From: Microbacterium saperdae
Lineage (GTDB): Bacteria; Actinomycetota; Actinomycetes; Actinomycetales; Microbacteriaceae
Direction: 5' to 3'
Length of the DNA stretch: 64,000 nt
Assembly (NCBI RefSeq): GCF_006716345.1
Contig: NZ_VFOX01000002.1
Location: forward strand, 1,054,001 to 1,118,000
Positions 1 through 64,000 of the stretch are shown here, piece after piece; position 1 is the first letter of the stretch; the number at the start of each line of letters is the position of its first letter. A program made the position numbers and the translations under genes. The notes under the pieces are model-generated. The model ran no database searches, was not told where the DNA came from, and saw only the letters and a list, made by a program, of their open reading frames with translations.

Positions 1-432
1 GATCGCGGCGATCACGCCGGGAACCGCGTACGGTGCGAAGAACGCGAGACGGAAGAACTTCTTGCCCTTGAGCACGGGGGAGTCCAGGAGCAGGGCGAAC
101 AGCAGCGCGAGGCCGAGCATCACCGGCACCTGGATGACGCCGAACAGCAGCACGCGGCCCACGGACTCCCAGAACGGGGCATTGGCGAACACGTTGGCGT
201 ACTGGGTGAGTCCGCCGAACACCTGCTGCGGCTGACCGTATGTGCCCTCGCGCTCGACGACGAGCAACGACTGGTAGATCGCGTACCCGATCGGGATCAG
301 GTAGAAGAGCAGGAAGAGGACGCCGAACGGGCCCGCGAAGAACGTGATCGCTCCCTTGTGCGGGGTGAATCGACGACCCGGTTGCTTTCGCCCCCTCCCT
401 GACTCGGTGACGAGCAGCTGTGTGGCGGTCAT
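1..432 (-). CDS. Sugar ABC transporter permease, MalF-like (partial, C-terminus outside window)
   Basis: The first 144 codons of an inner-membrane permease of a carbohydrate (CUT1-type) ABC importer. The N-terminus is a short basic cytoplasmic tail (GRGRKQPGRRF), followed by a first membrane segment (FFAGPFGVLFLLFYLIPIGYA) and a periplasmic-side loop with the typical FGGLTQYANVFANAPFW stretch that precedes the second membrane segment. The conserved EAA loop lies beyond the window edge. The start ATG at 432 overlaps the stop of the GH42 gene (ATGA), so the two are translationally coupled and share the promoter at about 2511. The context suggests uptake of galactosides or galactose-containing oligosaccharides for the adjacent beta-galactosidase; the substrate is inferred. 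Confidence 0.85.
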   Translation of the reverse strand, partial: MTATQLLVTESGRGRKQPGRRFTPHKGAITFFAGPFGVLFLLFYLIPIGYAIYQSLLVVEREGTYGQPQQVFGGLTQYANVFANAPFWESVGRVLLFGVIQVPVMLGLALLFALLLDSPVLKGKKFFRLAFFAPYAVPGVIAAI

Positions 433-2444
433 GCGATCGACTCCTCTCGAATGATGCGCACGGCTCCGGCGGGCACGACGACGTGCCCCCCTGCCGCGGT
501 CTCGGTGACCAGGTCGAGGCCGGTGGCTTCGACGGTCACCTCCGCGGCGCCGTGGTTGACGATGAACAGGTAGGAACGGTCGGCGCTCCGGCGGCGCACG
601 AGCTCGAGCGTGCCGAGAGCGCCGATGACGGATGCCGGGGGTGCGAGGTCGACCTCGGCGGCGATGCGCGCCATCAGGTCGCGGTAGGCGTCGGCGGTCG
701 GGAGGGTGGCGAGGTACCAGGCAGTGCCTTCGCCCCAGGTGTTCCTGGTGATCGCGGGGGAGCCGTCGGCGGCACCTCCGTCGAACGAGGCGACGACCTC
801 GGCGGTGGTCACGCGTCCGCGCTCCGACCACAGTCGCGCATCGGATCCGTCGCTCAGGTGCACGGTGGTCTCGGCGGCCACGGGGGCGAACTCCTCGATG
901 CGCACGCCGAGGGCGTCGCGGAAGGGGCCGGTGTAGCCGCCCGTGTAGATGCGATCCTGCTCGTCGACCGTGCCGCTGGAGAACGTGATCAGCGCCGTAC
1001 CTCCGCTCGCGATCCAGTCGGTGATCACGGCGGCGTCCTGGGTGCGCACGAGGTGCAGGCCGGGCACGACCACCAGTCGGTAGCCGTCGAGGTCGCTGCC
1101 CGGGCGGACGACGTCGACCGTGATGCCGAGGTCGTGCAGCGCCTTGTACGCGGCGTGCATCTGATCCAGGTAGGCGATCGCGTGGCTGGGGCGGGCATCG
1201 GCATCGGCGGCCCACCAGGATTCCCAGGAGAAGACGATCGCGGCGTGAGCCTCGACCCGCGAGCCGGCCACCTCCGACAGTCGTCCGAGCGTGGCGCCGA
1301 GCGCTGAGACCTCACGCCAGACGGCGGTATCGGTGCCGGCATGCGGGAGCATCGCGGAGTGGAACTTCTCGCTGCCCTGCACCGAGGCGCGCCACTGGAA
1401 GAAGCAGATGCCGTCCGCTCCGCGGGCGACGTGGGTGAGCGAGTTGCGCAGCAGCTCGCCGTCACCCTTGGGGAGGTTGAGCGGCTGCCAGTTCACGGCG
1501 CCCGTGGAGTGCTCCATGAGCAACCACGGTGCGCCCTGGGCGAGACCGCGGGTGAGATCGGCGTTGAAGGCGAGCTCGGAGGTGGGGTCGGCGAGGCGGT
1601 GGTCGAGGTAGTGGTCGTTCGCCACGATGTCCATGTCATCGGCCCACGACCAGTAGTCGAGGTTCTCGATGTGCGTGGTGACCATGAAGTTGGTGGTGAT
1701 CGGACGGGGGCTGAGCGGGCGGATGACCTCGGCCTCGGCCCGGTAGTAGTCGATCAGCTGGTCCGAGCTGAAGCGGTGGAAGTCGAGGGTCTGCCCGGGG
1801 TTGCGCAGCGACAGCGTGGCGCGGGGCGGGAGGATCTCGGCCCATTCGCGGTAGGTCTGACTCCAGAAGGAGGTGCCCCACGCCGTATTGAGGGCGTCGA
1901 TGTCCTGGTACCGCTCGCGCAACCAGAGGCGGAAAGCCTCGGCGCTCTCGTCGCAGTAGCAGAGGGCGTTGTGGCATCCGAGCTCGTTCGACACATGCCA
2001 CAGCTCCACGGCGGGGTGCTCTCCGTAGCGGCGTGCCACCTGCTCGACCAATGCGAGCGCCGCGGTGCGGAAGATCGCTGAGCTGGGACAGAATGCCTGA
2101 CGTCCTCCGGGGTAGCGTCGTGTGCCGTCCTCGACCATCGGCAGGATCTCGGGATGCGCCGTGGTCAGCCAGGCCGGGGGAGAGGCGGTGCCGGTGCCGA
2201 GGTTGACCCGGATTCCGGCGGCATGCAGTCGCGCGACGATGTCGTCGAGACGCGCGAAGTCGTACTCACCCGCGCGGGGCTCGATGTGCGCCCAGCCGAA
2301 GATGTTGATCGCCACGAGGTCGACGCCGATCTCCCGCATCAGAGCGATGTCCTCGTCCCACACCTCGGGAGTCCACTGCTCCGGGTTGTAGTCGCAGCCG
2401 AAGGCGATGCCGTCGTGGGTGAAGGGCCGTGCGGGGGTGATCAT
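429..2444 (-). CDS. Beta-galactosidase, glycoside hydrolase family 42
   Basis: 671-residue cytoplasmic GH42 enzyme that hydrolyses terminal beta-D-galactosides. The N-terminal TIM barrel begins with FGCDYNPEQWTPEVWDEDI, which is diagnostic for GH42. The acid/base Glu lies in LWHVSNELGCHN, next to the metal-site region CYCDESAEAF, and the nucleophile Glu is probable in WLLMEHSTGAVNW. The middle domain is trimerisation-like (VVVPGLHLV) and a short beta C-terminal domain follows. I chose the ATG at 2444 because a GAGGAG ribosome site precedes it; the reading frame is open for 28 more codons upstream but that stretch is operator DNA. It is the first gene of an operon with the downstream ABC permease and is probably repressed by the divergent LacI protein. 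Confidence 0.93.
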   Translation of the reverse strand: MITPARPFTHDGIAFGCDYNPEQWTPEVWDEDIALMREIGVDLVAINIFGWAHIEPRAGEYDFARLDDIVARLHAAGIRVNLGTGTASPPAWLTTAHPEILPMVEDGTRRYPGGRQAFCPSSAIFRTAALALVEQVARRYGEHPAVELWHVSNELGCHNALCYCDESAEAFRLWLRERYQDIDALNTAWGTSFWSQTYREWAEILPPRATLSLRNPGQTLDFHRFSSDQLIDYYRAEAEVIRPLSPRPITTNFMVTTHIENLDYWSWADDMDIVANDHYLDHRLADPTSELAFNADLTRGLAQGAPWLLMEHSTGAVNWQPLNLPKGDGELLRNSLTHVARGADGICFFQWRASVQGSEKFHSAMLPHAGTDTAVWREVSALGATLGRLSEVAGSRVEAHAAIVFSWESWWAADADARPSHAIAYLDQMHAAYKALHDLGITVDVVRPGSDLDGYRLVVVPGLHLVRTQDAAVITDWIASGGTALITFSSGTVDEQDRIYTGGYTGPFRDALGVRIEEFAPVAAETTVHLSDGSDARLWSERGRVTTAEVVASFDGGAADGSPAITRNTWGEGTAWYLATLPTADAYRDLMARIAAEVDLAPPASVIGALGTLELVRRRSADRSYLFIVNHGAAEVTVEATGLDLVTETAAGGHVVVPAGAVRIIREESIA

Positions 2445-2457
2445 GCGCTCCTCGGAT

Positions 2458-2576
2458 CTGTGAACGTGCACAGTCCGAAGCGCTAATTCTCGGCGCTGAG
2501 ATTCTGTGAACGTGTACAGAGTAAACATCCCGACTCTGCGGTGTCAACAACAACCCCCATCTGTGTGCGTGCACAT
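2458..2576. promoter_or_regulatory. Divergent promoter region with three LacI-type operators
   Basis: Three copies of TGTGNNCGTGYACA lie at 2459-2472 (TGTGAACGTGCACA), 2505-2518 (core of the 18-bp TCTGTGAACGTGTACAGA at 2503-2520) and 2562-2575 (TGTGTGCGTGCACA). All have the central CG typical of LacI-family operators. On the minus strand TTGACA (2547-2542), an 18-bp spacer and TACTCT (2523-2518) form a good promoter for the GH42 operon; the middle operator covers its -10 and start point. On the plus strand TACGAT (2576-2581) sits 7 nt before the regulator's ATG, and the third operator abuts it. This predicts repression of the operon and autoregulation of the repressor. Confidence 0.75.
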
Positions 2577-2588
2577 ACGATGGGTCCG

Positions 2589-3605
2589 ATGAGCAACGAG
2601 CGGAGGCACCGGGCGACGGTCAAGGATGTCGCGACCGAAGCCGGAGTGTCCCGGGGCACGGTGAGCCGGGTCCTCAACGGCCAGCCCTATGTGTCGAGCG
2701 AGGCGCGCGCGGCGATCGAGGCCGCCATCGCGAAGGTCGGATTCGTGCCGAACCGGGCGGCCAGAAGCCTCGTGATGCAGCGCACGCAGGCCATCGGCCT
2801 GATCGTGCACGAGCCGCACTCCCTCTTCATCGAGGACCCGAACATCGGGGCGATCCTGCTGGGCGCCAATGCGGCGCTGTCCGAGGCCGACTACCAGCTG
2901 TCGTTCCTGATCGCGGATTCAGCCCGAGACATCGAACGCCTCGCCCGCTATCTCACCGGAGGTCTGATCGACGGGGTCATCGTCGTCTCCGCCCGGGAGG
3001 GGGATCCGATCACGAAGGCGATCGCACAGCTCGACCTCCCCGCGACATTCGTCGGGCATCCGCACGACATCGGCGACGCGGCCTATGTCGCGATCGACAA
3101 TCGCGGAGCCGCGCGTGAGATCACGCGCCGTCTGGCGGCGACAGGGCGGCAGCGCATCGGCATGATCGCGGCTGCGCTGGATCGCGACTCCGGGGCCGAT
3201 CGCCTGGCCGGATTCGTCGACGCCCGCGGCAACGACTTCGATCCGCGTCTCGTCCAGCGCGTCCCGCTGTACTCCTATGCCGACGGACAGGCGGGCATGC
3301 GTGCGCTGCTGGAGACGTGTCCCGACATCGACGGGGTGTTCGCCGCGAGCGACGCGGTCGCGGCGGGGGCGATGGATGTGCTGCAGGCGGCGGGGAAGAG
3401 CATCCCGCAGGACGTCGGCGTGGTCGGCTTCGACGACAGCTCGTGGGCGCTGCGGTGCGATCCTCCGCTGTCGACCATGAGGCAGTCGGCGAACGAACTG
3501 GGCCGTGCCGCCGCCGAGTCGGTGCTGGCGCAACTGCGCGGCGAGAAGCCGTCGACGGAGAGCCGGATTCTCGAGTGCACCGTGGTGTGGCGCGAGTCCG
3601 CCTGA
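2589..3605 (+). CDS. LacI-family transcriptional regulator (galactoside operon)
   Basis: 338-residue LacI/GalR repressor. The helix-turn-helix is at the N-terminus (TVKDVATEAGVSRGTVSRVLNG), followed by the hinge region (PNRAARSLVMQRTQAIGLIVHE) and a periplasmic-binding-protein-like effector domain (GVFAASDAVAAGAMDVLQAAG; VGVVGFDDSSWA). It is divergent from the GH42/permease operon and flanked by three matching operators, so it most likely senses a galactoside-derived sugar and represses the operon and itself. Start: no ribosome site precedes ATG 2589, but a TACGAT -10 box ends 7 nt before it, suggesting a leaderless mRNA. ATG 2580 and GTG 2541 are in frame but less likely. Confidence 0.9.
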   Translation: MSNERRHRATVKDVATEAGVSRGTVSRVLNGQPYVSSEARAAIEAAIAKVGFVPNRAARSLVMQRTQAIGLIVHEPHSLFIEDPNIGAILLGANAALSEADYQLSFLIADSARDIERLARYLTGGLIDGVIVVSAREGDPITKAIAQLDLPATFVGHPHDIGDAAYVAIDNRGAAREITRRLAATGRQRIGMIAAALDRDSGADRLAGFVDARGNDFDPRLVQRVPLYSYADGQAGMRALLETCPDIDGVFAASDAVAAGAMDVLQAAGKSIPQDVGVVGFDDSSWALRCDPPLSTMRQSANELGRAAAESVLAQLRGEKPSTESRILECTVVWRESA

Positions 3606-3631
3606 GGGGTGCGCAGAGCACACCCCGCCAG

Positions 3632-3643
3632 TACCCTGGGGGC
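3632..3643 (+). promoter_or_regulatory. Probable leaderless promoter -10 element
   Basis: TACCCT (3632-3637) is followed by exactly six bases and then the ATG of the lipoprotein gene. No ribosome-binding sequence fits between them. The same spacing recurs at other genes in this window. No convincing -35 box is visible. Confidence 0.4.
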
Positions 3644-4375
3644 ATGACTTCCCCGCTGCGTGTCCTCACCTCTGTCGCCGGCGTCTTCGCCGCGGCGCTG
3701 CTCGTCGCCGGCTGCACGGCCGGTCCCGGCTCCCAGACACCGACGAGCTCGCCGGCGCCGAGCGCCGACAGCAATGATGACGCGAATGACATCGAGGGAA
3801 CGATGCTCGACGACGGCCGTATGTTCGCGGTCATCACGTGGGGGTCGTCGACCTGCGTGCCGGTCGTCGGTGACGTGACCGGATCCGGCCAGAACGTGAC
3901 CGTGACACTGGTCGAGCCGGAGGCGACAGACGGCGCGGAGAAGGCGTGCACCGCCGACATGGCCCCGCGGGCGAGCGTGGGAGCGCTGCCCGAGGGCATC
4001 GACCCGACCGCAGATGTCACGCTGCAGGTGACCTACGGCGACATCGTCGAGGACGTCGATCTCGACGGCAACGCGGCCTTCGCGGGCAAGCCGGGCACGT
4101 CGACCGAGTACACGCCTTCCGCCGGCTGGTTCGACGACAGCAGCCTCGTGCTGCTGACCTGGGGCTCGTCGTCGTGCGCGCCGGTCGTCGAGTCGCTGGA
4201 AGGTTCGGGCAGCTCCGGCACGGTGACCTTCGTGACCGATGAGAACCAGGTGTGCACCATGGACATGGCTCCTCGGGCCACGATCGTCAGCTTCGGCGAT
4301 GACGAGATCGACGAGGACGGCTTCACGCTCACGCTCGTCGGCGGCGGACTCGAAGGCGACGTCAAGGTCAGCTGA
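3644..4375 (+). CDS. Secreted lipoprotein with a duplicated Cys-pair domain, unknown function
   Basis: 243 residues. A signal peptide ends in the lipobox LLVAGC with lipid-anchoring Cys24, so the protein is exported and membrane-anchored. A Ser/Pro/Thr-rich linker (25-50) is followed by two copies of one module: residues about 54-110 (ITWGSSTCVPVV ... CTADMAPRA) and about 161-212 (LTWGSSSCAPVV ... CTMDMAPRA). Each copy has two cysteines (71/102 and 178/204) that could form a disulfide within the repeat. I recognise no catalytic motif. It stands alone on the plus strand between the LacI gene and the convergent lipid kinase. A binding or envelope-stress role would be a guess. Confidence 0.85.
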   Translation: MTSPLRVLTSVAGVFAAALLVAGCTAGPGSQTPTSSPAPSADSNDDANDIEGTMLDDGRMFAVITWGSSTCVPVVGDVTGSGQNVTVTLVEPEATDGAEKACTADMAPRASVGALPEGIDPTADVTLQVTYGDIVEDVDLDGNAAFAGKPGTSTEYTPSAGWFDDSSLVLLTWGSSSCAPVVESLEGSGSSGTVTFVTDENQVCTMDMAPRATIVSFGDDEIDEDGFTLTLVGGGLEGDVKVS

Positions 4376-4390
4376 CCCGCAGGGGGCGCC

Positions 4391-5389
4391 TCAGAACGAG
4401 ATGATCCGGTGGCCGGGAGGCAGGGCCAGCAGCAGCGAGCCGGGATCGACGCGGCAGGTGATGCGGACGGCTTCGCCGAACTCATCGCCGTCGAGTTCGA
4501 TCGGGATCGGCGTCGATGCCGCGGCTTCGGCGGCGAGACCGCGGAAGTAGTGCACCGACGCGTCCTTCCCGCGGCGTTCCAGCACGCGGCGTCCGGCGCG
4601 GAACCGGCGCAGTACCGAGTTGTCCCACCAGATCTTGCGCCACACTCCGAGCCAGCCGAGCATTCCGGTCGGCTGGATCACCGCGACGTCGAGCGTGCCG
4701 TCCGTGATCGACGCGTCGGGGATCAGCGCGATGCCCGCCGGGAGCGTGCCGCAGTTCGCGAACAGGATGCTGTGCACCTTCGTGGTGTGCAGGCGTCCTT
4801 CGTCGATCTGGTACACCGCGCGGAAGGGCTTCGCGCCGGCGAGTGACCGCGCGGCGCCGTCGACGTAGGCGATCCAGCCGACGGACTTCTTCAGGTCCGA
4901 TCGCGTGTTGGCGATCATGTCGGCGTCCAGCCCGATGCCGGCCAGCACCACGAAGGCGTGCTCGGACTCGCTGCCGTCCGCACGCGTGAACCGTGCCCAG
5001 CCGATGTCGATGGGAAGTCGGTGGTCCCCGAGCGCGGCGCGGATCATCTCCGCGGGGTCGGCGAGGGGCAGGCCGAGGTTGCGGGCGAGGAGATTGCCCG
5101 TGCCGCTGGGCAGGATCGCCAGGGGCACCCCGGTGTTCGCGATGGCTTCGGACACCGCGCGCACCGTGCCGTCGCCCCCGGCGACCAGCACGACATCCAC
5201 GCCCCGCGCGAGTGCCTCGGCGGTGGCCGCCTGTCCGGCATCCTCGATCGTGGTCGTGTAGAACGCGGGATGCTCCCACCCGGCCTCGCGGCTCAGATCC
5301 CGTACGGTCGCGCGCAGGTGCTTCTCGTCGACCTTGATGGGGTTGTAGACGAGCGCCGCCTGGCGTCGAGCGGAAGCGCGCTTCGTCAT
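4391..5389 (-). CDS. Diacylglycerol kinase-family lipid kinase
   Basis: 332-residue DAGK/sphingosine-kinase-family protein (DgkB/YegS-like). Visible motifs are the nucleotide-binding VVLVAGGDGTVR (residues 67-77, GGDGT core) and LAILPSGTGNLLARNLGLP (90-108), followed by the conserved DIGWA strand. The C-terminal beta-sandwich holds the FANCGTLPAGIALIPDASITDGTLDVAVI stretch typical of the family. Members phosphorylate diacylglycerol or related lipids at the membrane face and return it to phospholipid synthesis. It is monocistronic and convergent with the lipoprotein gene. The lipid substrate cannot be read from the sequence. Confidence 0.9.
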   Translation of the reverse strand: MTKRASARRQAALVYNPIKVDEKHLRATVRDLSREAGWEHPAFYTTTIEDAGQAATAEALARGVDVVLVAGGDGTVRAVSEAIANTGVPLAILPSGTGNLLARNLGLPLADPAEMIRAALGDHRLPIDIGWARFTRADGSESEHAFVVLAGIGLDADMIANTRSDLKKSVGWIAYVDGAARSLAGAKPFRAVYQIDEGRLHTTKVHSILFANCGTLPAGIALIPDASITDGTLDVAVIQPTGMLGWLGVWRKIWWDNSVLRRFRAGRRVLERRGKDASVHYFRGLAAEAAASTPIPIELDGDEFGEAVRITCRVDPGSLLLALPPGHRIISF

Positions 5390-5459
5390 GGCGCTACTCT
5401 AAACCCGCACCCGGTCCCCACCGTTCACGGTCGGCCGGGCGCGGCACGAGGAGAGGCAG

Positions 5460-5999
5460 ATGGACGAGGGAACACCGCACGCAGCCGCTGATCAGGGGCG
5501 CGCGCTGCTCTCGACGATGATCGCCGACGAGCCGCAGCGGCTCCGACGCCGCAGCATCTCGCTCGGCGTGCCGGTGGACGATGCCGATGACGCGGCGCAG
5601 ACGGCGCTGATGCGGGCCTGGCGCTCGATCGAGCACCTGGAGATGCCGGAGCCGGGGCGCCTCTGCTCGTGGCTCGACGCGATCGCGCGCAACGTCGCCA
5701 TCGACCTCGCCCGCCATCGGGCGCGCCACCCGGAGTCCGCCTTGAACGATGCTCTGCCCGATCAGGAGAATGTGGCGGGCGCCGTCGAGATCAGAGTGCT
5801 GCTCGACGGAGCCCTGTCGGCTCTGCGTGCCCTGCCGGATTCGCTGCGGACTCCTCTGCTGCTGACCGTGGTGGAGGGATTGTCGACGGCCGAGGTCGCA
5901 GATCGGCTCGGCATCGAACCCGCGGCCGCCCGGCAGCGGATCTCCCGTGCCCGCAAGGCGATGGGCGCATGCCGGAAGTCGGGGATGGGCGAGGACTGA
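5460..5999 (+). CDS. Small ECF-type RNA polymerase sigma factor
   Basis: 179 residues with the two-domain sigma-70 layout. Region 2 runs from about residue 25 to 85 (DDAADAAQTALMRAWRSIEHL ... WLDAIARNVAIDLARHRAR). Region 4 runs from about 115 to 170 (ALRALPDSLRTPLLLTVVEGLSTAEVADRLGIEPAAARQRISRARKAM). A GAGGAGAGG ribosome site precedes ATG 5460. No anti-sigma gene is adjacent. The only near neighbour is the convergent NTF2-like gene, whose own promoter instead matches the ECF41 consensus. The regulon of this sigma factor is unknown. Confidence 0.88.
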   Translation: MDEGTPHAAADQGRALLSTMIADEPQRLRRRSISLGVPVDDADDAAQTALMRAWRSIEHLEMPEPGRLCSWLDAIARNVAIDLARHRARHPESALNDALPDQENVAGAVEIRVLLDGALSALRALPDSLRTPLLLTVVEGLSTAEVADRLGIEPAAARQRISRARKAMGACRKSGMGED

Positions 6000-6000
6000 G

Positions 6001-6026
6001 GGAGACCGGCCGGCGCGCCGGCCTCC
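6001..6026. terminator. GC-rich hairpin between convergent genes
   Basis: A perfect 16-bp palindrome GGCCGGCGCGCCGGCC (6008-6023), with outer GGAG/CTCC pairs, lies between the stop codons of the sigma factor and the convergent NTF2-like gene. There is no T-tract, so intrinsic termination is uncertain. Confidence 0.45.
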
Positions 6027-6033
6027 CTGTGCG

Positions 6034-6414
6034 TCACGCGGTGCCGAAGGGGTTGTCGATCGCGTAGCGCCATCCATGCGTCTCGTCATGCACGGCCACG
6101 TCGGCGGTCGTGCCCGCGAGAGCGATCGGCGACCCGTCGGGAGCCGCGCCCTCGATCGTCCAGTCGGCGACGGCGAGGCCCACGCCGTCGCTCTCGAACA
6201 CGTGCCGGACCGTCATCACGATCGGCAGGTTCAGACCGAGGAACTGCTCCAGCGCCCCGCGCACGGCGTCCTCGCCGGTGACAGGCTGACCGGGGGCAGG
6301 GACGAAGACGACGTCGGGGGCGTTCAGCGCCATCAGTCCGTCGAGGTCACGGGCGTTGAATCGGTCCGCGAAAGCCAGGTTGAGCTGATCCAGGGAGGTG
6401 ACCGGAGTGCTCAT
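6034..6414 (-). CDS. NTF2-like (SnoaL-type) protein, predicted ECF41 target
   Basis: 126 residues with an NTF2/SnoaL-like alpha+beta cone fold: FADRFNARDLDGLMALNAPDVVFVPAPGQPVTGEDAVRGALEQFL and a closing WRYAIDNPFG strand. Such proteins are small enzymes or ligand-binding modules acting on hydrophobic substrates; the substrate here is unknown. ATG 6414 has a strong AAAGGAAA ribosome site. The frame is open 13 codons further upstream. Its promoter (TGTCACA, 15 bp, CGTC) is an exact ECF41-type site, linking it to the ECF41 sigma factor encoded about 39 kb away at 44911-45807. Confidence 0.82.
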   Translation of the reverse strand: MSTPVTSLDQLNLAFADRFNARDLDGLMALNAPDVVFVPAPGQPVTGEDAVRGALEQFLGLNLPIVMTVRHVFESDGVGLAVADWTIEGAAPDGSPIALAGTTADVAVHDETHGWRYAIDNPFGTA

Positions 6415-6463
6415 GTGTTTCCTTTCAGGAGGGGCCGGCCGGATGGCGACCACTGTGGAGAAA

Positions 6464-6489
6464 GACGTCGCCGCGACGAAGGTGTGACA
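6464..6489 (-). promoter_or_regulatory. ECF41-type promoter upstream of NTF2-like gene
   Basis: On the minus strand TGTCACA (6489-6483), a 15-bp spacer and CGTC (6467-6464) match the promoter pattern reported for ECF41 sigma factors. The start codon of the target lies about 50 bp downstream, with a good ribosome site. The same motif pair occurs in front of the ECF41 sigma gene and the epimerase gene further right. Confidence 0.65.
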
Positions 6490-6540
6490 TCGCAGCAGTC
6501 GGGGCTTCCCGCGCCGGGGATCCGCCTCAGGCTGGCACCG

Positions 6541-6552
6541 TAGAATCGATGG
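6541..6552 (+). promoter_or_regulatory. Probable leaderless promoter of serS
   Basis: TAGAAT (6541-6546) is a near-consensus -10 box followed by six bases and then the serS ATG. No ribosome site is present in the gap, so the mRNA would start at or next to the start codon. Confidence 0.5.
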
Positions 6553-7857
6553 ATGATCGACCTCGCACTCCTCCGCGAAAATCCGGAGATCGTCCGCCGT
6601 TCACAGGCAGCCCGCGGCAATGACCAGGGCTCCGTCGACGTCGCACTCGAGGCCGATCGATCGCGCCGCGCGGCGCTCGCCGCGTTCGAGGAGTTGCGGG
6701 CCGAGCAGAACGCCTTCGGCAAGCAGGTCGCCAAGGCTCCGAAAGAGGAGAAGGCCGCGCTCGTCGCGCAGGTGAAGGACCTCGCTGAGCGCGTCAAGCT
6801 CGCGCAGCAGGCGGCCGGAGCAGCAGCGGATGCGGCGGCGGCGGCGCTGGGTCGCATCGAGAACGTCGTCATCGACGGCGTCCCTGCGGGCGGTGAGGCG
6901 GACTTCGTCGAGCTGCGCCGCGTCGGCGAGGTGCCGGCATTCGACTTCGAGCCCCGCGATCACCTCGAGCTGGGTGAGCTCCTCGGAGCGATCGACATGG
7001 AGCGCGGTGCGAAGGTCTCCGGCGCCCGCTTCTACTTCCTCCGCGGCATCGGAGCGCGTCTCGAGATCGCCCTGATGAACCTCGCGCTCGACAAGGCGCT
7101 GCAGAACGGTTTCGTCCCGCTGATCACCCCCACGCTCGTGCGCCCGGAGATCATGCAGGGGACCGGTTTCCTCGGCGAGCATGCCGATGAGGTCTATCAC
7201 CTCGACAAGGACGACGACCTGTATCTGGTCGGTACCAGCGAGGTCGCCCTCGCCGGCTACCACAAGGACGAGATCGTCGATCTGTCGGAGGGCGCGCTGC
7301 GCTACGCCGGCTGGTCGACCTGTTACCGCCGCGAAGCGGGATCGCACGGCAAGGACACCCGCGGCATCATCCGTGTGCACCAGTTCAACAAGCTGGAGAT
7401 GTTCGTCTACATCGATCCCGCTGACGCCGAGGCCGAGCACCTGCGCCTCGTCGCACTGCAGGAGGAGATGCTGACCTCGCTCGGGCTCGCCTACCGTGTG
7501 ATCGACGTGGCCGCGGGTGACCTGGGATCGAGCGCCGCCCGCAAGTACGACATCGAGGCGTGGGTTCCGACCCAGGGCGCGTTCCGCGAGCTCACCTCGA
7601 CCTCCAACTGCACGACCTACCAGGCGCGCCGTCTCGATGTGCGGCACCGCCCGGCGGTCGATGAGGGGCAGCAGGCCAAGACGCAGCCGGTCGCCACGCT
7701 GAACGGCACGTTGGCGACCACACGCTGGATCGTCGCTCTGCTCGAGACGCATCAGCAGGCCGACGGTTCGGTGCGGGTTCCCGAGGTGCTACGCCCGTAC
7801 CTGGGCGGACTCGAAGTGATCGAACCGACGCGTCGACCGGCGCAGGGGTCCAGATGA
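6553..7857 (+). CDS. serS: Seryl-tRNA synthetase
   Basis: 434 residues, full length for bacterial SerRS. The enzyme charges tRNA-Ser with serine using ATP. The N-terminal tRNA-binding coiled coil (about residues 27-100, rich in Glu/Lys/Ala) is followed by the class II catalytic core: motif 2 region [22 protein letters not shown], active-site [13 protein letters not shown], and motif 3 ending in [15 protein letters not shown]. The stop overlaps the next gene's ATG (ATGA). The tRNA-Ser(UGA) gene lies immediately beyond that partner, so synthetase and substrate tRNA are physically linked. The start has leaderless geometry. Confidence 0.98.
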
Positions 7858-8675
7858 CTGCCCCCTGGCTGGTCGGGCTCGACGTCGACGGCACGATCCT
7901 GCTGCAGGACGAGACGATGAGCCCCGGCGTACCCGAGGCGGTCGCCCGCGTCCGCGATGCCGGCCACGAGGTGACCATCGCCACGGGGCGCAGCTGGATG
8001 GCGACCCGACGCTACGTCGAGGAGCTCGGCCTCACGGCGGAGTACGTGGTGTGCTCCAACGGCGCCGTCACCATGCGGCGGGTGGGTGACGACTGGGAGC
8101 GCTGGAACGTCGAGACCTTCGACCCGACTCCGGTGCTCGCCCTGCTGCGCGATCGCCTCCCCGAAGCCCGGTACATGGTCGAACTCGCCTCCGGGCAGCG
8201 GTTGTACACCGAGCAGCTCGACGACTGGACGCTCGACGGTGGCCGTCGTGTGAGCTTCGACGAGCTGGCCGCCGAGCCGGTCTCGCGCGTCGTGGTCGTC
8301 TCGCCCGGGCACGACGAGGAGGACTTCCACCGCTTGGTGGCGGATGCCGGACTCAACGAGGTCTCGTATGCGATCGGCTGGACCGCGTGGCTCGACATCG
8401 CCCCGCAGGGGGTCGACAAGGGCACGGCGCTGGAGCAGGTGCGGGTCGAGCTCGGCCTGGCGGAGGACCGGGTCCTGGTCGCGGGAGACGGGCGCAACGA
8501 CATCGGGATGTTCGGCTGGGCGCGGGCGCTCGGAGGGCGCGCAGTGGCGATGGGGCAGGCACCCGACGTGGTGAAGGACGCGGCGACGGAAGTCACCGGC
8601 GACGTCGCCGACGGGGGCCTCGCCGTGGCGCTGGACACGCTTCCAGCACGCGCTCAGGTGAGCGCGGGAGAATAG
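7854..8675 (+). CDS. HAD-superfamily hydrolase, Cof-type
   Basis: 273-residue HAD phosphatase of the Cof (type IIB) subfamily. Motif I is GLDVDGTIL with nucleophile Asp10 and acid Asp12. Motif II is TIATGRSW. Motif III/IV is DKGTALEQV ... [14 protein letters not shown], holding the Mg2+-binding aspartates. A cap domain sits between motifs II and III. Typical substrates are sugar phosphates, FMN/PLP or other small phosphoesters; this one is unknown. Translation is coupled to serS by a 4-bp overlap. Confidence 0.92.
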
Positions 8676-8718
8676 AACTCGGCTAGACTCACGCCTTGTC
8701 GACAGATGCGTCTGTCGA

Positions 8719-8803
8719 GGAGGGTTGTCCGAGCGGCCGATGGAGCTGGTCTTGAAAACCAGTGGGCAGAGATGTCTCGTGGGTTCGAATCCCACACCCT
8801 CCG
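8719..8803 (+). tRNA. tRNA-Ser (anticodon UGA)
   Basis: 85-nt class II tRNA. The acceptor stem GGAGGGT (8719-8725) pairs with ACCCTCC (8796-8802), with discriminator G8803. The anticodon stem CTGGT/ACCAG encloses loop CTTGAAA, with anticodon TGA at 8753-8755. A long variable arm (GGGCAGAGATGTCTC) and the T-arm GTGGGTTCGAATCCCAC are present. CCA is not encoded. A TAGACT box (8684-8689) may be the promoter -10. It reads UCA and wobble codons. Confidence 0.97.
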
Positions 8804-8853
8804 CATTCCGAGCACGGTGACCCCGCACCGCACGCTGATCCGAAAGGCCCCGA

Positions 8854-10092
8854 GTGAGCGAAACCACCCGACGCCGTCGTACCATCGCGCGGCACGGCCA
8901 GCTCCGCACGCCCGGACCTGTCAGCCAGCTGCTCAAGTTCATCGCGATCGGCCTCGCTGTGGTCCTCGTCAGCGGCATCGGTGTGGCGGGCTATATCGCC
9001 TATGACTTCTCGAGCACGGTCGCGGCGAACGCCGTCGATCTCGAGGGCCAGGAAGCCGTGCCCCCGAACATCGGCGAGTACAAGGGCGGATTCAATCTGG
9101 TCCTCGCCGGTGTCGACACCTGCGAAGAGGAGTACGCCGCCCTCTTCGGCGACCGCTGCAGCGGCAGCGACTCCGAAGGCTCCCTCAACGACGTGAACCT
9201 GCTGGTGCACGTCTCCGAGGAGCCGCGTCGGATCACCGTCGTCAGCTTCCCCCGCGACCTCATGATCCCGATCCCGGAGTGCACCGACGACAAGGGCACC
9301 GTCCACTCCGCGATGAGCAAGCAGCCGCTCAACGTGGCGTACACCGACGGTGGACTGAACTGCGTCGTGAAGACCATCTCCGAGCTCAGCGGCCAGGAGG
9401 TGCAGTTCGCGGCATCGGTCACTTTCGGTGGCGTGATCGAGATCACGAACGCGATCGGCGGCGTCGACGTGTGCCTGGCGAACCCGATCAGGGACCGGTA
9501 CACGGGCCTCGACCTGACGGCGGGGAATCACACCGTCGAGGGCCTGCAGGCACTGCAGTTCCTGCGCACGCGCCACGGCGTCGGCGATGGCAGCGACCTC
9601 GGACGCATCGGCAACCAGCAGCAGTACATGTCGAGTCTGTCGCGCAAGCTCATCAGCGGCGAGGTGCTCGGCAATGTGCCGGTCATGCTCAAGCTTGCCA
9701 ACACCGCGCTGAGCAATCTCGAGGCGAGCACCTCACTCGCCAACAACCCGATGACGATCGTGCAGATCGCCCTCGCGGTCAAGGAGGTGCCGTTCGAGGA
9801 CATCGTCTTCGTGCAGTACCCGACCGGTGCGGACTACGCAGACCCGAACAAGGTCGTGCCGAACACCGAAGCCGCCACGGCGCTCTGGGACGCGATCGAA
9901 GCCAACGCCCAGCTGCAGATCACACACGAGAACACCAGCAACGACGGCGTGATCGTCGAGGAACCCACGGCTCCGACCGACGAGGCGACGCCGGACCCCA
10001 CGGCCACTCCGGAGAACGTCGTGGCGCTGCCTGACACGATCAAGGGCAACTCCGCGGCGCAGCAGACCTGCTCGAACGGCAACGTCCGCTGA
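8854..10092 (+). CDS. LytR-CpsA-Psr (LCP) family cell-wall glycopolymer ligase
   Basis: 412 residues. A basic N-terminal tail is followed by a single membrane anchor at about residues 27-50 (LLKFIAIGLAVVLVSGIGVAGYIA) and an extracellular LCP domain. LCP hallmarks are the Asp/Arg-containing strands FNLVLAGVDT, SLNDVNLLVHV, ITVVSFPRDLMIPIP, FGGVIEITNAIGGVDVCL and ALQFLRTRHGVGDGSDLGRIGNQQQYM, whose arginines bind the pyrophosphate of the polyprenyl-linked donor. LCP enzymes transfer teichoic-acid-like polymers or polysaccharide to peptidoglycan. The tail is Thr/Pro/Glu-rich. GTG 8854 has a GAAAGG ribosome site. It is monocistronic after tRNA-Ser. Confidence 0.93.
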   Translation: MSETTRRRRTIARHGQLRTPGPVSQLLKFIAIGLAVVLVSGIGVAGYIAYDFSSTVAANAVDLEGQEAVPPNIGEYKGGFNLVLAGVDTCEEEYAALFGDRCSGSDSEGSLNDVNLLVHVSEEPRRITVVSFPRDLMIPIPECTDDKGTVHSAMSKQPLNVAYTDGGLNCVVKTISELSGQEVQFAASVTFGGVIEITNAIGGVDVCLANPIRDRYTGLDLTAGNHTVEGLQALQFLRTRHGVGDGSDLGRIGNQQQYMSSLSRKLISGEVLGNVPVMLKLANTALSNLEASTSLANNPMTIVQIALAVKEVPFEDIVFVQYPTGADYADPNKVVPNTEAATALWDAIEANAQLQITHENTSNDGVIVEEPTAPTDEATPDPTATPENVVALPDTIKGNSAAQQTCSNGNVR

Positions 10093-10110
10093 GTCGCGAG
10101 AAAACGGGGT

Positions 10111-10152
10111 CTTGCATCCGCTTGCGTGATCTTGCAAGAACTTGCGTACACT
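10111..10152 (+). promoter_or_regulatory. LacI-gene promoter with four CTTGC repeats at 10-bp spacing
   Basis: CTTGC begins at 10111, 10121, 10131 and 10141, one per DNA helical turn. The third is part of the palindrome CTTGCAAG (10131-10138). A -10 box TACACT (10147-10152) follows, then six bases and the regulator's ATG at 10159. The phased half-sites suggest a cooperative operator for the adjacent LacI protein. A matching CTTGCAA lies over the -35 of the GH13 operon promoter. Confidence 0.55.
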
Positions 10153-10158
10153 GACCCC

Positions 10159-11163
10159 ATGTCGAAGCGCCTGGCCGAGGTGGCCCGCAAGGTCGGAGTG
10201 AGCGAAGCCACGGTCAGCCGTGTGCTCAACGACAAACCCGGAGTGTCTGATGCCACCCGACAGGCGGTGCTGACCGCACTCGATGTGCTGGGCTACGAAC
10301 GCCCGACCAAGCTCCGTGGCGAGCGCGCCCGGCTGGTCGGCCTCGTGCTTCCCGAACTGCAGAATCCCATCTTCCCCGCCTTCGCGGAGATCGTCGGCGG
10401 CGCGCTCACGCAGAACGGCTATACACCCCTGCTGTGCACGCAGAATGCCGGCGGCGTCACGGAGTCGGACTACGTGGACCTGCTCCTCGCGCAGCAGGTC
10501 TCCGGCGTGATCTTCCTCGGCGGCAACTACACGCAGGCGGATGCCGCGCACGAGCACTACGAGCGTCTGCGGCAGGTGAATCTGCCCACGGTGCTGGTGA
10601 ACGCGCGGGTGCCGGAGCTGCGCTTCGCGACCGTGTCGACCGACGATGCGGCCGCTGCCGAGCAGGCCGTTCTGCACGTGCATCAGCTCGGACACCGGCG
10701 GATCGGCCTGCTGTTGGGGCCGGAGGACCACGTGCCTTCGCAGCGCAAGCTCGATGCCGCACGCCGTCTGCTGGAACGCCTCGGGTCGCCCCTGTCGGAT
10801 GAGCTCGTCGTCCGGGGCATGTACTCCCTCGAATCCGGACAGGCGGGTGCCACCCGACTGTTCGCGGCGGGCGCGACGGCCGTCGTGTGTGCGAGCGATC
10901 CCATGGCTCTCGGCGCGGTGCGCGCCGCCCGACGAGCGGGCCTCGCGGTGCCGGGCGACGTCAGCGTCGTGGGCTTCGACGACTCCGCGCTCATGAGCTG
11001 CACGGAGCCGCCGCTCACCACGGTGCGGCAGCCGATCGAGTCGATGGGCCGCGCCGTGATCGAGCTGCTGTTGGCGCAGATCGCGGGCACGGCTCAGCCG
11101 GGTGACGAACTCCTCTTCGAGCCGGAGCTGGTGCTGCGCGCCTCCACCGGCCCTCACGCCTGA
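10159..11163 (+). CDS. LacI-family transcriptional regulator of the GH13/ABC operon
   Basis: 334-residue LacI-type repressor: HTH RLAEVARKVGVSEATVSRVLNDKPGV, hinge, and an effector domain with VVCASDPMALGAVRAARRAG and VSVVGFDDSALMSCTEPPLTTVRQP. It lies just upstream of, and in the same direction as, the GH13 glucosidase and maltose-type ABC importer, so its inducer is probably an alpha-glucoside. ATG 10159 is preceded by TACACT plus six bases, with no ribosome site, consistent with a leaderless mRNA. CTTGC-type repeats in its own promoter and CTTGCAA at the next promoter suggest autoregulation plus control of the operon. Confidence 0.92.
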   Translation: MSKRLAEVARKVGVSEATVSRVLNDKPGVSDATRQAVLTALDVLGYERPTKLRGERARLVGLVLPELQNPIFPAFAEIVGGALTQNGYTPLLCTQNAGGVTESDYVDLLLAQQVSGVIFLGGNYTQADAAHEHYERLRQVNLPTVLVNARVPELRFATVSTDDAAAAEQAVLHVHQLGHRRIGLLLGPEDHVPSQRKLDAARRLLERLGSPLSDELVVRGMYSLESGQAGATRLFAAGATAVVCASDPMALGAVRAARRAGLAVPGDVSVVGFDDSALMSCTEPPLTTVRQPIESMGRAVIELLLAQIAGTAQPGDELLFEPELVLRASTGPHA

Positions 11164-11197
11164 CCCCGCCCCGCAGCGGCCCGGTCGGCGGCTGTTG

Positions 11198-11278
11198 TTG
11201 CGCCTGCAAGTCATCGCAAAATTCCAACAATCTGTTTAGTTCTTGCAATGATCGGAAGGAAAAGCTACATTCGGAGCA
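11198..11278 (+). promoter_or_regulatory. Promoter and operators of the GH13/ABC operon
   Basis: TTGCAA (11243-11248), a 17-bp spacer and TACATT (11266-11271) form a promoter with a start near 11278. CTTGCAA overlaps the -35. Upstream, TTGCGCCTGCAAG (11198-11210) and ATCGCAAA (11213-11220) contain further TTGC/GCAA half-sites like those in the LacI gene promoter. A repressor bound over the -35 would block initiation. Confidence 0.6.
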
Positions 11279-11302
11279 TCGCCACCGATGACGAGGAGTT
11301 CC

Positions 11303-12994
11303 GTGGACACCGATGTTCTGCGCAGCACGAGCCCTGCACGCCCCGTGACCTTGCCCGCCGACGCCGGCTGGTGGCGCACGGCCGTGATCTACCAGGTGTA
11401 CGTGCGCAGTTTCGCCGACGGGAACGGCGACGGGATCGGCGACCTCGCCGGCGTCCGCTCGCGGCTGGGATACCTCAAGAGCCTCGGCGTCGACGCCCTC
11501 TGGTTCACCCCCTGGTACCCGAGCCCGCTCGCCGACGGCGGGTACGACGTGCAGGACTACCGCGGCATCGATCCGCGCTTCGGAACGCTCGAGGAGGCCG
11601 AGCAGCTCATCGCGGAGGCTCTTGAGCTCGGCATCCGCACGATCGTCGACATCGTCCCGAACCACGTCTCCGACCAGCACGAATGGTTCCGGCAGGCACT
11701 CGCGGCCGGTCCCGGAAGTGCGGAACGCGAGCGGTTCTGGTTCCGCCCCGGCCGTGGGGCCGACGGTGCCGGCATCCCGACCAACTGGGTCTCCAGCTTC
11801 CAGGGCGAGACGTGGACGCGCACGCAGAACCCCGACGGGACGCCCGGCGAGTGGTACCTGCACCTGTTCACTCCCGAGCAGCCCGATCTGAACTGGAACC
11901 ATCCCGATGTGCGCCGCGAGCATGAGGACGTGCTGCGGTTCTGGTTCGATCGCGGCGTCGCCGGAGTGCGGATCGACTCCGCCGCGCTGCCGGTCAAGGA
12001 CCCGTCGTTGCCTGATCTGCCCGTGGGGACCGCACCGATCGTCGGACATCCGCACATCGACAGGGATGAGCTGCACGACATCTACCGCAGCTGGCGTGCC
12101 GTCGCAGATGAGTACGACGGCGAGCGGGTGCTCGTCGGGGAGGTCTGGCTGGAGGATGCCGAGCGGTTCGCCCGCTACCTGCGCCCCGGAGAGATGCACA
12201 CCGCATTCAACTTCGGCTTCATGTCGCAGCCGTGGAGTGCGCAGGCGATGCGTGCATCGATCACGCGCACCCTGGCCGAGCACGCGCCGGTCGGCGCCCC
12301 GGCGACCTGGGTGCTGTCGAACCATGACGTCACCCGGCCCGCGACCCGCTACGGGCAGGCCGACTCCTCCTTCGCGTTCGACCGCAAGCGGTTCGGCACC
12401 GCGACCGATTCCGCACTCGGCACCCGCCGGGCACGGGCGGCGGCCCTCCTGGTCGCTGCGCTCCCCGGCAGTCTGTACATCTATCAGGGCGACGAGCTCG
12501 GTCTGCCCGAAGTCGAGCTGCCGCTCGAAGTGATCGAGGACCCCATGCATTTCCGCTCCGGGGGAGTCGATCCCGGCCGGGACGGATGCCGAGTGCCGCT
12601 GCCGTGGGCAGGAGGATCGAGCCCGTACGGATTCGGTGGCATGCCCTGGCTGCCGCAACCCGCGGACTGGGCTGCGCTCACGGTCGACGCCCAGGAGCTC
12701 GATCCGCAGTCCACCCTGAACCTGTACCGCGCGGCGATCGCGCGCCGTCGCGAGACCGCCGACTTCGCCGGGAGCGACCTGGAGTGGCTCGAACTCGGCG
12801 CCGACGTGCTGGCTTTCCGCCGCGGCGACGGCACGGTCAGCATCACCAATCTCGGGCCCGTTCCGGTACCGCTTCCCGCGCACCACGAGGTCCTCCTCGC
12901 CAGCGCCCCGCTCGACGGCGTGCTGCCGCCCGATGCCACGGCCTGGCTCGCCCTGCGCGCGCCGCGTGAGCGTTCTCCGCGAGAGACCCCTTAG
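11303..12994 (+). CDS. Alpha-glucosidase-type GH13 enzyme (oligo-1,6-glucosidase/maltase-like)
   Basis: About 563 residues. It is a cytoplasmic GH13 hydrolase with the N-terminal signature WWRTAVIYQVYVRSFADGNGDGIGDL. The four GH13 regions are visible: [10 protein letters not shown] (I), GVRIDSAAL with the nucleophile Asp (II), VLVGEVWLED with the acid/base Glu (III) and LSNHDVTRP with the transition-state Asp (IV). It probably cleaves alpha-glucosidic oligosaccharides brought in by the downstream importer. I prefer GTG 11303, which has GAGGAG just upstream and fits a transcription start near 11278. ATG 11288, in frame, would leave almost no leader. Confidence 0.9.
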   Translation: MDTDVLRSTSPARPVTLPADAGWWRTAVIYQVYVRSFADGNGDGIGDLAGVRSRLGYLKSLGVDALWFTPWYPSPLADGGYDVQDYRGIDPRFGTLEEAEQLIAEALELGIRTIVDIVPNHVSDQHEWFRQALAAGPGSAERERFWFRPGRGADGAGIPTNWVSSFQGETWTRTQNPDGTPGEWYLHLFTPEQPDLNWNHPDVRREHEDVLRFWFDRGVAGVRIDSAALPVKDPSLPDLPVGTAPIVGHPHIDRDELHDIYRSWRAVADEYDGERVLVGEVWLEDAERFARYLRPGEMHTAFNFGFMSQPWSAQAMRASITRTLAEHAPVGAPATWVLSNHDVTRPATRYGQADSSFAFDRKRFGTATDSALGTRRARAAALLVAALPGSLYIYQGDELGLPEVELPLEVIEDPMHFRSGGVDPGRDGCRVPLPWAGGSSPYGFGGMPWLPQPADWAALTVDAQELDPQSTLNLYRAAIARRRETADFAGSDLEWLELGADVLAFRRGDGTVSITNLGPVPVPLPAHHEVLLASAPLDGVLPPDATAWLALRAPRERSPRETP

Positions 12995-13034
12995 CCCTGC
13001 ACCACCCGATCAGCACCACATGGAAGGACAGACA

Positions 13035-14405
13035 ATGAAGTCACCCACGAAGACCCTGGTCGCCGGCATCGCCGTGCTGGCGACCGTCGGCGCTCTCGCC
13101 GGCTGCAGCGCGGGCGGAGACGAGGGCGCCGCAGACGGCAAGACCGAGCTGCGCGTCGCGACGTTCCCGCCCGGAGCCGATGCAGCCGCGTATGAGGCGT
13201 TCGCGGCGCAGGAGAAGCAGTTCGAGAAGGAGTACCCCGACATCGACATCATCGGTGTCGAGTACGAATGGGAGGGCCCCACCTTCGCCGTGCAGCTCGC
13301 CGGCGGCAGCCTGCCCGACGTGTTCACCGTGCCGTTCACCGATTCCAAGACGCTCCTCGAGAACGGGCAGCTGATGGACGTGACCGACGCGATCGACAAG
13401 CTCGGGTACACCGACAAGTTCAACCCGATCATCCTCGACGGCGTCACCGGTGCCGACGGCAAGATCTACGGGTTCCCCCGGCAGGCGTATGCGGCGGCGC
13501 TCCACTACAACCGCGACCTGTTCGAGCAGGCCGGTCTCGACCCCGACAACCCTCCGCAGACCTGGGAGGAGATCCGCGAGGCGGCCAAGGCCATCCACGA
13601 CGCCACCGGCAAGACCGGCTACGCGCAGATGGCCATCAACAACACGGGCGGCTGGCAGCTCACCTCGCAGACCGTCGCGCGCGGCGGTCGCACCCAGACC
13701 GACAACGGAGACGGCACGGCGGAGTCGACGATCGACAACGATGCCACGAAGGCGGCGCTGCAGTTCCTGCACGACGTGAAATGGGAGGACGGCTCCTTCG
13801 GCTCGAAGGTCGACCTCGACTGGGGAACCATCAACCAGGAGTTCGCAGCCGGCAACGTCGGCATGTACACCTCGGGCTCCGACATCTACACGGCTCTCGT
13901 GCGCGACTTCGGAATGGACTCCTCGATCTACGGCATGACCGTCGTGCCGATGGAGGGCGACGACCCCGGAACCCTCGGCGGTGGCGACATCGCGGTGATC
14001 AGCCCCACGGTCGATGAGAAGACCAAGGCCGCGGCGGTGACCTGGATCGACTGGTACTACATGCAGAAGCTGATGGACAAGGATGCCGCCGTCCTCGACG
14101 CCAAGACGCTGAACGAATCGGGTCAGGCCGTGGGCACCCCGCTGCTGCCGGTGCTCAGCCGTGAGCTGTACGACGAGTCGCAGGAGTGGATCGCGGACTA
14201 CATCAACGTGCCGGTCGACCAGATGGCACCGTTCAGCGACCGCATCTGGGATCAGACGCCGGTCGGTGAGCCGAAGGTGAAGACCCAGGAGGTCTACGCA
14301 CTGCTCGACACCGTGGTGCAGAAGGTGCTCACGGACCAGAACGCCGACATCGACGCCCTCCTCGCCCAGGCGCAGACCGACGCGCAGTCGAAGCTCGACG
14401 AGTAG
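13035..14405 (+). CDS. Extracellular sugar-binding lipoprotein of an ABC importer
   Basis: 456 residues. The signal peptide MKSPTKTLVAGIAVLATV ends in lipobox ALAGC, followed by an acidic linker and a family 1 solute-binding fold (FPPGADAAAYEAFAAQEKQFEKEYPDIDI; VQLAGGSLPDVFTV; YAAALHYNRDLFEQAGLDPDNPPQTWEEI). It captures a carbohydrate outside the membrane and delivers it to the two permeases that follow. GGAAGGACAGACA precedes the ATG. It sits 40 bp after the GH13 gene in an apparent operon; substrate is probably an alpha-glucoside, from context. Confidence 0.93.
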   Translation: MKSPTKTLVAGIAVLATVGALAGCSAGGDEGAADGKTELRVATFPPGADAAAYEAFAAQEKQFEKEYPDIDIIGVEYEWEGPTFAVQLAGGSLPDVFTVPFTDSKTLLENGQLMDVTDAIDKLGYTDKFNPIILDGVTGADGKIYGFPRQAYAAALHYNRDLFEQAGLDPDNPPQTWEEIREAAKAIHDATGKTGYAQMAINNTGGWQLTSQTVARGGRTQTDNGDGTAESTIDNDATKAALQFLHDVKWEDGSFGSKVDLDWGTINQEFAAGNVGMYTSGSDIYTALVRDFGMDSSIYGMTVVPMEGDDPGTLGGGDIAVISPTVDEKTKAAAVTWIDWYYMQKLMDKDAAVLDAKTLNESGQAVGTPLLPVLSRELYDESQEWIADYINVPVDQMAPFSDRIWDQTPVGEPKVKTQEVYALLDTVVQKVLTDQNADIDALLAQAQTDAQSKLDE

Positions 14406-14411
14406 TAGTCC

Positions 14412-15377
14412 ATGACGATGACGCTCCCTGAGCAGCGGGCGGCGGTGGAGACCTCTCCGCCGCCCGCTGTGCGCCGTTCCCGCCGCCGTTCGCCGCTGAG
14501 CTGGTACCGCGGCGGCGGGCTGGCGAACCTGCTGTTCGTGCTGCCGATGCTGTTCGTGTTCGTGTTCTTCTCGTGGTCCCCGATCGTGCAGTCGGTGATC
14601 ATGAGCCTGCAGAAGACGAACCTCATCGTCTCGGAGTGGGTCGGGTTCGACAACTACCTCGCCGTGATCGGAGACCCTGAGCTCGGTCGCGCCGTGATCA
14701 ACACGCTGTGGTTCGCGGTGCTCGCGCTGCTGTTCGGGTTCCCGCTGCCGTTGCTGATGGCCGTGCTGATGAGCGAGGTGCGGCGGGGCAAGGGCATCTA
14801 CTCGGCGCTGGCGTATCTGCCGGTCGTGATCCCGCCCGTGGTGGCCGTGCTGCTGTGGAAGTTCTTCTACAGCGCCGATCCCTCCGGCGTCTTCAACTCT
14901 GTCCTCGGCTGGGTCGGCATCCCGCCGCAGCCGTGGATCCAGGATGCTGTTCAGGCCATGCCCTCCCTCGTGCTCGAGGCGACCTGGGCGGGAGCAGGGG
15001 GATCGATCATCATCTATCTCGCCGCCCTGCTCGGCGTGCCGCCCGAGCTGTACGACGCCGCCGAGGTCGACGGTGCGGGGATCTGGAAGAAGGTGTGGCA
15101 CGTCACGCTCCCGCAGCTGCGCGGCATCCTCTTCATCATGTTGATCCTGCAGGTGATCGCGACCGCGCAGGTGTTCCTCGAACCGTTCCTGTTCACGGGA
15201 GGCGGGCCGGCCGGGGCGACCAAGACCGTGCTGCTGTACATCTACGACAAGGCGTTCCGCAACAGTCTGGGCGGTGACTACGGCGAGGCGACCGCGGTCT
15301 CGGTGCTGCTGGCGATCGTGCTGGCGATCCTGTCCTGGCTGTACTTCAAGCTCACCGACCGTTGGAGCACGACATGA
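14412..15377 (+). CDS. Sugar ABC transporter permease, MalF-type
   Basis: 321-residue CUT1 permease with about six membrane segments after a short cytoplasmic N-terminus. The EAA loop that docks with the ATPase is visible as ELYDAAEVDGAGIWKKVWHVTLPQLRGI. It follows the binding-protein gene by 6 bp and overlaps the next permease by ATGA. No ATPase gene is in this operon, so it probably uses a shared MsiK-like ATPase encoded elsewhere, as is common for actinobacterial CUT1 importers. Confidence 0.94.
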   Translation: MTMTLPEQRAAVETSPPPAVRRSRRRSPLSWYRGGGLANLLFVLPMLFVFVFFSWSPIVQSVIMSLQKTNLIVSEWVGFDNYLAVIGDPELGRAVINTLWFAVLALLFGFPLPLLMAVLMSEVRRGKGIYSALAYLPVVIPPVVAVLLWKFFYSADPSGVFNSVLGWVGIPPQPWIQDAVQAMPSLVLEATWAGAGGSIIIYLAALLGVPPELYDAAEVDGAGIWKKVWHVTLPQLRGILFIMLILQVIATAQVFLEPFLFTGGGPAGATKTVLLYIYDKAFRNSLGGDYGEATAVSVLLAIVLAILSWLYFKLTDRWSTT

Positions 15378-16309
15378 GTCTCTCGACCCGCGCTGCCGAA
15401 CGAGCAGCCGAGAAGGCGGCCGACCGGGTGGGGGACCGCACCGTCATCTCGGACTCGGAGCGTCGGCGTCCGGGCATCCGGTTCGGGATGTCGCTCACGC
15501 ACGTGTTCCTGACCGTCGGACTGGTGGTGGCCGGACTCGGCCCGATCCTGTGGTTGGCGAAGTCGGCCGTGACCCCGACGCAGGACACCCTGCAGCAGCC
15601 TTTCGCGCTGTGGCCGAACGGGATCGACTGGGAGAACCTGTCGACGGCGTGGAACGACATCCACATCGACCAGTACTTCCTGAACACGATCGTGATCGCG
15701 CTCGGCGCCTGGTTCGTGCAACTCTTCATCGCGACGACGGCGGGCTATGCGCTTTCCGTGCTCCGCCCGAGGTACGCGCCGGTGTTGAACGGGCTCGTGC
15801 TGGCGACGCTCTTCATCCCGGGGATCGTGCTGCTCGTGCCGCTGTATCTGACGATCGTCAACCCGCCGCTGCTGGGCGAGGTGAATCTGCTCAACAACTA
15901 CCTCGCGGTGTGGCTGCCCATGGGCGCGAACGCCTTCAACATCCTGCTGGTCAAGCGCTTCTTCGACAGCCTGCCGCGGGAGGTGTTCGAGGCTGCGCGC
16001 ACCGATGGCGCCGGTCCCTTCCGGCTCTTCTGGTCGATCGTGCTGCCGATGTCGAAGCCGATCCTCGGCGTGGTCTCGGTCTTCGCGATCATCGCCGCCT
16101 GGAAGGACTACCTCTGGCCGATGCTGGTGCTGCCGGACCCCGCGGTGCAGCCGCTGTCGGTGCGGTTGCCCGCGGTGCAGTCGCAGACAGAGCTCGACGT
16201 GTTCCTGGCGGCGCTCGCGATCGCCACGCTCATCCCGATCGCGATGTTCCTCGTGTTCCAATCCGTGTTCCTGCGGTCGGCGGGGCTCGGCGGTGCGGTG
16301 AAGGGGTAG
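15374..16309 (+). CDS. Sugar ABC transporter permease, MalG-type
   Basis: 311-residue partner permease. After an unusually long hydrophilic N-terminus (about 40 residues, rich in Arg/Glu/Ala), about six membrane segments follow. The EAA loop is EVFEAARTDGAGPFRLFWSIVLPMSKPIL. ATG 15374 overlaps the previous stop. It is the last gene of the GH13/ABC operon; the region after it carries the GAGACCCACC inverted-repeat element that may act as terminator. Confidence 0.94.
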   Translation: MSLSTRAAERAAEKAADRVGDRTVISDSERRRPGIRFGMSLTHVFLTVGLVVAGLGPILWLAKSAVTPTQDTLQQPFALWPNGIDWENLSTAWNDIHIDQYFLNTIVIALGAWFVQLFIATTAGYALSVLRPRYAPVLNGLVLATLFIPGIVLLVPLYLTIVNPPLLGEVNLLNNYLAVWLPMGANAFNILLVKRFFDSLPREVFEAARTDGAGPFRLFWSIVLPMSKPILGVVSVFAIIAAWKDYLWPMLVLPDPAVQPLSVRLPAVQSQTELDVFLAALAIATLIPIAMFLVFQSVFLRSAGLGGAVKG

Positions 16310-16352
16310 CCCTCCCGGTTGCCGTGGGTGGTTCGCGCTGCGGCTGTTCCGC

Positions 16353-16436
16353 ACCGAGACCCACCGCGAGCACCGAGACCCACCGCGCGAGGCGTTCTTC
16401 GCGGTGGGTCTCGGCGGGGGTGGTGGGTCTCGGCGG
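16353..16436. repeat. GAGACCCACC inverted-repeat element, copy A
   Basis: Two direct copies of ACCGAGACCCACCGCG (16353-16368 and 16372-16387) face two inverted copies, CGCGGTGGGTCTCGGC (16400-16415) and GGTGGGTCTCGGCGG (16422-16436). The arrangement can fold into a long stem or two alternative hairpins. It fills the gap between the convergent MalG-type and TetR genes and ends exactly at the TetR stop codon. Two more copies lie at 19453-19566 and 25611-25695, also between convergent genes. Confidence 0.8.
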
Positions 16437-17042
16437 TCAGATCTGCGGTTCAGTCGTCAGGGCGGCGGGCGGAGCCGGCGGGTACAGGGCGCCGATCAAC
16501 GCCTCCATGATCGCGGGCATGTCGACGGTCGGGTCGATCATCCACTGCAGCTGCAGGCCGTCGGATGCGGCCTGGATGACGCGTGCGAGGGTCTCGGGCT
16601 CGAGTACGGGGCGTCCGTGGCCGCCGGGGCCGAAGCTCTCGACGAAGGTCTCGCGCAGGCGCTCGCTGCGGTCGAGGAAGTACTGGTGTGCCGGGTGCTC
16701 GGGGTCGGCGGCATCCACCGAGAGGCGTGAGAAGAGGGCCACGAGACCGGGGACCTGGGTGTTGTGACGGATCACGTCGATGAAACCGGCTCTGGCCGCG
16801 TCGGCGTCGAGGAAGGCGGGATCCAGCCCGTCGTGCTCGTCGCGCTTGCGCAGCACCTCGGTGAAGAGCTCCTCCTTGGAGCCGAAATAGTGCAGCAGCG
16901 CGGCGGGGGTCACCCCGACGACCTCGGCGATCTCCTTGAGAGAGGCGTTCTGGTATCCCTTGCGCCCGATCACGTCGAGCGCGCTCTCCAGGATCTCTTC
17001 GCGTCGAGCGACGCCTTTCGCGTATGAGCCACGTCGTGCCAT
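16437..17042 (-). CDS. TetR-family transcriptional regulator
   Basis: 201 residues. The N-terminal HTH is REEILESALDVIGRKGYQNASLKEIAEVVGVTPAALLHYFGSKEELFTEV; the C-terminal ligand domain carries VIQAASDGLQLQWMIDP, seen in TetR regulators near glycosidase and sugar genes. It is divergent from the GH3 beta-glucosidase with a 94-bp shared intergenic region, so it probably represses that gene and itself. The inducer is unknown. Confidence 0.9.
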   Translation of the reverse strand: MARRGSYAKGVARREEILESALDVIGRKGYQNASLKEIAEVVGVTPAALLHYFGSKEELFTEVLRKRDEHDGLDPAFLDADAARAGFIDVIRHNTQVPGLVALFSRLSVDAADPEHPAHQYFLDRSERLRETFVESFGPGGHGRPVLEPETLARVIQAASDGLQLQWMIDPTVDMPAIMEALIGALYPPAPPAALTTEPQI

Positions 17043-17068
17043 GCCTCGAGAGTAATCCTGAATACCGT

Positions 17069-17097
17069 TTGAAATCTAATACTGAAGCGCATATAGT
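17069..17097 (+). promoter_or_regulatory. Promoter of the GH3 gene
   Basis: TTGAAA (17069-17074), a 17-bp spacer and TATAGT (17092-17097) form a strong promoter in an AT-rich patch. The leader carries AAAGGAAG before ATG 17137. A possible reverse promoter for the TetR gene overlaps it (TTCAGT, 16 bp, TATTCA). I see direct AATAC repeats but no clear TetR palindrome. Confidence 0.65.
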
Positions 17098-17136
17098 TTT
17101 CGCAGAGACACCGCCGTCGCCCGCGAAAGGAAGACC

Positions 17137-19425
17137 ATGACCGACATCTCGGCATCCGATCTGACACTCGAGGAGAAGGCGTCGCTCACCAGCGGCGCGG
17201 ACTTCTGGACCACCAAGGCTGTGGAGCGCGCGGGCATCCCCTCGGTGATGATGACCGACGGTCCGCACGGACTCCGCAAGCAGTCCGGCGGCACGGACCA
17301 CCTCGGGCTCGCCAGCAGCGTCCCCGCCACCTGCTTCCCGCCCGCCGTCGGCATCGGCTCGTCGTTCGACCCCGAGATCATCGCGCGCGTCGGCGCCGCG
17401 ATCGGCGTGGAGGCCGCGATCGAAGACGTCGCGGTGGTGCTCGGACCCGGCATCAACATCAAGCGCTCCCCGCTGTGCGGACGCAACTTCGAGTACTTCT
17501 CGGAGGACCCTCTCGTCTCGGGCATCCTCGGTGCCGCCTCGGTGCGCGGCGTGCAGTCGCAGGGTGTGGGGACTTCGCTCAAGCACTTCGCGGCGAACAA
17601 CCAGGAGTTCGACCGCATGCGCGCGAGCTCGGATGTCGACCCGCGACCGCTGCGCGAGATCTACCTGCGCGGCTTCGAGCGCGTCGTGAAAGACGCCTCG
17701 CCGTGGACCGTCATGTGCTCGTACAACAAGCTCAACGGCGTCTGGACCTCGGAGGACCCGTGGCTGCTCACCAGCGTGCTGCGCGACGACTGGGGCTTCG
17801 ACGGCCTCGTCGTCTCGGACTGGGGTGCCGTGAACGACCGCGTCACGGGCGTCGCCGCCGGACTCGACCTGGAGATGCCGGCATCGGGTGGCCGGACGGA
17901 TGCGCAGCTGGTGGATGCCGTGCGGGCCGGCACCCTCGCCGAGAGCGTGCTCGACACGGCCGCAGGCCGAGCGATCGACCTCGTGCGCAAGGCGGGGGAG
18001 CGACCGGCCGTGGCCGGACCCCTCGACGTGGACGCGCATCACGCCCTCGCCCGCGAGGCCGCCGGCCGCTCGATCGTGCTGCTGAAGAACGACGGGGGAG
18101 TGCTGCCCCTTGCAGCCACACAGAAGGTCGCCGTGATCGGGGCGTTCGCGACCGAGCCGCGCTTCCAGGGCGCCGGCTCCTCGCTCATCAACCCGACCAG
18201 GGTCGATGCCGCCCTCGACGAGCTGCGCGCCGTCGGTGGAGGCAACGTCACGTACGCCCCGGGCTTCGCGGTCGCCGGTGGCGCCATCGCGGCATCCGGA
18301 CGCAGCGCTGATGACCTGCGCGCCGAGGCCGTGACGGTGGCTGCCGCCGCCGATGTGGCCGTCGTCCTGCTGGGCCTGCCTGCTGCCGAGGAATCAGAGG
18401 GCTTCGACCGCGAACACATCGACCTGCCTGCCACGCAGCTCGCGCTGCTGGACGCGGTGATCGCGGCCAACCCGCGCACCGTGGTGGTGCTGTCCAACGG
18501 CGGCGTGGTCGCGCTGCCCTTCGCCGACCGGGTGCCGGCGATCGTCGAGACCTGGCTGCTCGGTCAGGCCGGAGGAGGCGCCGTCGCCGACGTGCTCTAC
18601 GGCGTCGTGAACCCCTCGGGCAAGCTCACCGAGACGGTTCCGGTGCGTGTCGAGGACAACCCCTCGTTCGGCAACTTCCCGGGCGAGTTCGGGCACGTCC
18701 GCTACGGCGAGGGGCTGCTCGTCGGCTACCGCTGGTACGACGCCAAGGGCCTCGAGGTCACCTATCCGTTCGGCCACGGACTCTCGTACACGACCTTCGA
18801 GTACGGGGCGGCCACGGCATCGATCGGCGCCGATGGCGACATCCTGGTGCGCGTCGATGTGACCAACACCGGTGACCGCGACGGTCGCGAGATCGTCCAG
18901 GTGTACGTCGCCCCTGCGCAGTCGATCGTGCAGCGCGCACCCCGCGAGCTCAAGGCGTTCTCGTCGGTCGCGCTCGCCGCGGGCGAGACCCGTGCCGTCG
19001 AGCTCGTCGTGCGCCGCGAGGACCTGGCGTACTGGGACGTGCGCGTCGATCGCTGGGTCGTCGAGGGCGGCACGTACGCGGTCGAGGTGGCGGCATCCAG
19101 CCGTGACATCCGTTCGTCGGTCTCGGTCGAGGTCGCGGGCGACGATGTGCAGCAGGATCTGACCATGAACTCCTCGGTCGGCGACGTGCTGGCCCACCCG
19201 GTCGCCGGCCCCATCGTGATGGGGGCGCTCGGCGGCTTCATGAGCGAGCTCAGCGGAGCGGACTCGTCGGCGGCGTCCATGATCCCGGACGACGACGCGA
19301 TGCAGAAGATGATGGCGTCGTTCCCGATCGGCCGCCTCGTCGGATTCCCGGGTGTCGAGGTGACCTACGAGCAGGTCGAGCAGCTGATCGCGGCCGCGAA
19401 CGCAGGAGTCCTGCCGGCGGAGTAG
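17137..19425 (+). CDS. Beta-glucosidase, glycoside hydrolase family 3
   Basis: 762 residues with no signal peptide, so cytoplasmic. The N-terminal GH3 barrel contains MMTDGPHGLRKQ, GTSLKHFAANNQE and the nucleophile motif GLVVSDWGAV (Asp228). The alpha/beta domain contains SIVLLKNDGGVLPL and the fibronectin-like C-terminal domain contains VDVTNTGDRDGREIVQVYVAP. A further 100 residues after that domain (MNSSVGDVLAHPVAGPIVMGALGG) are seen in many actinobacterial GH3 enzymes. It hydrolyses beta-glucosides or related beta-linked oligosaccharides. It is a single gene regulated by the divergent TetR. Confidence 0.93.
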   Translation: MTDISASDLTLEEKASLTSGADFWTTKAVERAGIPSVMMTDGPHGLRKQSGGTDHLGLASSVPATCFPPAVGIGSSFDPEIIARVGAAIGVEAAIEDVAVVLGPGINIKRSPLCGRNFEYFSEDPLVSGILGAASVRGVQSQGVGTSLKHFAANNQEFDRMRASSDVDPRPLREIYLRGFERVVKDASPWTVMCSYNKLNGVWTSEDPWLLTSVLRDDWGFDGLVVSDWGAVNDRVTGVAAGLDLEMPASGGRTDAQLVDAVRAGTLAESVLDTAAGRAIDLVRKAGERPAVAGPLDVDAHHALAREAAGRSIVLLKNDGGVLPLAATQKVAVIGAFATEPRFQGAGSSLINPTRVDAALDELRAVGGGNVTYAPGFAVAGGAIAASGRSADDLRAEAVTVAAAADVAVVLLGLPAAEESEGFDREHIDLPATQLALLDAVIAANPRTVVVLSNGGVVALPFADRVPAIVETWLLGQAGGGAVADVLYGVVNPSGKLTETVPVRVEDNPSFGNFPGEFGHVRYGEGLLVGYRWYDAKGLEVTYPFGHGLSYTTFEYGAATASIGADGDILVRVDVTNTGDRDGREIVQVYVAPAQSIVQRAPRELKAFSSVALAAGETRAVELVVRREDLAYWDVRVDRWVVEGGTYAVEVAASSRDIRSSVSVEVAGDDVQQDLTMNSSVGDVLAHPVAGPIVMGALGGFMSELSGADSSAASMIPDDDAMQKMMASFPIGRLVGFPGVEVTYEQVEQLIAAANAGVLPAE

Positions 19426-19452
19426 TCCGCGGGGGTCTTCCTTCCCGCGCTT

Positions 19453-19566
19453 GCGCCGAGACCCACCACGACCGCCCGGACCCACCACGCCGCGCACCGG
19501 TGATGGTGGGTCTCGGCGCGCGTGGTGGGTCTCGGCGCGCGGTGGCGGTGGGTCTCTAGGCGCGGG
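19453..19566. repeat. GAGACCCACC inverted-repeat element, copy B
   Basis: GCGCCGAGACCCACCACG (19453-19470) and GGACCCACCACGCC (about 19478-19491) face GGTGGGTCTCGGCGCGC at about 19505 and again at about 19524, plus a degenerate GGTGGGTCTC near 19547. It lies between the convergent GH3 and LacI genes. It is the longest copy of the family in this window, with three inverted units. Confidence 0.8.
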
Positions 19567-19599
19567 GCCGGCGGACTCCGCGGGCGGAAGTCGGCGGAC

Positions 19600-20607
19600 T
19601 CAGCCCGCCGTCGAGCGACGGATGACGAGTTCGGGCGGGAACACCGTCTGGCGGGGGATGCTCTCGGGGTCGGCGGCTTCTTCCAGCACGATGCGCAGCG
19701 CGGTGCGTCCGATCATCCGGCTCGGCTGGCGGATCGACGACAGGGGCACGGCAGCGGCCGCGGCGAACGGGTTGTCGTCGAAGCCGATGAGGGCGATCTC
19801 ATCGGGGACCAGCACTCGCCCTCCTGAGACCAGCGATTGCAGGAGCCCGAGCGCCAGCAGATCGTTGGCGGCGAAGAGCGCATCCGGCCATTCGCGGCGC
19901 GGGCGCGTGAGCAGCTTCGTGCCGGCGATGACTCCCTCTTCGACCGTCATCGCCGATGTCGGGACGACTTCGAGCTCCACGTGGACCGCCGCGTTCTCCG
20001 CCGCGGCGCGGGCGCCGGCGAGGCGATCGGTGACCTGGCGCATGTCGAACGGGCCGCCGACGAAGGCGATGCGCCTGCGGCCGCCCTCGATCAGGTGCTC
20101 CACCGCGAGACGCCCGCCCGCGACGCTGTCGACGGAAACGGACGAGAAGCCGCTGTCGGCGCTGAACCGGTCGACCAGGACCGTGGCGATCCCGCTGGCC
20201 CGGAATCGGCGCAGTTGTGTCATGACATCGCCGTAGGGGGCGATGAGCAGTCCACGGACCTGCTGTTCGCGGAACAGATCGAGGTAGACCTTCTCGCGGG
20301 ACGGATCATCGTCGGTGTTGCCGTAGAGGATCGCGATGCCGTGGCTGGACGCCTCGTCCTCCGCCCCGCGCACCACGTCGTTGTAGAAGGGGTTCTGGCC
20401 GTCGAGCACCACGAAGCCGACGGTGGTGCTCACGCCGGCGCGGAGCTTGCGCGCCGCATCGTTGCGCACGTAGCCGAGCTCTTCGATCGCCTGCGTGACC
20501 CTCTCGACCGAATCGCTGGAGACCTCGTCCGGGCGGTTCAGGACGTTCGACACCGTGCCGACCGAGACGCCGGCGCGGAGGGCGACATCACGGATGCTGA
20601 TCGACAT
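19600..20607 (-). CDS. LacI-family regulator of the rhamnose importer
   Basis: 335-residue LacI-type repressor: HTH SIRDVALRAGVSVGTVSNVLNRPDEV, then VRNDAARKLRAGVSTTVGFVVLDGQNPFYNDVVRG and effector-domain motifs LFAANDLLALGLLQSL and IALIGFDDNPFAAAA. It is divergent from the RhaT-P-Q-S importer operon. A perfect TGAATCGATTCA palindrome just downstream of that operon's -10 box is its likely operator. A close paralogue at 31878 guards the catabolic operon of the same pathway, where a nearly identical operator occurs. Confidence 0.92.
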   Translation of the reverse strand: MSISIRDVALRAGVSVGTVSNVLNRPDEVSSDSVERVTQAIEELGYVRNDAARKLRAGVSTTVGFVVLDGQNPFYNDVVRGAEDEASSHGIAILYGNTDDDPSREKVYLDLFREQQVRGLLIAPYGDVMTQLRRFRASGIATVLVDRFSADSGFSSVSVDSVAGGRLAVEHLIEGGRRRIAFVGGPFDMRQVTDRLAGARAAAENAAVHVELEVVPTSAMTVEEGVIAGTKLLTRPRREWPDALFAANDLLALGLLQSLVSGGRVLVPDEIALIGFDDNPFAAAAAVPLSSIRQPSRMIGRTALRIVLEEAADPESIPRQTVFPPELVIRRSTAG

Positions 20608-20654
20608 CTGGCTGTCCTCTCGTCGTCGGGTGGATCACGCTTCGGCATCAGGGG

Positions 20655-20709
20655 TTGACCTGAGACCGGCATCACATACACTAGCCTGAAACGAGCTTGA
20701 ATCGATTCA
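20655..20709 (+). promoter_or_regulatory. Promoter and operator of the rhamnose importer operon
   Basis: TTGACC (20655-20660), a 16-bp spacer and TACACT (20677-20682) are followed by a half-site TGAAACG (20687-20693) and the 12-bp palindrome TGAATCGATTCA (20698-20709) just after the expected start point. Operator placement downstream of the start fits LacI-type roadblock repression. A good GAGAGGAAAG ribosome site precedes GTG 20758. Confidence 0.7.
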
Positions 20710-20757
20710 GGTAGAGTTCATTCCGATCATCATCCCCCTCAACGGAGAGGAAAGCCA

Positions 20758-22284
20758 GTGGTAGACGCAGCCTCCGCCCGCAGCGCTCCCCCCACCGCGC
20801 TCGAGCTGCACCGGGTCGTGAAGTCCTTCGGCCCCGTCGTCGCGCTCCGCTCGGGCAGCCTCACGCTCCGCCCCGGTTCGGTCCACGCCCTCATCGGTGA
20901 GAACGGTGCGGGCAAGTCGACGCTCGTGAAGATCATGGCCGGTCTCTACCGCCGCGATTCCGGCGACTTCCGCCTGCACGGCGAAGAGGTCGACTTCACC
21001 AGCACCGCCCAGTCGAAGGCCGCGGGCATCGCGGTCATCTACCAGGAGCCGACGCTGTTCCCCGATCTCTCGGTCACCGAGAACATCTTCATGGGGCGCC
21101 AGCCCACCGGCTTCCTCGGTCGCATCGATCGCAAGGCGATGCGCACCGAGGTCGACCAGATCTTCCGCCGCCTGGGTGTGGCGCTCGACCCCGATCGCAT
21201 CACCGAAGGGCTGTCGATCGCCGACCAGCAGATCATCGAGATCGCCAAGGCGATCTCCCTCGATGCGAGCGTGCTGATCATGGACGAGCCGACCGCCGCT
21301 CTCAGCGGCGTCGAGGTCGACCGTCTGTTCGCCGTCGCCCGGAGCCTCCGTGACGAAGGCAGGGCGATCCTGTTCATCTCGCACCGCTTCGACGAGGTGT
21401 TCGATCTGTGCGACACCGTCACCGTCATGCGGGACGGCGCCTACATCGACACCACGCCGATCGCCGAGACCACGGTCGACGACCTGGTGCGCCAGATGGT
21501 CGGCCGAGACGTCACCGAGCTGTTCCCCAAGCAGGAAGCCGAGATCGGTGAGCCGCTGCTCGAGGTCACAGGGCTGAACCGCCCCGGCGTCTTCCATGAC
21601 ATCTCGTTCACCGTGCGGGCGGGCGAGATCGTCGCGCTGGCCGGCCTGGTCGGCGCAGGGCGTTCCGAGGTCGCGCGCGCGGTCTTCGGCGTCGATCCGT
21701 ACAACGAAGGCGACGTGCGGATGCTCGGCGCCGCCGTCGCCCGTCGCAACCCCACCGCGGCGATGCGCAGCGGGCTCGCGCTCGTGCCGGAGGACCGCCG
21801 CAAGCAGGGTCTCGTGATCGACGCGGGCGTGGGAGGCAACATCACGCTCGCGATCCGTCGACGTCTGTCGAAGTGGGGACTGATCACCAGCGGCATCGAG
21901 AACCGTGCCGCCAAGGAATGGGCATCCCGACTCGAGGTCAAGACGCACGCGCTCGACACCGTGGCATCCACCCTCTCCGGCGGCAACCAGCAGAAGGTCG
22001 TGCTGGCCAAGTGGCTCGCCACCGACCCGCGCGTCCTGATCATCGACGAGCCGACCCGAGGCATCGACGTCGGCACGAAGTCCGAGGTGCACCGTCTCCT
22101 GTCGCAGCTTGCGGGCGAGGGGATGGGCATCCTCATGATCTCCTCCGAGCTCCCCGAGGTCCTCGGCATGGCCGACCGGGTGCTGGTGATGCGCGAAGGC
22201 CGCATCACCGCCGAGATCTCCCGCGACGACGCCACCAGCGAGAACGTCATGTTCGCCGCCACTCATTCATCGGAGCAGCACTGA
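20758..22284 (+). CDS. rhaT: Rhamnose-type ABC importer ATP-binding protein
   Basis: 508-residue tandem ATPase of a CUT2 (ribose/rhamnose-type) importer. The first half has Walker A LIGENGAGKSTLVKIMAGL, signature LSIADQQIIEIAKA and Walker B VLIMDEPTAAL. The second half has the degenerate Walker A LVGAGRSEVARA usual for this class, signature TLSGGNQQKVVLAKWL and Walker B VLIIDEPTRGIDVG. It powers uptake by the two permeases encoded next. The assignment to L-rhamnose rests on the complete rhamnose catabolic set downstream and on the shared operator. Start GTG 20758. Confidence 0.9.
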   Translation: MVDAASARSAPPTALELHRVVKSFGPVVALRSGSLTLRPGSVHALIGENGAGKSTLVKIMAGLYRRDSGDFRLHGEEVDFTSTAQSKAAGIAVIYQEPTLFPDLSVTENIFMGRQPTGFLGRIDRKAMRTEVDQIFRRLGVALDPDRITEGLSIADQQIIEIAKAISLDASVLIMDEPTAALSGVEVDRLFAVARSLRDEGRAILFISHRFDEVFDLCDTVTVMRDGAYIDTTPIAETTVDDLVRQMVGRDVTELFPKQEAEIGEPLLEVTGLNRPGVFHDISFTVRAGEIVALAGLVGAGRSEVARAVFGVDPYNEGDVRMLGAAVARRNPTAAMRSGLALVPEDRRKQGLVIDAGVGGNITLAIRRRLSKWGLITSGIENRAAKEWASRLEVKTHALDTVASTLSGGNQQKVVLAKWLATDPRVLIIDEPTRGIDVGTKSEVHRLLSQLAGEGMGILMISSELPEVLGMADRVLVMREGRITAEISRDDATSENVMFAATHSSEQH

Positions 22285-23345
22285 TGCGCCGCGCTGAGAG
22301 AACGAAGAGAGACGAAGTGAGCCTCATCACCGCACCGCCGGACGCCCCGGCGTTCGCGAAGAAGCCGGCCGGCGTCGGACGCGCGCGCGAGTTCGGCATC
22401 CTCGCCGCCCTCGTGCTCGTCGTGATCGCCGCCACGGTGAAGAACCCGAACTTCCTGTTCAGCGCCGACGGCTGGCGCGACCTGCTGCTCACGCCGTCGA
22501 TCCTCATGCTCGTCGCGATCGGCCAGGCCATCGTGATCATCACGCGCAACGTCGATCTCTCGGTGGGGTCCGTGATGGGCCTGACGGCCTACCTGACCGG
22601 CCGACTGTTCGTCGACATACCGGGTATCCCGATCGTCGTCGTCGTGATCGCCGCCGTGCTCCTCGGCGCCCTCCTCGGACTCGTGAACGGCGCGCTGGTC
22701 GCGTTCGCCAAAGTGCCGGCGATGGTGATCACACTCGGCACGCTGTATGCCTATCGCGGCATCAACGTGCTCTGGACCGGCAGCGATCGCATCAACGCCT
22801 CCGACATGCCCAAGGACTTCCTCGGACTCGGCACGCAGCAGATCCTGTTCATCCCCGTGCTGTCGATCATCGCGGTGATCGTGCTCGCCGTCGCCGCCTG
22901 GTACCTGCGCAACACCCGGGGCGGTCGCGAGTACTACGCGATCGGATCCGACCCGGCAGCCGCAGAGCTCTACGGCCTCAAGGTCACGCGCCGGGTGCTC
23001 TCGGCATTCGTCCTCTCCGGCGCGCTCGCCGGGCTCGCCGGCGTCTTCTACGCCGCCCGGTACGGATCGATCAGCTCGCAGGCCGGCAGCGGCTGGGAGC
23101 TGGATGCGGTCGGCGCGGCCGTCATCGGCGGCATCGCGATCACCGGAGGCGTCGGCACGGTCTGGGGAGCGGCCATCGGCGCGATGCTCCTGATGACCAT
23201 CAACCGTGCGTTGCCGATCCTCGGCATCCCGGACTTCTGGCAGCGCGCCGTGGTGGGCGTGCTCATCATCGGGGCCATCGTGCTCGACCGGGTGCTCGCG
23301 GTCAGACAGAGACGCCAGCTCATCGAGGCGAGGGACGAATCATGA
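22284..23345 (+). CDS. rhaP: Rhamnose-type ABC importer permease 1
   Basis: 353-residue BPD_transp_2 permease with about ten hydrophobic segments, including FGILAALVLVVIAATV and the motif GQAIVIITRNVDLSVGSVMGL typical of ribose/rhamnose-class permeases. The conserved GGIAITGGVGTVWGAAIGA lies near the C-terminus. The ATG at 22284 overlaps the ATPase stop by one base (TGATG). GTG 22317, 11 codons later, is an alternative start. It is translationally coupled to the next permease. Confidence 0.9.
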   Translation: MRRAERTKRDEVSLITAPPDAPAFAKKPAGVGRAREFGILAALVLVVIAATVKNPNFLFSADGWRDLLLTPSILMLVAIGQAIVIITRNVDLSVGSVMGLTAYLTGRLFVDIPGIPIVVVVIAAVLLGALLGLVNGALVAFAKVPAMVITLGTLYAYRGINVLWTGSDRINASDMPKDFLGLGTQQILFIPVLSIIAVIVLAVAAWYLRNTRGGREYYAIGSDPAAAELYGLKVTRRVLSAFVLSGALAGLAGVFYAARYGSISSQAGSGWELDAVGAAVIGGIAITGGVGTVWGAAIGAMLLMTINRALPILGIPDFWQRAVVGVLIIGAIVLDRVLAVRQRRQLIEARDES

Positions 23346-24394
23346 CCACGACAACGACGACCGCGTCGACGCGCGCCATCCGCGACTACGACCGTCCGCT
23401 CTGGCGCCGCATCTTCATCAACCGCGAGTTCGCGATCATCGCGCTCCTGGTGCTCGTGACGATCGTCGCCGCTGTGTCCATCCGCGGGTTCGCGCAGCCC
23501 ATCACCGCGAACTACCTGCTGCTCGACGTCGCGCCGATCCTGCTCATCGCGCTGCCGATGACCCTCGTCATGATCACGGGCGAGATCGACCTCTCAGTCG
23601 GGTCGATGGTGGGGCTGGCCAGCGTCGTGACGGGCGTGCTCACGCAGTCCGGTGCTCCCTTCGAGGTCGCGGCGCTCGCCGCACTCCTGGTCGGCGTCGT
23701 CGGCGGTGCCTTCAACGGCTTCCTCGTCACCGTCGTCGGACTGCCCTCGCTCGCCGTCACGATCGGCACGCTCGCACTGTTCCGCGGTCTGGCGGTCGGG
23801 CTGCTCGGCACCACGGCCGTCACCGACTTCCCGGAGGCGTGGACAGCTCTCGCGAAGGCGAAGATCGCCGGGACGACGATCCCGTACATCGTCATCCCGT
23901 TCCTGATCCTGCTGGCGTTGTTCATCGTACTGCTGCACTTCACCCCCTTCGGGCGCGGGGTCTTCGCGATCGGCCTGTCGAAGGATGCCGCGCGGTTCTC
24001 CGGCGTGAATGTGGAGCGGACGAAGTTCATCCTGTTCGTGCTCTCCGGTGTGGTGGCCGCGTTCGCGGGCATCTTCTACACACTGCGCTTCGGCAGCGCC
24101 CGTGGCGACAACGCCACCGGGCTCGAGCTCCAGGTCATCGCCGCCGTCGTGCTGGGCGGCGTCTCGGTCTTCGGCGGTCGAGGACATCTGCACGGCGTCG
24201 TCGCCGCCGTTCTGCTGATCGGGGTGCTCGGCAGCAGCCTGCGCCTCGCCGGCGTCACGTCCGACGTCATCAACATCATCACCGGCGGTCTGCTGATCTT
24301 CTCGGTCGTCGCAGCCAGCGTCCTCGCCTGGGTGCAGCGCATCCGTGCGAAGGCCGGTCCGCCGCTCCGCGTCGCAGCCTCCTCCGCACCATGA
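23342..24394 (+). CDS. rhaQ: Rhamnose-type ABC importer permease 2
   Basis: 350-residue second permease of the importer, paralogous to the preceding one: LLIALPMTLVMITGEIDLSVGSMVGLASV near residue 75 and VIAAVVLGGVSVFGGRGHLHGVV near the C-terminus. The two probably form the heterodimeric channel. The start ATG overlaps the previous stop (ATGA). It precedes the binding-protein gene by 55 bp. Confidence 0.9.
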   Translation: MTTTTTTASTRAIRDYDRPLWRRIFINREFAIIALLVLVTIVAAVSIRGFAQPITANYLLLDVAPILLIALPMTLVMITGEIDLSVGSMVGLASVVTGVLTQSGAPFEVAALAALLVGVVGGAFNGFLVTVVGLPSLAVTIGTLALFRGLAVGLLGTTAVTDFPEAWTALAKAKIAGTTIPYIVIPFLILLALFIVLLHFTPFGRGVFAIGLSKDAARFSGVNVERTKFILFVLSGVVAAFAGIFYTLRFGSARGDNATGLELQVIAAVVLGGVSVFGGRGHLHGVVAAVLLIGVLGSSLRLAGVTSDVINIITGGLLIFSVVAASVLAWVQRIRAKAGPPLRVAASSAP

Positions 24395-24449
24395 GGCAGC
24401 CTCTCATCGCCGGCACCCGCCAGCGGTGATCATCACGAAAGGAAGAACA

Positions 24450-25493
24450 ATGACGTTTGCACGTAAGAAGATCGCTGCGTTCGCGGCGGTCGCCGTCGCC
24501 GCAGCGCTCGTGCTGAGCGGCTGCGCCGACACCGGCAGCGGCTCGGGCGGATCCACCGAGGGCGAAGGCGGCGGGTCGGACAACCTGTCGATCACGTTCC
24601 TGCCCAAGAACCTCGGAAACCCGTACTTCGACACCTCGAGCAAGGGCGGCAAGGCCGCTGTCGAGGAGTTCGGCGGCACGTTCGCCGAGGTCGGTCCGGC
24701 AGAGGCGACGCCGGACGCTCAGGTCAGCTACATCAACACCGCCACGCAGCAGGCGGTCGGTGCGCTCGTCGTGTCGGCCAACGACCCCAAGGCGATCTGC
24801 GACGCGCTGAACGAGGCGCGCGACGCCGGGGTCAAGGTCGTCACCTTCGACTCCGACACCAACCCCGAGTGCCGCGATCTGTTCATCAACCAGGCCGACT
24901 CCGAAGGCATCGCCAAGGTGCAGGTCGACCTGATCGCCGACCAGATCGGTGGCGCGGGCGAGGTCGCGATCCTGTCGGCATCCGCCAACGCGACCAACCA
25001 GAACGCCTGGATCGACCTGATGAAGGAGTACGTCGCCAGCGAGTACCCCGACATCACCATCGTCGAGACCGTCTACGGCGACGACGACGACCAGACGTCG
25101 TTCGACAAGACCGCCGCGCTGCTGCAGAGCCACCCGAACCTGAAGGGCATCATCTCGCCCACCACGGTCGGAATCGCCGCTGCCGCCCGCTACGTGTCGA
25201 CCTCGGACTTCAAGGGCAAGGTCGCCATCACCGGTCTCGGTACCCCGAACCAGATGCGTGAGTACGTCGAAGACGGCACCGTCACCGCGTTCGCGCTGTG
25301 GAACCCGGCCGACCTCGGCTACCTGGCCGCTTTCGCCGCCAAGGCCCTGATCGAGGGCGAGATCACCGGCGCAGAGGGTGACACCTTCACGGCGGGCGAC
25401 CTCGGCGAGTACACCGTCGGAGCCGACGGCGTCGTGCTGCTGGGGGACCCGTTCGAGTTCAACGCCGACAACATCGGAGAGTTCGACTTCTGA
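24450..25493 (+). CDS. rhaS: Rhamnose-binding lipoprotein of the ABC importer
   Basis: 347 residues. The signal peptide ends at lipobox LVLSGC, then a Gly/Ser/Glu linker, then a ribose/rhamnose-class periplasmic-binding fold (LSITFLPKNLGNPYFDTSSKGGKAAVEEFGG; AGVKVVTFDSDTNPECRDLFINQ; VAILSASANATNQNAWIDLMKEY). It captures the sugar outside the cell. AAAGGAAGAACA precedes the ATG. It is the last gene of the importer operon, followed by a strong hairpin with a T-run. Confidence 0.9.
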   Translation: MTFARKKIAAFAAVAVAAALVLSGCADTGSGSGGSTEGEGGGSDNLSITFLPKNLGNPYFDTSSKGGKAAVEEFGGTFAEVGPAEATPDAQVSYINTATQQAVGALVVSANDPKAICDALNEARDAGVKVVTFDSDTNPECRDLFINQADSEGIAKVQVDLIADQIGGAGEVAILSASANATNQNAWIDLMKEYVASEYPDITIVETVYGDDDDQTSFDKTAALLQSHPNLKGIISPTTVGIAAAARYVSTSDFKGKVAITGLGTPNQMREYVEDGTVTAFALWNPADLGYLAAFAAKALIEGEITGAEGDTFTAGDLGEYTVGADGVVLLGDPFEFNADNIGEFDF

Positions 25494-25505
25494 GTCGTCG
25501 CGCGA

Positions 25506-25540
25506 GGGGGCGTCGGGGCTTCTGCTCCGGCGCCCCCTTT
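25506..25540 (+). terminator. Rho-independent-like terminator after rhaS
   Basis: GGGGGCG (25506-25512) pairs with CGCCCCC (25531-25537), with further CGG/CCG pairs inside, followed by TTTG. It lies 13 bp after the rhaS stop. Confidence 0.7.
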
Positions 25541-25610
25541 GTCGTGCGCGCTGTCTGCGCGCCGCGCGCCACGCGCGTCGGGTGGGTCGCGCGTCGGGGT
25601 GGCCCTGCGC

Positions 25611-25695
25611 GCGCCGAGACCCACCACTCCCGCCGAGGCCCATCATCCCGAGCGTCGGGGGTGGTGGGTCTCGGCGGGCGCGGTGGGTTTGGGCG
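25611..25695. repeat. GAGACCCACC inverted-repeat element, copy C
   Basis: GCGCCGAGACCCACCACTCC (25611-25630) and a variant GCCGAGGCCCATCATCCC (25632-25649) face GTGGTGGGTCTCGGCGGGCG (25661-25680) and a degenerate CGGTGGGTTTGGGCG (25681-25695). It lies between the convergent rhaS and rhaB genes, downstream of the rhaS terminator. Same two-direct, two-inverted plan as the other copies, with more decay in the outer units. Confidence 0.75.
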
Positions 25696-25743
25696 AACCG
25701 GATGACGGCGGCTGAGGATCTGTGGCGGGGTCAGCGCCGGCTG

Positions 25744-27144
25744 TCAGGCCCGAGGGTCGAAGCGCTCGGGCTCGTGCGTCGCGGCGACGAGGGCGCGGAG
25801 CTCCTCGAGCGACGTGGGCGCGGCGCCGAGGGCTCGCGCCTGCACGAGCACATTGCCCAGCGCGGTGGCCTCGACCGGGCCGGCCAGCACGGGCAGCCCG
25901 GTGCGGTCGGCCGTGGCCTGGCAGAGCAGCCGATTCAACGAGCCGCCTCCGACGAGGTGGATGCGGTCGAGCTCGCGACCCGACAACGCGGATGCGGTCT
26001 GCACGGCCTGCGCGAACGCGGTGGCGATCGACTCCACGATCGACCGCGCGAACGCCGGCCGTGATGCGGGAGCGTCGACGCCGAGCAGCGCCGCGATACG
26101 GGCGGGCATGTCGCCGGGCGCGCTGAGGCTCGGGTCGTCCGCATCGAAGAGCGGCACGTCGCCGCTGACCTCGGACGCCGCAGCGAGGAGCGCGGGCAGG
26201 TCGATCGCGGAACCGTCCTCCGCTTCCCACGCCCGGACGGTCTCGCTCAGCAGCCAGAGCCCGGTCACGTTGTGCAGGAAGCGGTACCGCCGGTCGACAC
26301 TGAGCTCGTGCGTGAAGTTGGCGTCGCGCGCGGCATCCGTCAGCACCGGAGCGGCGAGCTCGATACCGACCAGTCCCCACGTGCCGCAGGAGATGTACGC
26401 CGAGTGCGGTGTCGAGAGGGGCGCGGCGACCACGGCGGATGCCGTGTCGTGCGAGCCGACCGCGATCACGGGCAGATCCTTGCCGATGCGTGCGGCGAGC
26501 TCGGGGCGCAGGCGGCCGATGGTCGTACCGGGGTCGATCAGCGTCGGCAGGATGCGGGAAGGGACGCCGAGGCGCTCGGCCAGTGCCGTGTCCCACTCGC
26601 CGTCGATGACGCCGAGGAGGCCCGTGGTCGAGGCGTTCGTCCGCTCCGCGACGGCCGCGCCGGTGAGCAGGAACGCGATGAGGTCGGGGATCAGCAGCGC
26701 GGTGTCGGCCTCGGCGAGGTGCGCGTCGACCCGATACTGGTACAGCGTGTTGAACGGCAGGAACTGCAGTCCGTTGCGCCGGTACAGCTCGTCGAAGGGC
26801 GCGATCGAATGCACCTCTGCGACGCCGCGTGCGGTGCGCTCGTCACGGTAGTGGAACGGCTCGGCGAGAAGCTCTGCGTCCTTCACCAGGCCGTAGTCGA
26901 CCGCCCAGGAGTCGATCCCGATGCTCTCGATGCCCGGCTCGCGGCGCACCGCCTCGGCGAGGCCCTCGAGCACATGCTCGTACAGCGCGCCGAAGTCCCA
27001 GTGCAGGCCGTCCTCACGTCCGACAGGACCGTTCGGAAAGCGTGAGACGAGCTCGAGGTCGAGCACCCCTTCGCCGATGCGCCCGATCATGACCCGCCCG
27101 CTGGTGGCGCCGAGGTCGACGGCGGCGACCGTGCGCGTGGTCAT
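25744..27144 (-). CDS. rhaB: Rhamnulokinase (FGGY family)
   Basis: 466 residues. It phosphorylates L-rhamnulose to L-rhamnulose 1-phosphate. FGGY-kinase motifs: AAVDLGATSGRVMIG (phosphate 1 loop, residues 6-20), the catalytic-base region IDSWAVDYGLV, AVGSHDTASAVVAAP, and the adenosine loop VHLVGGGSLNRLLCQATAD. ATG 27144 is chosen because the family begins at MTTRTVAAVDLG. The frame stays open further upstream only across a repeat-bearing spacer. It is the last gene of the minus-strand rhamnose catabolic series. Confidence 0.93.
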   Translation of the reverse strand: MTTRTVAAVDLGATSGRVMIGRIGEGVLDLELVSRFPNGPVGREDGLHWDFGALYEHVLEGLAEAVRREPGIESIGIDSWAVDYGLVKDAELLAEPFHYRDERTARGVAEVHSIAPFDELYRRNGLQFLPFNTLYQYRVDAHLAEADTALLIPDLIAFLLTGAAVAERTNASTTGLLGVIDGEWDTALAERLGVPSRILPTLIDPGTTIGRLRPELAARIGKDLPVIAVGSHDTASAVVAAPLSTPHSAYISCGTWGLVGIELAAPVLTDAARDANFTHELSVDRRYRFLHNVTGLWLLSETVRAWEAEDGSAIDLPALLAAASEVSGDVPLFDADDPSLSAPGDMPARIAALLGVDAPASRPAFARSIVESIATAFAQAVQTASALSGRELDRIHLVGGGSLNRLLCQATADRTGLPVLAGPVEATALGNVLVQARALGAAPTSLEELRALVAATHEPERFDPRA

Positions 27145-27164
27145 GCGCGCGCCGCGTCGCTCGT

Positions 27165-27242
27165 CGAGTGCACGGCATCCGCGCGAGTGCACGGTTTCAC
27201 TGCGTCGACCGGTCGTGCACCCGACGCGATCCCGTGCACCCG
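27165..27242. repeat. GTGCAC-centred repeat cluster (two direct, two inverted units)
   Basis: CGAGTGCACGG occurs at 27165-27175 and 27184-27194. The inverted form, (T/C)CGTGCACCCG, occurs at 27213-27223 and 27232-27242. Spacing within each pair is 19 bp. The cluster fills the 115-bp gap between rhaB and the upstream aldolase/dehydrogenase gene. It could be an RNA-processing or attenuation hairpin, or a short repetitive element. Confidence 0.6.
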
Positions 27243-27259
27243 GCGGGGGTGGCCGACGT

Positions 27260-29296
27260 TCATCGCAGGAACGCGGCGGCGACGCCGGAGTCGACGGGGA
27301 TGTGCAGGCCCGTCGTGCGGCTGAGCTCGGGGCCGGTGAGCACATACACGGCGTCCGCGACGTTCTCCGGCACGACCTCGCGCTTGAGGATCGTGCGATT
27401 GGCGTAGAACTGACCGAGGTCCTCTTCCGCGACGCCGTAGGTCGCGGCGCGGTTCGCGCCCCAGCCCGAGGCGAAGATGCCGGAGCCACGCACGACGCCA
27501 TCCGGGTTGATGCCGTTGACGCGGATGCCGAACTCGCCCAGCTCGACCGCGAGCAGACGCACCTGGTGCGCCTGGTCGGCCTTGGTCGCCGAGTAGGCGA
27601 TGTTGTTCGGCCCGGCGAAGACCGAGTTCTTCGAGGAGATGTAGATGATGTCGCCGCCGAGCTTCTGGTCGATCAGCACGCGGGCTGCGGCCTTCGAGAC
27701 GAGGAACGAGCCCTTGGCCATGACGTCGTGCTGCAGATCCCAGTCCTTCTCGGTGGTCTCCAGCAGTGGCTTCGACAGCGAGAGTCCGGCGTTGTTGACG
27801 ACGAGGTCGACACCACCGAACGCGAGCACGGCATCGTTCAGCGCCGCCTGGATCGCGTCGGCATCCGCCACGTTCGCGGCGACACCGATCGCGACGTCGG
27901 TACCGCCGAGCTCGGCCGCCGCGGCCTGAGCCTTCTCGAGGTCGAGGTCGGCGATCACGACGCAGGCGCCTTCGGCCGCGAGGCGGGTCGCGATGGCCTT
28001 GCCGATGCCGGAGGCGGCGCCGGTCACGAAGGCGATGCGTCCCTGGTGCGACTTCGGCTTCGGCATCCGCTGCAGCTTGGCCTCTTCCAGTGCCCAGTAC
28101 TCGATGCGGAACTTCTCGGCGTCGGAGATGGGCGAGTAGGTCGACAGCGACTCGGCGCCGCGCATCACGTTGATCGCGTTGACGTAGAACTCGCCGGCGA
28201 CGCGTGCGGTCTGCTTGTTCGCGCCGTACGAGAACATGCCGATGCCGGGCACCAGCACGATGAGCGGGTCGGCGCCGCGGATGGCGGGGGACTCGGCGGT
28301 CGCATGGGCGTCGTAGTAGGCCTGGTAGTCGGCGCGGTACTCGGCATGCAGCTCGTGCAGACGGGCGATCTGCTCCTCCGCCGTGGCCGTCACCGGGAGG
28401 TCGAGGATGAGCGGCTTGACCTTGGTGCGCAGGAAGTGGTCGGGGCAGCTGGTGCCGAGAGCGGCGAGCTCGGGAGCCCGCTCCGAGGCGAGGAAGTCGA
28501 GCACGACATCGGCGTCGGTGAAGTGGCCGACCTGCGGCTTGTCCGTCGAGGCGATGCCGCGGATGGTGCCGGCCAGGGCCGCCGCGCGCTCACGGCGCTC
28601 CGCCTCCGGCAGCGCCTCGAAGCCGACGCGCACGCCGCCGAAGGGAGCGGGCTTGCCGTTCGACGCGATGTAGGAGGCTGCGGTGTCGATGATCCACAGG
28701 GAGTTCGCCTCGGCCTGCTCCGAGGAGTCTCCCCAGGCGGTGATGCCGTGTCCGCCCAGGATGCAGCCGATCGCCTGCGGGTTCTTCTCCTTGATCGCGG
28801 CGATGTCGAGCCCGAGCTGGAAGCCGGGGCGGCGCCACGGCACCCACACGACCTTGTCTCCGAAGATCTTCGCGGTCAGCTCCTCGCCGTCTGCGGCGGT
28901 CGCGATCGCGATGCCCGAGTCCGGGTGCAGGTGATCGACGTGCGCGGCATCAACGAGACCGTGCATCGCGGTGTCGATTGACGGCGCAGCCCCGCCCTTG
29001 CCGTGCAGGCAGTAGTCGAACGCCGCGACCATCTCGTCCTCACGGTCCAGGCCCGGGTACACGTCGACCAGTGCGCGCATGCGGTCCAGACGCAGCACGG
29101 CCAGACCCTGCTCGGTGAGCGTGCCCAGGTCGCCGCCCGAACCCTTCACCCACAGCAGCTCGACCGGCTGTCCGGTCACCGGATCGGTCTCGGTCCCCTT
29201 CGCGGACGTGTTGCCGCCGGCGTAGTTGGTGTTCTTCGGGTCAGCGCCCAGGCGGTTGCTGCGCGCGATCAGAGCGGCGGCGGTCGGGTTCGTCAT
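27260..29296 (-). CDS. rhaEW: Bifunctional rhamnulose-1-phosphate aldolase / short-chain dehydrogenase (lactaldehyde)
   Basis: 678 residues. The N-terminal class II aldolase domain (about 1-400) cleaves L-rhamnulose 1-phosphate to dihydroxyacetone phosphate and L-lactaldehyde; visible are TNYAGGNTSAKG, the metal-binding HVDHLHPDSGIAI and GGHGITAWGD. The C-terminal SDR domain (about 425-678) oxidises lactaldehyde: Rossmann motif VTGAASGIGKAIA, NNAGLSLSKP, and catalytic Tyr/Lys in YSATKADQAHQV. ATG 29296 has AAGGA upstream. The fused architecture is standard in actinobacteria and Bacillus. It lies between the hydrolase and kinase genes. Confidence 0.93.
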   Translation of the reverse strand: MTNPTAAALIARSNRLGADPKNTNYAGGNTSAKGTETDPVTGQPVELLWVKGSGGDLGTLTEQGLAVLRLDRMRALVDVYPGLDREDEMVAAFDYCLHGKGGAAPSIDTAMHGLVDAAHVDHLHPDSGIAIATAADGEELTAKIFGDKVVWVPWRRPGFQLGLDIAAIKEKNPQAIGCILGGHGITAWGDSSEQAEANSLWIIDTAASYIASNGKPAPFGGVRVGFEALPEAERRERAAALAGTIRGIASTDKPQVGHFTDADVVLDFLASERAPELAALGTSCPDHFLRTKVKPLILDLPVTATAEEQIARLHELHAEYRADYQAYYDAHATAESPAIRGADPLIVLVPGIGMFSYGANKQTARVAGEFYVNAINVMRGAESLSTYSPISDAEKFRIEYWALEEAKLQRMPKPKSHQGRIAFVTGAASGIGKAIATRLAAEGACVVIADLDLEKAQAAAAELGGTDVAIGVAANVADADAIQAALNDAVLAFGGVDLVVNNAGLSLSKPLLETTEKDWDLQHDVMAKGSFLVSKAAARVLIDQKLGGDIIYISSKNSVFAGPNNIAYSATKADQAHQVRLLAVELGEFGIRVNGINPDGVVRGSGIFASGWGANRAATYGVAEEDLGQFYANRTILKREVVPENVADAVYVLTGPELSRTTGLHIPVDSGVAAAFLR

Positions 29297-29318
29297 CAGA
29301 ATCGTGTCCTTGGTCTGT

Positions 29319-30155
29319 TCAGCGAGAAGTGTCGAGGATGCGGGCGGCGAAGCGCTCGATCGAGGAGGTGGCGGCGGCGTCTTCTGGTCGGTTGAGGTGC
29401 CCGTGCCCGGTGCCGGGCTCGGTCGAGACATCGACATCGACGTGGGCTGTGCGGAGGGCTTCGGCGAACGCCTCGCCGGAGACCCGCAGCTCGTCGATGC
29501 TGCTGTTGATCATGATCGTCGGCGGGAAGTCGACGAGCTGCTCGGGTGACGCGGTGCCTGGCACCGCGTAGACGTCACCGGACTCCGCGGCGGCACCGAG
29601 GTAGTTCTCGTACATGCCACGCACGGCCTCCGGGAAGAACACATCCGCTTCGGGAACCGCGTCCAACGCCGCGCGGAGCTCGGCATCCGGTGTCGACTGC
29701 ACGGCGTGCAGCGTCGGATACGCGAGCACCGCGAGCGCGGGACCCTGCCCGTCGCCGTGACTCATGCGCAGGGCCGCGCCGGCCGCGAGGTTGCCGCCGG
29801 CGCTGGCGCCGCCCAGTGCCCAGGGACCGTCGGCGAGGTCCGACTCCGCTGCCCATCGGAACGCGAACTCGATCTCGTCCGAGGCGACCGGATAGTGCAC
29901 GCCCTCCCGGGGTGGCTGACCGGTGGCCTCGGCCCACGCGGCCGCGAGCGGCGCGAGGGAGTAGTCCACCGAGACCACGGCGATGCCGCGCTCTGCGAAG
30001 CTCCGCGCGACCCAGTCCGCTTCGGGCATGTCGAGGTCGCCGCCGGCGAAGCCTCCGCCGTGCACCCAGACCAGACCGGGCCCTGCGGGCGCGTCCGGAC
30101 GGTAGAGGCGGAGCGTGAGCGGACCGTGCGGGCCCGCGACGACGATGTCGGTCAT
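29319..30155 (-). CDS. Alpha/beta-hydrolase (HSL-type esterase) in the rhamnose operon
   Basis: 278 residues. The HSL-family oxyanion motif is WVHGGGFAGGD (residues 41-51), the nucleophile elbow is GGASAGGN (Gly-X-Ser-X-Gly), and the C-terminal Asp/His dyad is probable in SSIDEL ... GTGHGHLN. There is no signal peptide, so it acts inside the cell. It lies between the isomerase (stop 4 bp before its start) and the aldolase/dehydrogenase, so it is co-expressed with rhamnose genes. A plausible job is removing acyl groups from imported rhamnose or rhamnosyl compounds, but the substrate is not readable. ATG 30155 is preferred. Confidence 0.85.
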   Translation of the reverse strand: MTDIVVAGPHGPLTLRLYRPDAPAGPGLVWVHGGGFAGGDLDMPEADWVARSFAERGIAVVSVDYSLAPLAAAWAEATGQPPREGVHYPVASDEIEFAFRWAAESDLADGPWALGGASAGGNLAAGAALRMSHGDGQGPALAVLAYPTLHAVQSTPDAELRAALDAVPEADVFFPEAVRGMYENYLGAAAESGDVYAVPGTASPEQLVDFPPTIMINSSIDELRVSGEAFAEALRTAHVDVDVSTEPGTGHGHLNRPEDAAATSSIERFAARILDTSR

Positions 30156-30159
30156 CCGC

Positions 30160-31326
30160 TCAGGCGCCCCAGCCGGCCTGCACGCCACCCACGCGGTCGG
30201 CCGCGATCTGCTGCTGGTAGCCGGATGCCGCGTAGGCCGCCATCGGGTCGCCCGCGAGGCCGCGCGACTCGCGCCATTCTGCGAGCGCCGGGCGCACGTC
30301 GGTGTAGAACGCGTCCATGAACACCGCGTTGGCGGCCAGCACGTCGCCCGACTTCTGTGCCGCGGTCAGCGCCTCGCGGTCGAGGATCAGCGCACGGGCC
30401 GTCATCTCCTGCACATTGAGCACGGAGCGGATCTGACCGGGGATCTTGTCCTCGACGTTGTGGCACTGGTCGAGCATGAAGGCCACATCGGGGTTGTTCA
30501 GACCGCCGCCGCGCACGACCTCGAACAGGATGCGGAACAGCTGGAAGGGATCGGCTGCACCGACGATCAGGTCGTCGTCGGCGTAGAAGCGCGAGTTGAA
30601 GTCGAAGGAGCCGAGCTTGCCCAGGCGCAGCAGCTGCATCACGATGAACTCGATGTTGGTGCCGGGGGCGTGGTGTCCGGTGTCGAGGCAGACCATCGCC
30701 TTGTCTCCGAGCGAGCTCACCTGTGCGTAGGAGGTGCCCCAGTCCGGAACATCGGTGTGGTAGAAAGCCGGCTCGAAGAACTTGTACTCGAGCACCAGGC
30801 GCTGGTCATCGCCCAGGCGTGCGTAGATCTGCTGCAGCGACTCCTGCAGACGGTCCTGGCGGCCGCGCAGATCGGCCTGGCCGGGGTAGTTCGAGCCCTC
30901 GGCCAGCCAGATCTTGAGGTCGCGGCTGCCCGTCGCGTCCATGACGTCGATGCAGGCGAGGTGGTGGTCGATCGCCTTCTGGCGGATCGCCGCGTCTTCG
31001 TGCGTCAGGGCCCCGAACTTGTAGTCGTCGTCCTGGAAGGTGTTGGAGTTCACGGTGCCGAGCTCGACGCCCAGGTCTTCCGCGTGCTTGCGCAGGTCGG
31101 AGTACGAGTCGACCACGTCCCACGGGATGTGCAGGGCGACCGACGGGGCGAGCGCCGTGTACTTGTGCACCTGGGCGGCATCGGCGATCTTCTCCCACGG
31201 GTCGCGGGGCGTGCCCGGCGTGCCGAACACCTTGAAGCGCGTGCCGGAGTTGCCGAATGCCCAACTGGGGAGTTCGATGCCCTGCTTCTCGAGAGCGGAG
31301 AGGTGTTCGGGGGAGAGGATGCTCAC
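30160..31326 (-). CDS. rhaI: L-rhamnose isomerase (RhaI type)
   Basis: 388 residues. It converts L-rhamnose to L-rhamnulose. It belongs to the xylose-isomerase-like TIM-barrel group typified by Pseudomonas/Rhizobium enzymes rather than E. coli RhaA. Metal and substrate residues are visible in LVLEYKFFEPAFYHTDV, MVCLDTGHHAPGTNIEFI, GSFDFNSRFYADDDL and FMLDQCHNVEDK. The start is GTG 31326, overlapping the rhaM stop (GTGA). It is second in the catabolic operon. Confidence 0.95.
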   Translation of the reverse strand: MSILSPEHLSALEKQGIELPSWAFGNSGTRFKVFGTPGTPRDPWEKIADAAQVHKYTALAPSVALHIPWDVVDSYSDLRKHAEDLGVELGTVNSNTFQDDDYKFGALTHEDAAIRQKAIDHHLACIDVMDATGSRDLKIWLAEGSNYPGQADLRGRQDRLQESLQQIYARLGDDQRLVLEYKFFEPAFYHTDVPDWGTSYAQVSSLGDKAMVCLDTGHHAPGTNIEFIVMQLLRLGKLGSFDFNSRFYADDDLIVGAADPFQLFRILFEVVRGGGLNNPDVAFMLDQCHNVEDKIPGQIRSVLNVQEMTARALILDREALTAAQKSGDVLAANAVFMDAFYTDVRPALAEWRESRGLAGDPMAAYAASGYQQQIAADRVGGVQAGWGA

Positions 31327-31721
31327 GATGCGCTGCCTTCTGAGTCGTTGTCGGATGCGGAGTCGTTGTCGGATGCTGCGTGCACGCCGCTGGCGGCGAG
31401 CTGGTCTTCGAGGTGGAACACCTCGGGAAGCGGAGTCGCGGCCTGGTCGGGGCGGCCGTCGAGCCCAAGGAAGAAGCGGCTCATCTCGCTCTCCCAGCGT
31501 GCGGCGACCGGAGAGGCCGCGAGATACGCCTGTGCGGCGGCGTCGTCATCGGTCTCGTAGTAGCCGATGAGTGTGCCGCGGTCGCCGAGGAAGAGCGTGT
31601 AGTTGCGTCGACCGGCGGCGGCGATCTCCGCCAGCATTTCCGGCCACACCGGCGAGTGCCGGGCGAGGTACTCGTCGAGCAGCTCGGGGCGCACCTGGAG
31701 CTGGAAGGCGACGCGGGTCAT
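31323..31721 (-). CDS. rhaM: L-rhamnose mutarotase
   Basis: 132 residues. It interconverts alpha and beta L-rhamnose ahead of the isomerase. The family core (about 1-105) shows VAFQLQVRPELLDEYLARHSPVWPEMLAEI with the catalytic His, and NYTLFLGDRGTLIGYYETDD. The C-terminal tail of about 25 residues is unusual: it is Ser/Asp/Asn-rich (SDNDSASDNDSEGSAS) and encoded partly by two tandem 18-bp repeats. First gene of the catabolic operon, under the operator at 31743-31754. Confidence 0.93.
   Translation of the reverse strand: MTRVAFQLQVRPELLDEYLARHSPVWPEMLAEIAAAGRRNYTLFLGDRGTLIGYYETDDDAAAQAYLAASPVAARWESEMSRFFLGLDGRPDQAATPLPEVFHLEDQLAASGVHAASDNDSASDNDSEGSAS
31332..31366. repeat. 18-bp tandem duplication in the rhaM tail
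   Basis: GAGTCGTTGTCGGATGC occurs at 31332-31348 and 31350-31366, a period of 18 bp (six codons). On the coding strand it yields the repeated ASDNDS peptide at the end of rhaM. Confidence 0.85.
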
Positions 31722-31742
31722 GTCACATCTCCATTGAGGGAA

Positions 31743-31800
31743 TGAATCGTTTCAAAAGTGGTTCGTGATCGACGATAAGCGATACGTTGACGGCTGTCAA
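31743..31800 (-). promoter_or_regulatory. Promoter and operator of the rhamnose catabolic operon
   Basis: On the minus strand TTGACA (31800-31795), a 17-bp spacer and TATCGT (31777-31772) form the promoter, with a start near 31765. The palindrome TGAATCGTTTCA (31743-31754) lies just downstream, between start point and rhaM. It differs at one position from the importer operator TGAATCGATTCA, so both LacI paralogues could recognise both sites. Confidence 0.75.
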
Positions 31801-31877
31801 GGTGGCGTGAGACGCTGGATGGGCGTGCCGAGATGATCCGTTTCACCGCGCATCTCGAGAAGGCGGCAGGGAGTCTC

Positions 31878-32882
31878 ATGGCGGTCAACGTGCGCGAGGT
31901 CGCCGAAGACGCAGGAGTGTCGGTCGGCACCGTCTCGAACGTGCTGAACCGGCCGGACAAGGTCTCCCCTGCGACGGTGGCCCGCGTGCAGGCATCGATC
32001 GCACGACTGGGGTTCGTGCGCAACGACGCGGCCCGGCAGCTGAGAGCCGGGCGCAGTCGCACGATCGGACTCGTGGTGCTCGACATCCGCAACCCGTTCT
32101 TCGCCGAGATCGCCCGCGGCGCGGAGGAGCGAGCCGATGAGCACGGCCTCTCGGTGCTGATCGCCAACAGTGACGAGCAGCAGCAGCGGGAGCTGATGCA
32201 CCTCGACCTCTTCGAGGAGCAGCGGGTCGCCGGTGTGCTCGTGACCCCGCTGAACGAGGGTTCTCCGCAACTGGCGCAGATCCGTGACAGGGGGACCCCG
32301 GTCGTCCTGGTCGACCGCGAGTCCGTCGACGGAGCGTTCGCCGCCGTATCCGTGGATGACACCGAAGGCGGCCGGCTCGCGACCGAGCACCTGCTCGCAC
32401 GAGGACGCCGCCGAATCGCCTTCGTCGGAGGGCCCGCGTCGCTGCGCCAGGTGTCCGACCGATACGCCGGGGCGCAGGCGGCCGTGAGCGCGGCGGGTGC
32501 GGAGCTCGAGTTCATCGCGACCACGGTGCTCAGCGTCGAGGAGGGCCGCCGGATCGGACGGCACATCCTCGGACGGGAAGCGGCAGTACGCCCCGACGCG
32601 ATCTTCGCCGCCAACGATCTGCTCGCCCTCGGCATCCTCCAGAGCCTGGTGATGACCGGGGACGCCCGCGTGCCGGAGGACATCGCGCTGATCGGCTACG
32701 ACGACATCGATTTCGCGGCGGCGGCGGTCATCCCGCTGAGCTCCGTGCGGCAGCCGGCGGCGCTGATCGGGTCGACCGCCGTCGATCTGCTGGTGCGGAG
32801 CCAGGGACAGGACGTGCCGGTGCGCGAGCACGTGCTGTTCCGCCCTGAACTCGTCGCGCGGGCCTCCACACTCGGCTCCTGA
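31878..32882 (+). CDS. LacI-family regulator of the rhamnose catabolic operon
   Basis: 334-residue LacI repressor, divergent from rhaM-rhaI-hydrolase-rhaEW-rhaB. HTH NVREVAEDAGVSVGTVSNVLNRPDKV; hinge FVRNDAARQLRAGRSRTIGLVVLDIRNPFF; effector domain IFAANDLLALGILQSLV and IALIGYDDIDFAAAAVIPLSSVRQP. It closely resembles the regulator at 19600-20607 across its whole length, including the recognition helix, which explains the matching operators. ATG 31878 is chosen for its GGGAG site and the family's usual N-terminus; ATG 31833 is in frame upstream. Confidence 0.92.
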   Translation: MAVNVREVAEDAGVSVGTVSNVLNRPDKVSPATVARVQASIARLGFVRNDAARQLRAGRSRTIGLVVLDIRNPFFAEIARGAEERADEHGLSVLIANSDEQQQRELMHLDLFEEQRVAGVLVTPLNEGSPQLAQIRDRGTPVVLVDRESVDGAFAAVSVDDTEGGRLATEHLLARGRRRIAFVGGPASLRQVSDRYAGAQAAVSAAGAELEFIATTVLSVEEGRRIGRHILGREAAVRPDAIFAANDLLALGILQSLVMTGDARVPEDIALIGYDDIDFAAAAVIPLSSVRQPAALIGSTAVDLLVRSQGQDVPVREHVLFRPELVARASTLGS

Positions 32883-32910
32883 ACCCGCATCGCACCGGCG
32901 GGACACCGTG

Positions 32911-34521
32911 TCAGGGACTCGCGCCCGCCCGGCGTCTGACCGCGACTTCGGTCGGGATGCCCCGCGAGAACAGCAGCGACAGCAGACTGATCAGGATGAG
33001 GCCGAAGAACGAGATGCGCAGCGAGGACAGCTGCGAATCGCGGTAGATGCCCGAGAGGGTGCTCGCATCCTCGTCGCTCAGGCCCGCCTCCTCGGCGATC
33101 GCCGTGACGGTGGTCGCCGGGACGATCGTGACGCCGTGCTCGGTGGCCGCGCTGATGGTGGCCCTGGTCTCGGACGGCAGATCGCTGTGCGCGACTCCGG
33201 AGGCGAACGACGTCGACAGCGCCCCGATCAGGATCGAGCCGATCAACGCCGTGCCGAGCGAGGAGCCGAGGTTCTGGAAGACTCCCTGGAGTCCGCCCAC
33301 CTCGCTGGTCTGCGACTCCGAGACGCTCGACATGTTCACGTTGCCCAGCTGCGAAGCCAGGAGCCCGAGGGCGCTCCCTGCGAGGAACATCCCGACGGCG
33401 AAGAGGCCGCTGCGCAGGTCGCTCGTCGCGGAGCCCAGCAGGACGACCGCACTCACGACGAGCAGTACCTGGCCGGTGCGGGCGATCGCACGGGGCGTCA
33501 TCCGTCGAGACAGTCGTGTGCCCACGATCGAGAACAGGACGAGCGACACCGACAGCGGGAAGATGCGGATGCCGGTCTCCAGGGCATCGAGTCCGAGCGT
33601 CATCTGCAGGTAGACCGGCACCATGAAGAACAGCCCCGCGGTCACCGCGTACTGCGCGCCGAGCACCGACAGGCCGCTGCGGAGCGAGGCGATCGAGAAC
33701 ATCCGCACGTCCACCAGCGGTGCACGCTCCTGCTCCGCCAGCCGTCGTTGGCGTGCGATGAAGACCGCGATGAGCACTCCGCCGAGCGTCATGAACCAGG
33801 CGCTCATCGAGATGCCGAGCGGGGCGACGGGCACGCCGCCGAGTTCGGGCTTGGCGAGCGGCACGATCCACCCCCAGGTCTTGCTCTGCAGCATGCCGTA
33901 GACGGCGAACACCAGACCGACCGAGGAGAGCACGACGCTCAGGAGGTCGATGCGCGCGCTCTGCCTGGTGCCGGCGTCGGTGATGATCCGCGCGCAGGCC
34001 ACGACGGCGAGCATGATCACGACCTCCGCCACGAACACGTAGCGCCAGTCGAAGTAGGTCGTCACGGCGCCGCCGATCAGCGGACCGGCGGCGACGGCTG
34101 CTCCCGACACCGCACCGATGATCGCGAACGCGGTGACGCGGTCGGCGCCCCGGTAGTTGTCGGCGACGAGCGCGGCGATCGCGGGGATCACGAGCACCGC
34201 GCCGAGCCCCTCGATGACGGACCAGCCCAGGAACAGGAACTGCACGTTCGGACTCAGCGCGGTGATCAACGAGCCGACCGCGTAGATGCACGAGCCGATG
34301 ACGAACGCGCGACGTCGCCCCCACACGTCCCCGAGTTTGGCGCCGAGCAGCATGAAGGCCGCCATGGTCAGCGTGTAGAAGGTGATGGCGGCCTGCATGG
34401 CCGAGACGCTGGTGTCGAGGTCGGTGACGACGGTCGAGATCGACACGTTCATCACGGTGCCGTCCAGCACCATCACGAACTGCGCGCAGCCCAGCACTCC
34501 GACGACGGCCCATTTCTTCAT
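32911..34521 (-). CDS. MFS drug exporter, DHA2 (14-TMS) type
   Basis: 536 residues with about 14 membrane segments. N-terminal signature FVMVLDGTVMNVSISTVVTDLDTSVSAMQAAIT (motif D1 of the EmrB/QacA group), then motif A LLGAKLGDVWGRRRAFVIGS, and later motif C-like GAVSGAAVAAGPLIGG. Members export drugs or toxic amphiphiles using the proton gradient. ATG 34521 has GAAGGAG upstream and overlaps the stop of the channel-like gene (ATGA). The substrate is unknown. Confidence 0.9.
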   Translation of the reverse strand: MKKWAVVGVLGCAQFVMVLDGTVMNVSISTVVTDLDTSVSAMQAAITFYTLTMAAFMLLGAKLGDVWGRRRAFVIGSCIYAVGSLITALSPNVQFLFLGWSVIEGLGAVLVIPAIAALVADNYRGADRVTAFAIIGAVSGAAVAAGPLIGGAVTTYFDWRYVFVAEVVIMLAVVACARIITDAGTRQSARIDLLSVVLSSVGLVFAVYGMLQSKTWGWIVPLAKPELGGVPVAPLGISMSAWFMTLGGVLIAVFIARQRRLAEQERAPLVDVRMFSIASLRSGLSVLGAQYAVTAGLFFMVPVYLQMTLGLDALETGIRIFPLSVSLVLFSIVGTRLSRRMTPRAIARTGQVLLVVSAVVLLGSATSDLRSGLFAVGMFLAGSALGLLASQLGNVNMSSVSESQTSEVGGLQGVFQNLGSSLGTALIGSILIGALSTSFASGVAHSDLPSETRATISAATEHGVTIVPATTVTAIAEEAGLSDEDASTLSGIYRDSQLSSLRISFFGLILISLLSLLFSRGIPTEVAVRRRAGASP

Positions 34522-35270
34522 GGCGTCTCCTTCGGTGTGCGCAGCGCATCGCGTGCCGTGGTCGGGCCGGTCGCGCCGCGCATGATGCGCGCGACGGCCG
34601 TGATGAGGAAGAACTGCCCGGTGATCGCCTCGGAGACCGCGATGGTCTGGGCGCCGGTGCTGACGGGAACGAGGTTTCCGTAGCCCGTGGTCGTGAGCGT
34701 GGTGAACGAGAAGAACACCTGGTTCGCGAGCGAATCGCCGTCGGTCGCGTCGAACGTCGGCGTCGCGGAGAGCTGTGAGAGCAGGTTCAGCACGAAGGCG
34801 AAGAACAGCCCGACGAGGACGTACGCCGTGATCGCAGCGAGCAGGGCTTCGAGATTGAGCCCGCGACGGGTGGCCTGGTGACCGATGATCACGGCGGGCG
34901 CGATCAGGAGCGCGACCATCGACGCGGCGGAGAGCACGACATCGAGTGTGTGGCCCTCGGCGCCGAGGAGGGTCGCCACGATCGTCGCGAGCCCCGCGAC
35001 CGACAGCACCGCCCACGCGATGTGCTGCACGAACGCGCGCGTATCCGTGACGCGGAACACCACGGCGACCGTGACGAGGATCAGGAGGAAGGCGATCGGA
35101 TTGGGGTCGGTGCTGCGCTGACTCGCACACAACCAGTAGGACACGACGAGGAGGGCGAGGATGGCCGCGTATCCGATGCTGCGCGCCCCGTCGGCGCTGA
35201 GGCGTGCGACGATCCGCCGTCGAGCGCGGTCGCGCCGGGCGGGAGCGGTCACGGGACTGCCTCCGCCCAC
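34518..35270 (-). CDS. Potassium-channel-like two-TM ion channel protein
   Basis: 250 residues. About six hydrophobic segments end with an Ion_trans_2 pore module: a pore helix and selectivity filter FSFTTLTTTGYGNLVPVS (TTGYG), followed by the inner helix. The filter matches K+ channels. There is no RCK/TrkA-N regulatory domain. It is translationally coupled to the downstream exporter gene. Both GTG 35270 and GTG 35252 have GGAGG-type ribosome sites at good spacing; I used the longer. Confidence 0.85.
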   Translation of the reverse strand: MGGGSPVTAPARRDRARRRIVARLSADGARSIGYAAILALLVVSYWLCASQRSTDPNPIAFLLILVTVAVVFRVTDTRAFVQHIAWAVLSVAGLATIVATLLGAEGHTLDVVLSAASMVALLIAPAVIIGHQATRRGLNLEALLAAITAYVLVGLFFAFVLNLLSQLSATPTFDATDGDSLANQVFFSFTTLTTTGYGNLVPVSTGAQTIAVSEAITGQFFLITAVARIMRGATGPTTARDALRTPKETP

Positions 35271-35273
35271 ATG

Positions 35274-36656
35274 TCAGTCCTCCGGCACCGCTGCGCCGGT
35301 GCCGACCGGCACCTCGGCGCCGGCATCGTCCACGTCGGGCGAGGTGGACGACGCCTCCTTCGGCGGGCGCTCCGCGATCTCCAGCAGCAGGATCACCAGA
35401 GCCGCGAGCGCGAGGGTCCACAGGACCAGTCCCGGCGTGATCGGACGGACGAGCAGCACCACGGCAGCGCCGATCACAGCGACGGCGACCCTCAGCAGCG
35501 TGCGCTGCGCGGAGAGCCACCGACCGACGCGTCCCGTCGTCACCCCGTGGCTCTCGAGGGCTGCGCGGAGGTGACCGGCACCGGCGTGCGTGGCTCCGCG
35601 AAGCCGCGAGGGCAGGACGAACGGGCCGCTGATCCACACGACGATCGCGACCACGAGTGCGAGCACGAGCACGGCGATGGCGGTGTCGCGCATCGCACCG
35701 GTGAGCGTCTCGAACATCACTCCCGCGGCATCCGGCGCCACCGGGCCCGATCGCATCGCCGCGTCGAAGAAGATACGGCCGATCGCGAAGCCGGCCAACA
35801 GGATCACCATCGATGCGGCGAGCGACAGCGACGCGGCGATCCCTGCGACCCAGCGGCGGTGCGCGGCGACGACTCCGGCGGCGAGGAGCAGGAGCGAGAT
35901 CCAGGGCAGCCAGAGTCCTGCCGCCACCGCGAGTCCGTAGGCGAGTTGCACGGTCGGCAGCGCATCGGAGGTCGCCACGACGATGGTGCGGTCGATCGCC
36001 GGGATGGAGGAGGCGAAGCCCACCCCCTGCGACACGAGCGCCTGCTTGACGGCTTCGATGATCGGTGCCAGCTGGATTCCGATCGTCCCGTCGACGCCGA
36101 GGTCGATGGCCGCATTCGGATCGTTCTGGAGCGCCCCGGTCAGCTGGGAGTGGCTCACGCGAAGGGCGGATGCCCAGACATTCGCGAACGCATCCGATTC
36201 CACGAATCTCGCCACGACATTCCCGACGAGCGACTGGATGCCCTGCGCAGCGGGTCCTTTCAACAACTCGAGCGCACGCGTGGCACGGTCGCCCGTTCCG
36301 AGATCGATGATCCCGTCGATCACATCGGAGGTGAGGGCCGGGACATCGATCTGCTCCTCTATCACCGCGACCACTTGTGTGGTGATGAGGGACTGGATCG
36401 CGGGGTCGTCGGCGAGCGGGGCGTAGCTCGTCACGAAGCGATCCGTGTCGGTGAGCTGGACGTTCGCCCATGTGGCCACCACGGCGACCGGTGCGAGCAG
36501 GGCGCCCAGCACGATCAGCACGGTGGCGAGGAGCGTGCGACCCCACCTGCGCGGCGTTCGCGCGCGCGTCGGTTCGGGGCTCACGGACTTCAGCGCGGCG
36601 TTCTCCGCCTCGAGCGCACTGAGTCTGCTTTGCAGCTCTTCGATCGTCGGTGTCAT
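35274..36656 (-). CDS. Large membrane protein with N-terminal coiled coil, unknown function
   Basis: 460 residues. Residues 1-25 form a short heptad coiled coil (IEELQSRLSALEAENAALK). A membrane segment at about 38-62 is followed by an external domain (about 65-255) rich in charged and helical sequence (VTSYAPLADDPAIQSLITTQVVAVIEEQ). About five to seven further membrane segments fill the C-terminal half, ending in an acidic tail. I do not recognise a named family. It lies between the channel-like gene (stop to start 4 bp) and the AI-2E family gene (14 bp) and is probably co-transcribed with them. Confidence 0.8.
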   Translation of the reverse strand: MTPTIEELQSRLSALEAENAALKSVSPEPTRARTPRRWGRTLLATVLIVLGALLAPVAVVATWANVQLTDTDRFVTSYAPLADDPAIQSLITTQVVAVIEEQIDVPALTSDVIDGIIDLGTGDRATRALELLKGPAAQGIQSLVGNVVARFVESDAFANVWASALRVSHSQLTGALQNDPNAAIDLGVDGTIGIQLAPIIEAVKQALVSQGVGFASSIPAIDRTIVVATSDALPTVQLAYGLAVAAGLWLPWISLLLLAAGVVAAHRRWVAGIAASLSLAASMVILLAGFAIGRIFFDAAMRSGPVAPDAAGVMFETLTGAMRDTAIAVLVLALVVAIVVWISGPFVLPSRLRGATHAGAGHLRAALESHGVTTGRVGRWLSAQRTLLRVAVAVIGAAVVLLVRPITPGLVLWTLALAALVILLLEIAERPPKEASSTSPDVDDAGAEVPVGTGAAVPED

Positions 36657-36670
36657 TCGGAGCTCCGGTC

Positions 36671-37795
36671 TCACGTCTTCGCATCCTGGCGCGGTATGAC
36701 GAGCTGCTTGATGATCAGCAGGATAGCGGCGGTGACGGGAATCGCCACCAACGCGCCGAGCAGACCGAGCAGGGTGCCTCCGACGAGTGCTCCGATGATG
36801 ACCAGCGCGCCTGGCACCGCGATCGCCTTGTTCATCACCCGCGGGGTGAGGAGGTAGGCCTCGAACTGCATGTAGATCAGGTAGAGGACGGCGAAGATCA
36901 GTGCGAGCACCGGGTCGGTGAAGAGCGCGATGACCGAGGCGAAGATCCAGTACAGCACGGGTCCTACGAGCGGGATGAGCGTGATGAGGAAGGAAGCGAG
37001 GCCCATGAATGCCGGAAAAGGAAGCCCGAGCACGAGGTGCAGAATCGTCGCGAACGCCGCATTGCACCCTGCGAGCGCGACCATCCCGATCAGGTACGCA
37101 CCGACGGAATCGGTGATGGTCTCGGTGAGTTCGGCGACCGTCTTGCGCTCGCGCGCCGGGGCCAGACGGTAGAAGGCGGCCTGGAATGCGGTGAGCGAGG
37201 CGAGGAAGTACAGCGTCAGAACGATCACGATCAGGGTGCCGGAGATCGCGTTGCCGATACCGAATCCGACAGCCAGCACGCCGCCCCCGATCGCCAGCAG
37301 ATTTCCCGGATCCGAGAGGAAGGCCGCGAGCTGGTCGAGGCCGTTGCCGACCACGTCGCCGATCTGCGCTTCGAATCCTCGGTACCAGTCGGAGGCCTGG
37401 AACTGCATGATCGCCGCGGGAATCGATTGCACGAACTCGGCGATCTGCCGGAACGCCGGGGGCAGGACGAAGACGACCGCCACGAGCACGATCACGGTGA
37501 AGGCCGCGAAGACGACGATGATCGCCCGCGGGCGTGACATCCCGTGCCGTTCCAGTCGCTTGACGACCGGATCGAGTCCGAGGGCGATGAAGATCGCGAG
37601 CGCGATGTAGATGAGGATCGTCGACAGCGAGGTGAGGGCGACGCCGAGCGTGAACGCCGCGAGTGCACCGAGCGTGACCGCGAAGCCCAACGCGAGGGGG
37701 CGGTCGAGCGAGGCGAGGATCGGGCGGCGCTGTCGGATGCGGAGCGCAGGAGCAGGCTCCGGGCTTTCCGATGCGGGCGTCGTCACGTCGCTCAT
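36671..37795 (-). CDS. AI-2E family (PerM-like) transporter
   Basis: 374 residues with about eight membrane segments in the AI-2E/PerM arrangement: early helices around ALGFAVTLGALAAFTLGVALTS, then a long amphipathic stretch (LPPAFRQIAEFVQSIPAAI), then the conserved LITLIPLVGPVLYWIFASVIAL and LTPRVMNKAIAVPGALVIIGALVGG. The family includes AI-2 exporters, Na+/H+ antiporters and permeases of unknown cargo, so the substrate is undetermined. First gene of the four-gene minus-strand membrane operon. Confidence 0.88.
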   Translation of the reverse strand: MSDVTTPASESPEPAPALRIRQRRPILASLDRPLALGFAVTLGALAAFTLGVALTSLSTILIYIALAIFIALGLDPVVKRLERHGMSRPRAIIVVFAAFTVIVLVAVVFVLPPAFRQIAEFVQSIPAAIMQFQASDWYRGFEAQIGDVVGNGLDQLAAFLSDPGNLLAIGGGVLAVGFGIGNAISGTLIVIVLTLYFLASLTAFQAAFYRLAPARERKTVAELTETITDSVGAYLIGMVALAGCNAAFATILHLVLGLPFPAFMGLASFLITLIPLVGPVLYWIFASVIALFTDPVLALIFAVLYLIYMQFEAYLLTPRVMNKAIAVPGALVIIGALVGGTLLGLLGALVAIPVTAAILLIIKQLVIPRQDAKT

Positions 37796-37946
37796 CGTGG
37801 CACCGTCGGGTCGGGCGTCGTCGGGCGCGTCACCCTTTCCGGGCGATACGTGTCGACGAAGAAGGGGAGATCCGGCCGTGGTTCGTACCTCCCGGTCGAA
37901 CCCGTTATGATGGCTAGGTGCATCCGTGCTTTCGGGCCGGATGCCT

Positions 37947-38035
37947 GGAGACGTCGCATAGTCCGGCCGAGTGCACCACCCTGCTAAGGTGGAGTCCCCT
38001 CACGGGGACCAGGGGTTCAAATCCCCTCGTCTCCG
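37947..38035 (+). tRNA. tRNA-Ser (anticodon GCU)
   Basis: 89-nt class II tRNA. The acceptor stem GGAGACG (37947-37953) pairs with CGTCTCC (38028-38034), with discriminator G38035. The anticodon stem CCACC/GGTGG encloses loop CTGCTAA, with anticodon GCT at 37983-37985. A long variable arm (GTCCCCTCACGGGGAC) and T-arm AGGGGTTCAAATCCCCT are present. It reads AGC/AGU. A TATGAT box (37906-37911) is a likely -10. The last 12 bases of the gene plus CA recur twice at 38538-38565. Confidence 0.97.
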
Positions 38036-38037
38036 CA
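38024..38037 (+). repeat. tRNA-Ser 3'-tail repeat, left copy (candidate attachment site)
   Basis: CCCTCGTCTCCGCA, the end of the tRNA gene plus two bases. The identical 14-mer occurs as a tandem pair at 38538-38551 and 38552-38565, bracketing the IS481-type remnant. Confidence 0.75.
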
Positions 38038-38062
38038 GTGTGATGTCTCAGGACATCGTGAA

Positions 38063-38100
38063 CGGCTGAACCCCCGGTTTCCGGGGGTTCAGCCGTTTTT
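38063..38100 (+). terminator. Strong intrinsic terminator downstream of tRNA-Ser
   Basis: A 15-bp perfect stem (38063-38077 with 38081-38095) with a TTT loop is followed by TTTTT. The stem includes GGCTGAACCCCCGG. It lies inside the left end of the IS remnant, at the end of the transposase reading frame, and may now terminate the tRNA transcript. Confidence 0.85.
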
Positions 38101-38446
38101 GCGTTGGTAGTTCTTGGTGGGGTCGAGGGTGAATTCGATGAGGAGTTCGCCGGTGGATGCCCTCTCGGGCGAGGTGTTCTGCGATCGTGTCTGCCCCGGC
38201 ATCCATTCCGTTGCCGATGAGCTCATCACGCAGAGCGATCACGCGTTCACGGGTCGGGACCGCCGTCCGATTCGGCGTTGTCTGCGGCCGGCGTGAGAGG
38301 GGCTCGAACGCCGCATCTCCCTCGGTGAGCCACCGGTGATGGAGCTTGTGGACCAGCATCTTCGAGACCCCGTACCGGGCGGCGACCTCACCGTAGGAGA
38401 GGTGTTGAACGGTCACGGCTTTGATGAGGATCTCGTACTTGGCCAC
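38089..38446 (-). pseudogene. IS481-family transposase, internally deleted and frameshifted
   Basis: The start (GTG 38446) encodes the family's N-terminal HTH region: VQHLSYGEVAARYGVSKMLVHKLHHRWLTEGDAAFEPLSRRPQ and RERVIALRDELIGNGMDAGADTIAEHLAREGIH. Just after this, near 38140-38150, the frame changes. The next frame reads STGELLIEFTLDPTKNYQRKNG and stops at 38089, which is the normal C-terminal tail of IS481 transposases. The whole DDE catalytic core is missing. The original frame runs on to 38048 only by chance. Confidence 0.82.
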
Positions 38447-38537
38447 CGTTCACGATGTCCCGAGACATGCCCGCGCCACCAGCCGCACCGTTCACGATGT
38501 CCCGAGACACCCGTTCACGATGTCCTGAAACCAGACA

Positions 38538-38565
38538 CCCTCGTCTCCGCACCCTCGTCTCCGCA
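38538..38565 (+). repeat. Tandem tRNA-Ser 3'-tail repeats, right copies
   Basis: Two back-to-back copies of CCCTCGTCTCCGCA (38538-38551, 38552-38565), identical to the tRNA-Ser(GCU) 3' end. This is the pattern left when elements integrate into a tRNA 3' end and restore it. No integrase gene is present between the copies. From here to 38634 I see nothing recognisable before the next promoter. Confidence 0.8.
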
Positions 38566-38634
38566 CTTCTTCTTGGAATCGACCCCGTTCAGGTGTTTCC
38601 GGCTCGGTCCCGAGGCCGCCGGAACGGCATCCGG

Positions 38635-38646
38635 TAAGGTCTCCGC
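38635..38646 (+). promoter_or_regulatory. Possible leaderless promoter of the symporter gene
   Basis: TAAGGT (38635-38640) followed by six bases and then ATG 38647, with no ribosome site in between. It is a weak -10 box on its own; the spacing matches other genes in the window. Confidence 0.35.
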
Positions 38647-40266
38647 ATGGCCACCGCAACGACGCAGACACCACGACGCGAGGCCTTCGGCTCGCGGAAC
38701 GTCTTCATCCTCTCGGCGATCGGTTCGGCCGTCGGGCTCGGGAACATCTGGCGATTCCCGTATGTCGCGTACGAGGGCGGAGGCGGAGCTTTCCTCATCC
38801 CGTACCTCTGTGCACTGCTGACAGCCGGCATCCCGCTGCTCTTCTTCGACTACGCGATCGGTCACCGCTTCCGTGGTTCTGCGCCGCTGGCGTTCCGCCG
38901 AATGCACCGCGCGGCCGAGCCTCTCGGGTGGTGGCAGGTACTCATCTGCGTGGTCATCGCTGTCTACTACGCGGTGATCATCGCCTGGGCGGCCATGTAC
39001 ACCTGGTTCTCCGCGCAGCTCACCTGGGGCCCGGGGAACGAGAACGACTTCTTCTTCACCGACTTCCTGCAGTCGGCCGACGTCGCGGTGGTCGGGGTGT
39101 CGACTGATTTCGTGCCGCAGGTCGGCATCCCGCTCGTGGTCGTCTGGCTTCTCGTCATCGGCATCATGGCGCTGGGAGTCAAGCGCGGCATCGGGCGCGC
39201 GAACATGATCCTGATGCCCCTGCTGACGGTCATGTTCGCGATCCTCGTGGTGCAGTCGCTGTTCCTTCCGGGAGCGGCGGAAGGGCTCAACGCGTTCTTC
39301 GCTCCGAACTGGGAGGCGCTCGCAAACCCGGCCGTCTGGGCGTCTGCGTACGGACACATCTTCTTCTCGCTCTCGGTCGCCTTCGGGATCATGGTCACGT
39401 ACTCCTCGTACCTGAAGCGCAAGACCGACCTCACCGGGTCGGGTCTCGTCGTCGCCTTCGCGAACTCGGGCTTCGAGATCCTTGCGGGTATCGGTGTGTT
39501 CGCGGCGCTCGGATTCATGGCGCAGGCGCAGGGGACGGATGTCGCCGGCGTGGCGACTTCCGGCATCGGGCTCGCATTCATCGCCTTCCCGACGATCGTG
39601 TCGCAGGCTGCAGGTGGTTCGATCATCGGCGTCCTGTTCTTCGGTGCGCTGGTGTTCGCGGGGATCACCTCGCTCATATCGATCCTCGAAGTCATCGTCG
39701 CCGCTCTGCAGGACAAGCTGGGCTGGGGGCGCATCCGCACGACGCTCATCGTGTCGATACCGCTGGCGGTGATCTCGATGGCATTGTTCTCGACCACGAC
39801 GGCGATCTCCGTGCTCGACACGGCGGACGCGTTCGTCAACGCCTTCGGGATCATGGCGGTCGCGTTGGTCGCCGTGATCGTCGTCGCCTGGTTCCTGCAC
39901 AAGCTGCCGGCGCTGACCGAACACCTCAACAGGCGATCGAGCTTCCCTGTCGGCACGCTTTGGAAGATCCTGATCGGCGTGCTCGCTCCGCTCGTTCTGG
40001 GCTATCTCCTCGTCACGGGTCTCATCGAGAAGATCGCGGAGCCGTACGGCGGCTACCCGTCGTGGTTCATCGGGGTGTTCGGCTGGGGCATGGTCGTCGC
40101 GTTGGTGCTCATCGCACTGCTGCTCTCCGCTCTGCCCTGGGGTACCCGATCGCACGCGAAGGACGATCCGGAGTACGACGAGTTCTTGCAGGAGGAGAGC
40201 TACCAGGCCGACCCCGAGACGGCCTCCATTCCTCTGCAGACCGACCGGAAGGGGACGCGCGCATGA
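38647..40266 (+). CDS. Neurotransmitter:sodium symporter family transporter, MetP-like
   Basis: 539 residues with about 11-12 membrane segments of the LeuT fold. TM1 carries the family hallmark FILSAIGSAVGLGNIWRFPYVAYEGGGGAF with its Na+ and substrate site. Later signatures are ILVVQSLFLPGAAEGLNAFF and VAFGIMVTYSSYLKRKTDLTGSG. The next gene encodes a tiny one-helix protein overlapping its stop, an arrangement described for the Corynebacterium methionine/alanine importer MetP-MetS. The substrate is therefore probably methionine or another neutral amino acid. Confidence 0.9.
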   Translation: MATATTQTPRREAFGSRNVFILSAIGSAVGLGNIWRFPYVAYEGGGGAFLIPYLCALLTAGIPLLFFDYAIGHRFRGSAPLAFRRMHRAAEPLGWWQVLICVVIAVYYAVIIAWAAMYTWFSAQLTWGPGNENDFFFTDFLQSADVAVVGVSTDFVPQVGIPLVVVWLLVIGIMALGVKRGIGRANMILMPLLTVMFAILVVQSLFLPGAAEGLNAFFAPNWEALANPAVWASAYGHIFFSLSVAFGIMVTYSSYLKRKTDLTGSGLVVAFANSGFEILAGIGVFAALGFMAQAQGTDVAGVATSGIGLAFIAFPTIVSQAAGGSIIGVLFFGALVFAGITSLISILEVIVAALQDKLGWGRIRTTLIVSIPLAVISMALFSTTTAISVLDTADAFVNAFGIMAVALVAVIVVAWFLHKLPALTEHLNRRSSFPVGTLWKILIGVLAPLVLGYLLVTGLIEKIAEPYGGYPSWFIGVFGWGMVVALVLIALLLSALPWGTRSHAKDDPEYDEFLQEESYQADPETASIPLQTDRKGTRA

Positions 40267-40397
40267 CCACGACAGCGATCGTCATGATGATCATCGCCAT
40301 GGTCACCGTCTGGGGCGGTCTGATCGCCGCGATCATCAACCTCGCCCGGCATCCCGAGGAGTCTGCATCGGAGCCGTCGCCGCCCGTCGAGCTCTGA
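40263..40397 (+). CDS. metS: Small subunit of methionine/alanine importer, MetS-like
   Basis: Only 44 residues: one membrane helix (TTTAIVMMIIAMVTVWGGLIAAIINLA) and a polar tail (RHPEESASEPSPPVEL). The ATG overlaps the symporter stop (ATGA). The size, the single helix starting close to the N-terminus, and the RHPE boundary match the MetS family, which is needed for activity of the partner symporter. It is easy to miss because of its size. Confidence 0.85.
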   Translation: MTTTAIVMMIIAMVTVWGGLIAAIINLARHPEESASEPSPPVEL

Positions 40398-40465
40398 GGG
40401 AGGCTCGTCCTCCCCGCTCTCGTCGGCGCGAGACCCGATCGCATCGGTCGCGAACGATCGGGTCT
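40398..40465 (+). terminator. Two hairpins after the symporter operon
   Basis: GGGAGG (40398-40403) pairs with CCTCCC (40409-40414) directly at the metS stop. A larger stem AGACCCGATCG (40431-40441) pairs with CGATCGGGTCT (40455-40465). No T-run follows, so which one terminates is unclear. Confidence 0.55.
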
Positions 40466-40509
40466 GCGGCATACCCTCGTGACGACGATGGAGGGGTAAG
40501 GAGGACCGC

Positions 40510-41373
40510 ATGATCGGAACGCTCAACGCCCTGGTCGATCTCATCGAGCAGCGTACGGATGACGAGATCGACCTGGCCGTGTTCGCTCGCGAGCACGGCA
40601 CGACGGAGTACCACCTGCGTCGGATGTTCTCGTCGCTGGCGGGCATGCCGTTGTCGGAGTACGTGCGTCGTCGCCGCATGACCCTTGCCGGAGCCGAACT
40701 CGTCGTCGGGGCGCCCAGCCTGCTCGATGTGGCAGTGCGTCACGGGTACGGATCGGTCGAGGCGTTCGGTCGGGCGTTCCGCTCGGTGCACGGTATCGGG
40801 CCGGCGGATGCGCGCCGAGACGGTGGTCCTCTCCGCACACAACCCACGCTCCGGTTCCGCCTGAGCGTCGAAGGGAGCACCCCGATGCACGTCACCATCA
40901 TCACCCAGCCTGACCTCATGCTCGCCGGACATGCCGCCACCGTGCCGCTGATCCACACGGGGGTCAACCCGCACATCCAAGAGCACATCGCCGGCATCCC
41001 CGCGCAGGAGCATGCGCGGCTCAAGGCGCTCTCCGACGCCGAGCCGTCCGGCATCCTGGCCGTGACCGCGGATGTCGACCCGGATGCGCCGGAAGGCTCG
41101 CCTCTCACCTATCTGCACGGCGTCGCGCTGCGGGCCTCGACACCGGTGCCCGACGATCTCGATCGGATGCCGTTGGAAGCAGGAGCCTGGGCCGTGTTCG
41201 CGTCGGCGGGACCGTTCCCCGAGACCCTGCAGAACCTTTGGGCGGCGACCGCGACGGAGTGGTTCCCGTCGAACCCCTGGCGGTTGCGCCCGGGGCCGTC
41301 GATCGTGCGGTATCTCGAGTTCAGCGGCACGCACGCGTCGTGCGAGCTCTGGCTCCCGGTCGAATCAGTCTGA
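40510..41373 (+). CDS. AraC-family regulator with GyrI-like effector domain
   Basis: 287 residues. An N-terminal AraC DNA-binding domain (about 1-105) shows EHGTTEYHLRRMFSSLAGMPLSEYVRRRRM and LLDVAVRHGYGSVEAFGRAFRSVHGIGPADAR. A GyrI/SOUL-like small-molecule domain follows (about 120-285, MHVTIITQPDLMLAGHAATV ... LEFSGTHASCELWLPV). This is the Rob/SbmC-type plan, often sensing toxic amphiphiles. A GGAGG site precedes the ATG. The next gene encodes a free-standing GyrI-like protein. Confidence 0.9.
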   Translation: MIGTLNALVDLIEQRTDDEIDLAVFAREHGTTEYHLRRMFSSLAGMPLSEYVRRRRMTLAGAELVVGAPSLLDVAVRHGYGSVEAFGRAFRSVHGIGPADARRDGGPLRTQPTLRFRLSVEGSTPMHVTIITQPDLMLAGHAATVPLIHTGVNPHIQEHIAGIPAQEHARLKALSDAEPSGILAVTADVDPDAPEGSPLTYLHGVALRASTPVPDDLDRMPLEAGAWAVFASAGPFPETLQNLWAATATEWFPSNPWRLRPGPSIVRYLEFSGTHASCELWLPVESV

Positions 41374-41381
41374 CACTCGAC

Positions 41382-41416
41382 CCGGTGGGTGACGTCTTCT
41401 CGGACGCACCCACCGG
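41382..41416 (+). terminator. Hairpin after the AraC-type gene
   Basis: CCGGTGGGTG (41382-41391) pairs perfectly with CACCCACCGG (41407-41416), nine bases after the stop codon. There is no clear T-tract. Confidence 0.6.
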
Positions 41417-41465
41417 CGTCCGACCTCCATGACACACTGGCCCCAGCAGCGGAGGAGGCCACGAC

Positions 41466-42086
41466 ATGGCGATCGATCTGAAGAAGACACTCGACGCGTA
41501 TCAGGCGAAGAGAGGCGTCTTCCGCGTGGTCGAGATCCCGGCCATGCGGTACCTGATGATCGACGGTGCGGGCGATCCGAACTCGGTGCCGGAGTACTCG
41601 CACGCCGTGACAGCGCTGTTCTCGCTGGCCTACACGCTCAAGTTCGCGAGCAGGAAACAGCTCGGTCTCGACACGGTCGTGATGCCGCTCGAGGGGCTGT
41701 GGCATGCACCTGATATGGAGACCTTCACCTCGCGGCGCGACAAGTCCGCGTGGTTGTGGACGCTTCTGATCATGGTTCCCGCGCACGTGACCGATGAGAT
41801 GTTCGCGGCGGCGGTCGACGCCGTGGCGAAGAAGAAGGATGCCTCGCCGAGCCTGTCATCCGTCCGGCTCGAACTGCTCGACGAGGGTCTCTGCGTGCAG
41901 ACCCTGCACGTCGGGTCCTACGACGATGAGGCGCCAGTGCTCGCCGACCTGCACGACCGCTTCATCCCGGAGCAGGGCTTCGAGATGCGCGGACTCCACC
42001 ACGAGATCTACCTCAGCGACGTCCGCCGCGTCGAGCCGGCGAAGCTGCGCACGATCCTCCGGCAGCCGGTGTCGCGAGCCGTCTGA
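41466..42086 (+). CDS. GyrI-like small-molecule-binding domain protein
   Basis: 206 residues with a single GyrI-like fold: FRVVEIPAMRYLMIDGAGDPNSVPEYSHAVTALFSLAYTLKF, WLWTLLIMVPAHV, and a C-terminal GFEMRGLHHEIYLSDVRRVEPAKLRTILRQPV. The C-terminal HHEIYLSDPRR-like motif is typical of the stand-alone group. It has no DNA-binding domain. Such proteins bind or hydrolyse hydrophobic cyclic compounds. It follows the AraC/GyrI gene with its own GGAGG site; a hairpin separates the two. Confidence 0.87.
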   Translation: MAIDLKKTLDAYQAKRGVFRVVEIPAMRYLMIDGAGDPNSVPEYSHAVTALFSLAYTLKFASRKQLGLDTVVMPLEGLWHAPDMETFTSRRDKSAWLWTLLIMVPAHVTDEMFAAAVDAVAKKKDASPSLSSVRLELLDEGLCVQTLHVGSYDDEAPVLADLHDRFIPEQGFEMRGLHHEIYLSDVRRVEPAKLRTILRQPVSRAV

Positions 42087-42088
42087 CC

Positions 42089-42736
42089 TCAGGCCGTCGC
42101 GGGCTTCTCGCTCCACAGCAGCAGGAACGCGCCGAGGCCGATCATCATGCCCCCACCGGTGGCCGACATGGTCGAGATCCGCCGCGGCGACCGGCCGAAC
42201 CAGTCGCGGGCCGCGCTGGCGAGCAGCACCCACACCGCATCGCACGTGACGCCGATGACCACGACGATCGAGCCGAGCACGAAGAGCTGCAGCGGCACCG
42301 ATCCGGCGTGCAGGTCGACGAACTGGGGGAGGATCGCCAGGAAGAACGCGATCGACTTGGGGTTGGTGATGCCCACCACGAATCCCTCGAAGAGGAGCCG
42401 CCACCCCGACGTGCGCTGCACGGCGCCGGTGACGGCTGCAGCCGCATCCTTCCGGTGGCGGATCGCCTGGATGCCGAGGAACACCAGATAGCCGGCGCCG
42501 GCGACCTTGACGATCGTGAAGAGCACCACCGACTGGGCGATCACGGTCCCCACGCCGAGCGCGACCGCGAGCACCAGGATGATCGATCCCACGGCCGTCC
42601 CGACGATGCTGAGGAACCCGCCGAGCCGCCCGAGAGCGATCGACCGTCCGATGGTGAACAGCACGGTGGGCCCGGGGATGACGACCATGATGAACGCCGC
42701 AGCGATGAACGCGAGGAGCGTGGGGGTGGCGATCAT
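42089..42736 (-). CDS. LysE/RhtB-family amino-acid exporter
   Basis: 215 residues with about six membrane segments. N-terminal family motif FIMVVIPGPTVLFTIGRSIALGRLGGFLSIVGTAVGS, then FLGIQAIRHRKD and FVVGITNPKSIAFFLAILPQFVD. It exports amino acids or derivatives. It is convergent with the GyrI gene, with 2 bp between the stops. Its substrate is not predictable. Confidence 0.9.
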   Translation of the reverse strand: MIATPTLLAFIAAAFIMVVIPGPTVLFTIGRSIALGRLGGFLSIVGTAVGSIILVLAVALGVGTVIAQSVVLFTIVKVAGAGYLVFLGIQAIRHRKDAAAAVTGAVQRTSGWRLLFEGFVVGITNPKSIAFFLAILPQFVDLHAGSVPLQLFVLGSIVVVIGVTCDAVWVLLASAARDWFGRSPRRISTMSATGGGMMIGLGAFLLLWSEKPATA

Positions 42737-42775
42737 GAAGCGAGCCTAGGGGGTGCGCGGGCGAACGCGACAGGG

Positions 42776-42811
42776 ACGGTCGTGGATGGCCTCGCGACCA
42801 CCCACGACCGT
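42776..42811 (-). terminator. Hairpin downstream of the NTF2-like gene
   Basis: ACGGTCGTGG (42776-42785) pairs with CCACGACCGT (42802-42811), just past the stop of the minus-strand NTF2-like gene and before the LysE gene. Confidence 0.55.
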
Positions 42812-42815
42812 GATC

Positions 42816-43208
42816 TCAGACGGAGCCCCAGAAGCGGTCCTCGGCGGCCTGGTCCTCGCTGATCAGCCAGACTTCGGCGATGCGTCCGTCCGTGATCCGG
42901 AACACGTCGACGCCGTGCTGGTCGAGGTCAGGCTGCCCCGGTCGTTGCGCGCGGAACCGCACAGTCGCCGACACCAGGTCGCCGCTCTCGGTCGCGGAAT
43001 CGGTCTCCAGCGCGAAGGTTCCGCCGCTGAGCTCCATGAACGTGCCCAGATGAGCGAGGATCGCGTCGGGACCGATGTGGTCGCCCGACACCTGGTTCGC
43101 GCCGGGCTGATGCCAGACGGCATCCGGGCTGAAGGTGGCGGCCAGCGCGGCCATGTCTCCCGCGGCCATGGCCGCTCCGTACTGTCCCACGACGTCGATA
43201 GCCGACAT
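42816..43208 (-). CDS. NTF2-like (SnoaL-type) protein
   Basis: 130 residues: YGAAMAAGDMAALAATFSPDAVWHQPGANQVSGDHIGPDAILAHLGTFMELSGG, then QHGVDVFRITDGRIAEVWLISEDQAAEDRFW, the usual closing strand of SnoaL-like ketosteroid-isomerase-type proteins. Probably a small hydrophobic-substrate enzyme or binding protein. It is divergent from the HxlR regulator with an 87-bp gap, so it may be that regulator's target. Unlike the other NTF2-like genes here, it shows no ECF41-type promoter. Confidence 0.85.
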   Translation of the reverse strand: MSAIDVVGQYGAAMAAGDMAALAATFSPDAVWHQPGANQVSGDHIGPDAILAHLGTFMELSGGTFALETDSATESGDLVSATVRFRAQRPGQPDLDQHGVDVFRITDGRIAEVWLISEDQAAEDRFWGSV

Positions 43209-43295
43209 GATGTTCCTCCAGATGACTCGGTACTGTGAACATCCAGCGTCTCGAGCGGGGCGCGGTTACTTCAACGTCACCGGACGGAGCGACGC

Positions 43296-43676
43296 ATGAG
43301 CACCGGGTGGACCGTGTTCTCGGCCAAGTGCCCGTCGCGGGCGTCGCTCGCCCGGATCGCCAACAAGTGGACCGCGATGATCGTGGTGCTCCTGCACGAG
43401 GAGCCGCTGCGGTTCGGCGAGCTGCACCAGCGCGTCGATGGCATCGCGAAGAAGGTGCTCTCCGACACGCTGCGCGCTCTGGAGCGGGATGGCATGATCG
43501 CGCACGGCGTCGATCCGGACGGTCACGCGCGCTACCGTCTCACCGCACTCGGACGCACACTGCACGAACCCCTCCAGGCCCTGCAGGTCTGGGCGGAGTC
43601 CCATGTGGACGACGTGCGCGATGCGCAGGACCGCTACGACGAAGCGGCCGACGAACGCGTGCTCGACGGCCGCTGA
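43296..43676 (+). CDS. HxlR-family winged-helix regulator
   Basis: 126 residues. It has the conserved N-terminal Cys12 (AKCPSRASLARIANKWTAMIVVLL) and the winged helix LRFGELHQRVDGIAKKVLSDTLRALERDGMI, followed by HARYRLTALGRTLHEPLQAL. HxlR proteins are dimers that often sense electrophiles or oxidants through that cysteine. It is divergent from the NTF2-like gene and convergent with the epimerase gene. Confidence 0.9.
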   Translation: MSTGWTVFSAKCPSRASLARIANKWTAMIVVLLHEEPLRFGELHQRVDGIAKKVLSDTLRALERDGMIAHGVDPDGHARYRLTALGRTLHEPLQALQVWAESHVDDVRDAQDRYDEAADERVLDGR

Positions 43677-43686
43677 TCGGTCGGCC

Positions 43687-44442
43687 TCAGCGCGGCGGGT
43701 TCGCGGGCAGCCACTCGGCGAGCGTGGTCGGGAAGATCTGTGCTCCATCGACGGGGAGCAGCGTGCGCTCTTCGATATGTGCGCCGAAGTACTGCGCGTC
43801 GGGGTCCTGCACGACGACCCGGTCATCACCGCGGAACGCGAGTCCGCGCCGGATGAACTCATCCATCGTGAAGACCTCGGGGCCGGCGATCTCGATTCCG
43901 CCGTTCAGAGGTGCGCCGACAGCGGTGCGGGCGACCGCGGTGGCCACATCGGCCGCGGCGATCGGTTGGATCAGGGCACCGGGCAGCCGGACCTCCGCCC
44001 CGGCGGCGACCGTCGACGCGATGCTGCCGATGAACTCGAAGAACTGCGTGGCGTGCACGAACGAGTAGGGCACGCCGGAGGCGGCGATCAGCTTCTCCTG
44101 GGCGGCCTTGGCGTGGAAGTAGTCGATGTCCTGCGGGCGGTCGGTGCCGACGATGGTGAGGGCGACATGATGCCCGACACCGGCTTCCTTCTCCGCGGCG
44201 AGCAGATTCCTCGTCGACGTCGTGAAGAACGCCAGGACGGCATCCTTCTCGAAGGACGGGGAGTTCGACACGTCGATGACGACGTCGGCACCGGTCAGCG
44301 CCTCGGCGAGACCTTCTCCGGTGATCGAGTTCACTCCCGTGTTGGGAGACGCCGCGATGGCTTCGTGCCCGTGGGCCGTGAGCTTCGCGACGACCTGGGA
44401 GCCGATGAGCCCCGTTCCGCCGATGACGACGATCTTTGACAT
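43687..44442 (-). CDS. NAD(P)-dependent epimerase/NmrA-like protein (ECF41-associated)
   Basis: 251 residues with a Rossmann N-terminus IVVIGGTGLIGSQVVAKLTAHGHEAIAAS and the atypical-SDR features VVIDVSNSPSF, VALTIVGTDRPQ, YFHAKAAQEKLIAASGVPYSFVHATQFFEF and IQPIAAADVATAVARTAV. Oxidoreductases and epimerases of this kind are the typical partner genes of ECF41 sigma factors. An ECF41-like promoter (44520-44494) lies upstream. The substrate is unknown. Confidence 0.88.
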   Translation of the reverse strand: MSKIVVIGGTGLIGSQVVAKLTAHGHEAIAASPNTGVNSITGEGLAEALTGADVVIDVSNSPSFEKDAVLAFFTTSTRNLLAAEKEAGVGHHVALTIVGTDRPQDIDYFHAKAAQEKLIAASGVPYSFVHATQFFEFIGSIASTVAAGAEVRLPGALIQPIAAADVATAVARTAVGAPLNGGIEIAGPEVFTMDEFIRRGLAFRGDDRVVVQDPDAQYFGAHIEERTLLPVDGAQIFPTTLAEWLPANPPR

Positions 44443-44493
44443 GTCGAGCCTTCCTCTGACTGCGCCGCACGAAGAGCAGCGTCCACCAGCTCT

Positions 44494-44520
44494 GACCGGA
44501 TGGGCTCTCCGGTTGTGACG
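44494..44520 (-). promoter_or_regulatory. ECF41-like promoter of the epimerase gene
   Basis: Minus strand: CGTCACA (44520-44514), 15 bp, then CGGTCAG beginning at 44498. It differs from the sigma gene's promoter at one -35 base, with the same 15-bp spacer and the same CGGTCAG -10 region. Confidence 0.55.
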
Positions 44521-44521
44521 C

Positions 44522-44914
44522 TCAGGGCCGATCCCACCGCCGCAGTTTCTCGGGATTGCGGATGATCCACAGTTCGACGATCAGCCCCGCGTGGGTGCGC
44601 GCGCAGAGCACGGTCGTGATCCGACCCTGCCGGCGGATGACGATGCCGGGGCTGCCGTTGACGGATGCCGTCGCGACGTCGCCCGAGACCGCACTCCGCA
44701 GCACCGCATCGGCGGCGGCATCCGGTCCGGGAAGCACGGACGAGGGAGCATCGCCGTATCCGCCGCTGTCGATCACCGTCACGACCGCGGCATGCAGCAA
44801 TGAGCGCGTGCGATCCGCGTCCTGGTCGACCAGAGCGAGCGCCAAAGCGTCGATGGTGTCCGGATCCGGGGGCTGCGGTTCGCGCCGACGCCACCGGGCC
44901 GGCGGCCGGGTCAT
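44522..44914 (-). CDS. Free-standing ECF41 C-terminal (SnoaL-like) domain protein
   Basis: 130 residues. No sigma domains are present, but residues about 20-127 look like the C-terminal SnoaL-like extension of ECF41 sigma factors: IDALALALVDQDADRTRSLLHAAVVTVIDSGG, the beta region VNGSPGIVIRRQGRITTVLCARTHAGLIVELWII, and the terminal NPEKLRRW (120-127), equivalent to the family's NPDKL motif. The start overlaps the sigma stop (ATGA), so it is made together with the sigma factor. It may bind the same effector or modulate the sigma factor in trans; this is inference. Confidence 0.8.
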   Translation of the reverse strand: MTRPPARWRRREPQPPDPDTIDALALALVDQDADRTRSLLHAAVVTVIDSGGYGDAPSSVLPGPDAAADAVLRSAVSGDVATASVNGSPGIVIRRQGRITTVLCARTHAGLIVELWIIRNPEKLRRWDRP

Positions 44915-45807
44915 GCGTGCGCCGCGCTCACATGGCGCAGCTTCTCGGGGCTCATCACCCAGAGCAGCTGTCGGATGCCGTCGTCCGATGTCGTGACGGT
45001 GACCATGGTCGTCACGATGCCGTTCTCGACCAGCGTCGCCGCCGGCTGATCGTTGACGCGCACCCAGCCGATCGACTTGCCCACCCAGAAATGATGCGCG
45101 AACGCGGCGACGAACTTCGCCACCCGTCCACGCCCGCTGACCGGGATGCGCGCGGCGAGTGCGACGCCGTTGCCGTCGGTGTAGCTGACGACCTCGTCCG
45201 CGAACAGCTTCTCGAGCTGGGCGGCGTCGCCTTCCTGTGCTGCGACGAGGAAGGCAGCGAGCAGGGTGCGCTGCGCCGAGGATTCCACGGCGATCCGCCG
45301 TTCGGAGGTGAGGTGGGCGCGCGCTCGACTGACGAGTTGCCGGGCGCTGACCACGCTCACGGAGATGACCTCGGCGATGCGCGGATACGGGTAGTCGAAG
45401 GCCTCGCGCAGCACATACGCCGCCCGTTCGGTCGGGGTCAGCTTCTCCAGCATGAGCAGCACCGCGAACTGCAGCGCCTCGGCACGCTCGGCGCCGAGCG
45501 CCGGATCATCCTCCGTGTTCACGGGCTCGGGCAGCCACGGGCCGACGTAGGTCTCGCGTCGCACTCTGGCCGACTGCAGCACGGTGATCGACAGGCGCGT
45601 GGTGATGGTCGCGAGGAACGCTCCCGGTTCCCGGATACCGGAGCGTTCGGTGCTCTGCCAGCGGATCCAGGTCTCCTGCACGATGTCCTCGGCATCGGCC
45701 ACGCTGCCGAGCATCCGATATGCGATGCCGAACAGCCGCCGACGCTGTTCGTCGAACACGCCGAGCGCATCGTCCAGGTCATCGCCCGACGTCATCTCAC
45801 CGCTCAT
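44911..45807 (-). CDS. ECF41-family sigma factor with SnoaL-like C-terminal domain
   Basis: 298 residues. Sigma region 2 is at about 14-80 (RRLFGIAYRMLGSVADAEDIVQETWIRW). The conserved linker WLPEPV (91-96) follows, then region 4 at about 112-170 (LTPTERAAYVLREAFDYPYPRIAEVISVSVVSARQLVSRAR). The SnoaL-like extension (about 178-298) holds YTDGNG (209-214, in place of DGGGK) and SPEKL (286-290, in place of NPDKL). In ECF41 proteins the extension controls sigma activity without a separate anti-sigma factor. ATG 45807 has GAGGAGGAG upstream. Its own promoter is ECF41-like, suggesting autoregulation. Confidence 0.93.
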   Translation of the reverse strand: MSGEMTSGDDLDDALGVFDEQRRRLFGIAYRMLGSVADAEDIVQETWIRWQSTERSGIREPGAFLATITTRLSITVLQSARVRRETYVGPWLPEPVNTEDDPALGAERAEALQFAVLLMLEKLTPTERAAYVLREAFDYPYPRIAEVISVSVVSARQLVSRARAHLTSERRIAVESSAQRTLLAAFLVAAQEGDAAQLEKLFADEVVSYTDGNGVALAARIPVSGRGRVAKFVAAFAHHFWVGKSIGWVRVNDQPAATLVENGIVTTMVTVTTSDDGIRQLLWVMSPEKLRHVSAAHA

Positions 45808-45851
45808 GGCTCCTCCTCTCTGCGCAGCGCGCAGAGTGTCCTCTCTTCTCT

Positions 45852-45878
45852 GACCGGACAGAAGCCGCAGGTGTGACA
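45852..45878 (-). promoter_or_regulatory. ECF41-type promoter of the sigma gene
   Basis: Minus strand: TGTCACA (45878-45872), 15 bp, then CGGTCAG starting at 45856. The expected start is near 45845, giving a leader of about 38 nt that contains the ribosome site. Confidence 0.65.
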
Positions 45879-46024
45879 TCTCGGAGCGAAGTCGCCCCGC
45901 TGTTGCTGACGACGAGGCGGCGATGTTTCCGGATGGTAACCGCTGTGTGACCGTTCTGGCAACGCCGTTCTCCTGACGCAGGTCTGCGTCTAGCGTGGGC
46001 GACACCCACGAAAGAGGAGTCCGC

Positions 46025-46312
46025 ATGACTGCGAAAGCCCCCATCGCTCCTGAATTCGACTCAGAGCGTCCCGCCGAACCGGTGGAGGAGAACGCCGCCC
46101 CCGAGGAGAAGCCGCGCACGGAGCGCGTCGATCTCGACCGCTACGTCGTGGTCACCGACGCCCCGATCGGCTATGTCGAATGGGTGGCTCCGGTCTTCGT
46201 CTGCTACGCGGGTCACCCGTACCGGAACTCGGAGGAGATCGCCCAGGCGCATGGCTTCGACGAGGCCGTGAAGCTGGTCGTCGACCGCGCCTCCCGGAAT
46301 CGCGCTCTGTGA
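46025..46312 (+). CDS. Small conserved-looking protein coupled to glgX, unknown function
   Basis: 95 residues. The first 45 are acidic and Pro/Glu-rich (probably disordered). The rest is a compact segment: YVVVTDAPIGYVEWVAPVFVCYAGHPYRNSEEIAQAHGFDEAVKLVVDRASRN. I do not recognise the family. AGAGGAG precedes ATG 46025. Its stop overlaps the glgX start (GTGA), so it is the first gene of the glgX-treY-treZ operon, and the fixed linkage hints at a role near glycogen or trehalose metabolism. That role is inferred only from position. Confidence 0.75.
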   Translation: MTAKAPIAPEFDSERPAEPVEENAAPEEKPRTERVDLDRYVVVTDAPIGYVEWVAPVFVCYAGHPYRNSEEIAQAHGFDEAVKLVVDRASRNRAL

Positions 46313-48516
46313 CCCACGAGGTCTGGCCGGGGTCACCGTACCCGCTGGGCGCGACCTTCGATGGGCAGGGCACGAACTTCGCCCTCTTCAGCGAGGGTGC
46401 CGAGCGGGTGGAACTGTGCCTGTTCGACGAGCACGGCGCGGAGGAGCGGGTGCCGCTGTCAGAGGTGGATGCGTTCGTCTGGCACGGATACCTGCCCTCC
46501 GTGCAGCCGGGGCAGCTGTACGGCTACCGCGTGCACGGCCCCGCCGCGCCGGCGGAGGGCAAACGCTTCAACGCGCACAAGCTGCTGCTCGATCCTTATG
46601 CCAAGGCCGTCGACGGGGAGATCGAGTGGGGGCAGTCGCTGTTCGGCTACGACTTCGGCGAGCCCGATTCGCGCAACGACGATGACTCCGCCGAGGCGAT
46701 GGCGAAGGGGGTCGTGATCAATCCGTTCTTCGAGTGGGCGGGCGATCGTCTGCCGAAGACGCCGTACGCGCAGACCGTCATCTACGAGGCGCACGTGAAG
46801 GGGCTCACCTTCACCCACCCCGACATCCCGGAGGAGCTGCGGGGCACCTACGCCGGCATCGCCCACCCCGCGATCATCGAGCATCTCGTGCATCAGGGCA
46901 TCACCGCTCTCGAGCTGATGCCGGTGCACCAGTTCGTGAACGACTCGACACTGCAGGACAAGGGGCTCTCCAACTACTGGGGCTACAACACGCTCGCCTT
47001 CTTCGCCCCGCACGCGTCGTACTCCTCGAGCGGTCAGCGCGGCCAGCAGGTGCAGGAGTTCAAGGCCATGGTGCGCGCGCTGCACACGGCGGGCATCGAG
47101 GTCATCCTCGATGTCGTGTACAACCACACCGCGGAGGGCAATCACCTCGGTCCGACCCTGTCGATGAGAGGGATCGACAATGAGGCCTACTACCGCCTCG
47201 AGGAGGACCGGCGGTACTACACCGACTACACCGGCACCGGGAACAGCCTCAACGCCGGGAGCCCGCACGCGCTGCAGCTCCTCATGGATTCGTTGCGCTA
47301 CTGGGTCACGGAGATGCACGTCGACGGCTTCCGGTTCGATCTCGCGTCGACCCTGGCCAGGGAGTTCTACGACGTCGACCGGCTGTCGACGTTCTTCGAA
47401 CTCGTCCAGCAGGACCCGGTGGTGTCGCAGGTCAAGCTCATCGCCGAGCCGTGGGACGTCGGGCCCGGCGGATATCAGGTCGGCAACTTCCCGCCGCAGT
47501 GGACGGAGTGGAACGGCAAGTACCGTGACACCGTCCGCGACTTCTGGCGCGGTGAGCCGCAGGCGCTGGGCGAGTTCGCGTCGCGCCTGACCGGCTCCGC
47601 CGACCTGTATGAACATTCGGGGCGGCGCCCGGTGGCGTCGATCAACTTCATCACCGCGCACGACGGGTTCACGCTGCGAGACCTCGTCTCGTACGACGAG
47701 AAGCACAACGAGGCGAACGGCGAGGACAACAACGACGGCGAATCGCACAACCGCTCGGACAATCTGGGGGTGGAGGGGCCGACGGATGACGAGCAGATCA
47801 ACCGGCGTCGCGCGCGACAGCAGCGCAACTTCCTCGCGACGCTGCTGCTGTCGCAGGGCGTGCCGATGATCGCGCACGGCGACGAGCTGGGGCGCACGCA
47901 GGAGGGCAACAACAACGGCTACGCCCAGGACAACGAGATCACCTGGATCGACTGGGAGTCGGCGGATGCGCCGCTGATCGAGTTCACCGCGGCGGTGGCG
48001 CGCCTGCGGCGGACGCATCCGACGTTCCGACGCAGCAGATTCTTCAACGGGCGTCCGGTGCGCGCAGAAGACGGTGGGCGCGTTCCCGACGTGGTCTGGC
48101 TACGACCGGATGCCGCGCCCATGGCGCCGGAGGATTGGGATTCGGGTTTCGGCCTCGCCGTGGGGATGTTCCTCAACGGGGGAGGGATCCGAGAACGGGA
48201 TCTGCGCGGGCGACCGGTCACCGACGTGAACTTCCTCGTCTATTTCAACAGTGGCGAGGAGGTCGAGGTCACGCTGCCGGACGATCGCTATGCGCCGAGC
48301 TGGCAGGTGATGGTCGACACCGCGGGCGAGCGGGGGAACGAGCCGGCGCTCGCCGCGGGGTCGGGGTTCACGCTCGACGCGCGGGCGCTCGTGGTGCTGC
48401 GCGAGATCGACGGGGCCGAGGTCGTGCCCGACGATTCGGTCGACGCGTCGCTGCGCGTCCAGAGCGAGCAAGCCGTGATCACCTCTCCTGCACCGACCGC
48501 GGAGCATCGCGCATGA
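46309..48516 (+). CDS. glgX: Glycogen debranching enzyme GlgX
   Basis: 735 residues. It hydrolyses alpha-1,6 branches of glycogen or limit dextrin. An N-terminal CBM48-like domain (VWPGSPYPLGATFDGQGTNFALFSEGAERVELCLFDE) precedes the GH13 barrel: DVVYNHTAEG (I), VDGFRFDLASTL with the nucleophile (II), IAEPWDVGPGGYQVG with the acid/base (III) and FITAHDGFTLRDLVSY (IV). The isoamylase-type LGRTQEGNNNGYAQDNEITW follows. Start GTG 46309 overlaps the small gene upstream; the stop overlaps treY. In the operon it feeds linear maltodextrins to TreY. Confidence 0.96.
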   Translation: MTHEVWPGSPYPLGATFDGQGTNFALFSEGAERVELCLFDEHGAEERVPLSEVDAFVWHGYLPSVQPGQLYGYRVHGPAAPAEGKRFNAHKLLLDPYAKAVDGEIEWGQSLFGYDFGEPDSRNDDDSAEAMAKGVVINPFFEWAGDRLPKTPYAQTVIYEAHVKGLTFTHPDIPEELRGTYAGIAHPAIIEHLVHQGITALELMPVHQFVNDSTLQDKGLSNYWGYNTLAFFAPHASYSSSGQRGQQVQEFKAMVRALHTAGIEVILDVVYNHTAEGNHLGPTLSMRGIDNEAYYRLEEDRRYYTDYTGTGNSLNAGSPHALQLLMDSLRYWVTEMHVDGFRFDLASTLAREFYDVDRLSTFFELVQQDPVVSQVKLIAEPWDVGPGGYQVGNFPPQWTEWNGKYRDTVRDFWRGEPQALGEFASRLTGSADLYEHSGRRPVASINFITAHDGFTLRDLVSYDEKHNEANGEDNNDGESHNRSDNLGVEGPTDDEQINRRRARQQRNFLATLLLSQGVPMIAHGDELGRTQEGNNNGYAQDNEITWIDWESADAPLIEFTAAVARLRRTHPTFRRSRFFNGRPVRAEDGGRVPDVVWLRPDAAPMAPEDWDSGFGLAVGMFLNGGGIRERDLRGRPVTDVNFLVYFNSGEEVEVTLPDDRYAPSWQVMVDTAGERGNEPALAAGSGFTLDARALVVLREIDGAEVVPDDSVDASLRVQSEQAVITSPAPTAEHRA

Positions 48517-50861
48517 CGCGGCGACCGCTGTCGACGTATCGGTTGCAGATCCGCTCGCAGCTCACCCTCGACGACGCCGCGGACCTGGTGCCGTACCTGG
48601 TCGATCTCGGCATCTCCTGGGCCTACCTGTCGCCCCTGCTCGCCGCCGTGCCCGGTTCGGATCACGGCTACGACGTGGTGGACCACTCCCGCGTCGATGC
48701 GAGCCGTGGCGGCGAGGCCGGTCTGCGCCGGTTCGCCGACACCGCGCACGAGGCGGGGCTCGGCGTCCTCGTGGACATCGTGCCCAACCATGTCGGTGTC
48801 GCGATACCGAGGCAGAACCCGTGGTGGTGGGACGTGCTGCGCCTCGGTCGCGGGTCGCGGTACGCCACCGCATTCGACATCGATTGGCGTCACGGAAACG
48901 GGAAGCTCCGGCTGCCGATCCTCGGCTCGGTCGCCGAAGCCGCGCTCGACAACGGGGACTTCGTGGTCGACACGACCGCATCCGACGACGCCCCCGACGG
49001 CACGTTGTCGTACTTCGAGCATGTGCTCCCGCTCGCCCCGGGCTCGGGAGACCTCGCATCCGACCTCCCCGCGCTGCTGGCCGCCCAGCACTACGAGCTG
49101 CGCTTCTGGCAGGACCAGAATGCCGAACTCAACTACCGCCGCTTCTTCGCGGTGTCGGAGCTGGCCGGCATCCGGGTGGAGCTGCCCGATGTGTTCGCCT
49201 CCTCGCACCGTGAGATCGTGCGGTGGATCACGGAGGGTCTCGCCGACGGCATCCGCGTCGATCATCCCGACGGCCTGGCCGACCCCGGTGGATACCTGGA
49301 GGCACTGGCGGGTGCGACGGGGGCCGTGTACACGCTGGTGGAGAAGATCCTCGAACCGGGAGAGTCGCTGCCGCCGTGGTGGCGCACGGAGGGGACCACC
49401 GGCTACGACGCGCTCGGCGAGATCGATCGCGTCCTCGTGGACCCGGACGGTGTCGCAGCGCTGTCCCTGCTGGACGCGCGGTTGCGTGCCGAGACGGGGC
49501 TCGCCGAAGGCCAGAGCTGGCCCGAGCTCATCCACACGACCAAGCGGATGATCGCGGATGGGCTGCTGCAATCCGAGATCCGTCGCCTCGTCGGCAGTCT
49601 TCCGTACGGGATCGTGGGAGCCGAAGACGCCTTGGCCGAGCTGGTCGCGTGCTTCCCGGTGTATCGCTCCTACCTCCCGGCGGGACACGAGCATCTGAGC
49701 GAGGCGTTCCAGGAGTCACGCGCACGGCGCCCGGACCTCGCGGACGCGTTCGACGAACTGCAACCTCTGCTCGCCGATGCGCGCACCGAGGTCGGCGTGC
49801 GGTTCCCGCAGACGAGTGGCGCCGTGATGGCGAAAGGTGTGGAGGACACCGCGTTCTATCGGTGGACGCGGCTGGGCACCCTCACCGAGGTGGGTGGCGA
49901 CCCGTCGATCGCCGCCCTGTCGATCGCGGAGTTCCACGATGCACAGCGGGCACGGCTGGCGTCCTGGCCGCATGCCATGACGACGCTCTCCACCCACGAC
50001 ACCAAGCGCTCGGAAGACGTCCGCGCCCGACTCAGCGTCCTGTCGGAGATCCCGGAGCGGTGGTCCGAGGTGCTGGAGGAGTTGCGCACGATCGCATCGA
50101 CCGGTCATGGTCCGCTCGATGCCCTGCTCTGGCAGGCCGTGGTCGGGGCATGGCCGATCGCCTCGGATCGTGTGCTCGCTTATGCGCAGAAGGCGGCGAG
50201 GGAAGCGGCGGAGGCGACAGGGTGGCAGCATCCGGATGCGGCCTTCGAGGAGGGGCTGGCGGCGATCGCCGACGCCTCGGGCGGTGCCGCGCGTGCCACG
50301 GTGGAGCGCTTCGTCGCCGAGATCGACGCGTTCGGCCGTTCGAACTCGCTGTCGGCGAAGCTGCTGCAGCTCGCCGGCCCCGGCGTGCCCGACGTCTATC
50401 AGGGCACCGAGCTGTGGGACCACTCGCTGGTCGACCCCGACAACCGCCGGCCGGTCGATTTCGCGGAGCGGGCGCGTCTGCTGCAGGCTCTCGACACGGA
50501 CTTCGGACGCGGTGTGCTGCCGCCGATCGATGACTCCGGACGGGCGAAGCTTCTCGTCACCTCGCGCACGCTGAGGCTGCGTCGCGACAACCCCGAGCTG
50601 TTCGCGACGTACCGCCCGGCGGTGGTGACCGGTCCGGCATCCGCTCACGCGGTCGCGGTGGACCGTGGCGGCGTGACGGTGGTGGCGACACGACTACCCG
50701 TCGGACTCTCCCGTCTCGGCGGATGGGGCGAGACGCAGCTCCTGCGCCGCGACGTCGCCGCGGTCGACGCGTTGACCGGTCGCCGTATCGAGCCTGGGCC
50801 GGTGCGGGTGGAGGAACTGCTCGCGGACTATCCGGTGGCGCTGCTGGTGGACGCTCGATGA
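48513..50861 (+). CDS. treY: Maltooligosyl trehalose synthase
   Basis: 782 residues. A GH13 enzyme that turns the reducing-end alpha-1,4 bond of maltodextrins into the alpha,alpha-1,1 bond of trehalose. N-terminal family signature [59 protein letters not shown]. Catalytic regions are [23 protein letters not shown] (nucleophile Asp) and [12 protein letters not shown] (acid/base Glu); [19 protein letters not shown] and [15 protein letters not shown] are further TreY-specific stretches. ATGA overlaps at both ends (glgX, treZ). Confidence 0.96.
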
Positions 50862-52627
50862 TCGAGGTGTGGGCTCCGCGTGCGCGGCGGATGCGGGTGC
50901 GCACCCTGACCGATGACGGGGAGTCGACCGCCGAGCAGGAACTCACCGGTCCGCACGAGCGGGATGGCGTCTCCGGCTGGTGGTCCGCCGATCTCGATCA
51001 GGACGACGGCGAGCGCTACGGGTTCCTGATCGACGACGGCGACCAGGTGCGCCCGGATCCGCGCTCCCGGCGCCAACCGGGCGGGGTGCATGGTCCTTCC
51101 GCGGTCTTCGACGCGCACCGGTTCGCCTGGACGGACTCCGCGTGGACGGGGCGGCAGCTCGCCGGGGGCGTGCTCTACGAGTTGCACATCGGCACGTTCA
51201 CCCCCGACGGCACGCTCGATGCCGCGATCGCACGGCTCGACCACCTCGCCGCACTCGGGATCACCCACGTGGAGCTGCTGCCGGTCAACGCGTTCAACGG
51301 CGCGTGGAACTGGGGGTACGACGGGGTGCTCTGGTACGCGGTGCAGGAGAGCTACGGCGGCCCGCGGGCGTATCAGCGTTTCGTGGATGCCGCCCACGCC
51401 AGAGGTCTCGCCGTGATCCAGGACGTGGTCTACAACCACTTCGGACCCAGCGGCAACTACCTGCCGGAGTTCGGTCCGTACCTGCGCGACGGCGAGGGCA
51501 ACTCGTGGGGCGACTCGGTCGATCTGCATGAGCCCGCGGTGCGTGCCCACATCCTCCAGAACGCCGAGATGTGGATGACGGACTTCCACGTCGACGGTCT
51601 GCGGCTCGACGCCGTGCACGCGCTGCATGACGAATCGCCGACCCACATCCTGCAGGAACTCGCGCAGCGCACCGATGCCCTGTCCGCCCGACTCGGTCGA
51701 CCGTTGAGCCTGATCGCCGAGTCCGATCTGAACGACCCGACGCTGATCCTGCCGCGTGAGGCGGGCGGGTTCGGGCTGACGGCGCAGTGGTCCGATGACT
51801 GGCACCACGCCGTGCATGTGGCGCTGACAGGGGAGACCACGGGTTACTACGCCGATTTCGCAGCCGCGGATGCCGTCGCCAAGGTGTCGCGACACGGATT
51901 CTTCCACGATGGCACGTACTCGTCGTTCCGCGGCAGGGTGCACGGCTCTCCGATCCCCGACACGGTGCCGAGCTGGCGTCTGGTCACGTTCGCGCAGGAC
52001 CACGATCAGGTCGGCAACCGGGCCGCAGGCGACCGCCTCTCGTCGTCGTTGTCGCCGTCACGACTCGCGGTCGCCGCCGTGCTCACCCTGACGGCTCCCG
52101 GAACCCCCATGCTCTTCATGGGGGAGGAATGGGGTGCATCGAGCCCGTGGCAGTTCTTCACCTCGCATCCCGAACCCGAGCTCGGGCGTGCGACGCGGGA
52201 AGGGCGCACCGCCGAGTTCGCGCGGATGGGCTGGGATCCCGCCGATGTGCCCGATCCGCAGGACCCCGCGACGTTCCGGCGCTCGCATCTGCAGTGGAGT
52301 GAGAGGGAGGCCCCCGATCACGCTGCTCTGCTGGCCCTGTACCGCGACCTCATCACGCTGCGGCGTACGCGCCCCGAACTCACCGATCCCGACCTGACGC
52401 ACACGCACGTCGCGGTGACACAGGACGACGGAGACCCGAGCACGCGGGCGTACCGGATCGACCGCGGGGCCTGCGCGGTGCTGATCAACCTCACCGCGGA
52501 TGCCGTCGTCTTCGACATCGACCCCGGCGACGCCGTGCTGCTGTCGACGTCCGCCGTGGAACCGGACGCCGGTCGCGTGCGGGTCCCGTCCGAGGCAGCG
52601 GTCGTGGTGGGGTCGGCGCGGGCCTGA
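50858..52627 (+). CDS. treZ: Malto-oligosyltrehalose trehalohydrolase
   Basis: 589 residues. It releases trehalose from the maltooligosyl-trehalose made by TreY. A short N-terminal beta domain ([16 protein letters not shown]) precedes the GH13 barrel with [57 protein letters not shown] (I), [12 protein letters not shown] (II, nucleophile), [10 protein letters not shown] (III, acid/base) and [12 protein letters not shown] (IV). [20 protein letters not shown] is typical of TreZ. Last gene of the glgX-treYZ operon. Confidence 0.96.
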
Positions 52628-52699
52628 GCAGCGGCATCCGGCGGTGCGCGCGCGAGACGACGCGACCCGGACCTCGTCGTCAGATGAGAAGCTAGAAGG

Positions 52700-54007
52700 A
52701 TGAGCGTTCCCCCCGCCGCTGACGTGCTCGCCCCGCTGAGCGAGGACGAGGTCCGGCGCATCCGCGAAGACTTCCCCATCCTGCAGATGCAGGTGAACGG
52801 GCATCCGCTGGCCTACCTCGATTCGGGTGCGACGTCGCAGCGGCCGTTCGTGGTGCTGGATGCCGAGCGCGAGTTCGCGTCGACCATGAACTCCGCGGTG
52901 CATCGGGGCGCGCACACCCTCGCGGCCGAGGCCACCGAGCTGTTCGAGGATGCGCGGGCCACCGTCGCACGCTTCGTCGGCGCCGACGACGACGAGATCG
53001 TCTGGACCTCGAACGCGACCGAGGCGATCAATCTGGTCGCGTACTCGCTCTCCAACGCCTCACTCGGGCGCGGCGGGGCGGAGGCCGACCGCCTGCGGTT
53101 GCGTGAGGGCGACGAGATCGTCACCACCGAGATGGAGCACCACGCCAATCTGATCCCCTGGCAGGAGCTCGCGGCCCGCACCGGCGCGACGCTGCGCGTG
53201 ATCCCGCTCGACGACGACGGCGCGCTCCGAATGGACGAGGCCGCCGCGATCATCGGCGATCGCACCAAGCTCGTCGCCGTCACTCACGTCTCCAACGTGC
53301 TCGGCGTGATCAACCCGGTGGAGCAGATCATCGCTCTCGCGCGTCGGGCCGGCGCGCTCGTGCTGCTCGACGCCTGCCAGTCCGCACCCCATCTGCCGCT
53401 CGACGTGCGAGCCCTCGACGTCGACTTCGCGGTGCTCTCCGGACACAAGATGCTCGGGCCCACCGGCGTCGGCGCGCTGTACGGTCGCCGTGACCTGCTC
53501 GAGGCGATGCCGCCGTTCCTGACGGGCGGCTCGATGATCACGACCGTCACGACGACGCACGCCGAGTACCTGCCGCCGCCGCAGCGCTTCGAGGCGGGCA
53601 CGCAGCGGGTGTCTCAGGCGATCGCGCTCGCCGCAGCCATCGACTATCTCACCGCGGTCGGCATGCCGCGGATCGCCGCGCATGAGGCGGCGTTCGGTCG
53701 CCGTCTGGTCGACGGGCTGGGTGCGATCGACGGGGTCCGTGTGCTCGGCGCCGGCATCGACCTGCCGCGTGTGGGACTCGCGAGCTTCGACGTCGACGGC
53801 ATCCATTCGCACGATGTCGGGCAGTTCCTCGACGACCGCGGTATCGCGGTGCGCGTCGGACACCACTGCGCGCAGCCGCTGCACCGACGCCTCGGCATCA
53901 CCTCGTCCACCCGGGCGAGCACCTATCTCTACACGACCGAGGCCGAGGTGGAGGCCGTGATCGACGGCGTCGCTGCGGCCATCGACTTCTTCGGAGTGCA
54001 CGCATGA
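52700..54007 (+). CDS. sufS: Cysteine desulfurase SufS
   Basis: 435-residue group II PLP-dependent cysteine desulfurase providing sulfur for Fe-S cluster assembly. Features: FPILQMQVNGHPLAYLDSGATSQRP near the N-terminus, TNATEAIN-like VWTSNATEAINLVAYS, VTHVSNVLGVINPV, the PLP lysine in AVLSGHKMLGPTGVGALYG, and the active-site cysteine loop AVRVGHHCAQPLHRRLG with the SufS RxGxHCA pattern. The stop overlaps sufU (ATGA). The remaining suf genes (B, D, C) are not in the window. Confidence 0.96.
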   Translation: MSVPPAADVLAPLSEDEVRRIREDFPILQMQVNGHPLAYLDSGATSQRPFVVLDAEREFASTMNSAVHRGAHTLAAEATELFEDARATVARFVGADDDEIVWTSNATEAINLVAYSLSNASLGRGGAEADRLRLREGDEIVTTEMEHHANLIPWQELAARTGATLRVIPLDDDGALRMDEAAAIIGDRTKLVAVTHVSNVLGVINPVEQIIALARRAGALVLLDACQSAPHLPLDVRALDVDFAVLSGHKMLGPTGVGALYGRRDLLEAMPPFLTGGSMITTVTTTHAEYLPPPQRFEAGTQRVSQAIALAAAIDYLTAVGMPRIAAHEAAFGRRLVDGLGAIDGVRVLGAGIDLPRVGLASFDVDGIHSHDVGQFLDDRGIAVRVGHHCAQPLHRRLGITSSTRASTYLYTTEAEVEAVIDGVAAAIDFFGVHA

Positions 54008-54447
54008 CATCCGGCGACCTGCAGAACCTCTACCAGGAGCTCATCCTGGATCACTCGCGCACCCCGCACGGCTTCGGTCTGCGCGAGACCATCGCGGCGC
54101 AGTCGCACCAGGTCAACCCGACCTGCGGCGATGAGGTCACGCTCCAGGTGCATCGCGCGGCCGACGGAACCGTCGAGGCGATCGCCTGGGAAGGCCACGG
54201 CTGTGCGATCTCGCAGGCGTCGGCGTCCCTTCTCGCGGAGCTCGCCGAAGGACTGTCGGTTGCAGACCTGGAGGTGCGCATCGATGCGTTCCGGGAAGCG
54301 ATGCGCTCGCGCGGCAAGATCGAACCCGACGAGGAGCTGCTCGGAGACGCGGCGGCGCTCGGCGGGGTGTCCCGCTATGTGGCTCGGGTGAAGTGCGCGA
54401 TGCTCGCGTGGGTCGCTGCGGAGGACGCGCTGCACAAGTCGGCCTGA
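54004..54447 (+). CDS. sufU: Zinc-dependent sulfurtransferase SufU
   Basis: 147 residues. It accepts persulfide sulfur from SufS and delivers it to the Suf scaffold. NLYQELILDHSRTPHGFG is the family N-terminus. The Zn/sulfur ligands are Cys in NPTCGDEV with its neighbouring Asp, Cys in GHGCAISQASASL, and Cys in VKCAMLAW near the C-terminus. The insertion between the second and third cysteines is the SufU (not IscU) form. It is coupled to sufS by a 4-bp overlap. Confidence 0.95.
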   Translation: MTSGDLQNLYQELILDHSRTPHGFGLRETIAAQSHQVNPTCGDEVTLQVHRAADGTVEAIAWEGHGCAISQASASLLAELAEGLSVADLEVRIDAFREAMRSRGKIEPDEELLGDAAALGGVSRYVARVKCAMLAWVAAEDALHKSA

Positions 54448-54478
54448 TCGGTCGACCGCTCCTCCGCGAGGGCGCAGG

Positions 54479-55450
54479 ATGGACAGTATGACCGTACGCC
54501 TCACGCCACTGCCCGCCGCACGCTACGACGAGTGGAGCGCGGCCACCAGGGAGCGGCTCATCCGTCTGCGCCAGGACTCCGGACTGCGCCTCGGTGAGGA
54601 TGCGGTCACACAGGCCGGGCAGTACTTCACCGAACTCCTGCCGAACGGTCTGGACTCCACGGCCTCGCAGGTGCTGCTCATCGCCGATGGCGACGACGAG
54701 CTCGGCACGCTCTGGCTCGGCGCGAACGCTGGGCGCTTGTTCGTGATCGATCTCGCTCTCTCGGTTCCGCCGTCGACGTCGCAGGGCGACGAGATCGTGG
54801 CAGCGCTTCAGACCATCGCGACAGGAGAAGAGGCCTCGCTGATCAGCATCGGGCTCTTCCGGCAGGATGTCGAGGGGCATCGCCTCGTCGACGGGCGGGG
54901 CTTCCGCGTCGCTTCCATCCAGATGCTGCTCGAACCGCTGCCCGACCGTGAGGTGGCCCCTCATGTGGTCGTGGCTCCGATGACGGTGGAGCGCTATCCG
55001 AGCTTCGCGGACACCTCGGAGGCGGCTTTCGCGGTCGACCTCGCCACGTCCGGCCGGTACAGCCCCGAAGAGGCGGCAGTGGAGTCGCGCCGGCAGTTCC
55101 TGCAGGAGCTGCCTCAGGGCCTGGACACCCCGGGCCAGGAGATCTTCACGGCTACGGTCGACGGCGTCGAGGTCGGAATCCTCTGGATCGGGATGCGGGA
55201 GCGGGGCGGTCGTCCCCATGCCTTCATCCTCGACATCGAGGTCGCTGCGGATCAGCGTCGGAAGGGCTACGGGCGTGAGCTGATGCATGCCACGGAACGT
55301 GAAGCGCGTCGATTGGGTGCAGGGTCCATCGGCCTGCACGTGTTCGGATTCAACGACGCCGCGGTCACGCTATACGAGCAGCTCGGGTACCGACGGCTCG
55401 AGGAGCAGTTCGTCCTCGACGTCGGAGACGCGGCGCGCGCGGGATCGTGA
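54479..55450 (+). CDS. GNAT N-acetyltransferase with duplicated domain
   Basis: 323 residues. The C-terminal half is an active-looking GNAT domain: HAFILDIEVAADQRRKGYGRELMHATEREARRLGAGSIGLHVFGFNDAAVTLYEQLGYRR, with the acetyl-CoA loop QRRKGYG. The N-terminal half is a second, degenerate copy. FTELLPNGLDSTASQVLLIADGDDELGTLWLGA in the first half aligns with FLQELPQGLDTPGQEIFTATVDGVEVGILWIGM in the second, but the first lacks the acetyl-CoA loop. The acceptor substrate is unknown. ATG 54488, three codons later, is an alternative start. Single gene after sufU. Confidence 0.88.
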   Translation: MDSMTVRLTPLPAARYDEWSAATRERLIRLRQDSGLRLGEDAVTQAGQYFTELLPNGLDSTASQVLLIADGDDELGTLWLGANAGRLFVIDLALSVPPSTSQGDEIVAALQTIATGEEASLISIGLFRQDVEGHRLVDGRGFRVASIQMLLEPLPDREVAPHVVVAPMTVERYPSFADTSEAAFAVDLATSGRYSPEEAAVESRRQFLQELPQGLDTPGQEIFTATVDGVEVGILWIGMRERGGRPHAFILDIEVAADQRRKGYGRELMHATEREARRLGAGSIGLHVFGFNDAAVTLYEQLGYRRLEEQFVLDVGDAARAGS

Positions 55451-55502
55451 CGCCCGGCGTCGGTGCGGGAATACCCGCGCGTCTGCCGCGTTGGCCCCCC
55501 AC

Positions 55503-56144
55503 ATGACAACTCTCGGAATCATCGGTGCAGGACACATCGGATCACAGGTCGCGCGCGTGGCGGTCGCCCACGGCTACGACGTCGTGATCTCCAACTCGCG
55601 CGGTCCGGAGACGCTCGCCGCGCTCGTCGAGGAACTCGGCCCGCGCGCCCGTGCCGCGACGGCGGTGGAGGCCGGAGCGGCCGGTGACGTGGTCGTGGTG
55701 ACGGTTCCCCTGCGCGCCCTCGACCAGGTTCCGGTCGAGCCCCTCGCCGGCAAGATCGTGCTCGACACGAACAACTACTACTTCGAGCGCGACGGTCACA
55801 TCGAGGCGCTCGACAAGGGCGAGACCACGACGTCGGAGCTCGTGCAGCAGCACCTGCCCACCTCGAAGGTCGCCAAGGCGTTCAACCACATCTACGCCGC
55901 CGACATCACGACCGACGGCGCTCCGGCCGGTGCGGAGAACCGTCGGGCGCTCGCGACGGCGGGCGACGACGCGGAGGCGGTGGAGTTCGTGACGCGCTTC
56001 TACGACGAGATCGGGTTCGACACCGTGAACGTCGGTGCGTTGAGCGAGTCGTGGCGCGTCGAGCGCGACCGTCCCGCGTACGTCGTGCGCCAGAACGCCG
56101 CCGAGCTCGAAGCCAACCTCGCGATCGCGAATCGCCTTCCCTGA
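55503..56144 (+). CDS. NADPH-dependent F420 reductase-like protein (NAD-binding)
   Basis: 213 residues. The N-terminal Rossmann fold TTLGIIGAGHIGSQVARVAVAHGYDVVISNSRGPETLAALV matches the F420:NADP oxidoreductase/NADP-coenzyme F420 group, with VVVTVPLRALDQVP, KIVLDTNNYYFERDGH and TSKVAKAFNHIYAADI. It may reduce F420 or another cofactor, or act as a dehydrogenase of unknown substrate. ATG 55503 opens directly with the dinucleotide-binding motif. A strong hairpin follows. Confidence 0.85.
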   Translation: MTTLGIIGAGHIGSQVARVAVAHGYDVVISNSRGPETLAALVEELGPRARAATAVEAGAAGDVVVVTVPLRALDQVPVEPLAGKIVLDTNNYYFERDGHIEALDKGETTTSELVQQHLPTSKVAKAFNHIYAADITTDGAPAGAENRRALATAGDDAEAVEFVTRFYDEIGFDTVNVGALSESWRVERDRPAYVVRQNAAELEANLAIANRLP

Positions 56145-56156
56145 GGTCGTGGCGCT

Positions 56157-56199
56157 GCAGAAGGAGGGAGGTCGTCGTCGACGGCCTCCCTCCTTCTGC
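56157..56199 (+). terminator. Long hairpin terminator
   Basis: GCAGAAGGAGGGAGG (56157-56171) pairs perfectly with CCTCCCTCCTTCTGC (56185-56199) around a 13-base loop, 12 bp after the reductase stop. Confidence 0.75.
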
Positions 56200-56232
56200 G
56201 TGAGTGGCCCGAGCGGGATGGGATACCAAAAC

Positions 56233-56267
56233 TTGTCCCCGATCCCGCCGAGTGAGACAATCGCGGG
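56233..56267 (+). promoter_or_regulatory. Leaderless promoter of the GntR gene
   Basis: TTGTCC (56233-56238), a 17-bp spacer and GACAAT (56256-56261), followed by six bases and then ATG 56268. This is the clearest complete -35/-10 pair among the leaderless candidates. Confidence 0.6.
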
Positions 56268-56924
56268 ATGACGGCAGCGGGGGCTACCGGCGAACTAGAG
56301 TCGGCCAGGGTCACGCGCATACTGCGTGATGACATCATCCTCGGACGCCGCGCGCCCGGGTCCCGGCTCGTTGAGCGCGACATCGCCGCCGAGCTCAACG
56401 TCTCGCGGCTGCCCGTTCGGGAAGCCATCCGCGCCCTGGTGGGGGAGGGCGTCGTGGTCGCGAGACCGCGCACGTGGGCGGTCGTGCGCGAGTTCACGCA
56501 TCGCGACATCAAGGACTTCGCCGAGGTGCGTGAGGCGATCGAGACGCTGATCTTCGTCTTCGCCGCCGAGCGCCACGACACGGCCGGGATCGCGCGGCTC
56601 CGCGCGGCGTACGAACGCGAGCGGGACGCGGCCAAGACGGACGATGCCGAGGGGGCGCGCATCGCCGCGGCGGAGTTCCACGAGATCGCCGCCGAACTGG
56701 CGGGGAACGAGATGCTGGGCGAGCTGATCGCCGTGTTCATCACGCGTCTGCGCTGGCTGTTCGGGCAGCACGACGATCTGCCGGCGATGGCGGAAGAGCA
56801 CCGCGTCATCCTGGAGACCCTGGTCGCGCGTGACGTCGATGCGATCCGCACGCTCATCCCGCAGCACCTGGCCAACGGACAGGCCGTCGCCGAGCGCCGG
56901 CTCGCCAACGGCTACCAGATCTGA
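56268..56924 (+). CDS. GntR-family regulator, FadR/FCD subfamily
   Basis: 218 residues. The N-terminal winged helix ILRDDIILGRRAPGSRLVERDIAAELNVSRLPVREAIRALVGEGVVVARPRTWAVV is followed by an all-helical FCD effector domain (FAEVREAIETLIFVFAAERHD ... EFHEIAAELAGNEMLGELIAVF ... EEHRVILETLVARDVDAIRTLIPQHL). The Asp/His residues of FCD domains usually bind a metal with a carboxylate ligand. There is no obvious adjacent target operon. Confidence 0.9.
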   Translation: MTAAGATGELESARVTRILRDDIILGRRAPGSRLVERDIAAELNVSRLPVREAIRALVGEGVVVARPRTWAVVREFTHRDIKDFAEVREAIETLIFVFAAERHDTAGIARLRAAYERERDAAKTDDAEGARIAAAEFHEIAAELAGNEMLGELIAVFITRLRWLFGQHDDLPAMAEEHRVILETLVARDVDAIRTLIPQHLANGQAVAERRLANGYQI

Positions 56925-57054
56925 CGGGCGGTGAGGACGGGACGACCCGTCGCGTCGTCCCGGGTGCTCGAGCGGGGGACGCGACGCCGCGATCGCTATA
57001 TATTGGGGCGTATCGGAATCGTTCCGGAACTGTCGCGTTGTCCTGGGGAGCGAG

Positions 57055-57300
57055 ATGCGGGGTCTTGCTGTCGTTGTCGGAGGCCTGCTGCTGGTGGGCG
57101 GGGCGGTGCTCGTCGTGGTCGCCGATCAGGAGCGCGTGGCGGCGCTGGATGAGATCAGGGCCCAGGTCGTCAAGACCGAGAAGCTGTTCGACGACACGCG
57201 AGCGGAGAACCTCCGTCTGGCGGAACAGCTCACCGCGCTGAGGTCCCAGATCGCCGAGCAGGATGCGGTGCTCTCCGATTCCACGGGATTCCTGCAGTGA
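57055..57300 (+). CDS. Small membrane-anchored coiled-coil protein
   Basis: 81 residues: an N-terminal membrane helix (LAVVVGGLLLVGGAVLVVVA), then a charged heptad coiled coil (LDEIRAQVVKTEKLFDDTRAENLRLAEQLTALRSQIAEQDAVL). It probably projects outside the membrane. The stop overlaps the next gene's GTG (GTGA), so the two secreted or envelope proteins are produced together. An AT-rich TATATATT upstream near 57000 may hold the promoter. No known family recognised. Confidence 0.75.
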   Translation: MRGLAVVVGGLLLVGGAVLVVVADQERVAALDEIRAQVVKTEKLFDDTRAENLRLAEQLTALRSQIAEQDAVLSDSTGFLQ

Positions 57301-58169
57301 TCCGTCGGTTCGTCTCGGTCTCCGTCGCGGTCGCGATGATGCTCTCGGTCGGGATCATGGCGCGCGCGAACGGTCTCGACGCTGAGCGCACGGAGGCAGT
57401 GGCAGAGCTGACGGCGCTCGCCGGCACCACCCGCACCGCGCTGCAGCGCACGGACTACCTCGAAGGAGCCGTCGAACGTGCAGAGGATGACACGGCGGAT
57501 CGCGCCGCAGTGCTCGAGGTCCGTCCGGCGTTCCTCACGGAGATCACGGCGCTGAGCACCGCGCTGGCCGGTGCGAAGGGCAAGGTCGACACCGCGGCGC
57601 ATCGGGCGGCGGCCCTGTCCGCGCAGCAGACCGTGCTCGATGAACGAGCCGACCCCGACACGGTGAAGAACGCCACTGCCACAGTTCACGCGCTCACCGC
57701 GAAGGTCGGCGAAGAGGTGGCCACGTGGCAGGCGGTGCAGCTCGCACAGAGCGCCGGTCCGGGCGGCCCGGCCTGGAGCACCAGCGGACCTGACGGCTAC
57801 GCCCGGGTGCGCGCCGCGCTCGATCGCGTCGGCGGTGGCGGTGTCGGGCTCTACGAGTCCTCCTCCTGTGCGGGAGGAAACGCGCCCGCGTGCGCGAACA
57901 GTGGCGGCTACATCAAGTACCGCGGCGACATCGCGAACTGGAGCGAGGGACGGCTGAACTGGGCGATGGCCCATGAGCTCGCCCACATCTACCAGTTCCG
58001 GGTCTGGGGTGCGCTGAACTCGTCCGGTGCGTACCGGTCGATGTTCGGCGGGGATCCGGAGTTCCTGGCGAACTGCATGGCCGTGGTGCGCGGCTACCCG
58101 GGCAGCGTGGGGTGCAACGGTGATCAGCAGGCATGGGCCTCGGGGATCTGGGTCGGCGCGGTGCGCTGA
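57297..58169 (+). CDS. Secreted HELAH-motif (putative zinc metallopeptidase-like) protein
   Basis: 290 residues. A signal peptide (MIRRFVSVSVAVAMMLSVGIMARA) is followed by a helical, Ala/Glu-rich region (about 28-155) with coiled-coil character, then a C-terminal globular domain (about 165-290). That domain contains WAMAHELAHIYQF: His226, Glu227 and His230 form an HExxH motif, and Glu255 in GGDPEFLANCMAV is a possible third zinc ligand. Cysteines in SSSCAGGNAPACAN and around GCNGDQQ suggest disulfides. Substrate unknown; the peptidase call rests on the motif. GTG start coupled to the coiled-coil gene. Confidence 0.8.
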   Translation: MIRRFVSVSVAVAMMLSVGIMARANGLDAERTEAVAELTALAGTTRTALQRTDYLEGAVERAEDDTADRAAVLEVRPAFLTEITALSTALAGAKGKVDTAAHRAAALSAQQTVLDERADPDTVKNATATVHALTAKVGEEVATWQAVQLAQSAGPGGPAWSTSGPDGYARVRAALDRVGGGGVGLYESSSCAGGNAPACANSGGYIKYRGDIANWSEGRLNWAMAHELAHIYQFRVWGALNSSGAYRSMFGGDPEFLANCMAVVRGYPGSVGCNGDQQAWASGIWVGAVR

Positions 58170-58176
58170 CGCCTGG

Positions 58177-59016
58177 TCAGGAGATCGGCGTCGTGGTGTC
58201 GATCGCCTCGCGCAGCGGGCCACGCATCACGCGCCAATAGGCCGACGGAGCCACCCTCACGAGTACGTCGATGAGTCGCGCCTCCCTCCCGACCATCGTG
58301 CGGGGGCGGCGACGCTTCGTCGCCTGCACGATCCGCGCCGCCGCGTCGGCCGGCTCGGTGTGATACATCGCGGCCTGCGCCTCGGCTGCTCGTGCCGCGA
58401 CCGCGGGATCGATCGCGGCGGCGTACCGTCCGTGCAGGATGATGCCGGTGCGCACGCCCGCCGGGTACACGGCACCGACCGACACCGAGCTCCCTTCGAG
58501 CTCGTGACGCAGAGCCTCGGAGAAGGCGCGGACGGCGAACTTGCTCATCGCGTAGGGGATCCGTCCGGCCGGAGAGGCGAGGGCATAGACGCTGGCCAGG
58601 TGCGTGATGTGCGCGGCCGGCGCGTTCCGCAGCGCCGGCAGCAGGGCCTTGGTGATCGAGACCGTGCCCCAGAGGTTCACATCGGTGAGCCAGCGCATCT
58701 CCTCCATCGTCAGCTGGTCCAGATTGCCGAGCATCGAAGAGCCGGCGCACGTGATCAGGGCGTTGATCCGCGGATGCGCAGCCGTGATCTCGGCCGCGGT
58801 GGCGAATACGGCGTCGTCGTCGCGGAGGTCGACGACGTGCGTGGTGACGGTGGTGCCGGTCAGCTCTGCGGCGATCTCGGTGAGAGCAGTGGCGTTGTGA
58901 TCGAGCAACGCGAGATGCGCGCCTTCGGCCGCGAGCAGCCGGGCGATCGCCGCGCCCATGCCGCTCGCCGCGCCGGTGATCACGGTCGTGCTCCCGGCAA
59001 GGTGCAGGTGCTTCAT
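58177..59016 (-). CDS. Short-chain dehydrogenase/reductase
   Basis: 279 residues, classical SDR: cofactor motif VITGAASGMGAAIARLLA (about 13-30), NAG-equivalent ITCAGSSMLGN, catalytic Ser in HLASVYALASPAG and catalytic Tyr/Lys in YAMSKFAVRAFSEALRHEL. The C-terminal extension (RRRPRTMVGREARLIDVLVRVAPSAYWRVM) resembles lipid- or steroid-type SDRs with a membrane-proximal tail. Substrate unknown. It is convergent with the HELAH gene (7 bp apart). Confidence 0.9.
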   Translation of the reverse strand: MKHLHLAGSTTVITGAASGMGAAIARLLAAEGAHLALLDHNATALTEIAAELTGTTVTTHVVDLRDDDAVFATAAEITAAHPRINALITCAGSSMLGNLDQLTMEEMRWLTDVNLWGTVSITKALLPALRNAPAAHITHLASVYALASPAGRIPYAMSKFAVRAFSEALRHELEGSSVSVGAVYPAGVRTGIILHGRYAAAIDPAVAARAAEAQAAMYHTEPADAAARIVQATKRRRPRTMVGREARLIDVLVRVAPSAYWRVMRGPLREAIDTTTPIS

Positions 59017-59147
59017 GCTTCTCCTTCTGGCGCGCGGCGGTGCGCGCCGTCTGGGTGGTCGTCGGGCGGGGTGAGATCCCGATCCGAACCATTCTGGCCG
59101 ACGCTTCCCGCAAGCGATACCGGTACGCTCGTGAGGAGGAGGTACCG

Positions 59148-59729
59148 GTGGGACGGACAGCGGATGCCATCGCTGAAGGTGTCGCGATCGCGACCGCTGC
59201 AGCGCGCCTGGCCGTCAAGAATCACATCCTCGTCGGCACGATCGCCGAGAACGGGGTCTTCGACACCGACAAGTACATCGACGACGCCCGGGAGGCGCTG
59301 CGCGCGATGGCCGAGGAGTCCGAAGAGGCCGCCGCGAACGTGACCGCCCTGCGCAAGCGGGCGCGTGGTCGCCACTCCGACCCGTCCGGCACGCACGACT
59401 ACCGTGATCGCGACGTGCGCAACCTCCGTCGTCGAGCGAAGCAGTCCAGCGGCGTCGCCGCCAAGCTGCGCGACATGATGCAGGACCGCGACCGGCTCCG
59501 CGTCATCGTCGAAGAAGCGCGTGAAGCGGCCTGGGCCGACGTGCGCCACAACCTCGACCGCCGACTGCGGGTCGAGGGGATGCGTCCGGATCACGACCCC
59601 GATTACGACCGCATGCGCGAGGCGCGGATGCAGGCGCTGCGGCTCGTCGATCTGCAGGCGCTGTCGTCGCAGCAGCGCGCCAAAGCCAAGCGCAAGAAGA
59701 AGCAGAAAGCCGACGCCGAGGCCGAGTGA
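59148..59729 (+). CDS. Helical, basic-tailed protein of unknown function
   Basis: 193 residues, mostly charged helix: VGRTADAIAEGVAIATAAARLAVKNHILVGTIAENGVFDTDKYIDDAREALRAMAEESEEAAANVTALRKRARG, a His/Asp/Arg-rich middle, and a Lys-rich end (KAKRKKKQKADAEAE). No membrane segment, signal or catalytic motif is seen. GTG 59148 is chosen for the strong GAGGAGGTACCG site in front; the frame is open to 59040. TACGCT (59124-59129) may be its -10. The basic tail suggests nucleic-acid or ribosome association, as a guess only. Confidence 0.75.
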   Translation: MGRTADAIAEGVAIATAAARLAVKNHILVGTIAENGVFDTDKYIDDAREALRAMAEESEEAAANVTALRKRARGRHSDPSGTHDYRDRDVRNLRRRAKQSSGVAAKLRDMMQDRDRLRVIVEEAREAAWADVRHNLDRRLRVEGMRPDHDPDYDRMREARMQALRLVDLQALSSQQRAKAKRKKKQKADAEAE

Positions 59730-59795
59730 GGCCCCGTTTCGCTTTCCCGTCGCGACTGTTGTAGGCTGTTCTACGGCCCGCTGAGCGGTCCAGGA

Positions 59796-59868
59796 GCGCC
59801 CGTAGCTCAATGGATAGAGCATCTGACTACGGATCAGAAGGTTAGGGGTTCGAGTCCCTTCGGGCGCA
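59796..59868 (+). tRNA. tRNA-Arg (anticodon ACG)
   Basis: 73-nt tRNA. The acceptor stem GCGCCCG (59796-59802) pairs with CGGGCGC (59861-59867), with discriminator A59868. The anticodon stem TCTGA/TCAGA encloses loop CTACGGA, with anticodon ACG at 59829-59831. T-arm AGGGGTTCGAGTCCCTT. The A34 would be edited to inosine to read CGU/CGC/CGA. Confidence 0.97.
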
Positions 59869-59874
59869 CAGATC

Positions 59875-59910
59875 CAGAAACGGCTTCCACTTCGGTGGGG
59901 GCCGTTTCTG
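59875..59910 (+). terminator. Intrinsic terminator after tRNA-Arg
   Basis: CAGAAACGGC (59875-59884) pairs with GCCGTTTCTG (59901-59910), six bases after the tRNA, followed by CGTTTCT. Confidence 0.8.
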
Positions 59911-60026
59911 CGTTTCTGGCCGCTCTGCGATGCCGAAAACGCGCCGCACTCGTCCACGCGCTCGGCGTTCCTCCGCGCTCAGCGGCGAACCCCAACGGGC
60001 TTGCGCACCGATGAGATCATGGGTCC

Positions 60027-60437
60027 ATGAGACGCGCCCCTGTCATGCTCGCCGTCGCGTGGGGCCTGACGTTCGGGCTCGCCGGATGCACGGGCACCGC
60101 GGTCCCGGATCCGGTGGCCACCGAAACGCCTGTCGATGAGGCTGAGTCTCCGGACGCTGCTCCGCTGTCTGGAACCACGTGGGGTGACGGAGTGGCCGAG
60201 TTCGAGTTCCGCCGCGAAGGAATCGTCGTCGGAGACAACGGCTGCAATGGTGTCAGCTTCGAGTGGGAGCAGGACGGAGCGGACATCCGCTTCGGGCTCT
60301 TCAGCACCACCGACATCGGTTGCTCAGGGTATGAGCACTGGGTCGAGCCTCCGAGCGCGGGCGAGATCTCGGACGGCGTCCTCACGGTGAGGAACCAAGA
60401 CGGCGATGTCATCGTCGCGCTCCGTCCTCTCGACTAG
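60027..60437 (+). CDS. META-domain-like lipoprotein
   Basis: 136 residues. The signal peptide ends at lipobox FGLAGC (Cys21), followed by an acidic linker and a small META/HslJ-like beta domain: LSGTTWGDGVAEFEFRREGIVVGDNGCNGVSFEWEQDGADIRFGLFSTTDIGCSGYEHWVEPPSAGEISDGVLTV. The GDNGCNGVS stretch is the characteristic GxxGCN motif. The role is unknown; META proteins are often stress-related. Single gene between tRNA-Arg and the LysR gene. Confidence 0.85.
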   Translation: MRRAPVMLAVAWGLTFGLAGCTGTAVPDPVATETPVDEAESPDAAPLSGTTWGDGVAEFEFRREGIVVGDNGCNGVSFEWEQDGADIRFGLFSTTDIGCSGYEHWVEPPSAGEISDGVLTVRNQDGDVIVALRPLD

Positions 60438-60448
60438 CGCTCGCCGGG

Positions 60449-61390
60449 CTACCCGAGCAGCTCCACCCCGAACCCCGCCACCACGGCACGCAACTCTTCG
60501 AGGTAGCGCTGCGCCTGTTCCGTGAGCGGGATCGCGGAGTGGTCGATCCAGCCGATCTCGATCCGCTCGTCGATGTCGAGCGGAATCGCGACGATCTCCG
60601 GATCGAGGTCGTCGCTGATGATGCCTGTCGAGATCGTGTAGCCGTCCAGGCCGATCATGAGGTTGAAGATGGTAGCGCGGTCCGCGACCCGGATCTCCTG
60701 CTTGCTCGACAGGGTGGAGAGGATCTCCTCGGCGAAGTAGAACGAGTTGTTCGCGCCCTGGTCGAAGGTGAGTCGCGGCAGGTCGGCGAGATCGTCGAGC
60801 GTGACGTGATCCCGCGAGGCGAGCGGGTTCTTCCGGGAGATGAAGATGTGCGGGTCGGCGAGGAAGAGCGGGTGGAAGGCGAGTCCCGAGTCCCGAAGGA
60901 GCTTGTCGATGACGTTCCGGTTGAAGTCGTTGCGGTAGAGGATGCCGAGCTCGCTGCGAAGCGTCCGGACGTCCTCGATGATCTCCCAGGTGCGCGTCTC
61001 CCGCAGCGAGAACTCGTACTCGGCCGCATTGCTGCCCTTCACCATGCGCACGAACGCGTCGACGACGAAGGAGTAGTGCTGCGCCGAGACTCCCAGCAGG
61101 CGTCGCGACGGCGCCCGCCCGAGGTAGCGCTGCTCGAGAAGGGCGACCTGCTCGGTGACCTGCCGCGCATATCCGAGGAACTCCGCCCCCTCGGTGGTGA
61201 GCGTCACTCCGCGGGCCGACCGGAGGAAGAGGGTGCGCCCGATCCGCGCCTCGAGATCCTTCATCGCCGACGACATGGTCGGCTGAGAGACGTAGAGCAG
61301 GTCGGCGGCGGCGCTGATCGACCCCTCCGCGGCGACCTCGATGAAGTAGACGAGTTGCTGCAGGGTGATGCCGTTGGATCCACGAGCCAT
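60449..61390 (-). CDS. LysR-family regulator, probable regulator of mesX-mesD
   Basis: 313 residues. HTH: ITLQQLVYFIEVAAEGSISAAADLLYVSQPTMSSAMKDLEARIGRTLFLRSARGVTLTTEGAEFL. The effector domain follows (LGILYRNDFNRNVIDKLL, FISRKNPLASRDHVTLDDLADLPRLTFDQ). It is divergent from the mesX-mesD pair with a 126-bp gap that contains a T-N11-A type palindrome, so it most likely controls methionine synthesis. The ligand is probably a sulfur amino acid or intermediate, from context. Confidence 0.9.
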   Translation of the reverse strand: MARGSNGITLQQLVYFIEVAAEGSISAAADLLYVSQPTMSSAMKDLEARIGRTLFLRSARGVTLTTEGAEFLGYARQVTEQVALLEQRYLGRAPSRRLLGVSAQHYSFVVDAFVRMVKGSNAAEYEFSLRETRTWEIIEDVRTLRSELGILYRNDFNRNVIDKLLRDSGLAFHPLFLADPHIFISRKNPLASRDHVTLDDLADLPRLTFDQGANNSFYFAEEILSTLSSKQEIRVADRATIFNLMIGLDGYTISTGIISDDLDPEIVAIPLDIDERIEIGWIDHSAIPLTEQAQRYLEELRAVVAGFGVELLG

Positions 61391-61399
61391 AGGTGGAGC

Positions 61400-61415
61400 C
61401 TATAACAATGCATAG
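61400..61415. promoter_or_regulatory. Candidate LysR-binding box
   Basis: CTATAACAATGCATAG has inverted CTAT/ATAG ends, and its inner TATAACAATGCATA fits the T-N11-A LysR box. It lies 10 bp upstream of the LysR start, in the divergent control region of mesX. I see no riboswitch-like structure in the rest of the 126-bp gap. Confidence 0.45.
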
Positions 61416-61516
61416 TCGTGGCTACTTACCCGATATCCGCCCCGTGCCTGCACGATGGAACCACAGACTTCCGCGCGGCCGAATCCGGCCGATCACAGCA
61501 ATCAGATGGGTCGCTC

Positions 61517-62509
61517 ATGGCGAACGAATTCACGTTCAGCATCTCCACCACGCGCTTCGACGAGGACTACGCGCCCTCGGAGAACTCGCGCATCACCACG
61601 AACTTCGCCAACCTGGCCCGGGGCGAGCACCGCCAGCAGAACCTCCACAACGCGCTGACGATGATCGAGCGTCGCTTCAACTCTCTCGCGCACTGGGACA
61701 ACCCCACCCAGGACCGCTACGGCGTCGAGCTCGAGATCGTCTCGGTCGAGCTGGAGTTCTCCACGGGAGGTGAGGACAAGGAGTTCCCGCTGCTCGAGGT
61801 CCTCGACATCCAGATCGTCGACCGGGTCACCGGCGCACGTCATCACGGGATCGTGGGCAACAACTTCTCGTCCTACGTCCGCGACTACGACTTCAGCGTG
61901 CTGCTGCCGGCGACCACCGAGGCTGCCGGGAAGTTCACCCTCCCCGACGAGTTCGGCGTGCTGCACGGCAAGCTGTTCCAGCACTTCCTCGACTCCGCCG
62001 CGTACCGGGAGCGGTTCTCGACCTCTCCCGTCATCTGCATCAGCGTCTCGACGAGCAAGGAGTACCAGCGCACCGCGAACCACCACCCGGTCCTCGGCGT
62101 CGAGTATCAGCAGAGCGACTACTCCCTCACCGACGAGTACTTCGGGAAGATGGGGCTGCAGGTCCGCTACTTCATGCCCCCCGGAAGCGTGGCTCCGCTC
62201 GCGTTCTACTTCAGGGGCGATCTGCTCAACGACTACTCGAACCTGCAGTTGATCGGCACCATCAGCACGATGGAGACGTTCCAGAAGATCTATCGTCCGG
62301 AGATCTACAACGCGAACGCGGCGGCGGCGAGCACCTACCGGCCGACGCTCGATCAGCAGAACTTCTCGTCGACGCAGATCGCGTACGACCGTGTCGAGCG
62401 CAACCAGCTCGCGAGCGCGCAGGGGAAGTACACGGCTGAGCACTTCATCACGCCTCACCAGGATGTGCTCGATCGCTGGGCCGCCGACTACCCGACCCCG
62501 GTCGCCTGA
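61517..62509 (+). CDS. mesX: DUF1852 protein MesX, partner of the MesD methionine synthase
   Basis: 330 residues belonging to DUF1852: NEFTFSISTTRFDEDYAPSENSRITTNFANLARGEHRQQNLHNALTMIERRFNSLAHWDNPTQDRYGVELEIVSVELEF and later VGNNFSSYVRDYDFSVLLP. The family is described as MesX, which is needed together with oxygen for the folate-independent methionine synthase MesD; its biochemical role is not settled. ATG 61517 is chosen as the natural N-terminus; the ribosome site is weak (GATGGG). The mesD start follows 20 bp after its stop. Confidence 0.87.
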   Translation: MANEFTFSISTTRFDEDYAPSENSRITTNFANLARGEHRQQNLHNALTMIERRFNSLAHWDNPTQDRYGVELEIVSVELEFSTGGEDKEFPLLEVLDIQIVDRVTGARHHGIVGNNFSSYVRDYDFSVLLPATTEAAGKFTLPDEFGVLHGKLFQHFLDSAAYRERFSTSPVICISVSTSKEYQRTANHHPVLGVEYQQSDYSLTDEYFGKMGLQVRYFMPPGSVAPLAFYFRGDLLNDYSNLQLIGTISTMETFQKIYRPEIYNANAAAASTYRPTLDQQNFSSTQIAYDRVERNQLASAQGKYTAEHFITPHQDVLDRWAADYPTPVA

Positions 62510-62528
62510 CCCGCGGAGCATCACGAAC

Positions 62529-63566
62529 ATGAACACTCTTCTCCCCACCTCGATCGTCGGCAGCCTCCCGAAGCCCTCGTGGCTCGCGCAGCCGGAGACC
62601 CTCTGGTCTCCCTGGAAGCTGGAGGGCGATGCCCTGGTCGAGGGCAAGCAGGATGCGCTGCGCATCGCTGTGCAGGAGCAACGCCAGCGCGGCATCGACA
62701 TCATCAGCGACGGGGAGCAGACCCGTCAGCACTTCGTCACGACGTTCATCGAGCACCTCGACGGCGTCGACTTCGATCAGCGCGAGACCGTGCGGATCCG
62801 CAATCGCTACGACGCGAACGTGCCGACCGTGGTCGGTGCGGTGAGTCGTCAGAAGCCGGTGTTCGTCGATGACGCGAAGTACCTCCGTCAGCAGACCGAC
62901 CAGCCGATCAAGTGGGCGCTTCCCGGTCCGATGACGATGATCGACACGCTCGCTGACCGTCACTACAAGAGCCGCGAGAAGCTGGCCTGGGAGTTCGCCA
63001 CCATCCTCAACCAGGAGGCGCGCGAGCTCGAGGCCGCGGGGGTCGACATCATCCAGTTCGACGAGCCCTCCTTCAACGTCTTCTTCGATGAGGTGCAGGA
63101 CTGGGGCGTGGCGGCGCTGGAGCGTGCGGTGGAAGGGCTGCGGGCCGAGACCGTCGTGCACATCTGTTACGGCTACGGCATCAAGGCGAACACCGATTGG
63201 AAAGCGACCCTCGGTTCGGAGTGGCGCCAGTACGAGGAGTCGTTCCCGCTTCTGCAGCAGTCCTCCATCGACGTCATCTCGCTCGAATCGCAGAACTCCC
63301 ATGTGCCGATCGACCTCCTGGAACTCGTTCGCGGCAAGAAGGTCATGCTCGGTGCCATCGATGTGGCGAGCGAGACGGTCGAGACTCCGGAGCAGGTCGC
63401 CGAGACCCTCCGGAAAGCGCTCGCATTCGTGGATGCCGACAAGCTCATCCCGAGCACGAACTGCGGCATGGCCCCGCTGCCCCGCGACGTCGCCCGCGGC
63501 AAGCTGGGCGCGCTCAGCGCGGGCGCGGCTATCGTCCGTGAGGAGCTCGCCGCCGCGAAGGTCTGA
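62529..63566 (+). CDS. mesD: Core (MetE-like) methionine synthase MesD
   Basis: 345 residues, only the C-terminal catalytic half of cobalamin-independent methionine synthase. Family features: PTSIVGSLPKPSWL at the N-terminus, GIDIISDGEQTRQHF, ALPGPMTMIDTLAD, AAGVDIIQFDEPSFNVF, VVHICYGYG with the zinc-ligand His/Cys, and a final zinc cysteine in PSTNCGMAPL. Pairing with a DUF1852 gene identifies the MesD group, which makes methionine from homocysteine without methyl-tetrahydrofolate and needs oxygen; the methyl donor is unclear. Second gene of the LysR-linked pair. Confidence 0.88.
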   Translation: MNTLLPTSIVGSLPKPSWLAQPETLWSPWKLEGDALVEGKQDALRIAVQEQRQRGIDIISDGEQTRQHFVTTFIEHLDGVDFDQRETVRIRNRYDANVPTVVGAVSRQKPVFVDDAKYLRQQTDQPIKWALPGPMTMIDTLADRHYKSREKLAWEFATILNQEARELEAAGVDIIQFDEPSFNVFFDEVQDWGVAALERAVEGLRAETVVHICYGYGIKANTDWKATLGSEWRQYEESFPLLQQSSIDVISLESQNSHVPIDLLELVRGKKVMLGAIDVASETVETPEQVAETLRKALAFVDADKLIPSTNCGMAPLPRDVARGKLGALSAGAAIVREELAAAKV

Positions 63567-63594
63567 CCGCGGGGCATCCGGGCGAGGGGCCAGA

Positions 63595-63628
63595 ACACGC
63601 CGCGACCGCACGCGGCTGTGGGGCGTGT
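63595..63628. terminator. Possible hairpin between convergent mesD and LysR genes
   Basis: ACACGCC (63595-63601) can pair with GGCGTGT (63622-63628). A competing inner pairing GCCGCG/CGCGGC overlaps it. There is a short CTTG tail but no long T-run. Confidence 0.4.
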
Positions 63629-63660
63629 CTTGACTCTTCGCGGGCGTTCGAGGTCCGGGC

Positions 63661-64000
63661 TCAGTCGATCAGCGAGGTGATCGCGGGGTCGCGGCGGGCG
63701 ACCTCTGCCGCGGTCGAGAGGATGACCTCGCGCATCGCGGCGACCGCGACGGCGGGGGTGACGTCGGATCGGTGTGCGAGGCTGACGACGCGCGTCATCA
63801 TCGGATGCGTCAGGCGCACCGAGCGCAGCGCCGGCTGATCGAGCAGCACCATCGCCGGGACCACCGCCACACCGACTCCGCGCTCGACGAAGCGGAGAAC
63901 GGCATCCATCTCTGCACCCTCCAGCACGTGGCTCGGCGTGAGGCCGGCGGAGCGGAACGCGGCGTCGGTCGCCGCCCGCAGCTCGTAGGTCTCGTCGAGG
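63661..64000 (-). CDS. LysR-family regulator, C-terminal part (5' end outside window)
   Basis: 113 codons, open to the window edge. The reading DETYELRAATDAAFRSAGLTPSH, then EMDAVLRFVERGVGVAVVPAMVLLDQPALRSVRLTHPMMTRVVSLAHRSD, is the second half of a LysR substrate-binding domain, including the typical VERGVGVAVVP stretch. The HTH domain lies to the right of the window. A GTG at 63927 inside this region is only an internal codon. Targets unknown. Confidence 0.85.
   Translation of the reverse strand, partial: LDETYELRAATDAAFRSAGLTPSHVLEGAEMDAVLRFVERGVGVAVVPAMVLLDQPALRSVRLTHPMMTRVVSLAHRSDVTPAVAVAAMREVILSTAAEVARRDPAITSLID

Follow-up and report, generated by a model that had tools for sequence, protein, structure and literature searches.

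We analyzed a stretch of 64,000 nucleotides from Microbacterium saperdae (contig NZ_VFOX01000002.1), which we call the window. Three adjacent genes lie on its minus strand: a gene for an ECF41 sigma factor (44911-45807), an open reading frame for a protein of 130 amino acids (44522-44914), and a gene for an NmrA-like, NAD(P)-binding oxidoreductase (43687-44442). About 39 kb away are an NTF2/SnoaL-like gene (6034-6453, minus strand) and, next to it, a gene for another ECF sigma factor (5460-5999, plus strand). An earlier note on this DNA had proposed that the ECF41 sigma factor controls its own gene, the oxidoreductase gene and the distant NTF2-like gene from three promoters of one type. It was silent on the open reading frame at 44522-44914 and on the sigma gene at 5460-5999.

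The ECF41 sigma factor and its promoters

The protein encoded at 44911-45807 (298 amino acids) has a sigma2 domain, a linker with the motif WLPEP, a sigma4 domain, and a fused SnoaL-like C-terminal extension. In a profile search it scores 341.9 bits against TIGR02957, with a cut-off of 323.25, and GPWLP in the sigma2-sigma4 linker is invariant in 33 aligned relatives. The fused ECF41 extension has about 100 amino acids and a DGGGK-like motif, and the window's protein has DGNG instead. It also has SPEKL in place of the NPDKL-like motif that is characteristic of the extension (PMC7730460). The earlier note had named these hallmarks, and they are all there. The subtype to which this sigma factor belongs has residues of its own after the linker, such as LGAER and EAL (57 sequences compared with 55 others). 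It is a real ECF41, of a distinct subtype. Orthologues with at least 67% identity, one of them split, are found in 52 of 247 Microbacterium genomes (counted by eye in the match list). The oxidoreductase (PF13460, E = 1.8e-9; PF05368, E = 8.7e-9) belongs to the usual class of ECF41 targets, and its gene is near the sigma gene; typical neighbors of ECF41 genes encode a carboxymuconolactone decarboxylase, an oxidoreductase or an epimerase.

Candidate promoters precede both genes on the minus strand: TGTCACA-N15-CGGTC before the sigma gene (45852-45878) and CGTCACA-N15-CGGTC before the oxidoreductase gene (44494-44520), the latter one base past the stop codon of the intervening open reading frame. 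The third motif of the earlier note is also present, at 6464-6489 on the same strand, and reads TGTCACA-N15-CGTC. The three are not one promoter type: the sigma and oxidoreductase sites share a form of 27 nucleotides with CGGTC, and the distant site has 26 nucleotides and CGTC.

Across the window, counts of three such patterns are no higher than in shuffled sequence. (GTCACA-N13-18-CGGTC is in slight excess, with 3 occurrences against a shuffle mean of 0.66, a count equalled by 6 of 100 shuffles.) With little or no excess over shuffles, window-wide counts are uninformative alone, and the case for the sigma and oxidoreductase promoters rests on conservation, not on frequency. In the whole genome (4.32 Mb in two contigs), GTCACA-N14-17-CGGTCA occurs at just two places, before these two genes, with 1 match in the reversed control.

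To measure conservation, we used 53 Microbacterium loci with an orthologue of the sigma gene (fetched in sets of 30 and 23, the window included; about 67-100% identity; one sigma gene split). We counted [TC]GTCACA-Nk-CGGTC for k = 10 to 22, that is, for k = 15 and 12 control spacers. At k = 15 we found 87 sites; the 12 other spacers together gave 1, at k = 11. At least one N15 site is present in 49 of the 53 loci, and an exact site was not found in the remaining 4. Most of the sites (72 of 87) lie less than 350 nucleotides before the start of a sigma or oxidoreductase-family gene, paralogues included: 46 are 27-93 nucleotides before oxidoreductase starts (of the window's type or more distant paralogues) and 26 are 14-166 nucleotides before sigma starts. 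The other 15 have neither kind of start within 350 nucleotides on their strand.

The same form is found more widely. Among the named genomes that we scanned, the 51 loci of the subtype with the best scores (L203-L253; six are from Microbacterium and three of these repeat the 53-locus set) contain the CGGTC form 45 times at k = 15 and once elsewhere. In the 29 lower-scoring ECF41 loci (L254-L282), the CGGTC form was not found, and [TC]GTCACA-N16-CGTC occurs 9 times, with 2 matches at other spacers. The boundary between the subtype and other ECF41s, at L253/L254, was set by score; two of the loci, L266 and L270, match only in part. (L259, below the boundary, groups with the window's subtype in the tree described below.)

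Judged by this conservation, the predicted promoters before the sigma and oxidoreductase genes are real, far beyond chance. They do not match the TGTCACA-N16 +/- 1-CGTC form of the group. But N15-CGGTC and N16-CGTC both span 27 nucleotides and have GTC at the same place, so what sets the window's subtype apart is CGGTC, with G for the first C. Wecke et al. reported the CGTC promoter as a consensus at most, not all, of the regions that they examined (PMC3426412), so we did not require it for ECF41 membership. Apart from the CGGTC form, the local promoters are ordinary for the group. The local part of the regulon in the earlier note probably stands: the sigma factor is probably autoregulated and probably drives the neighboring oxidoreductase gene.

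A second sigma factor beside the distant promoter

The NTF2-like protein matches PF12680 (E = 7e-13). Its gene likely starts at the ATG at 6414, after AAAGGAAA, and not at the GTG at 6453. The sigma factor encoded at 5460-5999 has 179 amino acids and no C-terminal extension (PF08281, E = 2.3e-13; PF04542, E = 8.8e-9). Among the 25 profile matches listed for it, the general ECF model TIGR02937 is the only one above its cut-off, and the best specific model among them scores 66 bits, with a cut-off of 141.55.

The NTF2-like gene is present in 25 of 247 Microbacterium genomes. In 22 of these 25, [TC]GTCACA-N15-CGTC occurs once upstream, and in 18 of the 22 it is followed by TTYCTC. Other spacers give 6 matches, of which five (k = 12) are the same -35 element read with a CGTCGTC repeat. 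We found an orthologue of the small sigma factor in 23 of the 25 genomes and in none of the 222 others (E <= 1e-20; Fisher p = 2e-30). In all 23 its gene is next to the NTF2-like gene, the two being either convergent or on the same strand. The two NTF2-like genomes in which it was not found, G016 and G030, are drafts. The 150 nucleotides upstream of the sigma gene at 5460-5999 contain no such motif. The simplest reading is a local pair of sigma factor and target, in which the small sigma factor is probably cognate to the distant promoter.

The regulon in the earlier note would instead require the ECF41 to reach across 39 kb and to tolerate a spacing shorter by 1 bp. Several observations speak for this. 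The -35 element TGTCACA is identical, the spacer given for the ECF41 group is 16 +/- 1 (PMC3426412), and the genome-wide motif search that the earlier note had proposed found exact TGTCACA-N14-17-CGTC just 3 times in the genome, with 0 in the reversed control. The ECF41 and the NTF2-like gene also co-occur somewhat above expectation (10 of 25 genomes against 42 of 222, p = 0.02), which may reflect kinship among the genomes. But there is not one N15-CGTC site in the 104 loci (101 distinct) that we read for the window's ECF41 subtype, and 15 of the 25 genomes that carry the NTF2-like gene have no orthologue of this ECF41. Of those 15, 11 have another full-length ECF41 by a search with TIGR02957, which in the other four (G040, G241, G016 and G030) revealed none at E <= 1e-10. 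G016 and G030 are 86% and 77% complete; G040 and G241 are complete (100%), and they retain the N15-CGTC promoter. Since the distant promoter is of another form, since it and its gene are kept in G040 and G241, where the search found no full-length ECF41, and since a different ECF sigma gene sits beside the target in 23 of 25 genomes, the evidence does not support a 39-kb regulon, which we consider highly improbable.

We also considered, and rejected, the second ECF41 of this genome (L003) as the owner of the distant site. There are only imperfect motifs upstream of L003, and, again, G040 and G241 have no full-length ECF41 by the search above. The other two genomic sites of the TGTCACA-N14-17-CGTC form are at L012 and L013. 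One of these sites overlaps an inverted repeat that separates two divergent genes; the second is upstream of a gene for a substrate-binding protein and extends to where a divergent gene starts.

A free-standing ECF41 extension domain

The open reading frame at 44522-44914 begins inside the stop codon of the sigma gene (ATGA), for an overlap of 4 nucleotides. Its product has no match in Pfam, and it matches positions 167-288 of PRK09636 (E = 5e-12). When a profile of 33 relatives (chosen among 44 of 120-146 amino acids) was compared to PDB, residues 166-298 of SigJ (5xe7) came first (E = 1.7e-13), followed by a hit at 2.6e-4. SigJ is also the best fold match of an AlphaFold2 model (pLDDT 89.8, pTM 0.82), with a TM of 0.59 normalized by query length and many NTF2-like folds close behind. 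DSGG and NPEKL are kept. Among the 33 relatives, the best conserved parts are D-x-G, NG and W-x4-P-x-KL-x2-W; M1, D49, W116, P121 and K123 are invariant, and the frame is open in all 33. The protein is a homologue of the ECF41 extension without a sigma core. It is less conserved than the sigma factor (mean column identity 44% against 76%, 33 rows each), and it resembles the sigma factor's own C-terminus weakly (27%, E = 2e-5). One idea was that the sigma factor's SPEKL and DGNG had been traded against the motifs kept in the free domain. This is weakened because several sigma factors of the same subtype elsewhere keep NPDKL or NPxKL.

In Microbacterium, the free domain adjoins 48 of the 53 orthologous sigma genes. 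The two genes overlap by 4 nucleotides in 41 of these 48 loci and by 1 nucleotide in 3; in the other 4 there are gaps of 2, 81, 165 and 175 nucleotides. (These counts use the start codon nearest to the sigma stop, which favors small distances.) By tblastn, the free domain was not found at the remaining five loci (L104, L110, L114, L122 and L123). In the scanned named genomes, within flanks of up to 2.5 kb around the best 51 named loci, we found 12 SnoaL-only open reading frames, 2 SnoaL proteins with a sigma2 stub, and 1 with an eroded sigma core. The genera with such partners are Microbacterium, Paractinoplanes, Williamsia, Saccharothrix, Acrocarpospora, Kribbella, Nonomuraea and Streptomyces. 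None of the three partner types was found within those flanks at 36 of the 51. (Two of the 36, L208 and L249, have another full-length ECF41 nearby.) This sigma subtype can do without a partner: one was seen at just 15 of 51 named loci, and tblastn detected none at 5 of the 53 in Microbacterium. Family-wide and class-wide profile searches also returned fused ECF41s, and 9 of the 48 loci that we read contain a SnoaL-only open reading frame; these 48 are a chosen set and give no frequency.

The partners form a graded series. At L157 and L158, the partner is a tandem second ECF41, divergent, with sigma2 (Pfam E = 3.6e-6 and 0.01), the WLPEP linker, and sigma4 (5.4e-8 and 6.6e-6). In the L161 partner, sigma4 is detectable, Pfam does not detect sigma2, and the place of the WLPEP linker is taken by a stretch rich in Ser and Ala. 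The partners at L187, L191 and L203 have a sigma2 stub before the SnoaL domain (Pfam E = 2.5e-5 to 1.2e-4), and sigma4 was not found in them. (L187 and L222 are apparently the same locus. Counting both, three of the four stub scores fall just under the curated Pfam cut-off, with L191 alone above it.) Finally, in the window and at L159 and L189, there is SnoaL alone.

We placed these domains in a quick tree of 167 C-terminal domains (131 columns), which has many open forks. (The label "remnant" in this tree is loose: several such rows are ordinary full-length ECF41s just under the score threshold.) One group holds 27 free domains and 6 core-bearing partners (SH-aLRT 89), and is nested in a larger group with full-length ECF41s (SH-aLRT 96). 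All 66 C-termini of the neighboring sigma subtype are in a separate group (SH-aLRT 99), together with 2 further rows. On this tree we rejected the idea that the free domain is a copy of the neighboring sigma factor's own C-terminus. A second set of partners, comprising L240 (Streptomyces brasiliensis), L186, L188 and the free L189, also groups together (SH-aLRT 99), which suggests a separate loss of the core. (The genomes of L186, L188 and L189 are from one family.) The open reading frame at 44522-44914 is probably what remains of a second ECF41 after the loss of its sigma core, and its product probably now acts in trans.

Proposed function and known systems

The locus resembles the known ECF41 systems, such as Ecf41 of Bacillus licheniformis and Rhodobacter sphaeroides and SigJ of Mycobacterium tuberculosis: in the domain order, in the WLPEP linker, in the fused SnoaL-like extension, and in the neighboring oxidoreductase or epimerase gene behind a TGTCACA promoter (PMC3426412). 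It differs in the CGGTC element at N15, in the DGNG and SPEKL motifs, and in the second, free extension domain. Wecke et al. noticed no second protein with an obvious regulatory role and considered ECF41 to be controlled by its fused domain, presumably without one; they did note hypothetical genes that lie between the ECF41 and target genes (PMC3426412), and the free domain may be among these. In the accessible ECF41, SigJ and SnoaL literature (PMC7730460, PMC8999054 and PMC3426412), we found no description of a free ECF41 extension protein. The fused extension has strong effects. Removing its end raised activity about 20-fold in B. licheniformis and 120-fold in R. sphaeroides, and removing all of it abolished activity (PMC3426412). 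NPDKL is said to link the extension with the linker motif YVGPWLPEP (PMC7730460). Because the free domain is apparently co-expressed with the sigma factor and keeps an NPDKL-type motif, and because the extension is known to control ECF41, it would be well placed to act in trans.

We propose that the window contains two independent ECF modules, and that the free domain is an eroded second ECF41 that acts on the neighboring sigma factor in trans; we give this reading a probability of roughly 65%. In the first module, the ECF41 would recognize [TC]GTCACA-N15-CGGTC upstream of both its own gene and the gene for the NmrA-like oxidoreductase. The sigma gene probably shares a transcript with the gene for the free domain, and the translation of the two is perhaps coupled. 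The free domain, having lost its sigma2/sigma4 core, would most likely bind the neighboring sigma factor at the WLPEP linker, the place where the C-terminal domain acts in ECF41s that carry it fused. Once bound, it would adjust the activity of the sigma factor, possibly with a small ligand in its NTF2-like pocket. In the second module, the minimal sigma factor encoded at 5460-5999 would drive the adjacent NTF2-like gene via TGTCACA-N15-CGTC, outside the ECF41 regulon.

Two other explanations of the free domain were weighed. It could be an effector, for instance an isomerase- or cyclase-like enzyme that works with the oxidoreductase. The NTF2-like fold, the ketosteroid isomerases and epoxide hydrolases close behind among the fold matches, and the position of the gene between the sigma and oxidoreductase genes are all consistent with this. 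But the conserved D-x-G, NG and W-x4-P-x-KL-x2-W include marks of the ECF41 extension, the nearest protein by both sequence and fold is the C-terminal domain of SigJ, and there are relatives with remnants of the sigma core, so we think that an effector role is unlikely. Or it could be a decaying duplicate without function, as its fast divergence, and its being not found or broken at some loci, might suggest. Here the open frame and the signature residues kept in 33 aligned members, and the presence of the domain beside 48 of 53 sigma genes, argue otherwise; decay seems quite improbable.

If the free domain is instead a trans-acting regulator, as we prefer, then a further parallel is SigG1-RsfG of Streptomyces tsukubaensis (ECF56), in which a SnoaL_2-fused sigma factor is bound by a co-transcribed neighbor (PMC7730460). 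RsfG is described as lacking a conserved Pfam domain, whereas the window's neighbor is an ECF41-type SnoaL domain (also without a Pfam match). Like other minimal ECF sigma factors that have their target next to them, the one in the second module consists of sigma2-sigma4 only and lies beside one gene with an ECF-like promoter. The second module differs in that the target is a single NTF2-like gene and in that the scores for specific models, among the 25 matches listed, are below cut-off.

The exact forms of the promoters make three classes separable by sequence. What is of interest at this locus is the free regulatory domain, together with its intermediates. More broadly, and tentatively, since we rate this at somewhat short of an even chance, in the Actinomycetes, apparently more than once, a whole ECF41 may have lost the core that binds RNA polymerase and DNA and become a separate regulatory subunit (an anti-sigma or co-sigma factor) for a second ECF41, with living intermediates. 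The series of partners would then be a stepwise example of how a regulator can arise by the erosion of a sigma factor. And a free extension that apparently comes from another sigma factor would be a natural experiment on the effect of this domain in trans.

Neighbors of the window's sigma and NTF2-like genes

The NTF2-like gene (6034-6453, minus strand) is convergent with an ECF sigma gene (5460-5999, plus strand). Among the 25 genomes carrying the NTF2-like gene, 23 have both genes next to each other. At the other locus, a pair of adjacent genes lies immediately downstream of the oxidoreductase gene (43687-44442): one encodes a further SnoaL_2 protein (42816-43208, minus strand; PF12680, E = 1.3e-18) and the other an HxlR-type regulator (43296-43676, plus strand).

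ECF41 loci in relatives and elsewhere in the genome

In several species (loci L018, L024, L032, and others), the sigma gene is divergent from the oxidoreductase gene, and a single intergenic space holds both promoters, each with N15-CGGTC. In another relative (locus L131 in genome G187), the orthologous ECF41 sigma gene is broken into two frames, and a match to the free-standing SnoaL-like domain adjoins it. The window's own genome encodes a second ECF41 (L003, G000:C2:267855-268721), which is divergent from a further NmrA-like gene; the ECF41 motifs in the space between them are imperfect.

A motif match outside the window

Another locus of this genome, L012, has a match to TGTCACA-N16-CGTC at about 1501-1527. 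This match overlaps the inverted repeat GGATGTCA...TGACATCC, which is possibly an operator; the repeat is flanked by a divergent pair of genes, both apparently encoding ABC-transporter ATPases.
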